The notes beneath the pieces were generated by a model. It was not told where the DNA came from. It was given only the letters and a program-made list of their open reading frames with translations, and ran no database searches. From Thermocoleostomius sinensis A174 (GTDB taxonomy: Bacteria > Cyanobacteriota > Cyanobacteriia > Elainellales > Elainellaceae), in the NCBI RefSeq assembly GCF_026802175.1, contig NZ_CP113797.1, positions 4,565,026 through 4,629,025 on the forward strand: DNA of 64,000 nucleotides, written 5' to 3'. The position numbers and the translations under genes are program-made. Of this stretch, positions 1-64,000 are shown in pieces (positions within the stretch are counted from its first letter, which is position 1; every line of letters begins with the position of its first letter).

Positions 1-1587
1 CACCAACTGATCTACCGCCAGAAAGAAGTGCCCACTCGCAGCTTCTAAATCCGTTGCGGTCGCGCTTTGAAATAAACTACTGGTTGCTAAAGGGGTGTCG
101 GGGGCGGGGGCCACGGCTTCCGCCACACCGGGGCCAACTGCCACGTAAACAATATTGCCGTCTAGCCAGCCACGAGTGACGGTGAGAGAGGCAAAGGGCG
201 ATGTCCAAGTCATTACAGGCTGTCCTTCTACTTGCGCTTCCTGCACTTGCCAACCGTTGCGCTCTTGCATGACTTGATCGAGCTTATTAAATGTTTCATC
301 GGCCGCTTTGCGATCGCTGGCTTGAATCAGCAGCAGCACACCTGCGGTCGTCACCGCGTTATCGGCTGGAGCCGGAGCCGACAGCAACGACAGGGCAAAT
401 TCGCCGTCTGTCCACGGAATTACCTCCTGATCCCAATCTAAGCCTGTAAAGTTGCGGAAAGCTTGGCGAATGGTATCTGGACTCCAAACGCGCCGTTGTA
501 ACGTTGATGGTGTCACGTCTGAAGCAGGCACGGGTTCCGAATAGTTTTCCCAAAACTCCTTCAGGTTATCGCCCGATGCCATCAATACTGTCTGATTGGG
601 CAGCAACACTGGCATTCGTTCGGCGCTGTTTTGTACCTTCAACCGCAACCGACTGTTGGGTGCCACCCAAGTCGTTCCTCGAAAGCGAACCCCATCCGAC
701 TCTAGCGTCATTGCCGACGCTATCCCTTGATTAGTTTGCAGCAAACTCAATAACTGAGGTGGAATGGGCTGATTGGGGTTGCTGGAGGTAAATTCTGTGG
801 CGGCTGGCACATTGACATATAGCCGCATGAAGGGATTAGTCACGGTTTCGCGCAGTTGACTAAAAGCCCGCCCATAGTCGGAATTTTGGGCGACCGACGC
901 TCTGCCCTTGAGCGTATCAATCACTCGCTCGATCGATTGAGCATCCCCAGATACGACCAAAAAGCGATTGTCTATTAAGGTTGCCGCATAATCTAGCTGA
1001 GTTTGACCATGTACTTCTCGAATCGTCTCGCCCTTATACTCTCGATCGACCCACTCTTGCTCAGCAGTAACATTAGGGGAACTCAGAAAGCGTTGTGCTC
1101 GATCGACATCGGCAATCGGCAAAATCATCACAGCCGATCGATCGAATTCAAGGGTATTGGGTGTGCGGTAGGGACGAACCACCTTGTTGCTAGCATCCTC
1201 GTCCATTGTTGGGGGGGGCAAAAACGCCACTGTGATCTCTTCGCCAACCCAAGGACGAATATCGCGCTGATAATCAATGCCGTTAGCCGTAAACAAGCGA
1301 TCGCGCCAAGTTGCTAGCCCCCGATCAAACGAGGCTTGAGAATCGGTCGTGCCATACTGCCGCAGCCGCCGCCATTGCCCCTCGTCACTGGTAAACGAAA
1401 GACTCATGGCTGTCTCTTGTGGCAAGGCATCTGCCCCCGTAGGCAGTTCTGAAAGCGGCGTGCGTTGCAGCAGCCACCAAGCCGTTGCCCCACCTGCCAT
1501 CAGCGCCAATGCTGTTCCTACCGTTAGCAATAAGGTTGGTTTCTTTTTCCACATCACAGTCACAGCCGATCGCCTAGATTTTGCCAT
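1..1587 (-). CDS. DUF3352 domain membrane-anchored protein (partial, C-terminus beyond window)
   Basis: The frame is open without a stop from 1587 down to base 1, giving 529 codons, so the C-terminus lies outside the window. The translation starts MAKSRRSAVTVMWKKK, then has one hydrophobic segment (about residues 15-37), then a long soluble part containing EFDRSAVMILPIADV and FLVVSGDAQSIERVIDTLKG. This layout matches the cyanobacterial DUF3352 family, whose role is unknown; it is probably anchored in a membrane with the bulk outside the cytoplasm. The start lies in the last copy of a 14-base tandem repeat; a second in-frame ATG (1554) precedes WKKK and could be the real start. Family assignment is by memory of the sequence pattern. 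Confidence 0.75.
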   Translation of the reverse strand, partial: MAKSRRSAVTVMWKKKPTLLLTVGTALALMAGGATAWWLLQRTPLSELPTGADALPQETAMSLSFTSDEGQWRRLRQYGTTDSQASFDRGLATWRDRLFTANGIDYQRDIRPWVGEEITVAFLPPPTMDEDASNKVVRPYRTPNTLEFDRSAVMILPIADVDRAQRFLSSPNVTAEQEWVDREYKGETIREVHGQTQLDYAATLIDNRFLVVSGDAQSIERVIDTLKGRASVAQNSDYGRAFSQLRETVTNPFMRLYVNVPAATEFTSSNPNQPIPPQLLSLLQTNQGIASAMTLESDGVRFRGTTWVAPNSRLRLKVQNSAERMPVLLPNQTVLMASGDNLKEFWENYSEPVPASDVTPSTLQRRVWSPDTIRQAFRNFTGLDWDQEVIPWTDGEFALSLLSAPAPADNAVTTAGVLLLIQASDRKAADETFNKLDQVMQERNGWQVQEAQVEGQPVMTWTSPFASLTVTRGWLDGNIVYVAVGPGVAEAVAPAPDTPLATSSLFQSATATDLEAASGHFFLAVDQLV

Positions 1588-1616
1588 CTAGATTTTGCCA
1601 TCTAGATTTTGCCATC
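1575..1616. repeat. Three tandem 14-bp repeats across the start codon of the DUF3352 gene
   Basis: TAGATTTTGCCATC occurs three times without interruption. Read on the minus strand each copy supplies an ATG GCA AAA TCT start. Because 14 is not a multiple of three, the copies lie in different frames and only the innermost one continues into the long frame; the other two hit stops after about 13 codons. Confidence 0.9.
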
Positions 1617-1733
1617 ACTGATTGACTATAGACGATCGTGTTAGTTTCGGGACAAGTTTCTAGGCAATGTAATCGATCGTTATGGAACGAAAGCAAGATC
1701 AGATCTGACAGTCAACGGGGTTTCAGAATTTCT

Positions 1734-3299
1734 TTAGAATAGCGATTGCCATTCATCCAGTCCAAATTCCTGCTGAAACTCATCGATTACCCAGGAAATA
1801 GACTTGCCTTGCCGCTGAGCTTGGGCCATCAGGTAAGTCCGATAGGACACCTTATCGTCGATCGACGGATTATCCCCAAAGATCGCACCCTGACACCAAG
1901 ATGGGTCTGGTAGGCGACCAAACTTTTCGTAAAACTTGTGCTTAATCCAATTGAGCGACTCGCCATCGCGAAACATCTTGCGGCGTTGTGCCCGGTAAAA
2001 CTCAATCATCGGCAACTGTTGCTGATGTTCACTCAGCACTTCAACCAGTTCCTCAGCACAGACTTGTGGCTCGCTGGGCCAGCAATAGCCACACTCGGGG
2101 CACTGCATTATAAAACCCCACACCAAGCGGTTGCAGTGCGGACATTGCTTGGCGGGAGACACTTCGTTGCTACCCGGCTCGCGCTTGGTTGGCAAATAGT
2201 AGGATTTAATATCTTCTGGAAACCCCAGTCGCTGCAAGTTTCCCGCTTGATCTAAAATAATTCCATATTGCTTTCCCGTATCGGGTGAAATTCGCATCAC
2301 TCGACCAATTTGCTGTTGGTGCAACGCGCGTGATTGAGTAGGTCGCAACAGCATTCCTACTTCAACACTGGGTTCATCAAACCCAATGCTGATAACATTA
2401 CACGAAGTTAAAACTTGTAATTGATTGGTAGCCAGCGCTTTGTATAACTTTTGTCGTTCTTTAATGGGGGTACTGCCATCCACCACATCCGCAGCAATGC
2501 CAATCGCATTAAAGGCATCGGCTACATGTCGAGCATGTTCAACATCAATGCAAAAGGCGATCGCTCGTTTTCCAGACACGAGACGCTGATATTCCTCAAC
2601 AATGCGCTGTACCAGTTCCGGTCGATCGCAAGCATTTTTGAGATCGCGTTCGTCAAAATCTCCGGCGATCGTTCGTACATCTGATAAATCTACTTGCCCA
2701 TCTTTATCAACACCGAAGTATTTCATTGGAGCTAAATAGCCCATACGCTGCAACTGCCAGGGCACTGGAGAGGCAACAAACGTTTGCATGTGGTCCCCTA
2801 ATTGCTCGCGTCCTAAGCGGTAGGGCGTGGCAGTCAGGGCCAAGTGAATCGATCGAGGATGCGTTTCGTAGATGAGCGTTTGACCAATTTGGCTAAAAAC
2901 CGTCGTGTGTCCCTCGTCAAACAAAATCACTTTAGCAGGCCAACTGCGCCACCAGTCCCGTTGTGCCATCGTTTGAATACTAGCAATTTGAATCGGAGCG
3001 GTTGGATCTTCTTGCCATCCGGCTTTAATAAACCCACAGCGCAGCCCAAAGGCTTGCATCTTGCGATAGGTTTGCCCCACCAGCACATCCAAATGCACCA
3101 GGAACATGAGTTGCATTCCACGTGCAACCAGATCGGCACAAATCTTTCCGGCGATGATTGTTTTTCCAGCTCCTGTTCCGGCAATGATGGCGATGCGACG
3201 GTGTCCTTGTCCTAACTTGATATAGAGGTCTTTGACCAACTTAAGCTGATACGGACGGAGTGTAGGCGGTTGCCCCGTTGAAGATAGCTCTGAACGCAT
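1734..3299 (-). CDS. SF2 DEAD/DEAH-box helicase with C-terminal zinc-ribbon-like motif
   Basis: ATP-dependent nucleic acid helicase or translocase of the ResIII/XPB-like SF2 type. Numbered from an upstream ATG at 3428: Walker A GTGAGKT at 84-90, Walker B DEGH at 171-174 (DExH variant), TATP at 199-202, and motif VI QQQIGRVMR in the second RecA lobe. After the lobes come two CxxC pairs (CPHC and CPEC), a likely zinc knuckle, then a C-terminal domain rich in aromatic and basic residues. I prefer the ATG at 3299 (MRSELSSTGQ) because the 43 residues before it do not look like a helicase; no clear ribosome site marks either start. The gene stands alone. Its substrate is not evident. Confidence 0.8.
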   Translation of the reverse strand: MRSELSSTGQPPTLRPYQLKLVKDLYIKLGQGHRRIAIIAGTGAGKTIIAGKICADLVARGMQLMFLVHLDVLVGQTYRKMQAFGLRCGFIKAGWQEDPTAPIQIASIQTMAQRDWWRSWPAKVILFDEGHTTVFSQIGQTLIYETHPRSIHLALTATPYRLGREQLGDHMQTFVASPVPWQLQRMGYLAPMKYFGVDKDGQVDLSDVRTIAGDFDERDLKNACDRPELVQRIVEEYQRLVSGKRAIAFCIDVEHARHVADAFNAIGIAADVVDGSTPIKERQKLYKALATNQLQVLTSCNVISIGFDEPSVEVGMLLRPTQSRALHQQQIGRVMRISPDTGKQYGIILDQAGNLQRLGFPEDIKSYYLPTKREPGSNEVSPAKQCPHCNRLVWGFIMQCPECGYCWPSEPQVCAEELVEVLSEHQQQLPMIEFYRAQRRKMFRDGESLNWIKHKFYEKFGRLPDPSWCQGAIFGDNPSIDDKVSYRTYLMAQAQRQGKSISWVIDEFQQEFGLDEWQSLF

Positions 3300-3609
3300 C
3301 GCGACTGAAGATGAAAGACAAGATAGGAACCAAAATTCTAACGTATTCTGCATAAACTCGCGTGTCACCTTGAGCAAGTTATGCAAGCAAGTTATGAGCT
3401 TGGCAATTCTGCTAGACATCAATCCCATGTGGGTCTAACTTTTGGTTAGAATCATTTCCGCAGATCTCAGACTAGGGGATCATGCTGAAACCAAGCATTT
3501 AAGGCAATGTTATTTACAGCGTATCACGGCTGAGCAATTCACTGGCAAAGATTGTAGACATTGCCAGAGCAACGTGAGTGTAGTGATGTGGAAGACCTAG
3601 GAGAGACCT

Positions 3610-4167
3610 ATGCCGGATGAAATTAAAAATAAAAGTCTACCAGAAATTGATCCAACGGAGGTTGAAGATTCCAGGACAGTGATTGCGGATGAACATCGAT
3701 CGTTTCTGGAAAAAGTCATGGTGCAAGGAGGCTTTGCAGACCCCTATGATGCTAGGGACTTTACCGAAGTGGTGTTTCGAGTGATGCGCGACTTAATGAC
3801 CACAGAAACGGCAGATCGAGTTGAATCGGAACTGCACGAAGAAGCGATGCAGACCAAAGAAAAGGCATTGCAAATGGAAGTTGCAGAGTTATGGAAAGAT
3901 ACAAACCCGATCGTTGGTTTGCTGAGCCGGGTTCGTCCACCATGGCAAGGTCCAGGGATTTTTAAGATTGATTCCGATCGCTTCTTCTTCCGGGTTGCTA
4001 ATGAAGGTGGATTAGAACGTGGGTTTGAAAATGAAGACGCCGATCGCAAGCGAGCCGTAAGAGCCGTTTTCGCAGCCACCAAAGATGAACTCTCTGAAGA
4101 GCGAATTCAAGAAATTGCTGGTTGGTTACCTGAGAACGGTGTGCGCGAACTTTGGCTAGAAGCCTAG
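3610..4167 (+). CDS. DUF2267 domain-containing protein
   Basis: A 185-residue soluble, acidic protein. The central part (FLEKVMVQGGFADPYDARDF through VFRVMRDLMT) is the helical repeat typical of DUF2267, which is often described as similar to a globin-independent helical stress domain; its function is not established. Here the second DUF2267-like half (RAVRAVFAATKDELSEERIQ, then LPENGVRELW) is also visible. The ATG follows AGGAGAG at 3599-3605, a good ribosome site. Single gene, followed by a perfect hairpin at 4235-4263. Confidence 0.75.
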   Translation: MPDEIKNKSLPEIDPTEVEDSRTVIADEHRSFLEKVMVQGGFADPYDARDFTEVVFRVMRDLMTTETADRVESELHEEAMQTKEKALQMEVAELWKDTNPIVGLLSRVRPPWQGPGIFKIDSDRFFFRVANEGGLERGFENEDADRKRAVRAVFAATKDELSEERIQEIAGWLPENGVRELWLEA

Positions 4168-4234
4168 TCAAGGCATAGATCAAGCTGATACAAACTGTAC
4201 ACAACTGTAGATAAGGTTCAAGATAAGGTTCAGG

Positions 4235-4263
4235 AGCGTATCTCTTGTTCAGGGAGATACGCT
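4235..4263 (+). terminator. Hairpin 3' of the DUF2267 gene
   Basis: AGCGTATCTC and GAGATACGCT form a perfect 10-bp stem around a 9-base loop, about 70 bases after the stop. There is no T-run after it, so it may be a 3' stabilising or factor-assisted terminator rather than a classic intrinsic one. Confidence 0.5.
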
Positions 4264-4406
4264 ATGGACTTTGAAGGGACGAAGTGATATTTAGGTGAGA
4301 CTGGTCAGCAGTCAACGAGCTAGCTGATCTGTCCGCAAAGCAATCACGGTCAAAGGGGCAATGCGATTAAAATAGAAGACTGAACCCCTTGCGATCGCCT
4401 GCTGCT

Positions 4407-6368
4407 ATGACTATGCCTAATTCTCAATCTGACAACCGAGTTGACTTCCAAGACGAATTTGATGTGGTCGTCGTGGGAGCAGGACATTCTGGTTGCGAGG
4501 CAGCCCTAGCAGCGGCTCGGTTGGGCTGCAAGACATTGATGTTAACGCTGAATCTAGACAAAATTGCCTGGCAACCGTGCAACCCAGCCGTGGGTGGCCC
4601 AGCAAAATCCCAACTGACCCATGAGGTGGATGCCTTGGGCGGTGAAATTGGCAAAATGGCCGATCGCACGTATCTACAAAAGCGGGTTCTCAACATTTCA
4701 CGCGGGCCAGCAGTTTGGGCCTTACGGGCGCAAACCGATAAGCGGGAATACGCTGCCATCATGAAGCAGATCGTTGAGAATCAAGCGAACCTAACTGTGC
4801 GCGAAAGCATGGCCACGGATTTGATTCTGGGTAAAAATGATGACGTGATTGGGGTGCAAACCTACTTTGGCGTCGCGTTTGCTTGCAAAGCGGTAATTTT
4901 GACCACTGGCACATTTTTGGGCGGGCGCATCTGGGTGGGCAACAAGTCAATGGAAGCTGGACGCGCTGGAGAATTCGCGGCGGTTGGGCTAACCGACACC
5001 CTGAACCGATTAGGATTTGAAACAGGACGCTTGAAAACTGGAACCCCTGCCCGGGTAGACAAGCGATCGGTCGATTACAGCCAAATGGAACGGCAACCCG
5101 GTGATCCGGATGTACGCTGGTTCAGCTTTGATCCGGACGTATGGGTTGAGCGAGAGCAACTGTGTTGTTATCTAACTCGCACTACTGCTGAAACCCATCG
5201 TTTGATCCGCGAGAATTTGCACTTATCGCCAGTGTATGGCGGCTGGGTTGATGCCAAAGGCCCGCGCTATTGCCCTAGTATTGAAGACAAAATTGTGCGG
5301 TTTGCTGACAAGGAATCGCACCAGATTTTCATTGAGCCAGAAGGTCGCGATATTCCTGAACTCTATATCCAGGGATTTTCCACCGGACTGCCAGAAACCT
5401 TGCAGTTACAGATGTTGCGCACCCTGCCCGGCATGGAAAAGTGCATTATGCTGCGTCCTGCCTATGCAGTGGAATATGATTACCTGCCTGCTACCCAGTG
5501 TTATCCCACATTAATGACGAAGAAGGTAGAGGGATTATTTTGTGCAGGGCAAGTGAACGGGACAACAGGCTATGAAGAAGCGGCCGCGCAAGGGCTTGTG
5601 GCTGGCATTAATGCCGTGCGGTTTGTGCAAGGACAAGAGATGTTAGTGTTTCCGCGTGAGCAAAGCTACATCGGTACACTCATTGACGATCTCTGCACCA
5701 AAGATTTGCGTGAACCCTATCGCATGTTGACCTCCCGATCGGAATATCGCTTGCTGTTACGATCGGACAATGCCGATCAACGGTTGACGCCTATGGGCCG
5801 TGAAATTGGATTGATCGACGATCGGCGTTGGCTGTTGTTTCAACAGAAGCAAGCTAACATTGCCGCTGAAAAGGAACGGCTACATATCACTCGCGTTAAA
5901 GAGCATGATGCACTAGGGCAGCAAATTGTCGCTGATACGCAACAAGCAATCAAAGGATCTGTGACGTTGGCAGATTTATTGCGTCGTCCTGGGTTTCACT
6001 ATGTCAATCTCGATCGCTACGGGTTGGGTAATACTGATCTGTCCCGCGAAGAGCGAGAAGGCGCAGAAATTGATATTAAGTATGCGGGCTATTTACAACG
6101 GCAGCAAAACCAAATCGATCAAATTGCCCGCCAAGCAAACCGTCTGTTGCCAGCCGATTTGGACTATATGGCGATCGATACCCTCTCAAAAGAATCTCGT
6201 GAGAAACTGGCAAAGGTCAAACCGCTCACGGTGGGTCAGGCGGCTCGCATTGGCGGCGTCAATCCAGCCGATGTCAATGCGCTGTTGTTATATCTAGAAA
6301 TTCGATCGCGCCAAGGATTCCCAGTAGTTTCGGTTCCAGACGACCACGCTGAACCCGTTTCCCGATAG
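4407..6368 (+). CDS. mnmG: tRNA uridine-5-carboxymethylaminomethyl(34) synthesis enzyme MnmG
   Basis: FAD-dependent partner of MnmE that modifies U34 in the wobble position of tRNAs. The N-terminal Rossmann motif [17 protein letters not shown], the block [40 protein letters not shown] and the [16 protein letters not shown] block are hallmarks of GidA/MnmG. About 653 residues, near the usual 620-650. I chose ATG 4407 over a TTG at 4389 that sits in a GCGATCGC octamer; an ATG two codons later (4413) is equally possible. Converges with sepF, 71 bases apart. Confidence 0.95.
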
Positions 6369-6439
6369 TGTCTGCATCCAGTTCCTGAATCCGTTCACTT
6401 AGTTGGGGGCCACATTCAGCATGGCTCTGATTGAAACCG

Positions 6440-6946
6440 TCAAAACCGCGCATCAAACTCTCGCTGGGGCTGGGGACGCGGGGACATCTCCCAAGGTGAA
6501 GGGGGCATTTCAAAGGGGGGCGGAGATGGTGGGAGTTCTGGCTCTGGAGACTGATGTTGGCTAATTTGCACAAAATTTGGCGTGAATAGAAACACGTTCT
6601 CATCAATTTGCCGTTGATGACCATCAATTGCAAACGCACCCCCAGCGACATAATCTGCACATCGTTGCGCCTGTTCAATTTCAATATAATTTAAGTTAAG
6701 AATCACGGCTTTGCGCTCTCGCAGCGCCGTTACGGCCTCTGGAATTTCTTCAAATGATCGCGGCTGCATTAACACAACTTCCATCATCAATCCTGGTAGC
6801 CCAATGACATTACCCGACGAAGCCCGACGGCGAGGTGGCGGGTCATCCAGATACACCTCCTCAGAGGGTGGGTCCTCTTCGTAATAGTATTCTTCGTATT
6901 CCTCGTTTAGCCCCAGGGCATCTCGTAGACGACGGAAGAGACTCAT
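6440..6946 (-). CDS. sepF: Cell division protein SepF
   Basis: Membrane-binding partner of FtsZ in bacteria without FtsA, including cyanobacteria. The N-terminal amphipathic helix [13 protein letters not shown] would bind the membrane; an acidic, tyrosine- and proline-rich linker follows; the SepF core runs about residues 55-130 ([20 protein letters not shown], then [39 protein letters not shown]). The tail is proline-rich and variable. Length (168) is slightly under the family norm in cyanobacteria. Single gene convergent with mnmG. Confidence 0.93.
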
Positions 6947-7089
6947 GGCTAGCTCAATCTTCTAAGTAGATCGCTTGTTCTATGCCCTTATTCTAAACCG
7001 AATTTCTAGGACTGGATAACAATGTCACGTTCGTTTGCACCTATATGTAGTTTCTATCTAGTCTATTTACACCCACATTTAGTTTTTGT

Positions 7090-7647
7090 TTAAATTTCCA
7101 AGTTCAAAAATGGACGGGCCAGCATAAAACTAGAGATCGATTTTGCATCAATCGGCTCGCCCTGCAAGATTGCTTGTTCTAGTGCTTGGGGGGTCATCAG
7201 TACCACTTCAATATCTTCGTCTTCATCTTGTCCGGGTGGTGTTTCTAGCTGCTCTAAGTCTTCGGCTAAGAATGCATAGATGATTTCATCGGAATAGCCA
7301 GGAGCCAAGAAAAACTTCCCAAGCGATCGCCACTGATGTGCCCGATAGCCCGTTTCTTCTTCAATCTCTCGTTTGATCGTAGTAGCCGGATCTTCATTCG
7401 GTTCTACAGTGCCGGCGGGAAATTCGAGTAGACGTCCCTGGGCAGCAAAGCGATATTGTCGCACTAATACTAGTTTGCCATCTGGGGTAACAGGAATCGC
7501 CAAGGCTCCTCCTGGATGTCGAACACATTCCCAATCTCCCTCGGCTCCATTGGGCAAGCGCAATCGAATCACTTCATAGTTGAACTTTCGACCACGGTAA
7601 AGCAGTTTTTGTTTAATCAGTTGGGGGGGTTCAGGTCCAAATGGCAT
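7090..7647 (-). CDS. NUDIX hydrolase, ADP-ribose pyrophosphatase-like
   Basis: A 185-residue NUDIX enzyme. The box GX5EX7REUXEEXGU is complete: GTVEPNEDPATTIK then REIEEETGY. The pattern of an N-terminal LLYRGRKFNYEVIRLRLPNG segment, a central RQYRFAAQGRLLEFPAGT and a late DEDIEVVLMTPQAL fits the ADP-ribose/NDP-sugar pyrophosphatase subgroup. It is the last gene of the leftward series cobQ, [2Fe-2S], folK, with 37 bases between folK and its start. The exact substrate cannot be read from the sequence. Confidence 0.88.
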   Translation of the reverse strand: MPFGPEPPQLIKQKLLYRGRKFNYEVIRLRLPNGAEGDWECVRHPGGALAIPVTPDGKLVLVRQYRFAAQGRLLEFPAGTVEPNEDPATTIKREIEEETGYRAHQWRSLGKFFLAPGYSDEIIYAFLAEDLEQLETPPGQDEDEDIEVVLMTPQALEQAILQGEPIDAKSISSFMLARPFLNLEI

Positions 7648-7684
7648 AGTTGAGAAAGATGAAGGATTGCGTTGCCAGACGGTT

Positions 7685-8215
7685 TCATTCGTTTTCTAAC
7701 GAATAGAGTTTGACTCCTGACCAGTCTACCTGGTGGGCAAGCATTGCGATCGTTTGCCCTGAAACAGGGTCAACCCAATCGGGAGCAATATCCAAAAGCG
7801 GAACCAGCACAAATGCCCGCTGAGTCATGCTTGGATGAGGAATAGTGAGACCAGGTTGCTTCAAAATCAGGTCATCAAATAATAACAAATCTAGATCGAG
7901 CGATCGCGGCCCCCAGCGCTCTCGGCGTATCCGGCCAAAGCTAGCTTCAATCGCAAGCATTGCCGTCATTAGGGTGGGTGGATCAAGCGTAGTTGAGAGT
8001 AGGGCACAGGCGTTGAGAATATCTGGCTGTGGTGGACCAATGGCCACAGTTTGATAAACGGGCGAGCAGGCGTTGAGGGCAATCCCCGGAGTTTCATCCA
8101 GCCGTTGCAAGGCCGATTGCACAATGGTATGGGAATCCCCAATATTACTGCCTAGGGCGATCGCCGCTTGATGCACCTTGGCTGCATCAGAATCGCTACC
8201 ACGTGGGATCGACAT
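7685..8215 (-). CDS. folK: 2-amino-4-hydroxy-6-hydroxymethyldihydropteridine pyrophosphokinase
   Basis: Transfers pyrophosphate from ATP to hydroxymethyldihydropterin in folate synthesis. Seen: ALGSNIGD near the N-terminus, SPVYQTVAIGPPQPDILNAC, and the HPPK signature RRERWGPRSLDLDLLLFDD, followed by IPHPSMTQRAFVLVPL. I chose ATG 8215 (MSIPRGSDSD), which overlaps the end of the ferredoxin-like gene by 20 bases; a longer frame to 8320 would run far into that gene and adds residues not seen in HPPK proteins. Confidence 0.92.
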   Translation of the reverse strand: MSIPRGSDSDAAKVHQAAIALGSNIGDSHTIVQSALQRLDETPGIALNACSPVYQTVAIGPPQPDILNACALLSTTLDPPTLMTAMLAIEASFGRIRRERWGPRSLDLDLLLFDDLILKQPGLTIPHPSMTQRAFVLVPLLDIAPDWVDPVSGQTIAMLAHQVDWSGVKLYSLENE

Positions 8216-8435
8216 ATAAATTAACCGTGAATTTGGGTTGCCCAGGAGGAACTGTGCTAATGCAGGCACAAATAATTTCCCCATCGTCAAGTTCCACTTC
8301 ACAGGCGTGACAAAAGCCAATCAAACAGCCTGTCGGAATCGAAAGTCCTGCTCGATCGGCCACTTGTAAGAGTGGCTCCCCAATTTCTGCCTCGATGATC
8401 ACGTCGTCTGGTAGGAAACGAACCTCGATACTCAT
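8196..8435 (-). CDS. Small [2Fe-2S] ferredoxin-like protein
   Basis: A 79-residue Fer2-type protein. C37, C42 and C45 form the C-X4-C-X2-C cluster loop (GCLIGFCHAC), with further cysteines at 56 and 58 (IICAC). The fourth ligand follows the third after 10 or 12 residues, closer than in plant-type photosynthetic ferredoxin, so this is not PetF; it resembles short Fer2 domains of electron-transfer subunits. It lies 10 bases after cobQ and overlaps folK by 20 bases, so the three are almost certainly cotranscribed. A role in cobalamin or pterin chemistry is only inference. Confidence 0.85.
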   Translation of the reverse strand: MSIEVRFLPDDVIIEAEIGEPLLQVADRAGLSIPTGCLIGFCHACEVELDDGEIICACISTVPPGQPKFTVNLYVDPTW

Positions 8436-8445
8436 AATGTTGTAC

Positions 8446-9951
8446 TTACCTAGCCGGTTGCTTATCCAGCGATTGCAGAATCTGGTTTAAGTCTAAATGT
8501 TTCACCATTTCATCGGCTAACGTATTTAATAACGCTTCCCGCTGTTCTCGATAATTGGAAATTCCTGTCGGCAGCGACTTCAACCCACGCTGTTGTCGCA
8601 AGCGGTTTAGCCAAGCTCGTCGCCACGGGCCATTGTCAAAAATACCGTGTAAATAGGTACCCCAAATTGATTGAGTGATATCTACAACGCCCAGATTCGT
8701 ATCTTCAAACAGTGGTTTATAGATCGGTTCACCGTCGCCTTCATTAAAGACAATATGGCTACGTCCTTGGTGAATTTCATAGCCACCAACGGGCAATCCA
8801 ACTTGGGGATAGTTTGACGTAACCAGTCGCTGCCGTGCCACCTTTTGCGGCGTAATGACAGTTTTCAGCGGCACCAGACCTAAGCCCTTATAGCGCCCCT
8901 CTTGCCCCTCCAAGCCTTCTGGATCAGCAAGGACTTTGCCCATCATTTGAAACCCACCGCAAATACCCAAGACTGTGCCACCTGCGGCAACATAGTCTTG
9001 AATCTCCTCAGCCATGCCGCTGCGCTGTAGGGCAACTAAATCGGCGATCGTGGTTTTGGAACCGGGTAATATGACAGCATCTGGGTAGCCTAGACTTTCT
9101 TTAAGGCTGACATATTTAACATTGACCGTGGGTTCCGATTCCAGCGGGTCAAAATCTGTAAAGTTGGAAATGCGGGGCAAGCGAATCACAGCGATGGTCA
9201 AATCGCCCTGTTTTTTTTGGGGGGGGCGATCGAACAACGACAGGGAATCTTCGGCAGGAAAGGCATGGTCTAACCAGGGAACCACCCCAATTACCGGAAT
9301 TCCAGTGCGGTCTTGTAGCCAATCAATGCCGGGTTGCAGAATCGATCGTTGCCCACGAAATTTGTTGATGACCACCCCTTGAATCAGTTGCCGTTCCTCT
9401 GGTTCCAATAGTTCTAGCGTGCCCACAACTTGCGCGAAGGCACCGCCTCGTTCAATATCAACCACTAACAGGCTGGGGGCATTTAGGTAACGAGCGACCC
9501 GCATATTGGTCAAGTCCCGGTGTTTCAGGTTGATTTCAGCCGGACTACCTGCCCCTTCGCAGACCAACAAATCAAACTCTTCGTTCAGTCGTTGCAATGA
9601 CTCTTCGATCGCCTGCCAGCCTGTTTCAAAGAATTGTTCGTAATACTCAGAAGCTCCTGCTCGCCCCGCCACGCGCCCTTTGATAATGACCTGCGACGTA
9701 GAGTCACCCTGAGGTTTCAGCAGAATCGGATTCATTTCAACCCGGGGGGCAATGCCGGCAGCCCAGGCTTGAATCGCTTGGGCATGGCCAATTTCTCCTC
9801 CAGTGGCGGTGACATAGGAATTCAGCGCCATATTTTGCCCTTTAAATGGAGCCACTCGCCAGCCCCGCCGGCTCAAAATTCGACAGAGCGCAGTGGTTAA
9901 GAGGGACTTTCCCACATGGGACATCGTGCCCACGACCATGATGGCTTTCAT
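8446..9951 (-). CDS. cobQ: Cobyric acid synthase
   Basis: Amidates four side chains of adenosylcobyrinic acid a,c-diamide during cobalamin synthesis. The N-terminal dethiobiotin-synthetase-like ATPase begins MKAIMVVGTMSHVGKS and has FKGQNMALNS and VCEGAGSPAEINL; the C-terminal class I glutamine amidotransferase domain has the nucleophile in LGICGGFQMMGK and the histidine in GTYLHGIFDN. 501 residues, usual length. The start is fixed by GGGAGG seven bases upstream of the ATG. No cobalamin riboswitch was recognised upstream. Confidence 0.95.
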   Translation of the reverse strand: MKAIMVVGTMSHVGKSLLTTALCRILSRRGWRVAPFKGQNMALNSYVTATGGEIGHAQAIQAWAAGIAPRVEMNPILLKPQGDSTSQVIIKGRVAGRAGASEYYEQFFETGWQAIEESLQRLNEEFDLLVCEGAGSPAEINLKHRDLTNMRVARYLNAPSLLVVDIERGGAFAQVVGTLELLEPEERQLIQGVVINKFRGQRSILQPGIDWLQDRTGIPVIGVVPWLDHAFPAEDSLSLFDRPPQKKQGDLTIAVIRLPRISNFTDFDPLESEPTVNVKYVSLKESLGYPDAVILPGSKTTIADLVALQRSGMAEEIQDYVAAGGTVLGICGGFQMMGKVLADPEGLEGQEGRYKGLGLVPLKTVITPQKVARQRLVTSNYPQVGLPVGGYEIHQGRSHIVFNEGDGEPIYKPLFEDTNLGVVDITQSIWGTYLHGIFDNGPWRRAWLNRLRQQRGLKSLPTGISNYREQREALLNTLADEMVKHLDLNQILQSLDKQPAR

Positions 9952-10148
9952 TTAGAACCTCCCAGAACCATACGCTCTATGACACTCACACTTAGAATTG
10001 CCAGATCTATGAAATCCCTGCGGTTGAAACCACTTCGGTGGAAAATGTATTGCAACTTGACTTCTCAACTTCAGTACTTCTTCACGACTTCTTCAACAGC
10101 TTGTTCATTGCGATCGAGCTTATTCTTCACTTGCTACATTCACGGCTG

Positions 10149-10559
10149 TTATTGCAACCAGCTTGGCAATCGTAGCCAACGATTGAGAGCGTTGACCAGC
10201 CGATCGCGCCGTGAAGCTGGCGGTATATCCGATTGCTGCCATTTTTCGACAAGCTGATGCCCTAATGGAGTTAAACGAAAACTGCTGGTAATGCCTTGCC
10301 CATCTACCTCTCGCCGCAATAATCCGACTTGAATCAACCACAGAAGCTCATTTTCTACTGCCAACTCTGACATCGCTCGCGTGGTGTAGCCAACTTGCAA
10401 CCCCATTTTGCCAGCGATCGTTCTCAGTTCTACACTTTGGTGGCGCATCGTGCGAAATAGCAAAAGCTGAAAAGGTGCACAGCGCAGGGCCCGCTCTGCC
10501 CGCTCCATCGTCGTAGAGGTGTAGCGAATTGGCTGGGTCAATTTGGGAGTTTGGGTCAT
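10149..10559 (-). CDS. Small cyanobacterial protein with winged-helix character, function unknown
   Basis: A 136-residue basic protein. The middle (ELRTIAGKMGLQVGYTTRAM, then NELLWLIQVGLLRREVDGQG) reads like a winged helix: helix, recognition-like helix and a wing ending in SFRLTPLGHQLVEKW. It recalls the cyanobacterial Npun_F0494 family, but I name this only tentatively. No membrane segment or catalytic motif. It may be a DNA-binding regulator. Transcribed alone. Confidence 0.6.
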   Translation of the reverse strand: MTQTPKLTQPIRYTSTTMERAERALRCAPFQLLLFRTMRHQSVELRTIAGKMGLQVGYTTRAMSELAVENELLWLIQVGLLRREVDGQGITSSFRLTPLGHQLVEKWQQSDIPPASRRDRLVNALNRWLRLPSWLQ

Positions 10560-10922
10560 TTCTCGCGTTTGATGCTAGGTTCGACGAACAGCTAAAACAG
10601 TTGAATGCAGATTTGGATGCAGTACTCAGGCTTTGAACAACACAAGTGGGATCAACAGGGAACTGTCGGAGAGCAGCTAGCTTGAACGAATCTTGAACGA
10701 ATCTTGATAGAGTACTGCTCCCGATCATAAAGGGTTTCCCCAATTACGGGAAAATCTACCGATTCCATGTTAGTTCATTCAATTTCTTTTAAAGTGCTTT
10801 GGCTTTATGATTTGATACTTCAAAATTGTTTTTTTGTGGGCATTGCTGCTCAGTGAGACAATCCTCACTGCGGATCGTGGCTTTTAAGCATCATAATTTT
10901 TTAAGAAGTGTGGAGAATGATC
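10560..10922. other. 363-bp divergent intergenic region
   Basis: Lies between a leftward small gene and a rightward NUDIX gene, so it should hold both promoters. It contains CTTGAACGAAT twice in tandem plus a third partial copy (10681-10707), an A/T-rich stretch with a run of seven T (10830-10836), and a perfect 7-bp hairpin CAGTGAG/CTCACTG with a 6-base loop (10851-10870) about 50 bases before the NUDIX start. No small gene was found. Confidence 0.6.
10681..10707. repeat. 11-bp direct repeat, two and a half copies
   Basis: CTTGAACGAAT at 10681-10691 and 10692-10702, then CTTGA. Located in the upstream region of the winged-helix-like gene, so it could be an operator for it, but nothing beyond the repeat itself supports that. 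Confidence 0.7.
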
Positions 10923-11396
10923 ATGACCGATCACGCACGTGTTCATACCAACAGCGTGTTCAACGACGAAGCATTTGGCATTGTGCCGATCGATCGGCGA
11001 AGCAACGGTGATCACTTTTTGCTGATTCAACATCATGCAGGACATTGGGGGTTTCCCAAAGGTCATGCCGAAGCCGAAGAATCGCCACAAGTAGCAGCCT
11101 GCCGAGAATTTGAAGAAGAAACAGGTATTCAAGACTATACATTGCTTCCAGTTTCTTTTACTGAAAAATATTGCTTTATAGAGTCAGGACGCACGATTGA
11201 GAAAACGGTTGTATACTTTCCAGCTTTTGTGCGATCAAATGCCGTGATTTGCCAAGCTAAAGAAATTCGCGATTTCGCCTGGTTGACCTATGAGGCAGCA
11301 CTAGAAAAGCTGACCTTTGCGCAGGCAAGACAGCTACTAACTGCTGTGAGGCACTATCTGGTAGAGCAGGAAGATCTAAAAGATCTAATTGATTGA
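10923..11396 (+). CDS. NUDIX hydrolase, diadenosine tetraphosphatase-like
   Basis: The NUDIX box GHAEAEESPQVAACREFEEETG is complete in its key residues (G, E, REFEEE). The short core, HHAGHWGFPKGHAE and the late FAWLTYEAAL pattern resemble bis(5'-nucleosyl)-tetraphosphatases. I chose the ATG at 10923 because GGAG (10912-10915) sits seven bases before it; ATG 10917 is an alternative two codons earlier. Gives 157 residues. Single gene. Confidence 0.85.
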   Translation: MTDHARVHTNSVFNDEAFGIVPIDRRSNGDHFLLIQHHAGHWGFPKGHAEAEESPQVAACREFEEETGIQDYTLLPVSFTEKYCFIESGRTIEKTVVYFPAFVRSNAVICQAKEIRDFAWLTYEAALEKLTFAQARQLLTAVRHYLVEQEDLKDLID

Positions 11397-11485
11397 GCAA
11401 CTCAAGCACCCATCCGTTCAGATGTCTCTTACCTCAGTCCTAGCATTGTGAGCGCTATTAAAGCAATCGAAGGAGCAACCAAGCA

Positions 11486-12484
11486 GTGAGTGAATCATTC
11501 GTTCCAGTCATTCATCCGGTAAGAGATCCCAGTTTGCGGGCGATCGTGCTCCGAAGTGTCCCACTTTTCTATCGTGAAGGTGCAGATCCGACACTCGATC
11601 GTCCACCTCATGTTCGGGCAGGCTCTAGCTTAAGCTGGTTCGGCGATCGGCTGGCTCTGGTTCAAGATGATGCTAACTTTTTAGCACTCATTGATCCCCA
11701 AAGTTTGGCAGTCGAAGCCATAACATTACCGTCTGGAGAAGCAGGACTGCGCCAGTTTGACGATCAACGCGGCAACAAACGATTCAAACTAGATCTGGAA
11801 GCTTGCACCACAATTTCTACAGCGAATGAAGAGGTTTTTCTGGCATTTGGATCAGGATCAACACCCCAACGAGAACAAATTTTGACAGTATATACGGCTG
11901 ACCCTTCTTGCTTGAGGTTACAATCAGCAGCGGCACTTTACGATCATCTCAGACAGTGTGCTGCGTTTTCTGGAAGTGAACTTAATGTTGAAGGGGCAAT
12001 TTTTCAAGCGGGTTACATTCGACTCTTTAACCGTGGCAATGGCGCACCTAAAAACGCACTACTGCCAGTCAACGCAACGGGCGATATAAACTGGGAGGAA
12101 CTCGCGGCTTACTTAGAGGCTCCAGAGCAGCAACAGCCACCTGATCTGCAAAACATCCGCCAGTATGATTTGGGCAGGTTGAACGGACTAGCTCTGACGT
12201 TTACAGATGCCACCGTTGCGCAGCAAGGAATTCTGTTTTCAGCCGCCGCCGAAGACTCACCCGATGTCACTGCCGATGGCATAGTCAGCGGCTCAGCGAT
12301 CGGCATTTTGGGCGATCGTCCGCGCTGGATTGAACTCCGTACACCGAACGGGGATTTGTTCATGGGGAAGGTTGAAGGGCTTTGCCCAACTCAAGATTCA
12401 CATCGGCTGTTGATTGTGACGGATGCCGATGATCCAACTTTGCCCTGTGAACTGTGTGAGGTTGAACTGGCTGGAGATTGGTAG
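11486..12484 (+). CDS. Unrecognised 332-residue soluble protein, possibly beta-propeller-like
   Basis: I do not recognise the family with certainty. The protein has no signal peptide or membrane segment. It shows repeated short beta-like blocks around aromatic or acidic turns (SSLSWFGDRLALVQDDANFL, EEVFLAFGSGST, DLGRLNGLALTFTDATV, SHRLLIVTDADDPTLPCEL), which suggests a propeller of incomplete blades. GTG start with AGGAG (11471-11475) ten bases ahead. It follows the NUDIX gene by 89 bases in the same direction and could be cotranscribed. Confidence 0.7.
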   Translation: MSESFVPVIHPVRDPSLRAIVLRSVPLFYREGADPTLDRPPHVRAGSSLSWFGDRLALVQDDANFLALIDPQSLAVEAITLPSGEAGLRQFDDQRGNKRFKLDLEACTTISTANEEVFLAFGSGSTPQREQILTVYTADPSCLRLQSAAALYDHLRQCAAFSGSELNVEGAIFQAGYIRLFNRGNGAPKNALLPVNATGDINWEELAAYLEAPEQQQPPDLQNIRQYDLGRLNGLALTFTDATVAQQGILFSAAAEDSPDVTADGIVSGSAIGILGDRPRWIELRTPNGDLFMGKVEGLCPTQDSHRLLIVTDADDPTLPCELCEVELAGDW

Positions 12485-13120
12485 GTACGGTAGCGGTCCA
12501 GATTTATCCTTGCCATACAAAAAATCTGTATATGACCGGAATACTCCTCGCTTGAATTGTAAACATATGTATAAATAGACTGCGTGAATACTTCCGAGCT
12601 AGTTTAAGTTGAAACTCGCTCGCTCACTGCTGTAAGTTCCTCTGAAAACAAGCTTCCTAGAACATTATCTATGCTTTATCTAGCAAAATTCCTCTTAAAG
12701 AAACAGAAGAATTTGCAGGTTTCAGTTAACTTAACTTAACATAGTGGGGTATTCTAGTTATAGAAGCAGATAGGTACATATTCCTACTGCTTCTCTATGG
12801 GTACACCTTCAGGTACATCTTCTAATTGATGTGGAGATGGCTTGGTCTGTTAAGCCAAACGTCTATGGGAGAGTTGGGGGGTTACAACCTCTTAGTCTTA
12901 GGATGATTCATCTCAGGATTAACTGGTTCAGTTGCCACTTGCGTTGCTCGCATCTTGTCTCAATCAAGCACAAGACTGCCCAGCATCGAGCCTCCCGCCC
13001 CAAATATCGGTGCACTTCGTTGCAGGCTGAGCGACAGGTTGTTTTCAGATGGCTTAACTCGACTTGGTTAACTCAACACAACCTCAGTCCTTGTTCTTCG
13101 TTCTCTACGGGTAGGCTCTC
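12485..13120. other. 636-bp region upstream of ndhD2, probably a long leader
   Basis: No convincing gene. It holds three head-to-tail TTAAC units (12726-12740), an A/T-rich stretch with TATTCTAGTTATAG (12750-12763) and, directly after, a bulged hairpin (12763-12793). A 97-codon frame opening with GTG at 12831 and ending in an ATGA overlap with ndhD2 has a composition unlike a protein and was not called. If transcription begins near 12760, ndhD2 would have a 5' leader of about 350 bases. Confidence 0.5.
12763..12793 (+). promoter_or_regulatory. Leader hairpin upstream of ndhD2
   Basis: GAAGCAG and CTGCTTC pair over 7 bp, and TAGG with CCTA inside them over 4 bp, with a single bulged A and an 8-base loop. 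Position before the gene suggests an RNA leader element or the end of an upstream transcript; there is no T-run. Confidence 0.45.
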
Positions 13121-14725
13121 ATGATGAGTACGCAATTTCCCTGGCTAACTGTTCTAATTGTATTTCCACTACTGGCGGCGCTGCCAATCGCTTTTCTTCC
13201 GGACAAAGAAGGCAAAACCATTCGCTCCTACGCACTTGGAGCTTCGCTAATAGAATTTGCCGCGATCGTCTATGCCTTCTGGCAACACTACAATTTCAAC
13301 GATCCTAGTTTTCAGTTAGTTGAAAATTTCGCTTGGGTTCCTCAAATTGGCTTGAATTGGTCATTGGCGGTTGATGGGTTGTCGATGCCGCTTGTGATTT
13401 TATCTGGGCTGGTTACAACGCTGGCGGTTTTTGCCTCTTGGAAAGTAACTTACCGCCCGCGCTTGTTCTACTCGCTGATGCTGATCCTCTACAGTGCACA
13501 GATTGGCGTGTTCGTGGCGCAGGATTTACTCTTGTTCTTCTTTATGTGGGAACTGGAGCTTGTCCCGGTATATCTGCTGATTGCCACTTGGGGAGGTCAA
13601 CGCCGCCAATATGCTGCAACTAAGTTCATCCTGTATACGGCGATCGGCTCTGTATTCATTTTAATTGCTGCATTGGCAATGGCCTTCTATGGCGACAATG
13701 TGACGTTCAGCCTCTACGAATTAGGACTGAAGCACTACTCCTTGGGCTTTGAAGTGGCCATGTATGCAGCCTTCCTCATTGCCTTTGGGGTCAAGCTGCC
13801 CATTTTCCCCTTCCATACTTGGCTACCGGATGCTCACAGTGAAGCGCCTGCTTCTGTCTCCATGGTGTTAGCAGGTGTATTGCTGAAGATGGCAGGTTAT
13901 GCCTTAATTCGCTTCAATATTGAGATGTTGCCTAACGCGCATGTTTATTTCGCTCCAGCGTTGGCAGTTTTGGGAGCAGTCGGTGTGATCTACGCTTCGT
14001 TGACGGCATTTGCTCAAACAAACTTAAAGCGACGCTTGGCTTACTCGTCGATCGCTCATATGGGGTTTGTCCTCATCGGTATTGCATCGTTCACGGATTT
14101 GGGTATGAGCGGCGCGGTGCTGCAAATGGTCTCCCACGGGTTAATCGCCTCTAGCCTGTTCTTCCTGTCGGGTGTGGCCTATGAACGGACGCATACGCTG
14201 ATGATGGATCGCATGGGTGGTATGGCTAAACAAATGCCGACGGTGTTTGCTCTGTTCACTGCTGGAGCAATGGCGTCTTTGGCCCTGCCGGGAATGAGCG
14301 GCTTTGTAGGTGAGTTGGCTGTATTCCTGGGCTTCGCTACTAGCGACGCCTACAGCACCACTTTCAAGGCGGTGATTGTTTTGCTAGCAGCGGTTGGTGT
14401 GATTTTATCACCCATTTATTTGCTCTCGATGTTACGAGTGGTCTTCTATGGCAAAACCACCGAAGAGTCTGCCAAGTTTGAACTAACCGACGCCAACCCG
14501 CGAGAGGCATTTATTGCGCTCTGCCTACTGGTTCCCATCATTGGGATTGGACTCTATCCAAAGTTAACGACTCAAACCTATGATGTGAAGACGGTGGCGG
14601 TAACGGCGGAGGCTCGTAGTTCCTTACCTCTGGTGGCCGAGCAACCGTTCCACCTAACTCTTCCCCTTACGGCTCCCTCTGTGTTTGCTAGCGAAACGAA
14701 AGAGCTATCAAGCATTGTGAAATAG
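13121..14725 (+). CDS. ndhD2: NAD(P)H-quinone oxidoreductase subunit 4, NdhD2 type
   Basis: Proton-translocating antiporter-like membrane subunit of NDH-1 in the thylakoid membrane. About 14 hydrophobic segments across 534 residues. Hallmarks are [38 protein letters not shown] and [20 protein letters not shown]. The forms [18 protein letters not shown] and [11 protein letters not shown], and the standalone position without an adjacent ndhF, fit NdhD2 better than NdhD1 (HGEATAP type) as I remember these sequences; the subtype is therefore less certain than the family. A clean intrinsic terminator follows. Confidence 0.88.
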
Positions 14726-14830
14726 CTGAGGCAGCATTGATGGAGTATCTTGGATGATCGATCGATACAAGCGATACAAATAGGACGGTAGTGAAGGTAG
14801 CAATTGCTGCACTCGTCAACTCATCAGTTC

Positions 14831-14856
14831 AGGGTCTAGAGTTCTAGACCCTTTTT
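14831..14856 (+). terminator. Intrinsic terminator of ndhD2
   Basis: AGGGTCTAG and CTAGACCCT form a perfect 9-bp stem with the 4-base loop AGTT; the right arm runs into TTTTT (14852-14856). It lies 106 bases after the ndhD2 stop. Confidence 0.88.
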
Positions 14857-14938
14857 AGTGTTCAATGCCCTCTTCCTCTTCATAATTGTCATAGCTCCAG
14901 TTTCCTTTCCCATTTGGCAAGATGATATCGGCCAAATT

Positions 14939-14968
14939 TTGATGCTTAGGTACAGTGCAGCCTATCAT
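14939..14968 (+). promoter_or_regulatory. Possible sigma-70-type promoter of the DUF790 gene
   Basis: TTGATG at 14939-14944 and TATCAT at 14963-14968, 18 bases apart, about 40 bases before the ATG at 15009. Matches four of six and five of six consensus positions; only a pattern match. Confidence 0.35.
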
Positions 14969-15008
14969 AGGGGTGTTATGACTAACGCAATACAACCCGT
15001 GGATTGCA

Positions 15009-16232
15009 ATGCTGCCAACTGATCTGTTGATTCATCGGCAGAATGGAGAAGAGATTGTTCCTAAATATTTGCCAATTACCCAAAAAAGCGTGGCAATCGC
15101 CGCAGACTTGATCCATTTATTTCAACAGTGTCACGGAAAAACTCAGGGCGAACTAGAGCAACGGCTCCGAGAACTGGAAGGAACCAGCACTGACTATCGC
15201 ATCAAACGTGGACTGGCGCATCTATTGCGTAGCGAAACCTTCAGCAAATTTGAAATTGTCAGCCCATTAGAACCACAATTGCTGAGACAGCGGGTGTTTG
15301 CCCTCTCTGCCCGCGCCGCTCCTCTGCCGCAAACGGCGCCAAACACCTTAAAAACGATCGCCGCGCAACTGAGCCAAGAACTACAGCAAGAGATTTTTTC
15401 TGAACAAATTCGCACCGGGCTGTATGCTGATTTAGACGAAAACAAAATTTTGACACAGTTCGATGCCCCCAATCCTGAAGCCTTGCTGCATCGCTATAAT
15501 TTGTCGCAGGTACAAGGAATTTTCTATCGTGCTAGTCAGATTTGCATCAATGCCCACCGCAATGATCCGGGTGAATATAAGCTACTGTTTCGCTACCTAA
15601 AACTCTTTGGACTGATGACCTACATTGAAGGGGATGCCGATCATGGCTTCACGATTTCGATCGATGGCCCTACCAGTTTATTCAAGCCCAGTACTCGTTA
15701 TGGGCTTGACATTGCTAAGCTCATTCCAGCCTTACTGCACGTTTCCAAATGGAGCCTTGTGGCTGATTTACAACTACGCGATTCCTATAGCAAAACCAAT
15801 AGAACGGGTCGTTTCACCTTGGATTCTCAGTGCAATTTGGTGACGCACTATCCCCCTGGTAAACCCTACGACAGCTTGTTGGAATCTGCTTTTGTCGATC
15901 GCTGGCAGTCCACAAAAACTGAATGGCGCTTAGAAAGGGAAGTCGATTTAATTCCCATTCCCGGCAGTGTCATGATTCCCGATTTCCGCGTAGTGCATCC
16001 TGATGGTCGATCGTTTTTGCTGGAAATTGTGGGCTACTGGCGACCGGAATATTTGCGCAAGAAATTTTCACAAGTGCGGCAGTCAGGATGCTCTAATTTA
16101 ATTTTGGCGATTTCAGAACGCTTGAATTTGGAAAAAGCGGGTGTGCACGTTAGGAACTGCCCTGCTCAGGTGATTTGGTTCAAGGATAAGCTGTTACCGA
16201 AGGCGGTTCTGGCGGTGTTGGATGGGAAGTAG
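15009..16232 (+). CDS. DUF790 family protein, Bax1-like nuclease
   Basis: A 407-residue protein opening MLPTDLLIHRQNGEEIVPKY, the usual start of DUF790. In archaea the DUF790 protein Bax1 is the nuclease partner of the XPB helicase. Near residues 315-345 there is an EREVDLIPIPGSVMIPDF block followed by FLLEIVGYW; this PD...(L)E-x-V arrangement resembles a PD-(D/E)xK-type nuclease core with the lysine replaced. The N-terminal two thirds are helical. No helicase gene is adjacent; the nearest SF2 helicase in the window is 12 kb away. Function as a DNA repair nuclease is by family only. Confidence 0.82.
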   Translation: MLPTDLLIHRQNGEEIVPKYLPITQKSVAIAADLIHLFQQCHGKTQGELEQRLRELEGTSTDYRIKRGLAHLLRSETFSKFEIVSPLEPQLLRQRVFALSARAAPLPQTAPNTLKTIAAQLSQELQQEIFSEQIRTGLYADLDENKILTQFDAPNPEALLHRYNLSQVQGIFYRASQICINAHRNDPGEYKLLFRYLKLFGLMTYIEGDADHGFTISIDGPTSLFKPSTRYGLDIAKLIPALLHVSKWSLVADLQLRDSYSKTNRTGRFTLDSQCNLVTHYPPGKPYDSLLESAFVDRWQSTKTEWRLEREVDLIPIPGSVMIPDFRVVHPDGRSFLLEIVGYWRPEYLRKKFSQVRQSGCSNLILAISERLNLEKAGVHVRNCPAQVIWFKDKLLPKAVLAVLDGK

Positions 16233-16309
16233 GGGAGAGGAAGTAGGAAGAGCGTTGCACAACTTGGAATGTATCCAAAGAGACTCCACGAAGGTGGCTG
16301 TAGACTTGA

Positions 16310-18850
16310 CTACGGTATTAACGAGGGACATCCATCGGCTTTATCGTCTATCACTTTACCAATCAACTGGGTGGCCATTTCGACCCCTACAGGTTTACAG
16401 AACAAATAGCCTTGTGCCTGATCACAGTAAAGCGCCTTTAGTTGGACTAACTGTTTTTGGGTTTCGACTCCTTCTGCAATCACTTCCATGCCTAAATTCC
16501 ATGCCAAGGTAATGATAGTCCGAACAATGGCCAGTTGTTCACCATCGGTATCAATCTTGCTGGTAAACGATCGATCAATCTTCAGGGTGTCGATGGGAAA
16601 GCGATGCAAATAACTAAGCGACGAATAGCCTGTGCCAAAATCATCAATGGCTAAACCAATACCTAGATCTTGTAATTGAGTCAGTGTCGTAATCGCTGCC
16701 TCGGCGTTTTCCATCAATACACTTTCAGTAATTTCAAGTTTTAGATAGCGGGCTTCTAGTTGCGTTTCCTGCAAAATTTGATGGATTTCATCAATCAATT
16801 GAGGAGTAAATTGTTTGCTCGATAAATTGACATTAATTGTGAGAGTCAGGTCTGGGTGCTGTTGACGCCACTGCTGCATTTGACGACAAGCTGCTTGTAA
16901 TACCCAATGCCCAATGGGAACAATGAATCCAGTTTCTTCGGCGATCGCGATAAAGTCACCAGGAGCAACGATGCCACGTTTGGGATGCTGCCAACGCAAT
17001 AGGGCTTCAAATCCAACAATCTGTTGATTTCTTAACGACACAATGGGCTGATAATGGAGTAACAGTTCCTGCCGTTCCACTGTTCGGCGCAAATCGGTTT
17101 CTAGCTGCAACATTGCCACGGCCTGCGTATGCATATTGATATTGAAGATTTCCGATCGCCCTCGCCCTTTTTCTTTGGCTCGATACATTGCTGTATCTGC
17201 ATCTCGCAGTAATTCTTCAGGACGAGTGTAGCTCCGATTGCCATAGGCAATGCCAATACTGGCAGCCGTGAAGACTTCGTGACCTTCTAAGTTAAACGAG
17301 AGTGATAATTCTTTGTGAATTTTTTCTGCAAAAGCAATGACACTTAATTGACTGCTAATTTTTTCTAGCAGAATCACAAACTCATCTCCACCTAACCGTG
17401 CCAAGGTATCTGACGAACGTAAGCACTGAGACAACCGCTTGGTAATGGCAATCAACAACTGATCGCCTAGCATATGACCTAAACTATCGTTAATGACTTT
17501 AAAGCGATCGAGATCGATAAAAAGAATTGCAAACTGTCCTGATCCAGCTTGAGTACGTTGAATGGCATGACGCAAGCGCTCAATTAATAGTACCCGGTTA
17601 GGTAATCCAGTAAGCGTATCGTGTAGCGCATCATGCACTAACTTGGCTTCGGCTTGTTTCCAGGCTGTGACATCGGTTTGCGAACCGGCCACTCGACTCG
17701 GCTTTCCCAATGCATCTTGAACAGCGGCTCCTCGCGTCAGCATCCAACGATATCGCCCGTCTTGGTGCAAAATACGATATTCGGTTTCAAAATGAGTTGT
17801 TAGCCCACTGAGATGATCGCTGAGTTGTTGTTTAACCCACTGCAAATCTTGAGGATGAATGCGACCAATCCACTCTTCAATGCTGTTCTGAATTTCATGG
17901 TCTTGATAGCCCAACATTGCTTTCCAGCGAGAAGAGAAATAAACTTCATTGGTTTTTAAGTTCCAGTCCCAGATGCCATCATTAGCTCCTTTTACAGCTA
18001 GGGCATAGCGTTCTTCACTATCACGGAGGGCCGCTTCAGCACGGATGCGATCGGAAATATCAAACTGTAACCCAATGAAACTGATTAAGTTGCCGTACTC
18101 ATCAAAGACCGGATTAATGGTCAGTTCATTCCAAAACGGCGTGCCATCTTTGCGATAGTTGAGAATGACGCAGGTGATCGGGCGAACGTGAGCAACGGCT
18201 TCGCGAATTTGCTGAATCACCCGTGGTTCACTATCGACGCCTTGAAGCAGGCGGCAATTTTGTCCCACAATTTCGCGGCTAGTATATCCAGTCAAGGTGG
18301 TGAAGGCAGCATTGATAAACATCACCGGATTATCCGGTTGCTTGGCATCCGTAATTACCACCCCTGTACTGATATTGGCAACAGCCAATGCCAATTGCTC
18401 TTTGTCTTGTAAAGCTTGACGTAGTTGACTCAGCGTATAGGAATGCTGAATGGCATATCGAATCGATCGTTCTAGAACCGAAGCTGTGATTTCCCCTTTC
18501 ATCAGATAATCGGCGGCTCCGGCTTGCATAGCGGCTACATCAACCGGAGGATCGTCTTGCTCTGTCAGTAGAATCATTGGAGGTTGATTGCGTGGAACGT
18601 GATGAAACTGCTGCATGGCTTCGCGCAACAGATCAAGTCCGTTGTATGGCCCCAAGCGGTAATCAATTAAATAAACATCATGGTGACGTTGCGCAATTTC
18701 TGCCAGCGCTTGATCATAAGATAGAACCCAATCAAGCTGAAACGTTTCCCCTTTAATCTCAGAAAGCAGACTGTGCATGAGAACATAATCATCCTCATCC
18801 TCATCCACCAACAGTACTCTGATTACGGGATACAGCATAACCCCATGCAC
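16310..18850 (-). CDS. REC-LOV-PAS-GGDEF-EAL protein, candidate blue-light cyclic-di-GMP enzyme
   Basis: 846 residues. Receiver domain 8-130 with phospho-acceptor D63 (LIDYRLG). A first PAS, about 155-270, is a complete LOV domain: GQNCRLLQ with adduct cysteine C199, the flavin-contacting N231 and N241 (NYRKDGTPFWN) and Q262 (FIGLQFD). A second PAS/PAC follows at 275-400 (DGIWDWNLKTNEVYFSSRWK). GGDEF at 487-491 is intact, with the inhibitory-site RSSD at 478-481 five residues ahead. The EAL domain has EALL at 615-618, NVNLS, LEITES, DDFGTG, LKID and AEGVET, so the phosphodiesterase should be active. ATG 18838 is an alternative start four codons in. Transcribed alone. Confidence 0.9.
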   Translation of the reverse strand: MHGVMLYPVIRVLLVDEDEDDYVLMHSLLSEIKGETFQLDWVLSYDQALAEIAQRHHDVYLIDYRLGPYNGLDLLREAMQQFHHVPRNQPPMILLTEQDDPPVDVAAMQAGAADYLMKGEITASVLERSIRYAIQHSYTLSQLRQALQDKEQLALAVANISTGVVITDAKQPDNPVMFINAAFTTLTGYTSREIVGQNCRLLQGVDSEPRVIQQIREAVAHVRPITCVILNYRKDGTPFWNELTINPVFDEYGNLISFIGLQFDISDRIRAEAALRDSEERYALAVKGANDGIWDWNLKTNEVYFSSRWKAMLGYQDHEIQNSIEEWIGRIHPQDLQWVKQQLSDHLSGLTTHFETEYRILHQDGRYRWMLTRGAAVQDALGKPSRVAGSQTDVTAWKQAEAKLVHDALHDTLTGLPNRVLLIERLRHAIQRTQAGSGQFAILFIDLDRFKVINDSLGHMLGDQLLIAITKRLSQCLRSSDTLARLGGDEFVILLEKISSQLSVIAFAEKIHKELSLSFNLEGHEVFTAASIGIAYGNRSYTRPEELLRDADTAMYRAKEKGRGRSEIFNINMHTQAVAMLQLETDLRRTVERQELLLHYQPIVSLRNQQIVGFEALLRWQHPKRGIVAPGDFIAIAEETGFIVPIGHWVLQAACRQMQQWRQQHPDLTLTINVNLSSKQFTPQLIDEIHQILQETQLEARYLKLEITESVLMENAEAAITTLTQLQDLGIGLAIDDFGTGYSSLSYLHRFPIDTLKIDRSFTSKIDTDGEQLAIVRTIITLAWNLGMEVIAEGVETQKQLVQLKALYCDQAQGYLFCKPVGVEMATQLIGKVIDDKADGCPSLIP

Positions 18851-19204
18851 TCTATCGAATCGATTGAAATGGTTGGCAACTAAGGAATTTACCTAATTAG
18901 CGATCGGCGTTTGACGATTTAGCTGGTACCACAACTAACTGCAAGGGAACGAACTTGAAAACATTATTGAAGAGACAGCGCTTACCACCGTGAACTGAGA
19001 TTTACTTATAGTTCCCTCAAATTCAACGAATGGCTAAGCTGTCTGAAAAAGAAAGCAGTCAACCACCTAATTGGAGTAGTTAATTGGGCAAAGTGAGTAG
19101 AGGTTGAAACGTGAAGATAGGGGGTATGGTTAGAAGGAATTGCAAGGAATTGACGTCACGAATTCAGCAATGTCTGAAAAGTCTGACCTGATTGATCCCA
19201 TCAA
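18851..19204. other. 354-bp intergenic region, nothing recognised
   Basis: Upstream of the LOV-GGDEF-EAL gene and of unknown relation to the nanE gene end. Moderately A/T-rich. I see no hairpin with a T-run, no tRNA and no small reading frame of protein-like composition; promoter elements for the leftward gene must lie here but I cannot place them. Confidence 0.5.
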
Positions 19205-20017
19205 TTACTCGATCGCGGCTAGCGCTGCACAATAGGCTTGCACTTGGGCATCAATGCCTGTAATGGCTGTACCTACCACCACGGCATAGGCTCCTAGTTC
19301 GATCGCCCGTTGGGCCAGAGCCGGAGACGCAATACCACCTTCACAGATGACCGGAACGGTTAATGTCTGCACCATTTGCTGCAATAGATCAAATCCGGGG
19401 GGGGAATACGGTTGTGTTTGGGACGTATAGCCATACAGGGTTGTACCAACCAAATCAGCCCCTGCTTCTACGGCAGCGATCGCAGACTCTAGAGTATCCA
19501 CATCAGCCATAACAGGTTTGCCTAATTGTTGGTGAATTTGAGCAATTAAGCCAGCAACAGTTTCTTCACCCGGTCGCGGCCTTGAGGTTGCATCGATGGC
19601 TATGATGTCGGCTCCGGCTTCGGCGATGGCTTTAGCATGGTGAAATTGGGGCGTAATGTAGACTTCAAAGCCAGGTATTTGTTGCTTCCATAACCCAATG
19701 ATGGGAACATCAACCTGTTGCCGCACAGCTTGTACATGAATGGGGGTATCAATCCGAACGCCCACTGCTCCTCGTTTAACAGCCGTAAGGGCTAACGCTG
19801 CAATCATGGCTGGGTCATGCAGGGGAGAATCGACGGGCGCTTGACAAGAGACCACCAATCCTTGCTGTAAGGCTGCTATTGACACCGATCGCGTCGATCG
19901 TGATGGTGCCCACACGTCATCAAGACGGGAATTGTTAGCATGAGAATGCTTGGAATAGGAATTAAGCTCTGATTCCATTGCCATAATCGCTTGCCTTCTG
20001 CCTGGTGGAATGTCCAA
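19205..20017 (-). CDS. nanE: N-acetylmannosamine-6-phosphate 2-epimerase
   Basis: TIM-barrel enzyme that interconverts ManNAc-6-P and GlcNAc-6-P. Seen: QQGLVVSCQAPVDSPLHDP near the start of the barrel, the lysine K111 in IIGLWKQQ, IDATSRPRPG, and the glutamate E226 in VPVICEGGIASP, which correspond to the catalytic Lys and Glu of NanE. The 270-residue frame has about 40 extra polar residues in front of the usual start; a later initiation is possible, for example the ATG encoding MAMESELNSY or the GTG encoding V45 in SVSIAALQQ. Divergent from the kinase gene glk with 197 bases between them. Confidence 0.85.
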   Translation of the reverse strand: MDIPPGRRQAIMAMESELNSYSKHSHANNSRLDDVWAPSRSTRSVSIAALQQGLVVSCQAPVDSPLHDPAMIAALALTAVKRGAVGVRIDTPIHVQAVRQQVDVPIIGLWKQQIPGFEVYITPQFHHAKAIAEAGADIIAIDATSRPRPGEETVAGLIAQIHQQLGKPVMADVDTLESAIAAVEAGADLVGTTLYGYTSQTQPYSPPGFDLLQQMVQTLTVPVICEGGIASPALAQRAIELGAYAVVVGTAITGIDAQVQAYCAALAAIE

Positions 20018-20214
20018 TGCTGCATAAACTAATGCTGCATAAAGTATCTGCCTTTAACATGCCTATAGATAGATACAATTGCACTCAAAAATTAATCAAT
20101 ACTTTATCAATCTTTGTCAAGATTGTTTGAGAAAACCAAACAGGCTAGGCGGAAGCGATGGCTTAATTCAGACTAGGAAAAAGCAAACTTGTTCATTGAT
20201 GTGCGCTAAATAAC

Positions 20215-21264
20215 ATGACACAACTATTGGCAGGAGATACAGGCGGAACGAAGACAATCCTTCTACTAGCTGAAGCCGAGGAGACAGGTGACAAAATTCA
20301 ATTGAAACCACTTTATGAATCTCGCTATGTAAGCGCCGAATTTCCTGATTTAGTGCCGATGGTGCGGTCGTTCCTAGAGTCTGCGGCTGAAGCGATCGGT
20401 CAAACCCCAGCGCCACACAAAGCTTGCTTTTCGATTGCAGGGCCGGTTGTGGATAATACCTGTACGCTCACAAACCTATCGTGGTTACTGGATGGCGATC
20501 GCATTCGCGACGATTTAGGCTTGAAGCAAGTGCGGTTGATGAATGATTTTGTAGCAGTTGGATATGGCATTGAAGGGCTGGCGCCAGAAGATGTACATAC
20601 ACTGCAAGCGGGTGAACCCAAGGCTGACGCTCCGATCGCCATTATTGGGGCAGGAACAGGACTAGGGCAAGGTTTCTTGATTCATCAAGACGGGCGCTAT
20701 CGGGTATACCCGACTGAGGGCGGACATACTGACTTTGCGCCTCGTAACGAACTGGAATTTCAACTGCTGAAGTATCTACGAGACAAGCTCAGTATTAATC
20801 GAATCTCAGTGGAACGGGTGGTGTCTGGGATGGGCATTGTCGCTATCTATCAATTTCTGCGCGATCGACAAGTCACCGGCGAGTCGCCCGATATTGCAGA
20901 AGTAGTACGCACCTGGGAACGAGAGGCTGGCAAAACTGAGAAAACGGTTGATCCTGGGGCGGTGATTGGGACAGCGGCGGCTGAAGGACGCGATCGACTC
21001 TGCAAGGAAACGATGGAACTCTTTGCCGATTTGTATGGAGCAGAAGCTGGAAATTTAGCGCTGAAACTGTTGCCCTTTGGTGGGCTGTATATTGCAGGCG
21101 GAATTGCTGCCAAAAACCTGCCTCTACTAAAATCTGGGTGCTTTTTAAGAGCCATGTCAGATAAAGGCAGGATGCGACCCTTGATGGAGCGCATTCCTGT
21201 ACACGTCATTCTGAATCAAAATGTGGGTCTGCTAGGAGCGGCTTTGAGTGCGGCACGGTTATAA
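20215..21264 (+). CDS. glk: Glucokinase
   Basis: Phosphorylates glucose with ATP; the sequence follows the bacterial glucokinase family rather than ROK proteins (no CxCGxxGC zinc motif). Seen: phosphate-binding GDTGGTKT at 7-14, SIAGPVVDNTCTLTNLSW, the catalytic aspartate D111 in LMNDFVAVGYG, IIGAGTGLGQGF, and EGGHTDFAPRN. 349 residues, usual length. Its divergent neighbour is an amino-sugar epimerase, so an amino-sugar substrate cannot be ruled out. Confidence 0.9.
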   Translation: MTQLLAGDTGGTKTILLLAEAEETGDKIQLKPLYESRYVSAEFPDLVPMVRSFLESAAEAIGQTPAPHKACFSIAGPVVDNTCTLTNLSWLLDGDRIRDDLGLKQVRLMNDFVAVGYGIEGLAPEDVHTLQAGEPKADAPIAIIGAGTGLGQGFLIHQDGRYRVYPTEGGHTDFAPRNELEFQLLKYLRDKLSINRISVERVVSGMGIVAIYQFLRDRQVTGESPDIAEVVRTWEREAGKTEKTVDPGAVIGTAAAEGRDRLCKETMELFADLYGAEAGNLALKLLPFGGLYIAGGIAAKNLPLLKSGCFLRAMSDKGRMRPLMERIPVHVILNQNVGLLGAALSAARL

Positions 21265-21299
21265 AAGGTTATAAAAGGAAATTCTTCTAGGATGGCAAG

Positions 21300-21317
21300 G
21301 CCTCTCCTTTGAGGGGC
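21300..21317 (+). terminator. Weak hairpin after glk
   Basis: GCCTCTC and GAGGGGC pair over 7 bp with one G-T wobble around the loop CTTT, 36 bases after the glk stop. No T-run follows. Confidence 0.35.
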
Positions 21318-21403
21318 TTCTCCCGTACAACAGGTGTAGTGTCTAAAGTTGTAGTGTCAATGGTATCCTTCGTTTCAGTGCGTTGTTTGAGAGTGGATCT
21401 ATT

Positions 21404-21856
21404 TTGCTCAGCATTCTCGTGTTACATGGCCCCAATCTCAATCTGTTGGGCAAGCGTGAACCCGGCGTATATGGAATTGAAACCCTAGCGGACATCAACC
21501 AGTCCCTTGAAGGTGACGCTCGATCGCTCCAGGTGCAGCTTGTCACCTATCAATCCAACCACGAAGGCGCACTCGTTGATGCCATCCACGCAGCGCTTGG
21601 TACACATCAAGGCATTTTAATTAATCCCGGAGCCTATACCCACACCAGCGTGGCGATTCGCGATGCCATTGCTGCCGTGGACTTGCCCACCGTGGAAGTT
21701 CACCTCAGCAATGTCTATCGCCGTGAGTCGTTCCGCCACCATTCCTATATTGCCCCGGTGGCGATCGGGCAAATCAGCGGCTTTGGCTTAGAGAGCTATC
21801 GATTGGGGTTACGTGGATTGGTGCAGTATCTTAGACAGCAGAACGCCAAACGCTAG
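21404..21856 (+). CDS. aroQ: Type II 3-dehydroquinate dehydratase
   Basis: Third step of the shikimate pathway. The signature [20 protein letters not shown], the catalytic tyrosine in [18 protein letters not shown], and [18 protein letters not shown] are all present. No ATG exists before the conserved N-terminus, so a TTG start is required: I take TTG 21404 (giving MLSILVLHG, the usual beginning) with GAGAGTGGA a few bases ahead; TTG 21383 would add seven residues. Confidence 0.92.
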
Positions 21857-21975
21857 GAAACGGTCTAGTCGTTTGTATCTTGAGCTACAGCCTGCTTGCC
21901 AACCAGCGACTATTGATTAGGTAGTAATCAGGTTAGCCTGTATTATGACAGTCGTACTCGTATTCCGGTTGAAGC

Positions 21976-23496
21976 GTGCAATTTGAACAGTACAACCCCG
22001 GCGAATTTTACGATGAACTCTTCGTTGCTCAAGGAAAACCTCGCCCTGAGGCCGCCCTGCTGATCGATCGCATCAACTCCCTGTCGATCGAGGAACTTCA
22101 GCAACGACAAAAGGCTGCCCAGCAAGCACTGTTCAAACTGGGTGTCACGTTTAATGTTTATAGCGACGACCAAGGAACCGAGCGAATTCTTCCCTTTGAC
22201 ATCATTCCCCGCATTCTGCCAGCCCAGGAATGGGAACAGTTAGAGCGGGGACTGAAGCAGCGGATTCACGCCTTGAATTTGTTCCTGACCGATATTTACG
22301 GCGATCAAAAAATTATCCAAGATGGTGTGATTCCCGCAGAATTGATTCAGTCTGCCTCTGGTTTTTTAAAACCGTGTATGGGGCTGAAGCCATCCCAAGG
22401 CATATGGTGTCACATTACCGGAACTGATTTAGTTCGCGATGGAGATGGACAGTGGTACGTACTAGAAGACAATTTACGCTGCCCGTCGGGGGTGTCCTAT
22501 GTGTTGGAAAACCGCCGGGTGATGAAAAGCACCTTTCCGATCGTGTTTAATCAAATGGCGATCATGCCCGTAGATGACTACGCCAGCAAATTGCTTGATA
22601 CCCTGCTGGATTTGGCTCCCTCCGGCTTGCCCGACCCAACTGTGGTGGTGTTGACCCCCGGTATCTACAATTCCGCCTACTTCGAGCATTCCTTCCTGGC
22701 CCAACAGATGGGCGTAGAACTGGTAGAAGGGCGCGATCTTGTCATCGCCGATGGGTATTTGCAAATGCGCACCACCAAAGGCTTGAAGCGGGTTGATGTC
22801 ATCTATCGCCGCGTTGACGACGAATTTATCGATCCGCTGGCCTTTCGCCCTGATTCGTTGCTGGGCATTCCCGGACTGATGGAGGTGTACCGGGCTGGGC
22901 GGGTGGCGATCGCCAATGCCTTGGGAACGGGTGTTGCCGACGATAAAGTCATCTATGCTTATGTGCCTCAGATGATCAAGTATTATCTAGGCGAAGAGCA
23001 ACTCTTGCCCAACGTACCGACCTATCTCTGCTGGGAACCTGAGCAACAAGACTATGTGCTGTCTCATCTGGATCAACTCGTGGTGAAATCCGCCAGCGAA
23101 TCCGGCGGCTATGGCATGTTAGTTGGGCCGCACGCCACTCCTGACCAACGCGCCGACTTTGCCGATCGCATCACAGCCAACCCACGCAACTATATCGCCC
23201 AACCCACCTTGAAACTATCGCGAGTTCCTACCCTGCTGGGCGATCGATTAGAACCGTGCCACGTTGATTTGCGTCCCTATATTCTCTACGGCAAAGACGA
23301 TATCTACATCAATCCCGGTGGACTGACCCGCGTAGCCATGCGCAAAGGCTCCCTCGTGGTCAACTCCTCGCAAGGCGGTGGCAGCAAAGATACCTGGGTT
23401 GTGGCGCAAAACTTGATACAGATGCAGACCCTACTGCAAGGGCAAAGCCAAATTCAGTCGCAGCATGGACAGACTCAATCACAAACGCAATCTTGA
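21976..23496 (+). CDS. Circularly permuted ATP-grasp type 2 protein (DUF404/DUF407)
   Basis: First gene of a conserved trio. About 506 residues, GTG start. Seen: [10 protein letters not shown] at the N-terminus, [72 protein letters not shown] and the closing [19 protein letters not shown], all typical of the permuted ATP-grasp ligases. Such ligases are predicted to form amide bonds on a peptide or small molecule (the amidoligase theme described for these operons); the substrate is unknown. The C-terminal tail is a glutamine/serine-rich stretch. Followed by the alpha-E gene after 138 bases. Confidence 0.9.
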
Positions 23497-23634
23497 ACTG
23501 AGTTGAATTTAGGTAAATTTGTTTGTCGATGGTAATTGGTAATTGGTGACAGCCATCCGTTTGACAATCACTCCCTTGGTCTCCCTCGATTCCCGACTCC
23601 CGACCCCCAACTCCCTATATCCCAACCTCCAACC

Positions 23635-24585
23635 ATGCTAAGTCGCGTTGCAGATTCCATCTACTGGCTAAATCGCTATATTGAACGAGCCGAAAATATT
23701 GCTCGGTTTGTAGATGTTAACTTGAACCTACTGCTAGACTCTCCACCGGGCATACAGCAACAGTGGGAACCCCTGATTCGTACTACGGGCGATCTGCCGC
23801 TGTTCAAAGAACGCTACGGTGAACCGACAATCGATAACGTGATTCAATTTCTCACCTTTGATAAAGAGTATCCCAATTCCATTCTTTCCTGCCTCACCGC
23901 TGCCCGTGAGAATGCTCGATCGGTACGAGAAATCATCTCGTCTGAAATGTGGGAGCAGGTTAACACGTTTTATCATCAGGTCAAAGATGTAGTCAGCACT
24001 CAGCACTTTTCCAACCTGCCCGACTTTTTTGCTCAGGTAAAACTCTCTAGTCATCTGTTTGCAGGTGTCATGGATGCCACGATGTCCCACAATGAAGCCT
24101 GGCACTTTGGGCAACTGGGGCGGCTAATTGAACGAGCCGACAAAACCACACGTATCCTGGATGTGAAGTATTTTATTCTGCTGCCGTCGGTGCAGGACGT
24201 GGGCACTGCGCTCGACGAATTACAGTGGATTGCCTTACTCAAATCCGCCAGTGCCTACGAGATGTATCGTAAATGCCAGCATCGCATCAGTCCACAAACC
24301 GTCGCCGCATTTCTGATTCTCGATCGCGAATTTCCGCGATCGATCCAATTCTGTCTCCTACAAGCTGAAGCCTCGCTACATCAAATTACCGGAACTACTG
24401 CTGGGTTGTGGACCAATCCCGCTGAACGGACCCTAGGTAAATTGCGTTCTGAACTGGATTTCATCACGATCGAAGAAATTATCCAATCTGGGTTACACGA
24501 ATTCTTAGACCAAATTCAAAGTCAGCTTAATCTAGTTGGCAATAAAATCTTTGAAACCTTCTTTGCCTTGCAAACAGCTTCTTAG
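23635..24585 (+). CDS. Alpha-E domain-containing protein (DUF403)
   Basis: All-helical protein found next to permuted ATP-grasp ligases. The start MLSRVADSIYWLNRYIERAE is the family's usual beginning, so I chose ATG 23635 and not a TTG 99 bases upstream that would translate a C-rich spacer. Further blocks are AHENARSVRE-like TAARENARSVREIISSEMWE and EAWHFGQLGRLIERADKTTR. 316 residues. Works presumably with the ligase before it and the transglutaminase-like enzyme after it; its biochemical role is not known. Confidence 0.9.
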   Translation: MLSRVADSIYWLNRYIERAENIARFVDVNLNLLLDSPPGIQQQWEPLIRTTGDLPLFKERYGEPTIDNVIQFLTFDKEYPNSILSCLTAARENARSVREIISSEMWEQVNTFYHQVKDVVSTQHFSNLPDFFAQVKLSSHLFAGVMDATMSHNEAWHFGQLGRLIERADKTTRILDVKYFILLPSVQDVGTALDELQWIALLKSASAYEMYRKCQHRISPQTVAAFLILDREFPRSIQFCLLQAEASLHQITGTTAGLWTNPAERTLGKLRSELDFITIEEIIQSGLHEFLDQIQSQLNLVGNKIFETFFALQTAS

Positions 24586-24670
24586 TCAAGATAAAGGATG
24601 AAAAGAAAGGATGACAGATGAAAAATAAGAAGTTGAGATTGATACTTTAGCCCTGAGCCTTCCTGCCTAC

Positions 24671-24698
24671 TCCCCATTCTCTATTCCCCATTCCCTAT
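24671..24698. repeat. C-rich 14-bp tandem repeat in spacer
   Basis: TCCCCATTCTCTAT followed by TCCCCATTCCCTAT, one base different. Similar C-rich heptamer-like runs occur in the spacers at about 23580-23630 and 54680-54755, all just ahead of a gene; they resemble the short tandemly repeated sequences known from filamentous cyanobacteria. Confidence 0.6.
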
Positions 24699-24713
24699 TC
24701 CACCCCCACTTTC

Positions 24714-25595
24714 GTGCACTATCAAATCACCCACCGCATTATCTATACCTACGATCGCCCGGTGCTGTTAGCCCCACATTCAATTCGGATGCAGCCGCGC
24801 TGCGATGTGACGCAAAGGTTGCACCAGTTTTCACTGACGATTGAGCCAGAGCCGAAACGCTCGGTAGACAATCTAGATCTGGATGGTAATGCGGTGACAC
24901 GGGTCTGGTTTCCCGATGAGCCAATCACGAGTTTGACAATCGAAGCAATGTCCCAGGTAGAAACCCGGCGCACCAATCCGTTTGATTATCTGCTAGAACC
25001 ATGGGCGGTGCGGTTGCCCATCGATTATCCGGTGTCGTTGCTCGATCGCTTACACCCCTATCTGACGGGTCAGTTTTCCAGATTGTCAGGGGGGGGTGAT
25101 TCGGCCGCCGTGCAACTGGCGCAAGAAGTATGGGAAGCTACATCGGGCAACGTGGTGTCGTTTTTGTCGGAATTAGCCGATCGAATTTACACCCAATGCG
25201 GATATCGGTTGCGCGACAATGGCGATGCTTTGCCAGCAGGGATCACCTGGCGGCAGAAATCGGGTTCCTGTCGTGATTATGCCGTGCTGTTTACAGAGGT
25301 TTGTCGTGCTGTGGGGTTGGCGGCTCGCTTCGTCAGCGGTTATCAAGAAGGCGATGTAGAGAGTGACGATCGCCATTTGCACGCTTGGACAGAAGTGTAC
25401 TTACCGGGAGCGGGTTGGCGTGGCTATGATCCAACTCAAGGACTGGCAACAGCGGATGCTCACATTGCACTGGTAGCATGTCCAACGTCTCATCAAACTG
25501 CTCCCGTGTCGGGCACTCTGAAACAAGCGGCAGGGGTGTCTTCGCAAATGCGCTATAACCTAAAGATTACGAAAATCGATGGTGAAACTGGATAG
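24714..25595 (+). CDS. Transglutaminase-like cysteine peptidase family protein
   Basis: Third gene of the trio, 293 residues, GTG start. N-terminal beta domain MHYQITHRIIYTYDRPV with SIRMQPR, then the transglutaminase core with catalytic triad C186 (SGSCRDYA), H223 (HLHAWTEVYL) and D239 (GYDPTQGL). No signal peptide, so probably cytoplasmic. In related operons it is grouped with a permuted ATP-grasp ligase, an alpha-E protein and sometimes a proteasome-like Anbu peptidase; no Anbu gene is in this window. It may cleave or cross-link the ligase product; this is inference. Confidence 0.9.
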   Translation: MHYQITHRIIYTYDRPVLLAPHSIRMQPRCDVTQRLHQFSLTIEPEPKRSVDNLDLDGNAVTRVWFPDEPITSLTIEAMSQVETRRTNPFDYLLEPWAVRLPIDYPVSLLDRLHPYLTGQFSRLSGGGDSAAVQLAQEVWEATSGNVVSFLSELADRIYTQCGYRLRDNGDALPAGITWRQKSGSCRDYAVLFTEVCRAVGLAARFVSGYQEGDVESDDRHLHAWTEVYLPGAGWRGYDPTQGLATADAHIALVACPTSHQTAPVSGTLKQAAGVSSQMRYNLKITKIDGETG

Positions 25596-25602
25596 GTTGG
25601 AA

Positions 25603-25628
25603 GCACTGACTGAACGCACTGACTGAAC
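25603..25628. repeat. 13-bp direct repeat after the transglutaminase gene
   Basis: GCACTGACTGAAC occurs twice head to tail, immediately downstream of the stop codon. Recent slippage duplication is the simplest reading. Confidence 0.75.
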
Positions 25629-25669
25629 ATTTACTGCTTTGTTCATCTGCCTGGTGTGCCCCAAGCAGG

Positions 25670-27667
25670 TTAAGTACTTGTTTCAGAATCACCCGATCGT
25701 CGAATTAACCACACCATCACCCCACCTGTCACGAGACCACTGACTAGTCCGGCAATGCCACCAATCAGCCAAAACGTATTCGGAGCCAAACGCAGCCCGA
25801 TCGCCCAACCAATGAAATCGGATAAAGCTTTGGCTAGAATCCACCAGCCTGCTCGCGGTAGTTTAAGTCGCAGCATCAACCATTGAGCAATGCCAGGTAA
25901 AATCCCCATCGCTACAAAAGCGATCGGAAATGAAGCGGCGATGGCAAAACTGAGGGCAGTGGCGAGCATCGTCGCTAGAATCCAACCGCCAATAGCACTC
26001 ACCCAGCGGCGCAGCACGACCCACTGCACAACTCCGGTGCAGCCACCGATAGCAGTCCCTGCAATCAAGTTGCTCAAACCCTGAGTGGGTACATACAGCC
26101 CTGCGCCAATGGCAGTTGCAAGAGCAGTCCCCATCGCCCAAGGAAGCCACACCTGTTGCAACAGTTTGGCGTTGCCAGGGGACGATCGCCGGACAGGTTG
26201 TTCCACTGCTGCAACCAGCGGATCGGAGTTAGCGTTGTTTGAATAAGCAGGTGGAGTCTGAGCAATATTTTGGGGCAGATTAGGAACTCCATAAGACGGT
26301 ACGACTGGTTCTTGTCGATAGGGTGGCAGAACAGGGGGCGGTGGGTTGGGAACAGGGGGGAGGTTAACCGGGTTGAGCGATCCAATCGCTGCTTTTCGAG
26401 TAGGCGACTCATCAGGGGGTGGGGTAGGTTGTCCTAAACTCCGCGCATAGTTGCTGGGATATTGCTTTACACCAATATCGGTTACCCGCAATTCTACGTG
26501 CCCAAGCTGTAACACACTACCTTGATTTAGGACACGCTCCCCGTGGGGTAACGATCGGCCATCCACCAGCGGCGGGTTGGTGTCCCGTAAGTTGCGCACA
26601 TAGAAATGTTGATCGTCTGCGTTAAAAAATATCTCAACATGTAGCCCTGACACCGTAATGTCGGATAGGACAATATCGCAGCGAGCCGGGTCACGCCCAA
26701 TGCGAATACTACCTGGCTGTCGAGATGGTTGACGTGGATGAATCAGGCGGCTGTGGGGTAAACCCGCATCGTACCATTCCAAGGTTAGTTCATGCAGCAA
26801 TTCTGGCGGAGCGATCGGCCCAGCCACTGGGGTTGGATCAAACCCGTGGGCCAACTGTTGAACCGCTTGCAAAGCTTCCGTGGCAGTTTGGTAGCGCTGG
26901 CGAGCGTTATATCGCGTTAGGTGCGTCAAAATGTGAATTAATCCTGGCGAAATTGGCACTAAATGCTGCCAACGGGCTTCTCCAGTCACACTGTCATCCT
27001 CAAACCGAGTCGGATGTAACCCAGTCAACGCTTGAATTGCAATCATGCCCAAAGCATAGAGATCACTACTAGGTCTGGGTTTACCACGTGCCTGTTCCAT
27101 GGGCATATACCCGATTGTGCCAATGCGAGTTCCCGGAGCCACAGCGCTAAATTCGCCAGAACCGTCAGGTTGAATACGGACTTGTTTAATGGCACCAAAA
27201 TCAATCAAAATTAGCTTACCGTCACGTTTGCGGCGAATGATATTGGCGGGTTTGATATCTCGATGAATCACCCCCTGTGCATGGACAAATGACAACACCG
27301 TCAGCACTTCTTCCAACAGTTGAATCACTGGCTCTTCCGTCCAAAGCTGTCCTAACTCTGCCTCGAGAGTATGTCCCTCCACAAATTCTTGTACTAGATA
27401 AAATTCATCGCCTTCGGTGAAGTAGGCCAATAATCGGGGGATCTGATCATGATCGCCCAACTTTGCTAGCGCTTCGGCTTCACGGTTAAACAATTGCCGT
27501 GCTTTTTCTACATGAGCAGGGTTTGTGCTGGCAGATTTAAGCTGTTTGACAACACAAGCAGGCTGTCCAGGAATGCGAGTATCCTGGGCCAGATAGGTTT
27601 CCCCAAAGCCACCAGAACTCAAGCTATGGGTAATTAAGTATCGCCGATCGAGAAGCTGACCAATCAT
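25670..27667 (-). CDS. Serine/threonine protein kinase with FHA domain and C-terminal membrane segments
   Basis: 665 residues from ATG 27667 (MIGQLLDRRY); a TTG eight codons earlier is less likely. Kinase domain 1-270: glycine loop SLSSGGFGETY, lysine in CVVKQLK, catalytic VIHRDIKPANI with D137, and LIDFGAIKQ as the DFG motif. FHA domain about 319-397 (SIRIGRDPARCDIVLSDITV then SGLHVEIFF), which binds phosphothreonine. A proline-rich linker (about 415-500) is followed by several hydrophobic segments after residue 525 (WVVLRRWVSAIGGWILATML and others), placing the kinase at a membrane. Cyanobacterial Hanks-type kinase of unknown target. Confidence 0.9.
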   Translation of the reverse strand: MIGQLLDRRYLITHSLSSGGFGETYLAQDTRIPGQPACVVKQLKSASTNPAHVEKARQLFNREAEALAKLGDHDQIPRLLAYFTEGDEFYLVQEFVEGHTLEAELGQLWTEEPVIQLLEEVLTVLSFVHAQGVIHRDIKPANIIRRKRDGKLILIDFGAIKQVRIQPDGSGEFSAVAPGTRIGTIGYMPMEQARGKPRPSSDLYALGMIAIQALTGLHPTRFEDDSVTGEARWQHLVPISPGLIHILTHLTRYNARQRYQTATEALQAVQQLAHGFDPTPVAGPIAPPELLHELTLEWYDAGLPHSRLIHPRQPSRQPGSIRIGRDPARCDIVLSDITVSGLHVEIFFNADDQHFYVRNLRDTNPPLVDGRSLPHGERVLNQGSVLQLGHVELRVTDIGVKQYPSNYARSLGQPTPPPDESPTRKAAIGSLNPVNLPPVPNPPPPVLPPYRQEPVVPSYGVPNLPQNIAQTPPAYSNNANSDPLVAAVEQPVRRSSPGNAKLLQQVWLPWAMGTALATAIGAGLYVPTQGLSNLIAGTAIGGCTGVVQWVVLRRWVSAIGGWILATMLATALSFAIAASFPIAFVAMGILPGIAQWLMLRLKLPRAGWWILAKALSDFIGWAIGLRLAPNTFWLIGGIAGLVSGLVTGGVMVWLIRRSGDSETST

Positions 27668-27981
27668 CAGATGGTTGACCCCAAGTTCCAATTAGAACCC
27701 CGGGTTTTAAATAGTGGCACTAGTCTATGGTATTCTCCTCTCCTCTGCTAGTACCTGCAATTCAAAAAAATCTCGTAAATTTCCTAGAAGAAGGGTAATG
27801 CCATGCTGCACAACGTGTCCTTTCACAAGTCCTTGTTAAGCAACGGACGGAGACCGATCGCAAATCTACTGCAATGAGTACAAGCAAATTCGCGAAACTT
27901 TCGATTGATCAGAACGGTCTTAACAACAAGCAAGGGAGCATTCAGCAATTGCACCCAAGGTAGACGAGGAGAGAAGAACCA
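27668..27981. other. 314-bp divergent intergenic region
   Basis: Between the leftward kinase and a rightward lipoprotein gene, so it should carry both promoters. A purine-rich GAGGAGAGAAG at 27967-27977 serves as ribosome site for the lipoprotein. No hairpin, repeat or small gene was recognised. Confidence 0.5.
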
Positions 27982-28341
27982 ATGCTGCAACGCTTTATCA
28001 TCATTGGGCTAATGGGATTGGTCTTGAGTGTAACTGCCTGCGATCGATTGTCTCAGCTAGAACACCTAGAGCAAGGCAATCGGGTGTCTCCTCTTCCCCC
28101 AACCATGCCGCAGAGTTCAGCCGTTGAGAATGCCATCAAAGAAACCGTGATTCGAGACAACGCCCTCAAAGCACCAACCGAGGATGCCCTGACAGGAAGC
28201 GCCATAGAAAACGCAGCCTCCAACGTTGTTTCATCACCGTCACTCGAAGAAGCATGGCTGCCCGAATTTCAAGAAACTCCTTCGGCGCAACTCAAAGCGG
28301 ATTTAAAAGAGCAAGCGAGACGAGTCAAACAAACTCCGTAA
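27982..28341 (+). CDS. Small putative lipoprotein
   Basis: 119 residues. The N-terminus MLQRFIIIGLMGLVLSVTAC is a lipoprotein signal peptide, with cleavage before C20 (VTAC lipobox). The mature part is polar and low in complexity, with NAIKETVIRDNALKAP and ENAASNVVSS, and no known domain. ATG preceded by GAGGAGAGAAG. Function unknown. Confidence 0.75.
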   Translation: MLQRFIIIGLMGLVLSVTACDRLSQLEHLEQGNRVSPLPPTMPQSSAVENAIKETVIRDNALKAPTEDALTGSAIENAASNVVSSPSLEEAWLPEFQETPSAQLKADLKEQARRVKQTP

Positions 28342-28496
28342 CAGGAAGTCTCCTGTGAAAATCTTTATGATCTATATCAGATGGAGGCTAGACAATCATG
28401 CATAGTTTTGTCTACGGCTCAGACAGTATAAGTCGTAACTTTAGTAAAGCCTTTCTCAACAAAAGTTTGCAAGTTTTAATCATCCTTGTTAGATTG

Positions 28497-28523
28497 CAGG
28501 AGAACCCGTTCTTTCCTCTCCTG
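28497..28523 (+). promoter_or_regulatory. Hairpin immediately before the rhodanese start
   Basis: CAGGAGA and TCTCCTG form a perfect 7-bp stem with a 13-base loop that ends three bases before the ATG at 28527. The only AGGAG in reach lies inside the left arm, so folding could limit translation initiation. Confidence 0.4.
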
Positions 28524-28526
28524 TGA

Positions 28527-28904
28527 ATGCGTATGCGCTTTGGTTTTATTCCAGTTCCATCTCCATTAACATCGCGATCGCGCGTCTATGAATTGAAGGC
28601 CCGTTTAGACTGGGGTGAACCTGCCCTAACGATCATTGACATCCGTAGCCGGTGCGAGTTTAATCACAGCCACATCATGGGCGCTATCAACATGCCTATG
28701 AATGAATTGGTTGAACGTGCGCTGGTGAGTTTGGAGCTTGTTCGCGATATCTATGTCTATGGCGATACAGACGAAGAAGCGGCAGCGGCGGCGGCCAAGC
28801 TGCGATCGGCTGGGTTTTTGAATGTGTCTGAAATTCAGGGTGGATTACCCGTTTGGAAAGCCTATGGCTATCCCACCGAATCAGGCATTGCTCGCGTTGG
28901 TTAA
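28527..28904 (+). CDS. Rhodanese-like domain protein without the catalytic cysteine
   Basis: 125 residues, one rhodanese fold: TIIDIRSRCEFNHSHIMGAI (the usual D-x-R...EF...GHI block), NMPMNEL, and a late GGLPVWKAYGYP. At the active-site loop, where sulfurtransferases have a cysteine after the VY strand, this protein reads DIYVYGDTDEEA, with Gly in the Cys position. It is therefore unlikely to transfer sulfur and may be a binding or regulatory module. No signal peptide. Confidence 0.85.
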   Translation: MRMRFGFIPVPSPLTSRSRVYELKARLDWGEPALTIIDIRSRCEFNHSHIMGAINMPMNELVERALVSLELVRDIYVYGDTDEEAAAAAAKLRSAGFLNVSEIQGGLPVWKAYGYPTESGIARVG

Positions 28905-29036
28905 CCGTTAAGCTCGCTGGCGTTCCATTGGTGCGGTAGTTTGAAAGCATTTTCTGGCGTCGCTGGTCAATCGTCGCTGCAAAACCTAAGATCAGAAATC
29001 ACACGACCCCATCGATCGAACGGAAACGAAATAGTG

Positions 29037-30812
29037 ATGAGCAAGAACCGTCGTCGGCTAAGCTTCCTGTTAATGGGTGTACTGACCTGGGTAGCTGCCT
29101 TTGCCTTGTCTGCCTGTCGTCCGATGTTGATGAGCACAGCGGCCGAACCCCCTTTGGCCTTTAGCGTCATCAGCGACCCCAAAACCTTTAACTATGTCGT
29201 CAGCAACGAAGCTTCCAATGTCTTCAGTTATATCTATGAAGGGCTGGTTACGGAAGATGGCCTGACGGGTGAAATAATTCCAGCCTTGGCAGAATCGTGG
29301 GAGCAATCGCCCGATGGGTTGCAGATTGTCTTTACATTGCGCGAAGGGTTGCGTTGGTCCGATGGAGAACCGCTGACTGCCGATGATGTGGTGTTTACCT
29401 ACAACGATCTTTACTTTAACGAAGCCATTCCGACGGCGATTCGCGATATTTTGCGAATTGGTGAATCTGGAGCGTTACCGACGGTGCAAAAGCTAGACGA
29501 TCGCCGTATTCAGTTTTCTACTCCAGAACCCTTCGCTCCGTTTTTACGTAACACCGGACTAGCCATTTTGCCGGCTCATGCTCTACGAGACTCTGTGAAT
29601 CAAACCGATGCCCAGGGCAATCTTTTGTTCCTTTCCAAATGGGGGACAGATACAAACCCTGCTGAGGTAGTGTGCAATGGCTTATATCAGCTAGAAAGCT
29701 TCAGCCCAGGGCAACGGGTAGTGTTTCGGCGGAATCCCTATTACTGGCGCAGGGATGAGCAGGGCAATCCCCAACCTTATATCGATCGCCTGGTGTGGCA
29801 AACAGTGGAATCGACCGATAGTGCATTAGTGCAGTTTCGATCAGGCGGACTGGATATTCTCAGCGTTCAGCCTGACTATTTTTCTCTGTTGAAACGAGAA
29901 GAAGACCGGGGCGGCTTCAGCATATACAATGGTGGACCGGCATCGGGAACGAATTATCTAGCATTTAACTTGAATCAAGGCAGTCGGGGTGGTAATCCAC
30001 TCGTTAGTCCGATCAAGTCCCGCTGGTTTAATACGCTGGCCTTTCGGCAAGCCGTTGCCCATGCCATCGATCGACCTCGGATGGTGAACAACATTTTTCG
30101 GGGACTGGGCGAGCTACAAAATTCGCCGATCTCTGTACAAAGTCCTTACTTTTTATCACCGGAAGACGGTCTACCTATCTATGACTATGATCCAGAAAGA
30201 GCCAAACAGCTTTTACTGGAAGCTGGATTTCAATATGATGCCTTCAATCGTTTACAAGATGCCGAGGGTAACTTAGTGCGCTTCACCCTGATTACTAATT
30301 CTGGTAACAAAATTCGTGAAGCTATGGGGGCACAAATCAAAAGCGATTTAGCTCGAATCGGCATTCAGGTTGACTTCACTCCCCTTGCGTTCAATACCGT
30401 TGTCGGTAAGCTGCGGGCGTCGTTAGATTGGGAAGCCTGCTTGCTCGGTTTTACAGGGGGAATTGAACCCAACAGTGGGGCAAATGTGTGGCAACCTGAT
30501 GGAGCGTCCCATCACTTCAACAAAGCGGCACAACCAGGAGAACCGCCGATCGAAGGACGGGTGGTAGCTGACTGGGAAGCCGAAATTGGGCGACTCTACA
30601 CTGAAGGCGCACGTACCCTAGATGAAGCTCAGCGTAGGGAGATCTATGCCCAGTCTCAGATTATCACCCAAGAGAACTTACCCATGATTTATCTAGTTAA
30701 TCCGCTTACCTTTTCGGCCGTGCGCGATCGATTACAGCCGATCAAGTTTTCGTCAATCGGGGGTGCCTTGTGGAATCTGTACGAATTGCGGATTCAAGAC
30801 AGCGCATCCTAG
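29037..30812 (+). CDS. ABC transporter substrate-binding lipoprotein, family 5
   Basis: Oligopeptide/nickel-type solute-binding protein (SBP_bac_5) of about 591 residues. From ATG 29037 the signal peptide MSKNRRRLSFLLMGVLTWVA leads to the lipobox FALSAC. Family blocks: SDPKTFNYVVSNEASNVFSY, ALAESWEQSPDGLQIVFTLR, LRWSDGEPLTADDVVFTYND, NGLYQLESFSPGQRVVFRRN, and RQAVAHAIDRPRMV. No permease or ATPase gene is next to it, so it works with a transporter encoded elsewhere. An in-frame longer start (28941) would put 32 polar residues before the signal peptide. Confidence 0.9.
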   Translation: MSKNRRRLSFLLMGVLTWVAAFALSACRPMLMSTAAEPPLAFSVISDPKTFNYVVSNEASNVFSYIYEGLVTEDGLTGEIIPALAESWEQSPDGLQIVFTLREGLRWSDGEPLTADDVVFTYNDLYFNEAIPTAIRDILRIGESGALPTVQKLDDRRIQFSTPEPFAPFLRNTGLAILPAHALRDSVNQTDAQGNLLFLSKWGTDTNPAEVVCNGLYQLESFSPGQRVVFRRNPYYWRRDEQGNPQPYIDRLVWQTVESTDSALVQFRSGGLDILSVQPDYFSLLKREEDRGGFSIYNGGPASGTNYLAFNLNQGSRGGNPLVSPIKSRWFNTLAFRQAVAHAIDRPRMVNNIFRGLGELQNSPISVQSPYFLSPEDGLPIYDYDPERAKQLLLEAGFQYDAFNRLQDAEGNLVRFTLITNSGNKIREAMGAQIKSDLARIGIQVDFTPLAFNTVVGKLRASLDWEACLLGFTGGIEPNSGANVWQPDGASHHFNKAAQPGEPPIEGRVVADWEAEIGRLYTEGARTLDEAQRREIYAQSQIITQENLPMIYLVNPLTFSAVRDRLQPIKFSSIGGALWNLYELRIQDSAS

Positions 30813-30819
30813 AAAACGG

Positions 30820-30839
30820 GCTTGCCTCTATAAGCAAGC
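30820..30839 (+). terminator. Hairpin after the substrate-binding protein gene
   Basis: GCTTGC and GCAAGC pair perfectly over 6 bp with an 8-base loop, seven bases after the stop codon. No T-run follows; weak support. Confidence 0.4.
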
Positions 30840-30925
30840 TTAAGAATGCTGGTAGTACAGCTAGAAGCAAGTTAATCAACGTAAACTTAAGAAAACTTAA
30901 GAAATAGTGATCCGTTTATCGCAAA

Positions 30926-31456
30926 CTAACTCGATCGGCGGATCTTCTTCGTCAAGGGATGTTCTGCTGTGCTCTGCCGTTCTGACCAAATATCCATCAT
31001 GCGTTTAGAAAAATAGCGAATTTGATCTTCTTCGTCCAGCATGGCAGCGTAATCTCCGGCACTTTGCAGATACAGAAATTTTTCAGCTTGCAGTTTTTGC
31101 TGAATTCCACGTGATTGTATCCAAATTTTCTGAGCATTTGTTTGACCTAATAAGGTTGTGAACAGCGTTGCCACGCCGCTAAGGGCTGGAACACTCCATT
31201 CATAACCTCGCAACCGATCGCTAGTCGCCAATGCTGCCAAAATTGTTGTGGTCAGTGCCAAACCAATTCCAAATAGTTTCAGCCGCTGAAACCCACGTCG
31301 ATGCTCTGTCGCTTCTTTTTGAAACTGTGTAATCAATCGATCGCATTCTGCCAGTGCATCTTGTTGACGTTGGTGTAACGGGTACTGTAATTCGTTTAGC
31401 GAAAGCTGCATCGAGTCTGGCGAATGCGCATTGTTCCTCAATTTATCTCCTAACAT
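30926..31456 (-). CDS. DUF4231 (SLATT-like) two-TM protein
   Basis: 176 residues. Two adjacent hydrophobic helices (LFGIGLALTTTILAALAT at about 62-79 and WSVPALSGVATLFTTLLG at about 87-104) sit between a charged N-terminal helix (QQDALAECDRLITQFQKEAT) and a C-terminal helical part (IQSRGIQQKLQAEKFLYLQS). This is the layout of DUF4231, related to the SLATT 2TM proteins proposed as membrane effectors in nucleotide-signalling conflict systems. No nucleotide-cyclase partner is adjacent, so a defence role is not shown here. Confidence 0.75.
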   Translation of the reverse strand: MLGDKLRNNAHSPDSMQLSLNELQYPLHQRQQDALAECDRLITQFQKEATEHRRGFQRLKLFGIGLALTTTILAALATSDRLRGYEWSVPALSGVATLFTTLLGQTNAQKIWIQSRGIQQKLQAEKFLYLQSAGDYAAMLDEEDQIRYFSKRMMDIWSERQSTAEHPLTKKIRRSS

Positions 31457-31805
31457 ACTCTATTCCTAACCAACAAGCAGGATTAATATAATCCTTTATT
31501 AGTGATTACGAGATTATTCGGAGAAAACTGGAAGAAATTTTAGCCTTTGCTGTAATGAAACTGATTGCTAGACACCAAACAGAGCTACGGACTACTCTGT
31601 TGCGCTAGGAGTCTGTCACCTGTGTAAGTTGCGGCATTTGCCCTCATCCCTCAACTCCTGTTCCTCTATGTCAGAGCAAGGGGAGAAAGACTTTAAAGCT
31701 CCTTCTCAAGCTTGGGAGAGGGATTTAGGGCGAGGGCACAAAGGTGATATGTACACGTGGCGCTCTTTGATCGCCGAAGCCAGTATTCCCTATTGCCTAA
31801 TCGTC
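31457..31805. other. 349-bp region with a palindromic repeat element
   Basis: Holds AGGATTA-ATA-TAATCCT near 31479-31495 in the promoter area of the leftward DUF4231 gene and the imperfect palindrome at 31639-31738. No protein-like reading frame. Confidence 0.6.
31639..31738. repeat. About 100-bp imperfect palindromic element, MITE-like
   Basis: The left end TGCCCTCATCCCTC and the right end GAGGGATTTAGGGCGAGGGCA are imperfect inverted copies of each other, with C-rich left and G-rich right halves. It contains AAGCTTGGGAGAGGG, typical of dispersed non-coding palindromes seen in filamentous cyanobacteria. A similar CCCTCATCCC core occurs at 58281-58290 and a G-rich fragment at about 42666-42693. 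Confidence 0.55.
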
Positions 31806-33110
31806 CTATGATTCTTGTGGGCTACGGGCTGGAATAACAATCTGAAATTCTGTCCCTTCAGATGCCGTGTGATATGTCAACGTTCCTCCGTGCTTACCCA
31901 CAACAATTTGATAACTAGTGGGCAATCCCAGTCCTGTTCCCTGTCCAACCGATTTAGTAGTGAAAAATGGTTCAAATAAACGCGCTCGAATCGCTTCCGG
32001 AATGCCCAATCCATTATCTTTGATTGAAATTTGAATCATGTCTCGATCGATCACCTTAGTTTCAATCCAGAGCGTGGGTTCATAGGCAACCTGCTTATAG
32101 TGTTGACTTGCTACTTCTAGCGCATCAATGGCATTCGACAATAAGTTGAAAAATACCTGATTTAACTGTCTCGCATAACAGGTCACGATCGGCAAATTTC
32201 CATAGTGCTTAACTACTTTAATTGAAGTCGTTGCAGAAGTTGTTACTTGAATTGTGAGGCGATGATTCAACAACAATAATGTGCTATCGAGACCATGATG
32301 TACATTAACAGGTTTAATATCGGACTCATCAAGATGCGAGAAAATTCGTAGAGCTAAAATGATCGCGCAAATTCGCTCTACTCCAGTTTGCATAGAACCG
32401 AACAATTTCTTTAAGTCACATAGCAAAAAATCCAAATCTATCTCATTTATTACTTGTTGAATGGCAGGCGTTGGTTGAGGATATTCTGTTTGATATAGCT
32501 TGATGAGCTTTAATAGATCTTGAATATAGTCGCCAGCAGGTGACAGATTACCTGCAATAAAGTTAACGGGATTATTGAATTCATGTGCAATTCCTGCCAC
32601 AAACTGTCCTAATCCAATCAGTTTTTCTTTTTGAATTAACTGTGCTTGTGTTGTTTTGAGGTGATCTAATGCTTGTCGAAGTTGTTCGTTTTGTACATGC
32701 AGTTGTGTTTGCAAATCCTGGATCGTCAATTGATGTTGAATGCGGGCTAATACTTCTTCAATTTGAAATGGTTTTGTGACATAATCGGCTCCGCCAACTT
32801 GAAATGCTTTCACTTTATCTAATACATCATCAAGAGCGCTTAAGAAAATGACCGGAATTTGAGCCGTTCGTCGATCGTTTCTCAATTCTTGGCATACTTG
32901 ATATCCAGACATATCAGGCATATTAATATCCAGTAAAATTAAATCAGGAATGGTTGTACGAATTGCCATAAGCGCCATTTTTCCACTAATAGCTTTGCGA
33001 ACATGATAGCCTTGTTTTAAGAGTATTGTTGAAAGGACGCGAACATTGTCTGGAATATCGTCCACAACCAAAATATCAGCTTTTAATTCATTATCAATCA
33101 GAATGTTCAT
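31806..33110 (-). CDS. REC domain-containing histidine kinase
   Basis: 434 residues: an N-terminal receiver (12-130; phospho-acceptor D61 in LILLDINMPD; K113 in VTKPFQ), a coiled coil (QDLQTQLHVQNEQLRQALDH), an HisKA domain with H176 in FVAGIAHEFNNPVNFI, and an HATPase with NLLSNAIDALE, DNGLGIP and GTGLGLPTSY. Cytoplasmic; the receiver would sense phosphate from another kinase. Last of three co-directed signalling genes, 82 bases after the GGDEF-EAL gene. Confidence 0.92.
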   Translation of the reverse strand: MNILIDNELKADILVVDDIPDNVRVLSTILLKQGYHVRKAISGKMALMAIRTTIPDLILLDINMPDMSGYQVCQELRNDRRTAQIPVIFLSALDDVLDKVKAFQVGGADYVTKPFQIEEVLARIQHQLTIQDLQTQLHVQNEQLRQALDHLKTTQAQLIQKEKLIGLGQFVAGIAHEFNNPVNFIAGNLSPAGDYIQDLLKLIKLYQTEYPQPTPAIQQVINEIDLDFLLCDLKKLFGSMQTGVERICAIILALRIFSHLDESDIKPVNVHHGLDSTLLLLNHRLTIQVTTSATTSIKVVKHYGNLPIVTCYARQLNQVFFNLLSNAIDALEVASQHYKQVAYEPTLWIETKVIDRDMIQISIKDNGLGIPEAIRARLFEPFFTTKSVGQGTGLGLPTSYQIVVGKHGGTLTYHTASEGTEFQIVIPARSPQES

Positions 33111-33192
33111 ATTTTCGACAATAAGGGATTTATTAAAAAGATTACGCTAATGTATTTTATTGTTTCTTATCTCTTTGGGCTGATTTTTATGC

Positions 33193-35019
33193 TTACCAAC
33201 AAGGATTTTTTATCAATAACTCGTTTGTTTCTGCAATAGATAAAGGTGCCGAGAATAAATATCCTTGTCCTAATTCACAGTTTAAATGCTTCAGAAGCGT
33301 CAATTGCTCAAGCGTTTCAATACCTTCGGCGACAACGCTCATTTGCATTGCTCTTGCAATACTAATAATGGCTGGAATTAAGCCAGAGTTTACAGAGGAT
33401 TTGGTTAATCGTTGAATAAACGATCGGTCAATTTTCAAACTGTCTGCCGGAAAGGCTTGCAAATAACTTAATGACGAATATCCTGTGCCAAAATCATCAA
33501 TACTAAGATGGATTCTTCGCTTTTTCAATTGCTTTAAGATACTGGTAACAAGCTTCGTATTATTCATGATGTTGCTCTCGGTAATTTCTAACTTTAAATG
33601 AAATGGGCTGATCTGCGTTTCAAATAAAATTTGGTCGATTTGTTGAATGAGATTCGTTTGCACAAATTGTCGTGCAGATAGGTTAATGCTGACACTAAAT
33701 CGCTGATCTACAAGTCCTTGTTGTTGCCAGTTACGTAACTGTTGGCAAGCCGTGCGGATCACCCACTCGCCAATTGAAAGAATTAAACCTGTCTCTTCAG
33801 CAATTGGAATAAACTCGATAGGTGAAATGAATCCTTGTTGTGGGTGCTGCCAGCGTAAAAGTGCCTCTAGTCCAGTGATGTGTCCCGTTGTCAGAGAAAC
33901 GATCGGCTGATAATGCAACACAAATTCCTGTGCCTCCAAAGCCCGACGCATATCGGTTTCAAGTTGCAGCAGACGCAAGACTGCTTCGTGCATCGCCGTA
34001 TCAAAGACCTGATACTGAGCTTTTCCGAGTGCCTTAGCTCGATACATGGCTGTGTCTGCATCTCGTAACACATGCTCGGATTTTGTATAGCCTGCATGTC
34101 CCAAAACAATGCCGACGCTGGCTCCCGTAAATACTTGCCATTGTCTAATCTCAAACGGAGAGGCAAACATATCAAGTAGCATTTGAGCTAATTGAATGGC
34201 GCTATCTAGATTTGGCACATTTGGCATTAAAATCGCAAACTCATCACCTCCTAGGCGTGCGATCGTATCTGTCTGTTTCACGTAATGTTGCAAGCGCTGG
34301 GCAATGGCAATTAATAATTCATCTCCAACCAAATGTCCTAGAGAATCATTGATGACTTTGAAGCGATCGCAATCTAGAAACAAAACTGCAAACAAATACG
34401 AGGAATTGCAACTTGTATGTTTTATTTCTTTATTTAATCGATCGATAAACAACGATCGATTGGGTAAACCGGTAAGAGCGTCATAAAATGCCATTTCCAG
34501 TAATTGGGACTGAACTCGCTTGCGTTCAATAATTTCCTGAATGAGTTCTCGATTGAGGTCTTCTAACTGTCGAGTGCGTTCTTCTACTCGCTTCTCTAAT
34601 TCAGCGTTTAATTGCCGAATATCCCTGCTTCGCTGTCCCAACATCAGTTGAGTTTGAACCCGTGTCAATACTTCTTCAAACTGGAACGGTTTGGTAATGT
34701 AGTCTACGGCTCCCAGTTGAAACGCTTTGACTTTATCGAATGTCTCGTTTAGGGCGCTCAGAAAAATGATGGGAATGTCTGCTGTTGCTGGCACTGACTT
34801 TAAATGTTGACAAACCTGATATCCATCCATATCTGGCATCATGATATCTAGTAGAATCAAATCAGGAATAACCGTTTGAGCAGCCACAAGCGCTGCTTGT
34901 CCACTCAATGCCTTGCGAACAACACAGTCGCTCTGTTTGCTGAGCATGACAGAGAGTAAGCGCAGATTTTCAGGAGTATCATCGACAATTAGAATGTCGG
35001 CGGCTGGAAGGTGGTTCAC
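33193..35019 (-). CDS. REC-GGDEF-EAL cyclic-di-GMP enzyme
   Basis: 608 residues, GTG start overlapping the stop of the preceding kinase gene (GTGA). Receiver 7-125 with D58 ([10 protein letters not shown]) and K110; coiled coil 135-175 ([19 protein letters not shown]); GGDEF at 257-261, intact; EAL domain with EALL at 385-388, SINLS, LEITES, DDFGTG, LKID, AEGIET all present. The inhibitory site reads KQTD instead of RxxD, so product inhibition of the cyclase may be lost. Both a diguanylate cyclase and a phosphodiesterase are plausible; its receiver is the obvious target of the adjoining kinases. Confidence 0.93.
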
Positions 35020-38000
35020 GCTATGGGTTCCTTACGAAGGTTGGTTGATTCCATCAGCGCAATGATTTGAGCAAATTGAAAATTGCGTGCTAATGTCTCC
35101 AACACGCTTGCTAGTTTAGATGGAAGAGGAATTTGCTCAATCAGCTTAAAAATGAGGAGATCACTTCCTTGAGAAGCCGCATGGTAGAGTTGTTGTGTCC
35201 ATTCGGACGGCATCGCTCGGATAGTAGCTTCAATTTCTGTTTGACTATAACTAGTCTGATCAGTATGCGGTGTATGGTCGCAATTTTGAGAAGATGGCGC
35301 TTGCCAAGTAGTAATCGAAGGTTGGGATTGAGGTTGCGAATTTAATGCATGATTAGAATTATCTTCTGTATTCCAAGTTGGAATTGTATCGGTATAGAGA
35401 TAGGTTAACTTTAAATGTTGCTCCATCTTCATCAGTAAATCAGCTTCTTGGAACGGCTTACTCACAAAATCATCGCAACCAGCGGTCAAAATTGACTGAC
35501 GCTGTTCTTCAAAAGCACTGGCTGTTAAGGCAATGATGATTGTGGGTTGAGGCATTGTCTGTGTTGGAAGCAGTAATCCTTGGGTTGCTTCTTTCTGGCG
35601 AATGCACTGAGTGGCTCTATAACCATCCATCACTGGCATTCGTATATCCATCCAGATCAGGTGCGGCTTCCAATCTTCCCACCGTTCAATAGCTTGCTGA
35701 CCGTTCTCTGCCTCCTCTACCTCAAATCCCAATGAACTCAAGAGCGTCACTAACAACAAACGGTTAGCGGGTTGATCTTCCACTACCAAAACTCGATAGG
35801 TAGGCTGATTGGGAGCAAGGCCGATCGCTTTACGGCGCTGGGGTGGTAAATACGCGATCGGAGATGGTTGGGCTGATTGCACATGAATATCAAGGGCAAA
35901 TGTAGCTCCCTGACCCACAACACTATGAACAGTAATTTCTCCACCCATCAGTGCCACAAATTTTTGACTAATAGCTAACCCCAAGCCAGTTCCTTGTTTG
36001 GATTGAAACCCTGATTGAGTTTGCTCAAATGGCTTGAATAGCTGCTTGAGTTCATCGGGGGCAATTCCAGGTCCAGTATCCTTAACTTCAATGTGTAGCT
36101 TCAAGGCGGATGCAGCCAATTCTTCATCTATCAAACTGACACGTAGGATAACATGACCTACTTTGGTGAACTTAATAGCATTACCAAGCAGATTAATTAG
36201 AATTTGGCGCAATTTACTTTCGTCAGTTTTGATAAATTGTGGTAGGTTGCTAGCATAGATCAGCATCAACTGTAATCCTTTCGATCGAGCGTGAAGCTGA
36301 AACATTTCCTCAAGGGAATGCAACAGACGATGCACATCGAACACCGTTTCATGCAGAATTGCGCGTCCTGCTTCAATTTTTGACATTTCCAAAATGTCAT
36401 TGATTAACCGTAAAAGGTGTTCACCGCTGCGATTAATAATATCGATATACTCCTGATGTTCCCTAGAAAGAGACGAGTCATCATTGAGGAGTTGTGCAAA
36501 TCCTAAAATTGCATTAAGTGGCGTTCGTAATTCATGACTCATGTTGGCCAAAAATTCACTTTTGGCTCGGTTGGCGGCATCAGCTACTTCTTTGGCTTTG
36601 CCCAGTTCTTCCGCTTGTCGCTGGGTTTGACCGAGCAATTCAGCTTGCTGGACAGCAACTCCTAGCTGAGTTCCAATTTGCCGCACAATTTGAATGTCGC
36701 TGTCTTGCCACTCACGAGGGGCTGTGTTTTGATAACTGGCTAACAATCCCCACAACTTGTTACTAGAGAAGATCGGAACAATAATGTAGGCTTGCGTTTG
36801 AATTTGTTCGAGAAGCTGAATATAGCAAGCCGTAAACCCAGCTTCATAAATATTAGAAACACAGCGATAGCCTTCACCATGGCGATACCGACCTCCTCGC
36901 GTTTCTTGAAGGTACGTATCTTGGATAGAGATATCTACCTGATTCAACTTGGCAATGGCGCAGTCTTTTTGCTCGATCGTTCTTTGGTTGAGCATCGAGG
37001 CTGTATCAGCGGCGGGAACGAGGGGTTTCCAGCCGGCCACCACCGACTCGGCAACGAATGACCCGCTCCAATCTAGATTAAATCGATACACAGCCACCCG
37101 ATCGCACTGAATGACTTGCCGAAGTTCGTCGGTTGTTGCCCTAAAAATTGTTTCCAAATCTAGCGTTTGCCGCATTCGTTGAATGACTTTTGCTAAAGCC
37201 CGTTCTCGTTCTGCGACTTGCAACAATTCAAGTTCTGCACGTTTCTGTGTTGTGATATCGCTAAAGGTACAGACAACTAATTCGACAGTGCCACGAGTGG
37301 TGGCAAACGGTTCAGCATTGACCAAAAGCCAGCGTTTTTCAGAACTGTGCGGAGATACAATTCCCATCATCACATCACGCACAGAGTTACGTTCGGCAAT
37401 CGATCGCTGGACAGGTAGCTCTTGCAGAGCAAACAAACAGCCATCCTCTCGAAACACCGTCCAGCCTACCCCAAACACCCGAGGAGACTGTTGGCGATCG
37501 CTCAAATTAAGCAGTCGTTCGGCCGCTTGATTGCTAATCAAGATCTCAGCCTTGTCGTTTAATAGCAATACACCAACTTGCATCTCGCGGATCAACATGC
37601 GGAATCGTTTCTCGCTTTCTTGCAGCATTTGCTGTTGCAGAAACTGGGTAGCGATGCGTTGATCGAATACTGAAATGATTAAGCTGAGAATCAGCAAGAT
37701 GATGGTTGCAAAACCAATAGCGATTGCTAGAAAGAGTGGATCGATGGAATAGAAAGATGAAACTGTGGGGCGATTGGTTGGCAAGAAATGAGTTGCTGCC
37801 ATTCCTGTATAGTGCATTCCAGTGATGGCAACGCTCATGACCCCTGCACTTGTCAGTTTTTGCCAAACGATGTGGTTGACTAGGGTTTGGGCCCGAAACG
37901 CTAGCCACAGAGCCATAATTGAGGCAACAATTGCGATGCCGATTGAAAGCACCACCAGGTAATGTGTATAGTGAATGTCTGCCTGAAGTTGCATAGCAGC

Positions 38001-38378
38001 CATTCCTGTATAGTGCATCCAAGCAATGGCAATCCCCATGCAAATTCCTCCCAACAGTAATCGTTCAATTGCATGAGGTTGGCTCAACAACCAAAGGGCT
38101 AGTCCAGAAGCGAAAATAGCCCACAACAAAGACAATAGCGTTGGTGAGACCCTATAGCTAACTGACAACGGCAAGTGTAAAGCTAGCATCGAGACAAAAT
38201 GCATTGACCAAATGCCAACACCGATGACAGTGGCTCCACCAATTAACCATTGCGGTAAGTTCTGTACTTGCTTAATTCGTACCGCCAAATCCATTGCCGT
38301 ATATGAGGTAAGCAGGGCAATGGCAAATGACAGCGCTACTAAACCAAGATTGTACGATCCTGAAATGTGATGCTCCAT
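35016..38378 (-). CDS. MHYT-PAS-GAF hybrid histidine kinase with C-terminal receiver
   Basis: 1120 residues. Seven hydrophobic segments in 1-240 carry the MHYT repeats (MHF at 59, MHYT at 121 and 188), a predicted copper or gas/redox-sensing membrane module. PAS about 255-375. GAF about 395-580, similar to cyanobacteriochrome GAFs: [16 protein letters not shown] carries C518 but has Tyr519 where the CH pair normally has His. HisKA with H615 ([12 protein letters not shown]), HATPase with [17 protein letters not shown] and [10 protein letters not shown], then a receiver with D911 ([14 protein letters not shown]). The C-terminal ~120 residues are polar, possibly Hpt-like but without a clear His motif. 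Starts 73 bases after the tail-protein gene; overlaps the next gene by 4 bases. Confidence 0.93.
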
Positions 38379-38451
38379 ATCCCCAGAATTCCCTGAAAAG
38401 CATTCACATTAACGCTGCCTTCTGGCATATGACCTCATCCGGTTGGTCTCG

Positions 38452-39615
38452 CTAGTCGGCTGCTTCTGTAGGCTTGTGGATTGTTAAATCATAGGTGGAG
38501 AAAGCAGGTTTTTCTCGATCGATAATTTCTTCAATTAAGTTGCGATCGAGATGCTGTCCATGTTTTAGGCGAAGTTGCACAATGAAGTGATATGGACGAC
38601 CCCCACCCAGAACCGTATTTGGACCTAAAACAGTATTCAATCCAGTCGAAGACTGACCCAAAACTAATTTAGGAGAAGATTGTCCCAAAACTAATCCATG
38701 CTGAGTATCATCGCGAATTTCAATTTGATTGTTGTCCAATCCAGTATAGAGATGCAAATAGGCTTGTAACCCTTTACGAGTGCCGCGCCAGCGATAGAGG
38801 GGGATCGCATCATGAATCAGACGCCGCTGTTGCTCAAGGCTCCAGCGTGGATCGATCGGGCACGCAACCCACTGTGCCAGAAAAGGAAGCAAGGCTTCAG
38901 GAGCGGTGAGCGGATTGAGATAGGCCCAAAGCGTATCGATCGTCTGCACCACCGGATCAAAAGCTTGCTCGAAGATGCTGAGAAACCGCTTGGTAAAATC
39001 ATGCGCGCGATAGATTGCAGGTAGGAAATTTTGGTAAGAACTGCGGGGGCGAGCATATAGCTCAATCTCTTGCTGCTTCATCAATTCTAGTGAAGTATCT
39101 GACCACTGCATCTTGGCTAACAGCCTGATTTGCACCTGATAGTCTAGTTTGAACGGTTGGATTATCTGACTTGTGGCGAAAGCAGCTTCAAAAAAATCGG
39201 CAGGTAACTGAAATCGAATCACTTGTTGGATAGATCGGGTGGGTTCAAGAACCCGATCGGGCTGATTTGCTTCTACCGACTTTGGCGAATTGGATGTTTC
39301 AAGCAAAGGCTTGGAATAATTGCACCAGTTGGTTGGAGATAGGAAGTCCCCATGCTGTGGAAAATTTCCCTGCACTTGCAGTTCCCAAACTAAACCATCC
39401 TCGTCTTCGTTCTTCACCTCAACCAACAGTTCAGCAGGCTCTCCAGGATACAGAATCAATGATGGACGCTCGAGCGCAGTAACGTTCTCTGCCTTATAAA
39501 GCTGTTGGGACTCATACATGTCACTCCACTCAGGTAGCTGCATAGAGATGACAGACATGTTGATCTTAGGCTGAGGGCTAGCGATTTGAGGGGCGCGAAA
39601 AGTAGCTTGAGTCAT
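38452..39615 (-). CDS. Contractile injection system tail protein, TIGR02242 type
   Basis: 387 residues. The first half is a beta-rich domain (LILYPGEPAELLVEVKNEDE). The second half is the tail-protein-I-like domain: SSYQNFLPAIYRAHDFTKRF, FLSIFEQAFDPVVQTIDTLW, PEALLPFLAQWVACPIDPRW and RLIHDAIPLYRWRGTRKGLQ, matching the phage tail-like proteins next to baseplate-J proteins in extracellular contractile injection systems (Afp12-like position). Residues 308-339 hold four VLG units (VLGQSS twice, then VLGPN and VLGGG). Third of three baseplate genes, 216 bases after the J-like gene. Confidence 0.85.
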   Translation of the reverse strand: MTQATFRAPQIASPQPKINMSVISMQLPEWSDMYESQQLYKAENVTALERPSLILYPGEPAELLVEVKNEDEDGLVWELQVQGNFPQHGDFLSPTNWCNYSKPLLETSNSPKSVEANQPDRVLEPTRSIQQVIRFQLPADFFEAAFATSQIIQPFKLDYQVQIRLLAKMQWSDTSLELMKQQEIELYARPRSSYQNFLPAIYRAHDFTKRFLSIFEQAFDPVVQTIDTLWAYLNPLTAPEALLPFLAQWVACPIDPRWSLEQQRRLIHDAIPLYRWRGTRKGLQAYLHLYTGLDNNQIEIRDDTQHGLVLGQSSPKLVLGQSSTGLNTVLGPNTVLGGGRPYHFIVQLRLKHGQHLDRNLIEEIIDREKPAFSTYDLTIHKPTEAAD

Positions 39616-39781
39616 CGCTGTGTTCTTTTATGGCAAAAAGATGAAGAAGGAAAACTATGAAAAAATGCAAAATCAAAAAACAAAGTCTATTTTTATCATT
39701 TTTCGGTACTGTATGAGCGGTCGAGAAAGTAGACGCTTAGTCCTAAACTCAGTTGTTAGTTAATTTGTTTGCTTCCAGCTA

Positions 39782-39805
39782 TTTGATGCATTATGTGGCA
39801 TCAAA
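39782..39805 (-). terminator. Hairpin between the J-like gene and the tail-protein gene
   Basis: TTTGATGC and GCATCAAA form a perfect 8-bp stem with an 8-base loop, about 27 bases after the stop of the J-like gene. There is no T-run on either strand. It may attenuate or process the transcript between the two genes, or stabilise the 3' end of the upstream part. Confidence 0.45.
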
Positions 39806-39831
39806 GTATTCCTCAGCTAATGTCGTCTTTT

Positions 39832-42144
39832 TTAATTACAGATATAAATCACATGTTCTCCTGTCTCTTCAGGGTAGTTATCATCTCTCTCTTCAGGGTG
39901 GTAATCGTCTTTCCAAGAACAGATAAGATTATCAGCACCGATGCGAATGACGGGTTCTGGAATAATTAGGGGTTCCCACTGCTCCTCAGCAATTTTGCGA
40001 GCGCTAAACAGCTTGACAGTTGAAACATAGCGCACACCCTCAATCGCTTGGCACTGGGCAATTACATCCGAGGGATAAACAGGACGCCCCCACTCCCAAC
40101 CATTGCCATGAATGCCACCAATCACGGGATTAAGAAACTCGAATAGCCTGGTTTGTAGCTGTTCCTTAACCTGAGTTGATTGATTGAGATAATTATCGTG
40201 CAGAATGACTTCAACATGAGCTTTGACCCTGATGTAAGTTGGCTGTTCATACTGCACCCGAACGCCTAGTGGTTTGCGATCGTCAATATAGTGTTTTAAT
40301 GTATCTTTTTGCGTTTCAATGTGCAGAGCAGCATCTGGATTGAGTCCATTCGTGGCAAGGGTTGTGAGGGACTGGTGGCTGCGATCGATATCAGGCACAA
40401 TCAAGAGCAATACCGTTCCAGGGTTGGTACTGGTATAGTGGCGCAAACAGCGTGCCCGGGCGATAGCAACTGGCGAGCGGATCGCTAAACGCTCGAAGTC
40501 TTCAGGTGTAACAGCAGCTTCACGGGTGCGCAACAGTTCAGGAACTCGCATCACTGCTTGAGCCAAAGATTCAGCATCTTTGCCGCCCTCGGCAGCAGAA
40601 TAGTTGGTGACATTTTTCACATAAGGAATGGCCGTTTTGACAACGGTGAGCCGTTCCGCCTGTACATTGCCGATCGTGCCGCCACCACTGCGATAGCGCC
40701 GCATATAAATTTCTGCACCTGGTGGTGGAACTTTGCCGTACTGCTGTTCTAATTCAATGGTGGACGGTGCTGGCGGTATGGAGGATTCTCTTGCAGGGCT
40801 GCAATCGGTCACACTGCCCCAAGCTTGCGCGGGTTGCTGAGTGCGATGTTTAAGCCGCTCTGGTTCCTGGACTCGCGGCCCAAATTGCACTGTGCCCGTA
40901 ATTGCGTCGATTGTATAGTGTAGGTCAGTGGGTTTAGAACTGGAAAAATCCGACACCTCTTGCCAGTCTTCAACGGGGTATCCAGACGACCTGACTTGGA
41001 TATGTTCCTGCTTGTCCAGATCACGGCTCAGAACCGGAATATTTTGCAGTTGAAACCGCTGTCCTGGTTTACCGTTGCTGATGCCTAGCAGTTCTTCTTC
41101 CGCCACCACACAATGACTAGCATTGACAGTTCCGCCAATCGATCGAACTGATAATCCCACAATGGTTGGAGAGACACTATACCCAGGCTGAGATTCTTGA
41201 GACTTTCGATATACACAGCGAATCCAGTAGCCGCTGTAACGCTCCTCGTTGTCGCTACTATGAGCTTGAATTGATGTACTGGAAGGCAAACTGACGATCG
41301 GCAGCTTTTGCGGCAGATGCAAAATCACATCGGCTCCATCGTTTAGCGGATCGAATCCCTGTTGAGCCACTTCGGCAAAACTGAATCCTTTCGTTTTATC
41401 GTTGGCAGGAACTCGAAGAACATCACACCATTTTTCACCATTCCAGGCTTGCCAGTTCAACGGTGGATTGTTGGGGTCAATTCCCGTGCTGCGGGCTGGT
41501 TCACCGTAAAACGTTAGCGCAATGACATTTCCTGCCAGTTGCCCCATTGCTTCATCCAAAACTAGGTAGAAGCAGTTGTTGGGTTGCGGAGGGTTTGCAA
41601 ACAGGGGGCGTTCTTCAACGTTTTCCCCCGACGGCCCTGGATGCGGAAAGGAGGTTTGAAAGTCCTCCTCTGAGGGAAACTTGTTTATATCAGCATTTGG
41701 ATCAACGTTGGCAGTGATAAATTGCTTAGTGGTCGGAGTTCCAATGGCAAGGTCAGCATCTGTAGTAAATACGATCGCAGCTTCGGTTTCCGATCGAACG
41801 GTTGCAACCTCCGTGCCGCTTTTAATCGTGATGGGAAAGGGCTGCGCTTTGCTGAGGTAAAAGGTGAGTTCGGTTCGAGCAGGTTTAGACGGCTGTAGTC
41901 GAATTCCCATCAGTTCTAGGAAGGTGACGTAGTTGAGCCGTGGCACTTGATTGAACCGCAGCAACATTTGATCGGTTAACCAGGCGAATAACTCGATGAA
42001 CGTAATTCCCGGATCACCAGGATTATAATTTGTCCATTCTGGACAATAGCGAGGAATACGCAAGCGACATTCTTCGACCAGATCACGAAAGGTACGATCG
42101 TCTAGATTTGATTTGGGAAGTTCGGTCAAAAAATCAAAATCCAT
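39832..42144 (-). CDS. Putative baseplate assembly protein, J-like (TIGR02243 type)
   Basis: 770 residues. N-terminal RIPRYCPEWTNYNPGDPGIT then FIELFAWLTDQMLLRFNQVP is the typical opening of the eCIS baseplate-J/gp6-like wedge protein (Afp11 position). The J core lies in the C-terminal third: AVTPEDFERLAIRSPVAIAR, VRVQYEQPTYIRVKAHVEV, and GGIHGNGWEWGRPVYPSDVI. The start is supported by AAGGAA five bases upstream, inside the last codons of the gp25-like gene, so translation is coupled. It would form the wedge ring around the tail hub together with the gp25-like protein. Confidence 0.9.
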   Translation of the reverse strand: MDFDFLTELPKSNLDDRTFRDLVEECRLRIPRYCPEWTNYNPGDPGITFIELFAWLTDQMLLRFNQVPRLNYVTFLELMGIRLQPSKPARTELTFYLSKAQPFPITIKSGTEVATVRSETEAAIVFTTDADLAIGTPTTKQFITANVDPNADINKFPSEEDFQTSFPHPGPSGENVEERPLFANPPQPNNCFYLVLDEAMGQLAGNVIALTFYGEPARSTGIDPNNPPLNWQAWNGEKWCDVLRVPANDKTKGFSFAEVAQQGFDPLNDGADVILHLPQKLPIVSLPSSTSIQAHSSDNEERYSGYWIRCVYRKSQESQPGYSVSPTIVGLSVRSIGGTVNASHCVVAEEELLGISNGKPGQRFQLQNIPVLSRDLDKQEHIQVRSSGYPVEDWQEVSDFSSSKPTDLHYTIDAITGTVQFGPRVQEPERLKHRTQQPAQAWGSVTDCSPARESSIPPAPSTIELEQQYGKVPPPGAEIYMRRYRSGGGTIGNVQAERLTVVKTAIPYVKNVTNYSAAEGGKDAESLAQAVMRVPELLRTREAAVTPEDFERLAIRSPVAIARARCLRHYTSTNPGTVLLLIVPDIDRSHQSLTTLATNGLNPDAALHIETQKDTLKHYIDDRKPLGVRVQYEQPTYIRVKAHVEVILHDNYLNQSTQVKEQLQTRLFEFLNPVIGGIHGNGWEWGRPVYPSDVIAQCQAIEGVRYVSTVKLFSARKIAEEQWEPLIIPEPVIRIGADNLICSWKDDYHPEERDDNYPEETGEHVIYICN

Positions 42145-42146
42145 GA

Positions 42147-42563
42147 TTATTCCTTGCCTGATTGGAGATAAAAGGGATACACTAAACTGCGCAGGCTATG
42201 ACTCTGTTTAGGATGATAGAAGATTTCAATTTCAACTTTGCCCTGAGCCGGATCGGGATCAGTCCGAACTTCTTTGAGAACAATGCGCGGTTCCCAGGTT
42301 TCGATCGCCTCTTCAATACAAAGCTGAATTTCGAGCAACGTTTGAATGTTGAGAGGTTCAAAGGTTAATTCAGATAGTCGCGACCCAAAAGTGGGGCGAT
42401 ATACTCGCTCGCCCAGTTGCGTTTGTAAAATGATCCGAATCGATTCTTCAATGTTAGTGGTGTCACTGCTGAGTTGAATGCTGCCCTGTGCGTTGACTTG
42501 AAGTGGGAAGGCAAATCCAGCGCCAATGTATAGGTTGGGGCGATCGTGGATTAGATCAGTCAT
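42147..42563 (-). CDS. gp25-like baseplate wedge protein
   Basis: 138 residues. The core SSDTTNIEESIRIILQTQLG followed by GERVYRPTFGSRLSELTFEP is the GPW/gp25 signature (lysozyme-like wedge protein that initiates sheath assembly). The N-terminus YIGAGFAFPLQVNAQGSIQL is also typical. First gene of the baseplate set; its stop is two bases from the next start. A gene of this kind is expected in every contractile injection system (Afp9 position). Confidence 0.92.
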   Translation of the reverse strand: MTDLIHDRPNLYIGAGFAFPLQVNAQGSIQLSSDTTNIEESIRIILQTQLGERVYRPTFGSRLSELTFEPLNIQTLLEIQLCIEEAIETWEPRIVLKEVRTDPDPAQGKVEIEIFYHPKQSHSLRSLVYPFYLQSGKE

Positions 42564-43316
42564 GATGGTCTGGTTCCTGAACCTGTTCTAAATGGATTGA
42601 CTTAAGGCTTAGAAAACTGAACAGAGGGCTTGTGCAATCGATCGCATCGAAGTCCTTCACTTTTTGGGCGAGGGAGTTAGGGGAGAGTCGAGGGATTCAC
42701 AACTATTACCGGGTGAATAGCTTGTATCAGGTATATCATTTGCAGCAGTTAGATAAAGTCAGGCGATGGTGAGATCTAAAGTTAGATAGCTGATTGACTG
42801 ACAACACTCGATTGCAGCAGAGGATTTTATACTGAATTTAAAAATAGTATTCACACCAGATCATCCCACCGTCTGCGGCCCCTCCCCCTAGTAACTATCC
42901 ATGACGCAAAAGTGCGTAGAAGTTTTATAAAGACTGGATTAGCAACATTGGGTGTGAGAGTTTGAATTAAAGTTGTTGAGTAATCTAGACAGGCAACATC
43001 ATGCGAGATTGGGCACGCTAAGCAATCAAGAGTAATAGCGAACCATTGGGACTGCTGCATCAGCATAGTTGGAGTCGAAATGAGCGTTGTGGCAAGCAGG
43101 GAGAACGGCGTAAAAAACAACCTGTGAAAAAGAGACTCAAGGCTGGCTCAATACGTTGACCGCAGCAGAGCAGGGTATTGATGAAACAGTGAGTGTGGTG
43201 CAGGTAGGCAATTGAGATTGAGCGCAATCTCAACCGTCCGGCTCGACGAGCAACCTTAAGCGTGCCGGAGCGTCGGTAACAGCTAGAGCGATCGAAAACC
43301 CGTTAGGTGTCTCCGA
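42564..43316. other. 753-bp gene-poor region
   Basis: Upstream of the baseplate genes and downstream of the binding-protein gene. It holds a perfect 9-bp hairpin TTGAGATTG/CAATCTCAA with the loop AGCG (43212-43233), a G-rich stretch resembling half of the palindromic element (about 42666-42693), and a GC-rich, structured stretch (43234-43300). An 89-codon minus frame (42851-43120) has no protein-like features. Promoter for the baseplate genes probably lies within 42564-42800. Confidence 0.5.
43212..43233. other. Perfect 9-bp hairpin
   Basis: TTGAGATTG and CAATCTCAA around AGCG. It lies 84 bases after the stop of the leftward binding-protein gene, but no T-run follows on that strand, so it is either a non-canonical terminator or part of an unknown RNA. 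Confidence 0.5.
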
Positions 43317-44252
43317 TCAATCTCCTCCAATAACTGGTTGAGACTCGCTGGTGGTCGATTCAAGCTCACTTGCGGTGGCTGGTTGGGGTTGATAATACTC
43401 GATCGCACGTTGAAAGAAATCAAATAAAGGTTCGCGATCGATCGGCACCGCTCCATCCGTTCCAAACCAGGTGTTGAACATAGAAGTAGCACCTGGCGCA
43501 TCATTGATTAAATCTTGCATAAACCCGAGCAGCGCTTGATTAACGATTTGCAGAAAATCAGCATTCTCTTTAGGCACAATGCATGCATAGATTTCAGGCT
43601 GAATCGGCACAGTTGGCAGAATCTCGTAAGCCTCTGGGTTACCAGTTAATTGTCGCAATCCTGAAAGCAAAATCCCATCACTGACCAATGCATCAATCCG
43701 TTGATTATTGAGTGCTTCCAGCCCATCGGTGCGACTATCGAGGACTACATAGCGGGCAATTTGTAAATATCCTTGCACTACTTCAGCATTCGTGCTGCCT
43801 CCAATCACACCCACTCGAAACTCTGTCATGTCTTGGCGATCGGTGTCACGCTTCACTAAAAATTGCGTTCCCGTTTTAAAAAACCCCACCGAAAAATCAA
43901 CTCGCCTAGCTCGACTGGATGTGTAGGTTGTTGTGCTACAGACAATATCCACTTCGTTGTTTTCCACCTTCGAGAAGCGATTGGCTAACGTCACTTCTAC
44001 TAAATTCAGTTCAATGTCTTTATTCAGTTCTTGTTCCAATTGCTGGTGAATTAATTTCAGCAAATCGACCGAGTAGCCCACCAGTTCACCAGTTTCATCA
44101 AAATAGGCAAATGGAGCCGAATCACTGCGAGTTGCGGCCGTCAGGGTGCCAGTGCGCTGAATTCGCTCTAATACGGTTTCAGCCGCTGCGGGGGTCGCCA
44201 TCAACATTGTGAGACAGCATCCCAAAAGTCCAATGAATTTTTGCTTTAGCAT
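43317..44252 (-). CDS. Amino-acid-type ABC transporter substrate-binding protein
   Basis: 311 residues of the SBP_bac_3 family. Signal peptide MLKQKFIGLLGCCLTMLMAT with cleavage after ATPAAA. Family blocks: TLTAATRSDSAPFAYFDETG, ELVGYSVDLLKLIHQQL, VDIVCSTTTYTSSRARRVDF (the signature region) and RVGVIGGSTNAEVVQGYL. Periplasmic; ligand probably an amino acid. No permease or ATPase gene next to it. The C-terminal extension (PQPATASELESTTSESQPVI) is low in complexity. Confidence 0.9.
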   Translation of the reverse strand: MLKQKFIGLLGCCLTMLMATPAAAETVLERIQRTGTLTAATRSDSAPFAYFDETGELVGYSVDLLKLIHQQLEQELNKDIELNLVEVTLANRFSKVENNEVDIVCSTTTYTSSRARRVDFSVGFFKTGTQFLVKRDTDRQDMTEFRVGVIGGSTNAEVVQGYLQIARYVVLDSRTDGLEALNNQRIDALVSDGILLSGLRQLTGNPEAYEILPTVPIQPEIYACIVPKENADFLQIVNQALLGFMQDLINDAPGATSMFNTWFGTDGAVPIDREPLFDFFQRAIEYYQPQPATASELESTTSESQPVIGGD

Positions 44253-44397
44253 AAGTTAACTGCTGAGCCACAGCGGGCGTTCAATTTCTACAATCTAGGA
44301 TAGCTGGGTAGACGAATGAGTAGATAGACGGCTGGGTGGATGGATCGGTGAATTAGTTAATCAAACTTTGATAGACAATTTGATAGACAACACTGCA

Positions 44398-45078
44398 ATG
44401 GATTATAGGTTCGATTTACCACTGTTTCGCGATCGCACTCTTTTACAACAAGCCCTGACCCACCGCTCCTATGTCAATGAACATCCCAATACAGGAGAGC
44501 ACAACGAGCGGTTAGAATTCTTAGGCGATGCCGTTCTAAATTTTCTCAGTGGTGAAATTCTTTATAAACGATATCCCCATCAGCCAGAAGGTGCTTTAAC
44601 GCCTTTACGATCGGCGTTGGTTGACGAAAAGCAACTAGCCAACTTTGCGCTGCTTCTCGAATTGGGCAATCAGTTACGATTGGGACGAGGTGCTGAACGC
44701 GACGGTGGTCGCCACAATCAAAATTTGCTCAGTAGTACCTTTGAAGCGGTGATCGGAGCCTATTTTTTAGATACAGGGCCAGAAATTGCCGCCGTCAGAG
44801 CCTACGTAGAGCCACTGTTTACAAGTGTTTTAGATAAATGGGATTTGCTCCCCCCCACAGTGAATGCCAAAAGCTGCTTTCAAGAGTGGGCGTTAGCAAC
44901 CTATGGAGAAAATCCACAGTACGTCATCACTGATCAAACTGGGCCCGATCATGCCAAAGAATTTACAGCGGAAGTGAGACTTGGCGGTTCTAGTTACGGC
45001 AAAGGGAAGGGCCGTAGAAAGCAGGATGCTGAAAAACAGGCGGCCGAAGATGCCTTGAGAAACTTAGGATTGTTATAG
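44398..45078 (+). CDS. rnc: Ribonuclease III
   Basis: Double-strand-specific endonuclease. The catalytic domain has HRSYVNEHPN, the signature ERLEFLGDAVLNFLSGEILY and LLSSTFEAVIGAYFLDTG; the C-terminal dsRNA-binding domain has SCFQEWALATYGENPQYVIT and GKGKGRRKQDAEKQAAEDAL. I chose ATG 44398 (MDYRFDLPLF, 226 residues); a TTG at 44368 would add ten unlikely residues. Cyanobacteria often have more than one RNase III; which paralog this is cannot be told. Confidence 0.93.
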   Translation: MDYRFDLPLFRDRTLLQQALTHRSYVNEHPNTGEHNERLEFLGDAVLNFLSGEILYKRYPHQPEGALTPLRSALVDEKQLANFALLLELGNQLRLGRGAERDGGRHNQNLLSSTFEAVIGAYFLDTGPEIAAVRAYVEPLFTSVLDKWDLLPPTVNAKSCFQEWALATYGENPQYVITDQTGPDHAKEFTAEVRLGGSSYGKGKGRRKQDAEKQAAEDALRNLGLL

Positions 45079-45230
45079 CAATCTAGCGCTGTGGTAAAAA
45101 ACAACACCCGAAAAATCTTTCGAAGAGGCTCAACCATCCGCGAAAGATTAATCCGGGCGTTTAATTAATATTGACCTACCCAGTCAAACCAGGTGTTAAA
45201 CGAACAGGCAATCAATCGAATCGTAGTCAA

Positions 45231-45263
45231 TTCCAGCTAACTGAGCGCTATGGAGTGCTGGAA
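45231..45263 (-). terminator. Hairpin after petD
   Basis: TTCCAGC and GCTGGAA pair over 7 bp around a 19-base loop that itself contains AGCGCT, 19 bases after the petD stop. Weak: no clear T-run follows. Confidence 0.35.
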
Positions 45264-45281
45264 CCACTGATGGAAATACCC

Positions 45282-45764
45282 TTAGAACAAGCCAAGCGTT
45301 AAAGACTTGTCGATGGGGAAGGTTGCACCGATACCGAGCCAGAGCGTCACCACGGTTCCAAACAAGAAGACAGTGGTAGCGACAGGGCGACGAAAGGGAT
45401 TCTGAAACTTGTTGACGCTTTCAATAAATGGAACGAGCATCAAGCCCAGCGGGACGGCAGCCTGACAGGCAACTCCCAATAGTTTATTGGGAAGGATACG
45501 CAGAATTTGGAAGACCGGATAGAGATACCATTCTGGCAAAATCTCTAGGGGAGTGGCGAAGGGGTCAGCAGGTTCACCGACTAACGCAGGATCTAAAACT
45601 GCTAATCCAACGCAGCAAGCGATCGTTCCCGCAATGACAACGGGGAAAACATAGAGAAGATCATTGGGCCAAGCGGGTTCACCGTAGTAGTTGTGTCCCA
45701 TGCCCTTCTTCAGTTTTTCGCGCAAGACTGGATCGGCAAGATCCGGTTTCTTGAGGGTTGGCAT
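45282..45764 (-). CDS. petD: Cytochrome b6f complex subunit IV
   Basis: 160 residues, the normal length. Begins [20 protein letters not shown]; three membrane helices ([18 protein letters not shown], then [20 protein letters not shown] and [19 protein letters not shown]). The quinol-oxidation-site motif PEWY is in [20 protein letters not shown]. Second gene of the petB-petD operon, 143 bases after petB. Confidence 0.97.
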
Positions 45765-45907
45765 GACTGAGTGCTCTCCTTAAAAGCCTGGAAGTCAAAC
45801 GAGTAATAGTTAAAAGAATAGAGGAAATGAGGAGATTTGAGTTACTACAGCCTAGCTCAAGCCCAAGCGACTGAACTGTGGCTCTAGCTACTAATACCCT
45901 CGTTACT

Positions 45908-46576
45908 CTACAACGGGCCAGAAATTCCCTGCTTGCGGATCATCAAAAAGTGCAGCAACATGAAGACCGCGATCGACCAAGGCAGAACAAAGGTATGCAA
46001 GCTGTAGAAGCGGGTCAGTGTGGCTTGACCCACGCTTTCACCACCGCGCATCAGTTCCACAATTTGATCACCTACCACCGGAATGGCACTGGGGACGCCC
46101 GATACAATCTTGACCGCCCAGTAACCAACTTGATCCCAAGGAAGCGAGTAGCCGGTAACGCCGAACGAAACGGTAATCACAGCGAGAATCACGCCCGTCA
46201 CCCAGGTTAACTCACGGGGCTTCTTGAACCCACCCGTCAGATACACCCGGAACACGTGCAGAATCATCATCAACACCATCATGCTGGCAGACCAGCGGTG
46301 CACAGAGCGAATTAGCCAGCCAAAGTTCACCTCATTCATCAGATATTGCACCGATGCAAAGGCGTCCGTTACTGTCGGCTTATAGTAAAAGGTCATGGCA
46401 AAACCAGTGGCAAACTGGATCAAGAAGCAAGTTAGGGTAATTCCACCCAAGCAATAGAAGATATTGACGTGAGGGGGCACATACTTGCTGCTGATGTCGT
46501 CGGCAAGCGCCTGAATCTCTAGGCGTTCCTCAAACCACTGGTATGCTTTTGAGTCGGTTACCTGTTTAGTAAACAT
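45908..46576 (-). CDS. petB: Cytochrome b6
   Basis: 222 residues, four helices. Heme-ligand regions [20 protein letters not shown] and [10 protein letters not shown], plus [21 protein letters not shown]42 in [11 protein letters not shown] is the conserved attachment site of heme cn. The N-terminal [20 protein letters not shown] is a few residues longer than the usual MANVYDWFQERLE form. Electron transfer from plastoquinol to plastocyanin or cytochrome c6 in the thylakoid membrane. Confidence 0.97.
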
Positions 46577-47015
46577 GAAACAAAAGTTCCAAGAGTATTA
46601 TGTCTGTCAATAAATTTAACATAGCTCTCAGCCGGATTTCATTCTGCAACGCCTGAGTTAAGTTGGGTTTGAACGAAATCATAGCCGCAGGGCTTTCTCA
46701 GCTTAGCGTTTATCTAGCGCCTGTTGACTTCAGTTGAGTTACTTAGAACGATTGCATGCCACGTGGCCTTCCTTGGACATCTGTTTCTAGCCATTTGCTC
46801 TAATCATTGAGTAGATCATTAATTAAATTGGTTAATTAGGATAATTTATGGGTAAGATTCGGCTAAGGTTAAGTTCACATTTATTTAAAACTCAGAGTCT
46901 AAATTAAAGATTAGTATCGATTGCCACATCAAATGTTGCCAATCCTTTTGTAAACCTCGCTAACTGACGTTTGTCCCATAGCCGCTACTGCCTTGCTGCC
47001 TTTAGAATCTGCATT
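46577..47015. other. 439-bp divergent region between petB and ctpA
   Basis: Should carry the petBD promoter (leftward) and the ctpA promoter (rightward). A/T-rich near 46820-46920, with TTAATTA repeated about ten bases apart (46830-46845). I could not place convincing -35/-10 pairs and found no small gene. Confidence 0.5.
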
Positions 47016-48251
47016 ATGAGAAAACGGATTGTTCAGATTGGATTAGTACTGCTGCCGATCGCACTTGCCTTGTTATGTCTGGTTCCTACCGCAACGGCTT
47101 TTAGCGAAGAGCAGCGTTTGGTGAATGAAGTTTGGCGTATTGTCGATCGCGCCTACCTTGATGACACCTTCAATCATCAAAATTGGTGGCAGGTGCGGCA
47201 ACAGATTTTGCGACAACCCCTAGATACTCGCGAGAAAGCCTACACCGAGATTCAGAAGATGCTGTCAAGTTTGGGAGACCCGTTTACACGGCTGCTGAAA
47301 CCCGAACAGTATCGTAGTTTGCAAACCAATACGTCGGGTGAACTGACGGGCGTGGGCTTGCAAATTACTCAGGATGTAGAGTCAGGGAGTTTGCGCGTAA
47401 TTGCTCCGATCGAGGGGTCGCCTGCTGAACTGGCCGGAATCAAATCTCGCGATCGTATTGTCAAAATCAATGGTATTTCTACGGTCGATTTGACGTTAGA
47501 TGAAGCAGCAGAGCGAATGCGTGGCCCGATTGGCAGCCAAGTCACATTATCGATTCTCCATGAAGATTCAGAGACGATAGAAGACATCAATGTGGTGCGC
47601 GATCGAATTAGTCTCAATCCGGTCTATGCCGATTTGCGATCGTTATCCAATGATCTCAATGTAGGCTATATTCGCTTGATGCAGTTTAATGCCAACGCCA
47701 CGCTAGAACTCTCCAACGCCATCAAGCGCCTAGAGGATCAAGGAGCCAACGCCTACATTCTGGATTTGCGCAGTAATCCGGGGGGGCTGTTGCAGGCAGG
47801 GATTGAAATTGCCCGTCTGTGGCTGAATGAAGGAACGGTAGTGTACACCGTCAATCGCAATGGCATTCAAGATAGTTTTACAGCCAATGGGCAAGCCCTC
47901 ACCGATGATCCGCTGATTGTGCTGGTTAACCAGGGGACAGCGAGCGCCAGCGAAATCTTGGCCGGAGCGCTGCAAGACAACCATCGGGCCCAACTAGTGG
48001 GTGAACGTACCTTTGGCAAAGGCTTGATTCAGTCGTTGTTTAGCCTCTCAGACGGATCTGGACTCGCCGTGACGATCGCCAAGTATGAAACGCCTGCCCA
48101 TCACGACATCAACCGTCAGGGGATCGTTCCTGATGTGGAAGTGCCGCTGGAACCCATTACCCGCGATCAAATTGGTACCGATGCCGATCGTCAATATCAG
48201 ACCGCGATCGAAGTGTTGTCTCGCCCGTCGGTGGTGGCGGATGCTGGCTAG
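47016..48251 (+). CDS. ctpA: Carboxyl-terminal processing protease CtpA
   Basis: Lumenal serine protease that removes the C-terminal extension of the photosystem II D1 precursor. From ATG 47016: signal peptide MRKRIVQIGLVLLPIALALL ending near ATAFS. PDZ domain with SGELTGVGLQITQD and GSPAELAGIKSRDRIVKING; catalytic Ser310 in NQGTASASEILAGALQDN and Lys335 in GERTFGKGLIQS, 25 residues apart as in the D1 protease. About 411 residues. The ctpA-petBD divergent order is known from other cyanobacteria. Overlaps the next gene by 11 bases. Which Ctp paralog it is remains slightly uncertain. Confidence 0.9.
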   Translation: MRKRIVQIGLVLLPIALALLCLVPTATAFSEEQRLVNEVWRIVDRAYLDDTFNHQNWWQVRQQILRQPLDTREKAYTEIQKMLSSLGDPFTRLLKPEQYRSLQTNTSGELTGVGLQITQDVESGSLRVIAPIEGSPAELAGIKSRDRIVKINGISTVDLTLDEAAERMRGPIGSQVTLSILHEDSETIEDINVVRDRISLNPVYADLRSLSNDLNVGYIRLMQFNANATLELSNAIKRLEDQGANAYILDLRSNPGGLLQAGIEIARLWLNEGTVVYTVNRNGIQDSFTANGQALTDDPLIVLVNQGTASASEILAGALQDNHRAQLVGERTFGKGLIQSLFSLSDGSGLAVTIAKYETPAHHDINRQGIVPDVEVPLEPITRDQIGTDADRQYQTAIEVLSRPSVVADAG

Positions 48252-49500
48252 CCTAGGTCGCACCTATCATGATCCGCTGCATGGAGCCATTGTCCTCAGT
48301 TGGAGTGATGCCACTGAAGCTCTATTAATCCGGCTGATTGATACGCCTGCATTTCAACGCCTACGTCGGATCCGCCAGCTTGGACCTGCCAGTCTCACCT
48401 TTCACGGAGCCGAGTCGTCGCGTTTCACCCACTCTTTGGGAGTCATGGCCATTGCCCGACGCGCCTTCGATCGGCTCACACCAACCTATCCGCAGCTATT
48501 GCCCTATCGCCCAGTAGTATTGTGCGCAGCCTTGTTACACGATATGGGACATGGCCCGTTCAGCCACACCTGCGAAGAGATTTTTGGTAGTGATCATGAG
48601 CACTGGACAGAGCGAATTTTGCGAGAGTTTGAGCCGATTCGCACGCTGTTGGATAGCTTCGATCGCACCCTGTTGCCTCAACTAGAGCAGGTCTATCATC
48701 ATTGCCATCCCACTGCGTTTGTTTGGCAACTGGTTTCCAGCCAACTGGATTGCGATCGGCTTGATTATCTCATGCGCGACAGCTATTTTACCGGCGCGTC
48801 CTATGGCAAGCTAGACCTCGATCGGATTCTGTTAGCGATGGGCTATGACCCGGTGACACAGCAATTGGTGGTGGCAGAAAAGGGCATGGCGGCGATCGAG
48901 CATTACCTCAGCGTGCGCTACTTCATGTATGCTCAGGTTTATAACCATCCTAAAAATCTGGCTGCCACTTGGATTTTGTCCCAAGCCTTTCGTCGAGCGC
49001 GAGACCTGTTGGCGTTAGACCAATTGCCAGCCGATGAAACCGTCACTGCATGGCTACAGCAAGACTGCGATCGGCTCTCGCTTCAGCATTACTTGGCAGC
49101 CGATGATGGCGTATTGTTCTATCACTTACAGCGCTGGCAGCAGCACGAAGATCGGTTGCTGTCGGATCTGTGCCGTCGCTTTGTCGATCGAGATTTGCTC
49201 AAAGCGTTCGATGTGTCCTACCTAGACCCCGATCAACAAACTGACCTGGTTCAAGCGCTGCAACCCTCGCTCAAAGAGTATGGACTCTCCCCGGCTCACT
49301 ACTTGGGGTTACGTACAACTGTGAGTCGAGGCTATACCCTCTATCAAAAAGGGATTAACCTACAAACCCCTTGGGGACTCAAAGAGATTAGCGATCGATC
49401 GCCGCTGATTAAAACCCTGACCCAACCCTGGCAGCGTCATTGGCTTCTGTATCCGCGTGAAATAGAAGGTGCGCTGAACCAGGAATTAGCTCATTGCTAA
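48241..49500 (+). CDS. HD domain phosphohydrolase, SAMHD1/YdhJ-like
   Basis: 419 residues from ATG 48241 ([20 protein letters not shown]). Metal-binding HD motif: [33 protein letters not shown], and [16 protein letters not shown]. This belongs to the COG1078 HD superfamily related to dNTP triphosphohydrolases; its substrate is not determined. It starts within the last 11 bases of ctpA, implying cotranscription, and its last 15 bases overlap the convergent nadA gene. Confidence 0.88.
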
Positions 49501-50457
49501 CATCCGCTGAATGGGGCGCAGCGCCGCTGTTTGGATGGCAACAGGTAAGGTAATTTCTGGCGATCGGGTTTTCATGGCCCAATACAGTTTTTCTAACGTG
49601 TTAAGCCGCATGTGAGGACACTCATTACAGGCGCACTGATTCATAGCAGGGGCCGGAATGAAGCGTTTGTGGGGTGCATCTTTTTGCATTTGATGAATAA
49701 TTCCCGGTTCCGTCACCACAATAAAGGTTGAACTCTGACTCTGTAGAGCATACTTCAACAAGGCCGTTGTTGAGCCGATGTAGTTAGCGTGGCGCAAAAC
49801 CGAAGGTTCACACTCTGGATGGGCGATCACTTCTGCATCGGGATGTTCCATTTGTAACCGAACAATTTGCTTTTCCGAAAACGTTTCGTGAACAATGCAG
49901 CTTCCTTGCCACAGCCGCATCTCTCGTCCGGTTTGTTCCATCACATACCGTCCCAGGTTACGATCGGGCGCAAAAATGATCGGTTGATCGATCGGAATTT
50001 GATTGACAATCTTCACCGCATTGGAACTGGTGCAGATAATATCGCTCATAGCCTTGATTTCAGCCGAGCAATTGATATAAGAGACCACCCAGTGATCGGG
50101 GTGTTCTGCTTTGAACTGGGCAAACGCTGCCGGAGGACAGCTATCTGCCAACGAACAGCCCGCCGCCAGATCGGGCAACAGGACCAGCTTATTAGGATTG
50201 AGAATCTTGGCCGTCTCCGCCATGAAATGTACCCCGGCAAACACAATCACCTCTGCGTTAGTGTCCGCCGCCTGCCGAGACAAACCCAGCGAGTCTCCAA
50301 TGTAGTCGGCAATGTCTTGAATGTCCGGATCTTGATAATAGTGCGCTAAAATCACAGCGTTCATCTCGCGCTTCAGCGTTTGAATAGCTGAAACTATATC
50401 ACGCGGCAGAGTAGCGGCATTGGTCGGGTTTTGGTAAGAAAGTGTAGTTGAAAACAC
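49486..50457 (-). CDS. nadA: Quinolinate synthase
   Basis: [4Fe-4S] enzyme that condenses iminoaspartate and dihydroxyacetone phosphate in NAD synthesis. Seen: [107 protein letters not shown] and the closing [20 protein letters not shown] with the cluster cysteines. 323 residues, usual length. Convergent overlap of 15 bases with the HD gene. Confidence 0.95.
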
Positions 50458-51570
50458 AGCAAACAGCGAATTCCTATGTAAATGACCCAGAATAACAAGT
50501 GGTGTAATTTGTAATTATAGTTGTATTTACCAAAAATGGTGGGCGCTGCCATGCTGGCAATGGCGCGTCACCGTTCGCAACTACCCCGATCGAATGCAAC
50601 TGAATCGGGTGCATTCCTCTGAGGCAGCCCTTGCTGGTGTCTCTTGTGAAGAGAGCATGTGAAGAGAGCAGTAGACCGATCGTACCCCGGTTAAGAACCC
50701 GCAATTTAGTCAAGAAGGAAGCGTTTCAGATATGTGGCTTTCATCCCCCGGCTGTTGTCGTCCCCTCACTAAGGGAAACTATAGGGGGCATCGAGAGATA
50801 TCACCAGGTTTGAAACACCACTGGATCAAGGTCGGTCGGTCATACTTGAATTCAGCAACGCCTCAACAGCGCCTCAAAAAATATACTGAAGGTTTACTTT
50901 AACAATTTATTGATAGAAGATTTGGTAAAGTGTTGCCGAACTGATTGCTGAGCCTGTCCCCTGCATCGGACGATGAAGCTGTGATTGCAAGACCGTATTA
51001 GTGATACCAACTCTTGGTAATGCTGCATAGCATCCACCCGACTGCCTATGGCTCTTCCCTTCAGTACGGGGAGGTTAGGAGGGATCGGTACACTGTGCAA
51101 CCGGATAGAGAATCGGTAGGTGAACAAGGGCGATCGCAGCTATGAAATTGCATAGTTGTAGAATCAGGGAATGAACCGCTACGGGTTGTACTACCTAGAC
51201 CAGAGTATCCTTATCCATCAGACAGGTCGTCATAACCGCTGCAACCACTCACACCTTTAAGCGTGAATATAGAATAACTGGAAAGATTTTCACCTTGAGA
51301 GCACAGGCATTGTGATCAGGTTAGGCTCTACCATCCGAGTAGAACTCAACGTTGTACTCGCAGTTTATGGCGCACTCAAGTTTTAATTAATATTCGCTTG
51401 AACATATGACTTGAGCAAAACAATACTCGTGTAATACATCTATAAAGCTGCAACACAATCTTCCTGTTACGCCCGATTGTTTCTTGAATGAGTTGATGAA
51501 AACTCGCACACTTTCTAGCGGCCATCTCTGCAAAATGGGTGGTCATGTTTCAGCGTTTTAGAATACCCAA
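50458..51570. other. 1.1-kb region without recognisable genes
   Basis: Between nadA (leftward) and the chemoreceptor (rightward). It contains a GCGATCGC octamer near 51130, several A/T-rich stretches (50495-50530 and about 51378-51440) and a purine/pyrimidine mix without protein-like frames; the longest frames encode basic, aromatic-poor nonsense. I saw no tRNA, no riboswitch and no CRISPR. A small RNA cannot be excluded by eye. Confidence 0.45.
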
Positions 51571-54567
51571 GTGACGGATCAACTGATGACAACTACTCCC
51601 TCCTCTCCTAAGTCCAATCCAGTAGAATCCTCGCGATCTCTCAATCAACTTCCTCTTTCAGACACGCAAGAACTGTCCGAGATTTCATACTCTAATTCTC
51701 AGTGGCAGCCTCTTCGTTGGCCACAGAGATTGGGGGTGAGAGCCAAAGCAACGGCCCTAGCTGTAATTCTAAGCGTAGTGCCTGTGGTGATTATTGGTGG
51801 AGCCGCAACCTACTTCGCTAATCGGATCATCACAGAGCGGACGTTGGAAGAAAAGGAAAAAGTTGCAAATGCAGTTGGTTTGCGACTGAATGAGTTTGTC
51901 CGGGCACGACTAGCTGATAGTGAGAAAATTGCCAAAGCCCCGTTTATGACCAATGCGGATGTATTGGAAGAAACTCCGCCCGAGTCGATCGTTGAATATT
52001 TTGACAACTTCATTGAGCAAGATCCAACTTATGATCAAATTGCCGTTATTCAACCCGATGGCGGCTATGCTTTCTTGAAAAACGGAGCCGGATTGCGCAG
52101 CAGCAAAGGAACCTGGCCCGCCGAAGATGACAAAATCAAACTCTTCGTTGAGCGCAATGTTCCCTATTTTTTGGAAGCGCGTGATACTCTGCGTCCTGCG
52201 GTTTCTCCGTTGCGGATGTCTAACACCACGAAAAAATCTGCCTTCTTTATTGCACTACCTGTTCTGAATCCTGAAACCAATCGCTTAAACTCGGTGATCT
52301 ACAGCCGTACCAGCGCTGATAACATCTCCGCATTGATTAATCAGTATGTAGGCCTCCTCGTTGGCGGAGATGACCTTGAGAATGATCAGCTACGGTTTCA
52401 CGTCATCGATCACGATACGGCTTATTTTGAAAGAACCGAAGACGGGCAGGAGATGGAAGTTTCCTCCAGCCGCATTGAACGAAATGGCGATTCGGTGCTG
52501 ATTGATGGCCAGCCGTTTCAACCGGGTGGTGCAATTTATACCAAGACGAATCGGATCTTTGTGTCGGAAGACAATGAGGGAATCAACAGCGAAATGCAGG
52601 CTGTCTTTCCCAAATACGTAGAGTTACAGCAAGCGAATACGCCTACCACTGTCACGGATATCTCGCAGCAAGATGGCCAAGAATATTTGCTCACCTATGT
52701 GCCCATTCCCACTGTCGAAAATCTTTCGTTCGACTGGGGAGTACTTGTTGCCCAACCGACGGCTGTTGCCTTTGGACCTCAGCGAGCATTGACGCTATCA
52801 CTACTGCTTGGTACAGGCATTGCCGCAATCACCGTAGGGGCGATCGCCGCGATTCTTGCCAACCGTGCTGCTCGTCCAATTGTGACTGCTACCGACGCGG
52901 TCGAGAAGATTGGGCGTGGTGATCTCAGCACCCGGTTAGAATTCCAAGGCAATGATGAAATTGCTAAGTTGGGCGAAAACATTGACAACATGGCGGCACA
53001 ACTTCAGGAATTCCTAGAGGCAAAAGCTCTAGAAGCGGATCAGGAACGACTGTTGATTGCCGCACGGGGAACAGGAGCCATTCGTACCGCAGACTTGCAG
53101 GGAATTTTTGATCAAACGGTTGCAGGCGTGCGGCAGGTGTTGAAGCTCGATCGGGTAGTGGTGTATCGCCTCAATGAGCAGGAACCGCAGGGCGTGGTTT
53201 CTGAATCAGTCGGGCCCGATCTACCCAGTGCGCTACAGGAAGCCATCGTGGATGACTGTATTCCCTCAGAGCTATATGAGGCTTATCGCAATGGCCGCAT
53301 TGTGGTAGCGAATGATGTGGCCCAGGCCGAGCTTAACCGTAAACATCTTGACCTGCTGCGACGCTTGGATGTGCGATCGCTGCTGATTGTCCCTATTGTG
53401 GGAGCCGATCGATTGTTTGGCTTACTGATTGCCCATTCGTGTTTTGCCCCGCGTCAGTGGCGAGAGGCAGAAATTAACTTCTTACAGCGATTAGGCAATG
53501 AGCTTGGCTTGTCTACTTTCTGGGCAACACTGCTAGAGGACACTGAGCAACTGGCGGAAGAACAGCGGCGACTGAAAGACAATCTACAAATTAGTGCGCT
53601 GCGCTTGCTGCAAGAAGTAGACCCAATCAGCCGAGGCAATTTGACAGTGCGGGCAAAAGTGACCGAAGACGAAATTGGTACGATCGCCGACTCCTACAAC
53701 GCCACGGTAGAAAGCTTGTGTAAGATTGTGCGTCAGGTACAAGAAGCGGCCGCTCAGGTGGTGTCCACCACAGGCAGTAGTGAAAGCTCTGTGAAACTTC
53801 TATCGACAGAAGCGGCTCGACAAGCGGGAGAAATTTTTGCCGCCCTGGAACAAATTCAGCAGATGGCTAATGCGGCCCAAGCGGTAGCTGCTAATGCGGC
53901 CCAAGCAGAGATAGCCGTACAAGAAGCTGCCCAAACGGTTGAAGAAGGAGACGCAGCCATGAACCGCACCGTAGACGGGATGCAATCGATTCGGGCGACG
54001 GTTGCAGAAACCGCCAAAAAAGTCAAACACTTGGGCGAATCTTCGCAAAAAATTTCGACGGTGATTGATCTGATCAATGCCTTTGCGGCCCAAACCAATA
54101 TGCTGGCGCTGAATGCCTCGATCGAAGCATCACGGGCAGGCGAATATGGTAAAGGCTTTGCAGTGGTTGCGGAAGAGGTCCGAACCTTAGCGCGGCAATC
54201 GGCAGAAGCGACCGAAGAAATTCGCAAACTTGTTGTCAGCATTCAGGCAGAAACCAATGAGGTGGTGCGAGCCATGGAAGTGGGAACCGAGCAAGTGGTG
54301 ATGGGAACCAAGCTGGTGGATGAAACCCGACAAAGCCTCAACCGCATCACCAGGACCAGTACACAAATTGGTCAATTAGTCGAAGCGATCGCCCAAGCCA
54401 CTATCACCCAATCGGAAACCTCCGAAACCGTAACCCGCAGCATGGAAGACATCGCCGCAATTGCCACGAAAACCTCCACTGAGGTGCAATCCGTTTCTGA
54501 ATCTTTCACGGAACTGCGGCAAGTGGCGCAAACGTTGCAAGAGGAGGTTAGTCGCTTCAAAGTATAG
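51571..54567 (+). CDS. Methyl-accepting chemotaxis protein with sensory extracytoplasmic and GAF domains
   Basis: 998 residues; GTG start (MTDQLMTTT), with an ATG five codons later as an alternative. TM1 at about 62-84 ([19 protein letters not shown]), extracytoplasmic Cache-like region about 85-405, TM2 about 408-432 ([20 protein letters not shown]), HAMP about 433-485 ([20 protein letters not shown]), GAF about 510-665 ([13 protein letters not shown]; no chromophore cysteine), a second HAMP-like piece ([20 protein letters not shown]) and the signalling domain with [20 protein letters not shown]. Resembles PilJ-type receptors of twitching phototaxis. Followed by the CheA hybrid. Confidence 0.9.
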
Positions 54568-54765
54568 CAGTGATGGGGATTGGAGGAATCGGCAACAGAG
54601 ACTAGGGAATAGACCATAGGCAACCGTGCTGATCGTAATTAGCAAATCAATGAGCTTGATAGTGCTCCCGTTCCTATTTCTTGTTTTCCCTTTCAATTCC
54701 TAACCCCCAATCCCTCCCCCTTCCCTTCATTCTCAATTCCTAATTTCCAATCCCTGTGTCTTCGT

Positions 54766-57700
54766 ATGGCTATTAACCCAGACATTCGTGATCAAGCCTA
54801 CCAATTCTTCATTGAAGAAGCACCAGAGTTGTTACAAGTTCTTGAATCTGGATTGCTGACTCTCAGTCAAGATCACAGTACGGCAAAAATCCACAGTTTG
54901 ATGCGAGCCGCACATACGCTGAAGGGCGGTTCCGCTAGTGTTGGCTTAGAGGCAATCGCGTTGTTAGCGCATCGGCTAGAAACCATCTTGCGATCGTTTT
55001 ATAGCGATGAAATAACGATCGATACAGACTTAGAAAATCAACTATTGCAAGCCTACGATTGCATACAATTGCCCCTGACTGAACAAATTTCTACAGGTTC
55101 GTTTGATCCAGTTCATGCGTTGGCGATCGCTGATCCCATCTTCACGCAGATTGAAGCTCGCTGTGGTGAAGCGTTGCTGGAAACAGAGGCATATATGCCT
55201 AGTTCCAGCGAGTTGGGGATCAACATGGTGGCGTCTATTTTTGAAGTAGATGTGGCTCAGGGACTAGAGTCTTTATCCCATGCAATTGCGAAAGCAGAGA
55301 TAAATCAAGAAACGGATAAAGTAGCTGAGTCCTTGCAGAGTCAACTCGATATCTTTGCTGGTTTTGCAGAGTTATTTAATTTATCCGATTTTGCGAAAAT
55401 GATACAGACGGTGCGACAGGCTTGGGAAGCTCATTCCGATCGAGTTTTAGAGATTGCTAAATTGGCACTATTAGATTTTGAGCGATATCGCCAATCGATG
55501 ATTTCTAATCAACCCAATCAACCAGTACAGCCATGTCAAGCCTTACTCGATTTGATTCACAGTTCAGACACGAGCTTAACTGATTTAAAGCCACTTGAGA
55601 TTAACAACCCATTGACAGAGACAATCGAAACTGTTGACGCTAAGCACAATGTTTCAGAATCTATAGATGATTCAATGGCAGTAGATTTAGAATCTATAGA
55701 AATAAATTCTGGTGAAACTAATTTTGACTTAATTCTAGAAAGAATTAACGAAATCTCAAACCAATCAATTAATATTGATGAAAATCAGGAACAAGAAACA
55801 ACACAAAACATTGATGTTTCTCTATTAGAAAGCTTATTTGGCTCTCAAGACACACTTGAATTTATTGATAACGAAGATATACCGGAGTTCTCAGAAGAAT
55901 TCTTGGAAGATCCAGAGGAACTGTTAGAAGAAATAGATTACTTTGACTTTATTGTTGAATCAGAATCATTATCAAACTCGCTAGACGATCGATCGCAGAA
56001 CTCACCTCCACTCAATTCTGAACTGGAACCTGAGATAGTTGAAGCAGCTATTGATAACTTAGCCGAAGACCCAGTTGAGAATGCGATCGCAGCAGCAAGT
56101 CCCCTCAATTCCTTCAATCCCTTCTTAACCGCTGATTTATCGACCGGAAGCAGTTTAGTGCCAGCGAATCCTTACCGGGATGATGCGCTGTCATTGCCGG
56201 ATGCGCAGACGATTGTGCCAATGCGCAGTCGTGCTGAGGCCGAAGCTCAGACAGAACCAGACGCGCCGATCGCGCCACCGCTCACCGTTCGAGTAGATTC
56301 CGATCGCTTAGAGCGCATGAATCGCTTGATTGGTGAATTGTCGATCAACCACAACAGTCTGTTTTTGCAAAGCGATCAATTGCAGGGCACATTACGAGAA
56401 CTCTTAAACCGCTTCTCTCGATTTCAATCGCTGGCCAACCAATTGCGCCAGTTTTCCGATCAATCCATCGTTGCATCAGAACGGTATCGGCTGCGATCGG
56501 ATGTCCCTAGCGCCCCCACACCGTTACCACCTAATATGTTAGGTGCGCCGTCTTCCACAGATTTTTCGAGTACCACGGTGGAATTCGATTCTTTGGAAAT
56601 TGATTCCTATGGCTTGCTTCATGCTCAATTGCAAAGCATCATCGAAGAAGTGGTGCAGTTGGAAGAAGCTGTGGATGATGTGGCGTTGTATGTGCGGCAA
56701 TCTACGCAAATGCTGAACCAGCAGCGTCCTACCCTTACCTATTTGCAAGATGAAATTACTTGGGCCCGCATGGTGCCGATCGGTGAGGTGTTGAATCGGT
56801 TTCCGCGAATGCTGCGTGACTTGTCTGCTACCTACGGCAAACCTGTGGAATTAAAACTGGTGGGAACCGAGGTGTTAGTAGACAAAGCAATTCTGGAAAA
56901 ACTTTATAATCCGCTACTGCACCTAATTCGTAACGCCTTTGATCACGGAATTGAACTGCCATCGGTGCGCCAGCAGCAAGGCAAACCAGAACAAGGTACG
57001 ATTGAAATTCGCACATATCATCGAGGAAATCAAACCATTATTGAAATTAGTGATGATGGTCAAGGACTGAATCTTGATCGCATTCGGGGGCGAATTTTTG
57101 AATTGGGTTGGCTAACACCAGATCAACTGGCCGTTACTCCGCCTGCTCACTTGTTTGACTTCATTTTTGAACCAGGTTTTTCAACGGCTCGACAAGTCAG
57201 CAAGTTGTCTGGGCGCGGTGTTGGTTTAGATGTAGTGCGATCGCAACTAAAAGCGGTAAAAGGAACCGTGACCGTGGAAACAACTCCCGGTCGAGGCACT
57301 ACCTTCACGCTGCGGTTGCCGCTGATGTTAACCATCACAAAACTGGTGATCTGTGCGGTTAGTTCTGCAACATTGGCGCTGTCTGTGGAACACATTGCAG
57401 AAATCTTGACTCCACGCCCTGAACAAACGCGACAATATGGCAATCAGCGGTTCTTGTTCTGGCAGCAGCAGATTATTCCAGTTTATCGCTTAGTTGATCT
57501 GCTCGACTATCGCTGTCCACTGCCAGAAACGGGTTCCAGCAAGGCGCTTGTCTCGGTTTCTTCCCCCCGCGACTGGGCAGCCCCCATGCTCGTGTTTCAC
57601 AAAGATCAGCAGATCTTTGCTCTAGAAGTCGATCAGGTCATTACCGAGCAAGAACTGGTGATCAAACCCTTTAGCACCACGATCGCCGCTCCCAGTTACA

Positions 57701-58251
57701 CCTACGGCTGTACGATTTTAGCGGACGGCAGTTTAGTCCCTGTAATTGATGCGATGGCGCTGCTTGCTACCGTGTTGCAGCCAGTCACCGACTCCCCCTC
57801 CAACTCTCCCGCATCTTCCTCACCCCGGTTAGCGGCGGCCTTGCCTACATCCGCCATTCCCATTAAAACTGCACAATCTCCCACGGTGTTGGTAGTGGAT
57901 GACGCAGCCACCCTGCGCCGCTCGCTGGCCATTTCGTTGGAGCGCGTCGGATTTCGCGTTGTGCAAGCCCGAGATGGACAAGAAGCGATCGATCAGCTTG
58001 AGCAGCGTTCCTCGATTCAACTGGTGATTTGCGACCTGGAAATGCCCAACATGAATGGCTTTGAGTTTCTTAACTATCGTCGCCAAAATCCACAGATAGC
58101 CAAAATTCCAGTTGCAATTTTAACGTCGCGCAGCAACGAAAAACATCGTTGGTTGGCTACGCACTTGGGAGCCACCGCTTACTTTACCAAACCGTATTTA
58201 GAACAGGAATTCTTGAATGCCATCACCGATCTAATTCATGCCTCCTATTAA
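54766..58251 (+). CDS. CheA-type hybrid histidine kinase with C-terminal receiver
   Basis: 1161 residues. N-terminal Hpt with H50 (MRAAHTLKGGSASVG); an acidic linker at about 300-450; P3 dimerisation from about 505 (DRLERMNRLIGELSINHNSL); HATPase with LIRNAFDHGIE and DDGQGLNLDR; CheW-like P5 after TTFTLRLPLMLTITKLVICA; receiver at the C-terminus (TVLVVDDAATLRRSLAISLE, phospho-acceptor in VICDLEMPNMNGF). This matches PilL/CheA hybrids controlling type IV pilus motility in cyanobacteria. No cheW, cheY, cheR or cheB gene is near, so the pair is only part of a pathway. 198 bases after the receptor gene. Confidence 0.93.
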   Translation: MAINPDIRDQAYQFFIEEAPELLQVLESGLLTLSQDHSTAKIHSLMRAAHTLKGGSASVGLEAIALLAHRLETILRSFYSDEITIDTDLENQLLQAYDCIQLPLTEQISTGSFDPVHALAIADPIFTQIEARCGEALLETEAYMPSSSELGINMVASIFEVDVAQGLESLSHAIAKAEINQETDKVAESLQSQLDIFAGFAELFNLSDFAKMIQTVRQAWEAHSDRVLEIAKLALLDFERYRQSMISNQPNQPVQPCQALLDLIHSSDTSLTDLKPLEINNPLTETIETVDAKHNVSESIDDSMAVDLESIEINSGETNFDLILERINEISNQSINIDENQEQETTQNIDVSLLESLFGSQDTLEFIDNEDIPEFSEEFLEDPEELLEEIDYFDFIVESESLSNSLDDRSQNSPPLNSELEPEIVEAAIDNLAEDPVENAIAAASPLNSFNPFLTADLSTGSSLVPANPYRDDALSLPDAQTIVPMRSRAEAEAQTEPDAPIAPPLTVRVDSDRLERMNRLIGELSINHNSLFLQSDQLQGTLRELLNRFSRFQSLANQLRQFSDQSIVASERYRLRSDVPSAPTPLPPNMLGAPSSTDFSSTTVEFDSLEIDSYGLLHAQLQSIIEEVVQLEEAVDDVALYVRQSTQMLNQQRPTLTYLQDEITWARMVPIGEVLNRFPRMLRDLSATYGKPVELKLVGTEVLVDKAILEKLYNPLLHLIRNAFDHGIELPSVRQQQGKPEQGTIEIRTYHRGNQTIIEISDDGQGLNLDRIRGRIFELGWLTPDQLAVTPPAHLFDFIFEPGFSTARQVSKLSGRGVGLDVVRSQLKAVKGTVTVETTPGRGTTFTLRLPLMLTITKLVICAVSSATLALSVEHIAEILTPRPEQTRQYGNQRFLFWQQQIIPVYRLVDLLDYRCPLPETGSSKALVSVSSPRDWAAPMLVFHKDQQIFALEVDQVITEQELVIKPFSTTIAAPSYTYGCTILADGSLVPVIDAMALLATVLQPVTDSPSNSPASSSPRLAAALPTSAIPIKTAQSPTVLVVDDAATLRRSLAISLERVGFRVVQARDGQEAIDQLEQRSSIQLVICDLEMPNMNGFEFLNYRRQNPQIAKIPVAILTSRSNEKHRWLATHLGATAYFTKPYLEQEFLNAITDLIHASY

Positions 58252-58341
58252 CCCGGCCATATTTGATCTTGCATCCGCCCCCCTCATCCCCCTTCTCCCA
58301 GAAAAAGAGAAGATGTCGTGACAACAGTTGCCGGGTTAATA
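58246..58341. repeat. 96-bp inverted-repeat element holding both convergent stop codons
   Basis: TATTAACCCGGC (58246-58257) and GCCGGGTTAATA (58330-58341) are perfect 12-bp inverted copies. Each arm contains the TAT-TAA end of a gene: the cheA-like gene on the left and the aldehyde dehydrogenase gene on the right, so both proteins end in Tyr. Inside lies a hairpin CTTCTC/GAGAAG with a 9-base loop (58292-58312) and the C-rich CCCTCATCCC core shared with 31639-31738. Works as a bidirectional terminator or is an inserted palindromic element. Confidence 0.75.
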
Positions 58342-59742
58342 ACTCTGCCGCAAATGCCACGCTCGTGGCTGCACAAACGATCGAATGCCGTCCAGCGATA
58401 GGGTAGAACCAAAGCCAGACTGACCGCGACCTGTCCACGGCAAGTAGGGACTGACTCGATCGCAGCAGTTCCAATAGGCCGTACCGCTGCGCACACGGCT
58501 GAGAATGTTGACTGCACGCGGGCGATCGGGTGTGTAAACCGCGGCGGTTAATCCATAGGCGGTATCGTTCATCAACGCGATCGCTTCATTGTCGGATGCC
58601 ACTTTCTGGATACCAATCACTGGTCCAAAGGTTTCATCGCGCATCACTGCCATCTCGTGATTCACATTGACCAACACTGTGGGGGCAAAATACCAACCAG
58701 GGCGATCGACACGTGCACCACCGCAGAGCAACCTAGCCCCTTTTTGCACCGCGTCATCCACCTGTCGCTGAAGTTCAGCTAGTTGAGGTTTGCGGCTGAC
58801 TGGGCCCAGATAGGTTGCCGCATCAGTTGGATCGCCCAATTGAAAGCCTTTCACTGCCTCCATGAATGCTTCAATGAACGCATCATAGATATGTTGATGA
58901 ACATAGATTCGCTCAACTGCACAACAGCTTTGTCCATTGTTATAGAATGCACCATCAGCTAGCGCCGCTGCCACGGTTGATACCGATACATCTTCACAGA
59001 CATACGCCGGATCTTTACCGCCCAATTCCAACTGCACCCGCGTCAATTGTTGAGCCGCTGCCGCCGCAATTTTCAAGCCAGTGGCATGTGATCCAGTGAA
59101 GAACACGCCCTGCAACGGTTGGTTCAACAGCGCTGCACCTGCTACACCGCCTCCAATTACCGGAATAAATACGTCATTGGGAACACCGACTTCATACAGT
59201 AACTCGGCGATCGCCAATCCTGTTAAGGTGGCAAATTCCGAGGGTTTGTACAGCACCGTGTTCCCCGTCAACAACGCTGGAATAAATACATTCGTGCCGA
59301 CAAAATAGGGATAGTTCCAGGCAGAAATATTAGCAATTACCCCCAATGGCTCATACGTCACCACTTCTTCAAGGGCAGCCGTCCCAGGAATGACATCCGT
59401 CGCCGGATCGCGGTGCATGATCACAGGTTCCATCACCAGAGCCGTGTGCCTCAGAAAAAAGTCAATGCGGCTGGGGGTGGCTCGGAGTTCATTGAATGAC
59501 TGAGTAATCGGCTTGCCCGTCTCAGAAGTCAACAATGCTGCCAATCGATCGCCTTCCTGCACTAACCGATCGCGAAACCGTTGCAGTATTTCAATTCGAT
59601 CGGACAAAGGACGATTTGCCCAGCTTGGTTGAGCCATGTGGGCCCGCTGTGCTTTTTGGGCGATCGTTGTTCCATCGTCGATCGGCACCGCTTGAATCAG
59701 CGTTTCAGTCGCCGGGTTGATCAGATGCAGGGTGTCAGGCAT
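58336..59742 (-). CDS. NAD(P)-dependent aldehyde dehydrogenase
   Basis: 468 residues. Seen: LGVIANISAWNYPYFVGTNV (cofactor and substrate region), FFTGSHATGLKIAAAAAQQL, the glutamate in LELGGKDPAYVCEDV and the nucleophilic cysteine in NNGQSCCAVERIYV, then EMAVMRDETFGPVIG. Oxidises an aldehyde to the acid; with the upstream iron alcohol dehydrogenase it could convert an alcohol to an acid, or the reverse for alkane/fatty aldehyde handling. Substrate unknown. 72 bases after the alcohol dehydrogenase gene. Confidence 0.93.
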   Translation of the reverse strand: MPDTLHLINPATETLIQAVPIDDGTTIAQKAQRAHMAQPSWANRPLSDRIEILQRFRDRLVQEGDRLAALLTSETGKPITQSFNELRATPSRIDFFLRHTALVMEPVIMHRDPATDVIPGTAALEEVVTYEPLGVIANISAWNYPYFVGTNVFIPALLTGNTVLYKPSEFATLTGLAIAELLYEVGVPNDVFIPVIGGGVAGAALLNQPLQGVFFTGSHATGLKIAAAAAQQLTRVQLELGGKDPAYVCEDVSVSTVAAALADGAFYNNGQSCCAVERIYVHQHIYDAFIEAFMEAVKGFQLGDPTDAATYLGPVSRKPQLAELQRQVDDAVQKGARLLCGGARVDRPGWYFAPTVLVNVNHEMAVMRDETFGPVIGIQKVASDNEAIALMNDTAYGLTAAVYTPDRPRAVNILSRVRSGTAYWNCCDRVSPYLPWTGRGQSGFGSTLSLDGIRSFVQPRAWHLRQSY

Positions 59743-59814
59743 GGAAGAAGGACAAGGGATAGGGGATGAGGGATAAACAACATCGTATAGGCAGACTTAC
59801 GGGTACTGCCCAAT

Positions 59815-61023
59815 TCAGGAACCAAACGCATCTTGAAAAATCGCATAAAAATCCGATCGGCTTACCGGACGCGGGTTCAATAGATGACAACCATCGCGTA
59901 GAGCCACTTCTACGAGGCGATCGATTGTGTCTTTAGGAATCCCTAGTTTGGTCAGGGTTGCCGGAATCGCAACGGTGTCGCGCAGGGTTTCAATCCAATC
60001 AATGAACGCCTGTCCGTCGGTGGCTTGTAGATTGACCAGCCGCGCCATGCGCAAAAACCGATCGGGGCTGGTGGGTAAATTAAATCGCATCGCCGCCGCC
60101 AACATTACCCCATTAGCCAATCCATGATGCAGATCGCACACCGTGGACAAAGCATGGGCGCAAGAATGCGTCACGCCTAATCCTTTTTGAAACGCGATCG
60201 CCCCCATCATCGAGGCATTTAACATACCACTGCGTGCCAACAGATGTGCGTCGATTTCGCGATCAGACAGTGTTCCTCCGGCGGCTAATCGCTGGGCAAA
60301 TTGCACACAATCAACTAAATGCTGGGCAACTAGGGAAATTCCTTCTAGGGCAATGCCGTCACAGATAGGATGAAAGCCTTTTGCCAAATACGCTTCTACC
60401 AAGTGTGTCAGAGCATCCATTCCAGTAGCAGCAGTGATTTTGCTGGGCAAGCCCAATGTTAGATCCGGATCAGCTAGCACCACACAGGGCAACAGTTTGG
60501 GATCAAACACAATTTTCTTTTCGTGGGTCTGATCATCCGAAATTACGGCACTGCGCCCCACTTCGCTGCCTGTCCCAGCGGTGGTAGGAATAGCGACAAT
60601 CGGTGGAATGGGTTGATTGATCGGACGCGCGTTGGGGTTGCCGTCTTCATACTCAAATAAATGGCCGGGATGATTCACCATTAGTGCGATCGCCTTGGCG
60701 ACATCCACGGGTGCACCTCCCCCAATGGCAACAATGCCGTCTGCTGCGTGCCTTCTCCAAACTGCCAACCCGGACTCCACTTGTGAGACAACAGGATTGC
60801 CCCAAATTTGGCTGAAGACCGCAGGGTTGAAATCTGCCAGCAATTCCATAATTGAAGCGAACCAAGGCAATTGCGCGACATCGCGATCGGTAACCACCAA
60901 TGGACGCTGGATGCCTAGGCTAGACAAAACATGCGGTAATTCTGTGCGGGCACCCGAGCCAAACCGAATGCGTGTTGGAAACTGATAGGTATGAATCGTA
61001 TGCAAATCAACAGTGGCTGACAC
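59815..61023 (-). CDS. Iron-containing alcohol dehydrogenase
   Basis: 402 residues, GTG start. Dehydroquinate-synthase-like fold: GIQRPLVVTDRDVAQ, DGIVAIGGGAPVDVAKAIAL (NAD-binding), IPTTAGTGSEVGRSAVISD, GMDALTHLVEAYLAKGFHPI and the histidine-rich GLGVTHSCAHALSTVCDLHH with metal ligands. Length and motifs fit group III alcohol dehydrogenases. First gene of a pair with the aldehyde dehydrogenase. Confidence 0.93.
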   Translation of the reverse strand: MSATVDLHTIHTYQFPTRIRFGSGARTELPHVLSSLGIQRPLVVTDRDVAQLPWFASIMELLADFNPAVFSQIWGNPVVSQVESGLAVWRRHAADGIVAIGGGAPVDVAKAIALMVNHPGHLFEYEDGNPNARPINQPIPPIVAIPTTAGTGSEVGRSAVISDDQTHEKKIVFDPKLLPCVVLADPDLTLGLPSKITAATGMDALTHLVEAYLAKGFHPICDGIALEGISLVAQHLVDCVQFAQRLAAGGTLSDREIDAHLLARSGMLNASMMGAIAFQKGLGVTHSCAHALSTVCDLHHGLANGVMLAAAMRFNLPTSPDRFLRMARLVNLQATDGQAFIDWIETLRDTVAIPATLTKLGIPKDTIDRLVEVALRDGCHLLNPRPVSRSDFYAIFQDAFGS

Positions 61024-61144
61024 AATAGTACAAAAGTGCGACTCAACGGCTATGTGTCTCAGTGTAGAACGGGAGTTGCCAAGAGGTGCGCATTATTAAC
61101 TAAACAGAATAATTCCCGTGAGGGAAGGGTTCTAAGCCACATGG

Positions 61145-61885
61145 CTAATTGCGCGACGCTCCCATCCAGATCTTGTCTGGGTCGGGCAATTGCTCAACTT
61201 GGGCATCAAACCATGCTGCAAACTGTTCTTGCAATAAGCGTTCTCGCATTGTCTCGTCTAGAGTGGCTGGAATCACTCGTTCAACTCTCACAATTATTTG
61301 TGACTCGCCAAAGGCGACAGGAGGTTGCACTTCTCCAATTGGTCGAGTGTAGAGAAATTCGCGCAGCCCAACTGGCAGTTTCCCAAATTCGATCGGCCCA
61401 ATCACTCCACCTACTGGACCCTGAGAATACAAGCGGGCCACCTCTGCAAAGGACTGTTCTCCTTCGTGAATGCGAAAGAATAGCTCACTGGCCATATCTC
61501 GGTTTTCAACTTGAATCACAGAATAAATGATTTGATCGAGTTGATCTTTACGCTTAAGAAAATACGACTCTAATCGATGTCCCCACATTTGTTGCTTAAA
61601 TTTGTCAATTCTTAAACGGCGCGTTGCAAGGCGCTCGACTTGAGTTTGGTCTAGACCATAATGCCATAACCAAGTTTGGAGTTCCGTATCTGATGCCAAT
61701 TGCCGCTGTTGGGAAAACTCTGCACAGGCAGCGGCTGTTTCTTCAGGCGTACATTCAATGGTGGCAATCGCGCGATCGATAATGCTCTCGCAAATAACTT
61801 GAGGAATAATTTGATAATGAGTCAGTAGCGAGACTAGTTCTTCAGCAGTGATGGTGCGATTATCAATTTGAAGCGTGGTAGACAT
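61145..61885 (-). CDS. Parvulin-type peptidylprolyl isomerase (SurA-like), secretion-associated
   Basis: 246 residues without a signal peptide. The N-terminal half is helical and SurA_N-like (ISERQQ-type pattern not exact, but ECTPEETAAACAEFSQQRQL followed by TWLWHYGLDQTQVERLATRR). The C-terminal parvulin domain is clear: FFRIHEGEQSFAEVARLYSQ, GGVIGPIEFGKLPVGLREFL, IGEVQPPVAFGESQIIVRVE. In cyanobacteria such foldases sit beside type I secretion genes; here the upstream neighbour is the PPC-repeat protein, 250 bases away behind a terminator. Confidence 0.82.
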   Translation of the reverse strand: MSTTLQIDNRTITAEELVSLLTHYQIIPQVICESIIDRAIATIECTPEETAAACAEFSQQRQLASDTELQTWLWHYGLDQTQVERLATRRLRIDKFKQQMWGHRLESYFLKRKDQLDQIIYSVIQVENRDMASELFFRIHEGEQSFAEVARLYSQGPVGGVIGPIEFGKLPVGLREFLYTRPIGEVQPPVAFGESQIIVRVERVIPATLDETMRERLLQEQFAAWFDAQVEQLPDPDKIWMGASRN

Positions 61886-61998
61886 AGCGGCGATCGGAGA
61901 TAAGAACTTGATAAATAAACAGGTTGTGAGGATTTCAAACTTCCACTAGAGTCCTTTAGGACTTTGGACAAAGAGAGTCCAGACAGCGGCGAAGAAAA

Positions 61999-62054
61999 CC
62001 TAAAAGTATTGTCTAGTAATATGACCTAATCATTGATCTAGCAATACTTTTAGG
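61999..62054 (-). terminator. Strong intrinsic terminator of the PPC-repeat gene
   Basis: CCTAAAAGTATTG and CAATACTTTTAGG pair perfectly over 13 bp; a bulged T and CTAG/CTAG extend the stem to 17 bp around a 21-base loop. Read on the minus strand the stem is followed by TTTTCTTC. It lies 81 bases after the PPC gene stop and before the foldase gene. Confidence 0.85.
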
Positions 62055-62135
62055 CTGTTTACGAGGTAGTTTTTGCGTTGGGAATTAGACCCCGATTACA
62101 GCAGTCAATTCCCGCTGCGTTGAGTGAAACTCGAC

Positions 62136-62855
62136 TTAAGCGTAAGTCGTGGTGAAATGATCGAAGTTGAGGGTATAACCTGTGCTACCGCTGTATTGAT
62201 AGACTTGGAGGAAGTAATTACCAGACAAATCGGTGCGAATGCTATCGCTCAATGTACCACCCCGCGTCGAGCTACCCACGACTTCACCCGAGTCCACGAT
62301 GCCGTTGTTGTTGTTATCACGAATCAGACGAATGTCTGCGTCGTTGCTGAGACCTGTTAGGTTAATATTAACGCCAGCATAGAATCCCAACGAGAACGAG
62401 TAAACGTCGGCTGTATTGTAATTGCTGATCGAACCGCCATAGTTTCGATCGCTGGTCAGCGCTCCAACATTGACTTCTCTTGACAACAAGTTACTCGGAC
62501 GAGCCGTGGAAATATCCAGATCGTAATAAACAGCAGTACCACTATAGCGATACACCTGAGCCAAGTAACGACCGCCAGATAAACCACTCACGTTTACCGA
62601 GTCATCAGAAGTACCACCGCGAGCCGAACCGGTGATGTAAGTATCGCTAGCATCTACAACACCGTTATAGTTGTTGTCACGATATAAGCGAATATCAGCA
62701 TCACCGTAACGGATATTGTGCAGATTCAGGTTGATATTTTGATTGGAGCCAAATACATCAAACGAAAAGACATCTGTAGGATCGGTAGTGGTTACGCTAT
62801 AGCTGTTACGGCTGATCGGAGTGGTACCAGCAGTTCCAACATAGTAATTAGCCAT
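62136..62855 (-). CDS. Protein of two PPC-type repeats, probably exported
   Basis: 239 residues made of two similar units (about 1-118 and 119-239). Each contains DVFSF or DVYSF, an INLNL strand, ADIRL, the loop RDNNYNGVVDASD or RDNNNNGIVDSGE (Ca-binding-like DxNxNGxxD), a TRGGT or ARGGT turn, and ends in YYDLDI or GYTLNF, as in bacterial pre-peptidase C-terminal domains. No signal peptide, so export, if any, would need a leaderless route such as type I secretion. AAGGA eight bases before the ATG (62864-62868 on the minus strand). Very likely expressed well. Confidence 0.85.
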   Translation of the reverse strand: MANYYVGTAGTTPISRNSYSVTTTDPTDVFSFDVFGSNQNINLNLHNIRYGDADIRLYRDNNYNGVVDASDTYITGSARGGTSDDSVNVSGLSGGRYLAQVYRYSGTAVYYDLDISTARPSNLLSREVNVGALTSDRNYGGSISNYNTADVYSFSLGFYAGVNINLTGLSNDADIRLIRDNNNNGIVDSGEVVGSSTRGGTLSDSIRTDLSGNYFLQVYQYSGSTGYTLNFDHFTTTYA

Positions 62856-63089
62856 TTGAGTGTTCCTTTTAGATAGAAATAGGTTTTCGATCGTTCCAAA
62901 AACTATCGTGATAAAAGTAGCTTTGGAGTGTAGAGAATGTTAAGTGCTTTGTCTTGAAGCTCTTTCTTTCTCTTCTTTTACTGTGCCAAATATTAGAGTC
63001 TGATAACAGTACCCGGTCGGGTACTTTTGGGTAAGCTCCTTCAATAAAGCAAGCAGCATCTTTATTTATCAGGGATCAGAACATGTTTT
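62856..63089. other. Upstream region of the PPC-repeat gene
   Basis: 234 bases with the leftward promoter and ribosome site (AAGGA at 62864-62868 on the minus strand). An A/T-rich segment at 62925-62950 is the likely core promoter area. No clear operator. Confidence 0.4.
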
Positions 63090-63257
63090 ATGCAGCCTGC
63101 CCGATGGAGTGCTGAGGCAAGTGCAACAGGATTTTCCTTGCGTGCCGCCACCCTGGCATTCATCCTTTGTTGGTATTGGATTGCCGTATCCGCTCTCGTC
63201 TTCCTGCCCCTGCTCTCAATCTTTACCAGCAATCCTATCGATCGCCAAAATGAATGA
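63090..63257 (+). CDS. Possible 55-residue membrane protein
   Basis: ATG 63090 to TGA 63257. The translation MQPARWSAEASATGFSLRAA then TLAFILCWYWIAVSALVFLP has one clear membrane helix (about residues 19-45) and a short polar tail ending DRQNE, with a GATCGC in the tail codons. The stop is followed at once by a hairpin. No strong ribosome site: AGGG is 15 bases ahead. Family not recognised. Too short to be certain from sequence alone. Confidence 0.4.
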   Translation: MQPARWSAEASATGFSLRAATLAFILCWYWIAVSALVFLPLLSIFTSNPIDRQNE

Positions 63258-63285
63258 TAGCCCCTACAGTAAACTGTAGAGGCTA
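63258..63285 (+). terminator. Hairpin directly after the small membrane protein
   Basis: TAGCC-C-CTACAG and CTGTAG-A-GGCTA pair over 11 bp with one mismatch around the loop TAAA; it begins one base after the TGA at 63255-63257. No T-run follows. Confidence 0.55.
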
Positions 63286-63429
63286 CTTGCTTGGATTGAC
63301 CCTAGGTCAGATCTTTAACCTAACGTGCCTTGCACTGGTTCTCGTCTATCCATAGTTGAATGAGTGATTTGATCTTTAAATAATCTATCTAAAGAGGTAG
63401 CTAAGCTAATCAACTTTCCATCTGAGGTA

Positions 63430-63681
63430 CTACTCTGAAATCATATTTGTGGTTGATTGAGTGGTTGATTGAGTTGATTGAATCGTATTCACCTGAACTG
63501 AATCTGATGAAAGTGGCTGTGTAGCCGAGGTCTGCGGTACAGGTAGCAGAACTGAGTGGATGGGAGCGTCTGTGATGAGGACACCAACCAGAACACCGAG
63601 TAGGGCAACCAAGGAAACTTCGGCGATCGCTTGATGAAGAGGTTTGACCATAGTGGCGTTGACTTTCAGGGATGCTCCCAT
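63430..63681 (-). CDS. Hypothetical small single-TM protein
   Basis: From ATG 63681 (MGASLKVNATMVKPLHQ) about 83 residues with a hydrophobic helix (EVSLVALLGVLVGVLITDA) and a Ser/Thr/Gln-rich C-terminal tail (VNTIQSTQSTTQSTTNMISE). ATG 63651 (MVKPLHQAIAEV) is another possible start; a TTG at 63702 is less likely. Family not recognised. Confidence 0.45.
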   Translation of the reverse strand: MGASLKVNATMVKPLHQAIAEVSLVALLGVLVGVLITDAPIHSVLLPVPQTSATQPLSSDSVQVNTIQSTQSTTQSTTNMISE

Positions 63682-63852
63682 TCTGTCAGACCAACTTTTC
63701 AAGCAATAGCCTCAACCAAGCAACTTGATTGAAGATTGTTAATTCAGTAAAAATTTCCCTAGCTTATGCAATGCAGCTAGGTGTCTTGGTAAAGTGTTCG
63801 GTATAGTGAATCTGTTCGACTGGGGTCGATTGAAGTCGCTTGGTAGTTGACT

Positions 63853-64000
63853 TTAATTGGACTGACTCAATGCGCTGATTTCAACAGGTGAAGGGGGTAG
63901 AACCACGAGTAGATTGTTCCGAATTAAGGCAGGACGCTCTTTGTAAGGAACATGTCCGGTAGGGTGAAACAGGTATTGCTGACTAAATTGCAATAAATCC
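63853..64000 (-). CDS. C-terminal end of an unidentified protein (partial)
   Basis: Open from the window edge to TAA at 63853; the last residues read LLQFSQQYLFHPTGHVPYKE then RPALIRNNLLVVLPPSPVEI and end ALSQSN. Amino-acid composition looks protein-like. I cannot name the family from about 48 residues. Confidence 0.5.
   Translation of the reverse strand, partial: DLLQFSQQYLFHPTGHVPYKERPALIRNNLLVVLPPSPVEISALSQSN

Follow-up and report, generated by a model that had tools for sequence, protein, structure and literature searches.

A predicted cyclic-di-GMP enzyme with receiver and LOV inputs in Thermocoleostomius sinensis A174 and its relatives

The locus and the encoded protein

The DNA analysed here (the window) is a stretch of 64,000 nucleotides from Thermocoleostomius sinensis A174, whose genome is a single contig of 5.8 Mb and is 99.98% complete. 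Positions 16310-18850 on the minus strand form a single open frame of 846 amino acids with GTG at 18850 as its first start. Because the proteins of several relatives begin close to the equivalent of M5, translation more likely starts at the ATG at 18838; with that start, all residue numbers given here drop by 4. Pfam placed five domains in the order receiver (REC), LOV, PAS, GGDEF, and EAL, all with scores over the curated cut-offs. The receiver (Response_reg, PF00072, residues 12-119, 51 bits) is encoded at 18494-18817. The LOV domain (residues 152-268, 18047-18397) was matched by PAS_9 at residues 163-267 with 93 bits. The second PAS domain (about residues 276-400, 17651-18025), which has no known ligand, was matched by PAS_3, whose best stretch is 303-389 and whose 119 bits are a whole-protein score summed over two stretches. 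A coupling segment measured as 21 residues from the Asp of DVT to the Leu of DxLT (17612-17674) leads from this PAS domain to the GGDEF domain (residues 408-564, 17159-17629, 174 bits), which is followed by the EAL domain (residues 586-820, 16391-17095, 261 bits). All of these features are on the minus strand.

The upstream neighbour is nanE (N-acetylmannosamine-6-phosphate epimerase, Pfam NanE, 19205-20017, minus strand). It adjoins the enzyme gene at 15 examined loci and is used here as a synteny marker, and no functional link is claimed. On the other side, 77 nt past the enzyme stop, lies a DUF790 gene (Pfam, 15009-16232, plus strand), in the slot that a histidine kinase gene takes up in the kinase-bearing relatives of the same family. 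The window also contains a second c-di-GMP enzyme, a REC-GGDEF-EAL protein (Pfam, 33196-35019, minus strand). Its gene adjoins that of a REC-histidine kinase (Pfam, 31809-33110, minus strand) and is overlapped by 4 nt by a 1120-residue frame (35016-38378, minus strand) that looks by eye like a hybrid kinase.

A sequence-only reading of the window had listed for the LOV domain a GQNCRLLQ motif with C199, the two Asn N231 and N241, and Q262. Each of these residues is in place. The motif spans residues 196-203 (18242-18265), and C199 is the predicted flavin-adduct cysteine. The LOV stretch matched solved LOV domains, e.g., phototropin-2 (E 9e-33), and its best solved chain (E 7e-36), in which NCRFLQ is aligned, is one that we take to be a LOV domain. 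These matches point to a LOV identity far beyond chance, and a degenerate PAS domain was ruled out as all key residues are present. The domain is predicted to bind flavin, and blue-light sensing by it is well supported by the sequence. A degenerate-codon search of the whole genome for GxNCRxxQ gave two matches, the C199 site and one with Ser in place of Arg. A reversed control pattern also gave two, and thus the single extra match is at chance level. By this motif search, which variants of the motif would escape, no second canonical LOV domain was found in the host genome.

The receiver has D63 (codon 18662-18664), as had been read, and this predicted phosphoacceptor is an Asp in 15/15 kinase-linked relatives. 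Together with T96, K118, and the pair D16-E17, it gives the domain the acidic pair, phosphoacceptor Asp, Thr/Ser, and Lys of response regulator receivers. E17 is unusual, because the second place of the acidic pair is Asp in the 11 kinase-linked relatives compared. The catalytic residues of both output domains were found as well. The GGDEF motif is at 487-491, with an inhibitory site, RSSD, at 478-481. The EAL motif is at 615-617, and E615, N675, E706 and E709, D736-D737, K757, E793, and Q813 make up what we take to be the catalytic set (EAL, Asn, Glu, Asp-Asp, Lys, Glu, Gln). With these motifs present, dead output domains were ruled out. Blue-light control of c-di-GMP, which the sequence-only reading had predicted, is thus sustained as far as light sensing and catalytic-looking output domains go; that reading left unsaid which of the two activities light changes.

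A histidine kinase beside the gene in relatives

A full-length search of 36 genomes of the order gave matches at E <= 1e-150 in 33. Genomes in which the N-terminal half was not matched were dropped (G001, G002, G005, G007, G008, G013, G021, G030, G031, and G033), and 23 same-family loci were examined, including the window's own (genome G000). A search with the receiver plus LOV part in 388 genomes of the class gave matches at E <= 1e-40 in 27, from which ten loci outside the family were added, for a total of 33 loci or proteins. Further searches around G059, G100, and G104 gave just LOV matches in G294, G284, and G124, and second matches in G235 and G086. The relatives include filamentous cyanobacterium CCP2 (G009), FACHB-502 (G027), Kaiparowitsia implicata (G025), and LEGE 07170 (G034). 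An intact receiver, GxNCRxxQ, both Asn, the Gln, GGDEF, and EAL occur together in 14/33 proteins, which are G000, G009, G017, G003, G022, G023, G028, and G015 inside the family and G100, G104, G073, G059, G086, and G235 outside it. Several of the 33 proteins are longer and have extra PAS-like stretches, and the second PAS domain is absent in G100.

The enzyme gene has a histidine kinase gene of one subfamily beside it, i.e., as the next gene or the next but one, at 15 of the 33 loci (6/23 of the same family and 9/10 of the other families, the exception being G042). These kinases carry HisKA and HATPase domains, and all 15 have SHDLQEPLRK(I/V)(Q/E) in the phosphotransfer helix. The same-family ones are PAS histidine kinases by Pfam, and the others are of the same catalytic type with varied sensor parts. 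Over the 15 kinases, Pfam found PAS, GAF, CHASE4, dCache, HAMP, or no sensor domains. As PHY is absent from 15/15, it was ruled out that the neighbour kinases are phytochromes forming a two-coloured unit with the enzyme. In G009, G003, G022, G023, G028, and G015 the kinase gene directly follows the enzyme gene on its strand. Counted by first start codon, the two genes overlap by 26 nt in G009, 1 nt in G022, 1 nt in G023, and 4 nt in G015. The kinase is on the opposite strand in G073, G059, and G086.

A small regulator, presumably Rcp1-like, adjoins the kinase at 12 of the 15 loci. It stands between the kinase and the enzyme gene in G073, G059, G086, G152, G228, and G262, where it could be the acceptor of the kinase. 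None is adjacent in G009, G022, and G023, and thus the enzyme's own receiver is the sole adjacent acceptor at those loci. When the 36 genomes were searched at E <= 1e-45, a small regulator turned up elsewhere in G009 and none in G022 or G023.

Two other arrangements were seen. In G042 (locus L181, 4181-7469), a short frame of its own encodes the receiver, directly upstream of the LOV-PAS-GGDEF-EAL frame and overlapping it, a layout that looks as though a REC fusion had been split. REC-LOV proteins with a full GRNCRFLQ (L173 3801-6116, L174 5146-7437, L175 1637-3934, and L176 4232-5959) are encoded next to a kinase and a small regulator, and the three that are not cut by a contig end have a histidine-kinase-like output. 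These genes represent a sister arrangement with a different output.

The receiver was intact in 15/15 proteins with the kinase versus 2/18 without it (G000 and G017), where 9 of the 15 kinase-linked cases stem from the receiver-plus-LOV search, which favoured intact receivers. Among same-family loci only, the counts were 6/6 versus 2/17 (Fisher p 0.0003, shared ancestry ignored), and among the 15 nanE-syntenic loci 5/5 versus 1/10 (p 0.002, shared ancestry likewise ignored). The window gene has the only intact receiver among the 10 kinase-less nanE-syntenic copies. On a PAS-GGDEF-EAL tree of 32 rows, from which G228 was excluded for its broken frame within EAL, the kinase changed 5 times, the receiver 5 times, and LOV 6 times. 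Four well-supported independent pairs gave 3 to 4 concordant kinase/receiver changes and 0 opposite ones (sign test p 0.125-0.25). With shared ancestry taken into account, the association falls short of significance. The kinase beside the gene at 15/33 loci and the integrity of the receiver, which tracks it, make a joint input likely in the family, and from these comparisons the receiver is likely a true second input there.

LOV was absent or without its cysteine at 11/18 kinase-less loci versus 3/15 kinase-linked ones (G152, G228, and G262). Since these three have the kinase and the receiver and lack the LOV motif, the two inputs are separable and the unit does not require the light input. 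The LOV change count and the LOV pair tests rest on an uneven scoring in the tree, in which G004 (Ser for the last Gln of the motif) and G025 were scored as having LOV and G027 and G016 (GKSCRLLQ, Leu for Gln262) as lacking it; the other LOV counts use the cysteine. The protein of G025 (locus L169, 5707-8385) keeps the LOV cysteine and has Leu for Gln262, which should alter or block signal output. At the syntenic locus of G027 (L168, 5716-8229), D63 and T96 of the receiver are replaced by Asn and Gly and the LOV motif is GTGCHFLQ, so both inputs are damaged together. In G025 and G004 the receiver is damaged or absent and LOV is nearly full, and the damaged LOV motif of G027 keeps its Cys. From these cases, LOV loss seems to lag behind receiver loss.

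The receiver and the kinases of the T. sinensis genome

No kinase of the partner subfamily was found in the single-contig host genome, where none reached E 1e-75. The best-scoring match to the partner kinase has 48% identity over residues 380-638, the catalytic part (E 9e-59), and on this ground a move of the partner kinase to elsewhere in the genome was ruled out. The donor for D63 is thus missing or replaced in this organism. The claim that the protein takes phosphate at D63 therefore stands in part: the receiver residues are intact and the kinase link of the relatives backs a receiver input, but no known donor was found in the host genome. G000 is sister to G009 with support of 100/98 in the tree of the PAS-GGDEF-EAL part; G009 has the kinase, and G000 has the DUF790 gene instead.

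The kinase may have been lost recently and the decay of the receiver may be still to come, in which case the receiver would be vestigial and the protein in effect a LOV-PAS-GGDEF-EAL enzyme responding to blue light only. This would fit the missing partner kinase, the DUF790 gene in the sister's kinase slot, and the eroded or missing receivers at 15/17 kinase-less same-family loci. It would also fit changes in the receiver itself. The window receiver deviates at 3 of 34 positions that are fixed in 11 kinase-linked receivers, among them D17E in the metal site and G97E next to T96, both at places otherwise fixed in those receivers, and a 5-residue insertion is absent from the other 13 rows of the alignment. 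From their positions, D17E and G97E could matter for receiver function. However, 3/34 is ordinary, as the kinase-linked receivers themselves deviate at 0-6 positions, and the phosphoacceptor, Thr, and Lys are all kept. Nor is REC faster than the other domains on the window branch (end-branch share of the domain tree 0.078 for REC, 0.094 for LOV, 0.096 for PAS, 0.099 for GGDEF, and 0.061 for EAL), and accelerated evolution of the receiver was ruled out by these shares and the number of deviations. G017 is also kinase-less with an intact receiver, though its genome is only 88% complete. We consider a vestigial receiver possible but rather doubtful.

With the partner kinase not found and the receiver not sped up, the receiver has either lost its donor recently or is served by a different kinase. 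Nearest to the partner kinase of the sister are two host kinases, one of 954 amino acids and one with a PHY domain, with 46-48% identity to it in their catalytic parts. Identity is higher in one stretch only (62% over 68 residues), which lies in the PHY-bearing kinase; across its whole catalytic part, that kinase is 46% identical. A take-over of the receiver by such a kinase, e.g., the Cph1-like phytochrome or the 954-residue kinase, would agree with these similarities and with a receiver retained without acceleration; if it took place, red and blue light, or another cue, would meet in one enzyme. The region of the phosphotransfer helix sets partner choice, and in the two host kinases it reads QEPLRMVTSYLQLL and QEPLNQVANYVQLL, unlike the partner subfamily. 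Each of them also has its own small regulator encoded next door, and a take-over by either is therefore quite improbable. Twice in the host genome (L218 2044-7236 and L219 1540-5862), genes for a kinase, a small regulator, and a REC-PAS-kinase-like protein are consecutive, with a PHY domain in one of the kinases; the layout is like the surroundings of the LOV enzyme in relatives.

Output, mechanism, and known systems

In NCBIfam, the output half is closest to five phosphodiesterases, Tlr1612, DibA, PRK10060, GepA, and DosP, all below the cut-off (Tlr1612-type 544 of 1600 bits, DibA-type 542 of 980 bits), and a diguanylate cyclase comes after them. The other sign is that light mainly raises c-di-GMP synthesis, the protein being a light-activated cyclase with an idle or regulatory EAL domain. 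The GGDEF motif is intact, the best match among solved structures is labelled a diguanylate cyclase, and the coupling segment has the 21 residues reported for short-linker light-activated LOV cyclases (PMC10396304). LOV-cyclases of simple architecture are described as light-activated cyclases in the same paper, which also describes LOV-GGDEF constructs from LOV-GGDEF-EAL proteins without light-regulated synthesis, though one such construct had an incomplete GGDEF motif (PMC10396304). Light-raised synthesis would further leave the scored EAL catalytic residues, kept in 32/33 proteins (the remaining one has a broken frame there), and the kinship with phosphodiesterases to be explained, and SL2 of Synechococcus is reported to raise its phosphodiesterase activity in blue light (PMC8846402). 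We regard light-raised synthesis as unlikely. The kinship of the output half, though below the cut-off, and the precedent of SL2 as described (PMC8846402) favour a phosphodiesterase, and the window protein is probably a net phosphodiesterase. A light-raised phosphodiesterase tuned by the receiver is thus the favoured reading, with the sign predicted from this kinship and precedent.

The best explanation of the locus, to which we give a probability of roughly 0.6, is a c-di-GMP enzyme with two inputs, blue light and phosphorylation, in which light would raise breakdown. In blue light, FMN in the LOV domain would form an adduct with C199. The change at Q262 and in the LOV exit helix would reach the GGDEF-EAL pair by way of the second PAS domain and the 21-residue segment. 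The receiver, once phosphorylated at D63, would act on the LOV entry helix. The donor in the family would be the histidine kinase encoded nearby, and in T. sinensis the receiver may be fed by another kinase or may now be idle. The net output would most likely be c-di-GMP breakdown, raised by light. We infer both the phosphotransfer and the transmission along helices. A structure model (mean pLDDT 85) has predicted helices, numbered from M5, at 119-143 from the receiver towards LOV, at 262-283 from LOV to PAS, and at 391-405 at the exit of PAS; its pTM of 0.45 makes the placement of the domains unsure. Coiled-coil register shifts are reported to control output in the LOV cyclase family (PMC10396304, PMC12805367).

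LOV-controlled and receiver-controlled c-di-GMP enzymes are known separately. SL2 of Synechococcus elongatus, a LOV-GGDEF-EAL protein, is reported as a blue-light-activated phosphodiesterase, and like the window protein it is cyanobacterial and combines GGDEF and EAL with a canonical LOV domain (PMC8846402). Compared by description and not by sequence, it differs in being described with LOV, GGDEF, and EAL only, and no receiver or partner kinase (PMC8846402). The LOV-activated diguanylate cyclases MsLadC, AoLadC, and their relatives share the LOV domain and the 21-residue coupling from D(V/I)(T/S) to DxLT of the short-linker class, but LOV is described directly before GGDEF there, and the window protein adds a receiver, a second PAS domain, and EAL (PMC10396304). 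With a PAS domain between LOV and GGDEF, it is not a short-linker LOV cyclase (LadC), the agreement being limited to the coupling length. CdgK-CdgS of Anabaena PCC 7120 is reported as an established case of a kinase acting through a receiver to control a c-di-GMP enzyme in a cyanobacterium, and the kinase gene there is adjacent and cotranscribed (PMC9927289). In contrast to the window protein, the flavin domain there is in the kinase, CdgK, whose PAS domain is reported to bind FMN, and the enzyme is described with REC and GGDEF (PMC9927289). RprR of Ralstonia pseudosolanacearum also joins LOV and other sensor domains to GGDEF and EAL, but is described with a periplasmic Cache domain and further PAS domains instead of a receiver, and blue light is reported to have little effect on transcription there (PMC12802281). 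A receiver and LOV in one chain are also described for archaeal receiver-LOV-PAS/GAF-HTH and bacterial LOV-receiver proteins, but those are DNA-binding or without c-di-GMP output (PMC4844311). In the survey reported there, about 18% of the 1390 bacterial LOV proteins combine LOV with GGDEF or with GGDEF and EAL (PMC4844311). No receiver-LOV-GGDEF-EAL protein was found in the literature searched, which left supplements and most subscription papers out of reach. A c-di-GMP enzyme that combines the two inputs in series, a partner kinase for it, and a joint decay of both inputs were likewise not found there.

Tentatively, and with less confidence than in the two-input enzyme itself, kinase, receiver, and LOV may form one evolutionary unit with an AND-type response. 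Loss of the kinase would be followed by decay of the receiver and then of LOV, with the output half staying, and the window gene, its kinase lost and both sensors still intact, would represent the stage just before decay or one after a take-over by another kinase. If so, the LOV-gated c-di-GMP enzyme, fed by a dedicated kinase subfamily, would respond only when phosphorylation and blue light agree. Both inputs in one chain, with relatives that have lost each of them, offer a way to study two-signal integration, and the family provides natural controls: G009 with the kinase versus G000 in which it was not found, and the intact G003 versus G027 with its damaged receiver and LOV motif. The enzyme could also become a two-input tool for c-di-GMP control.
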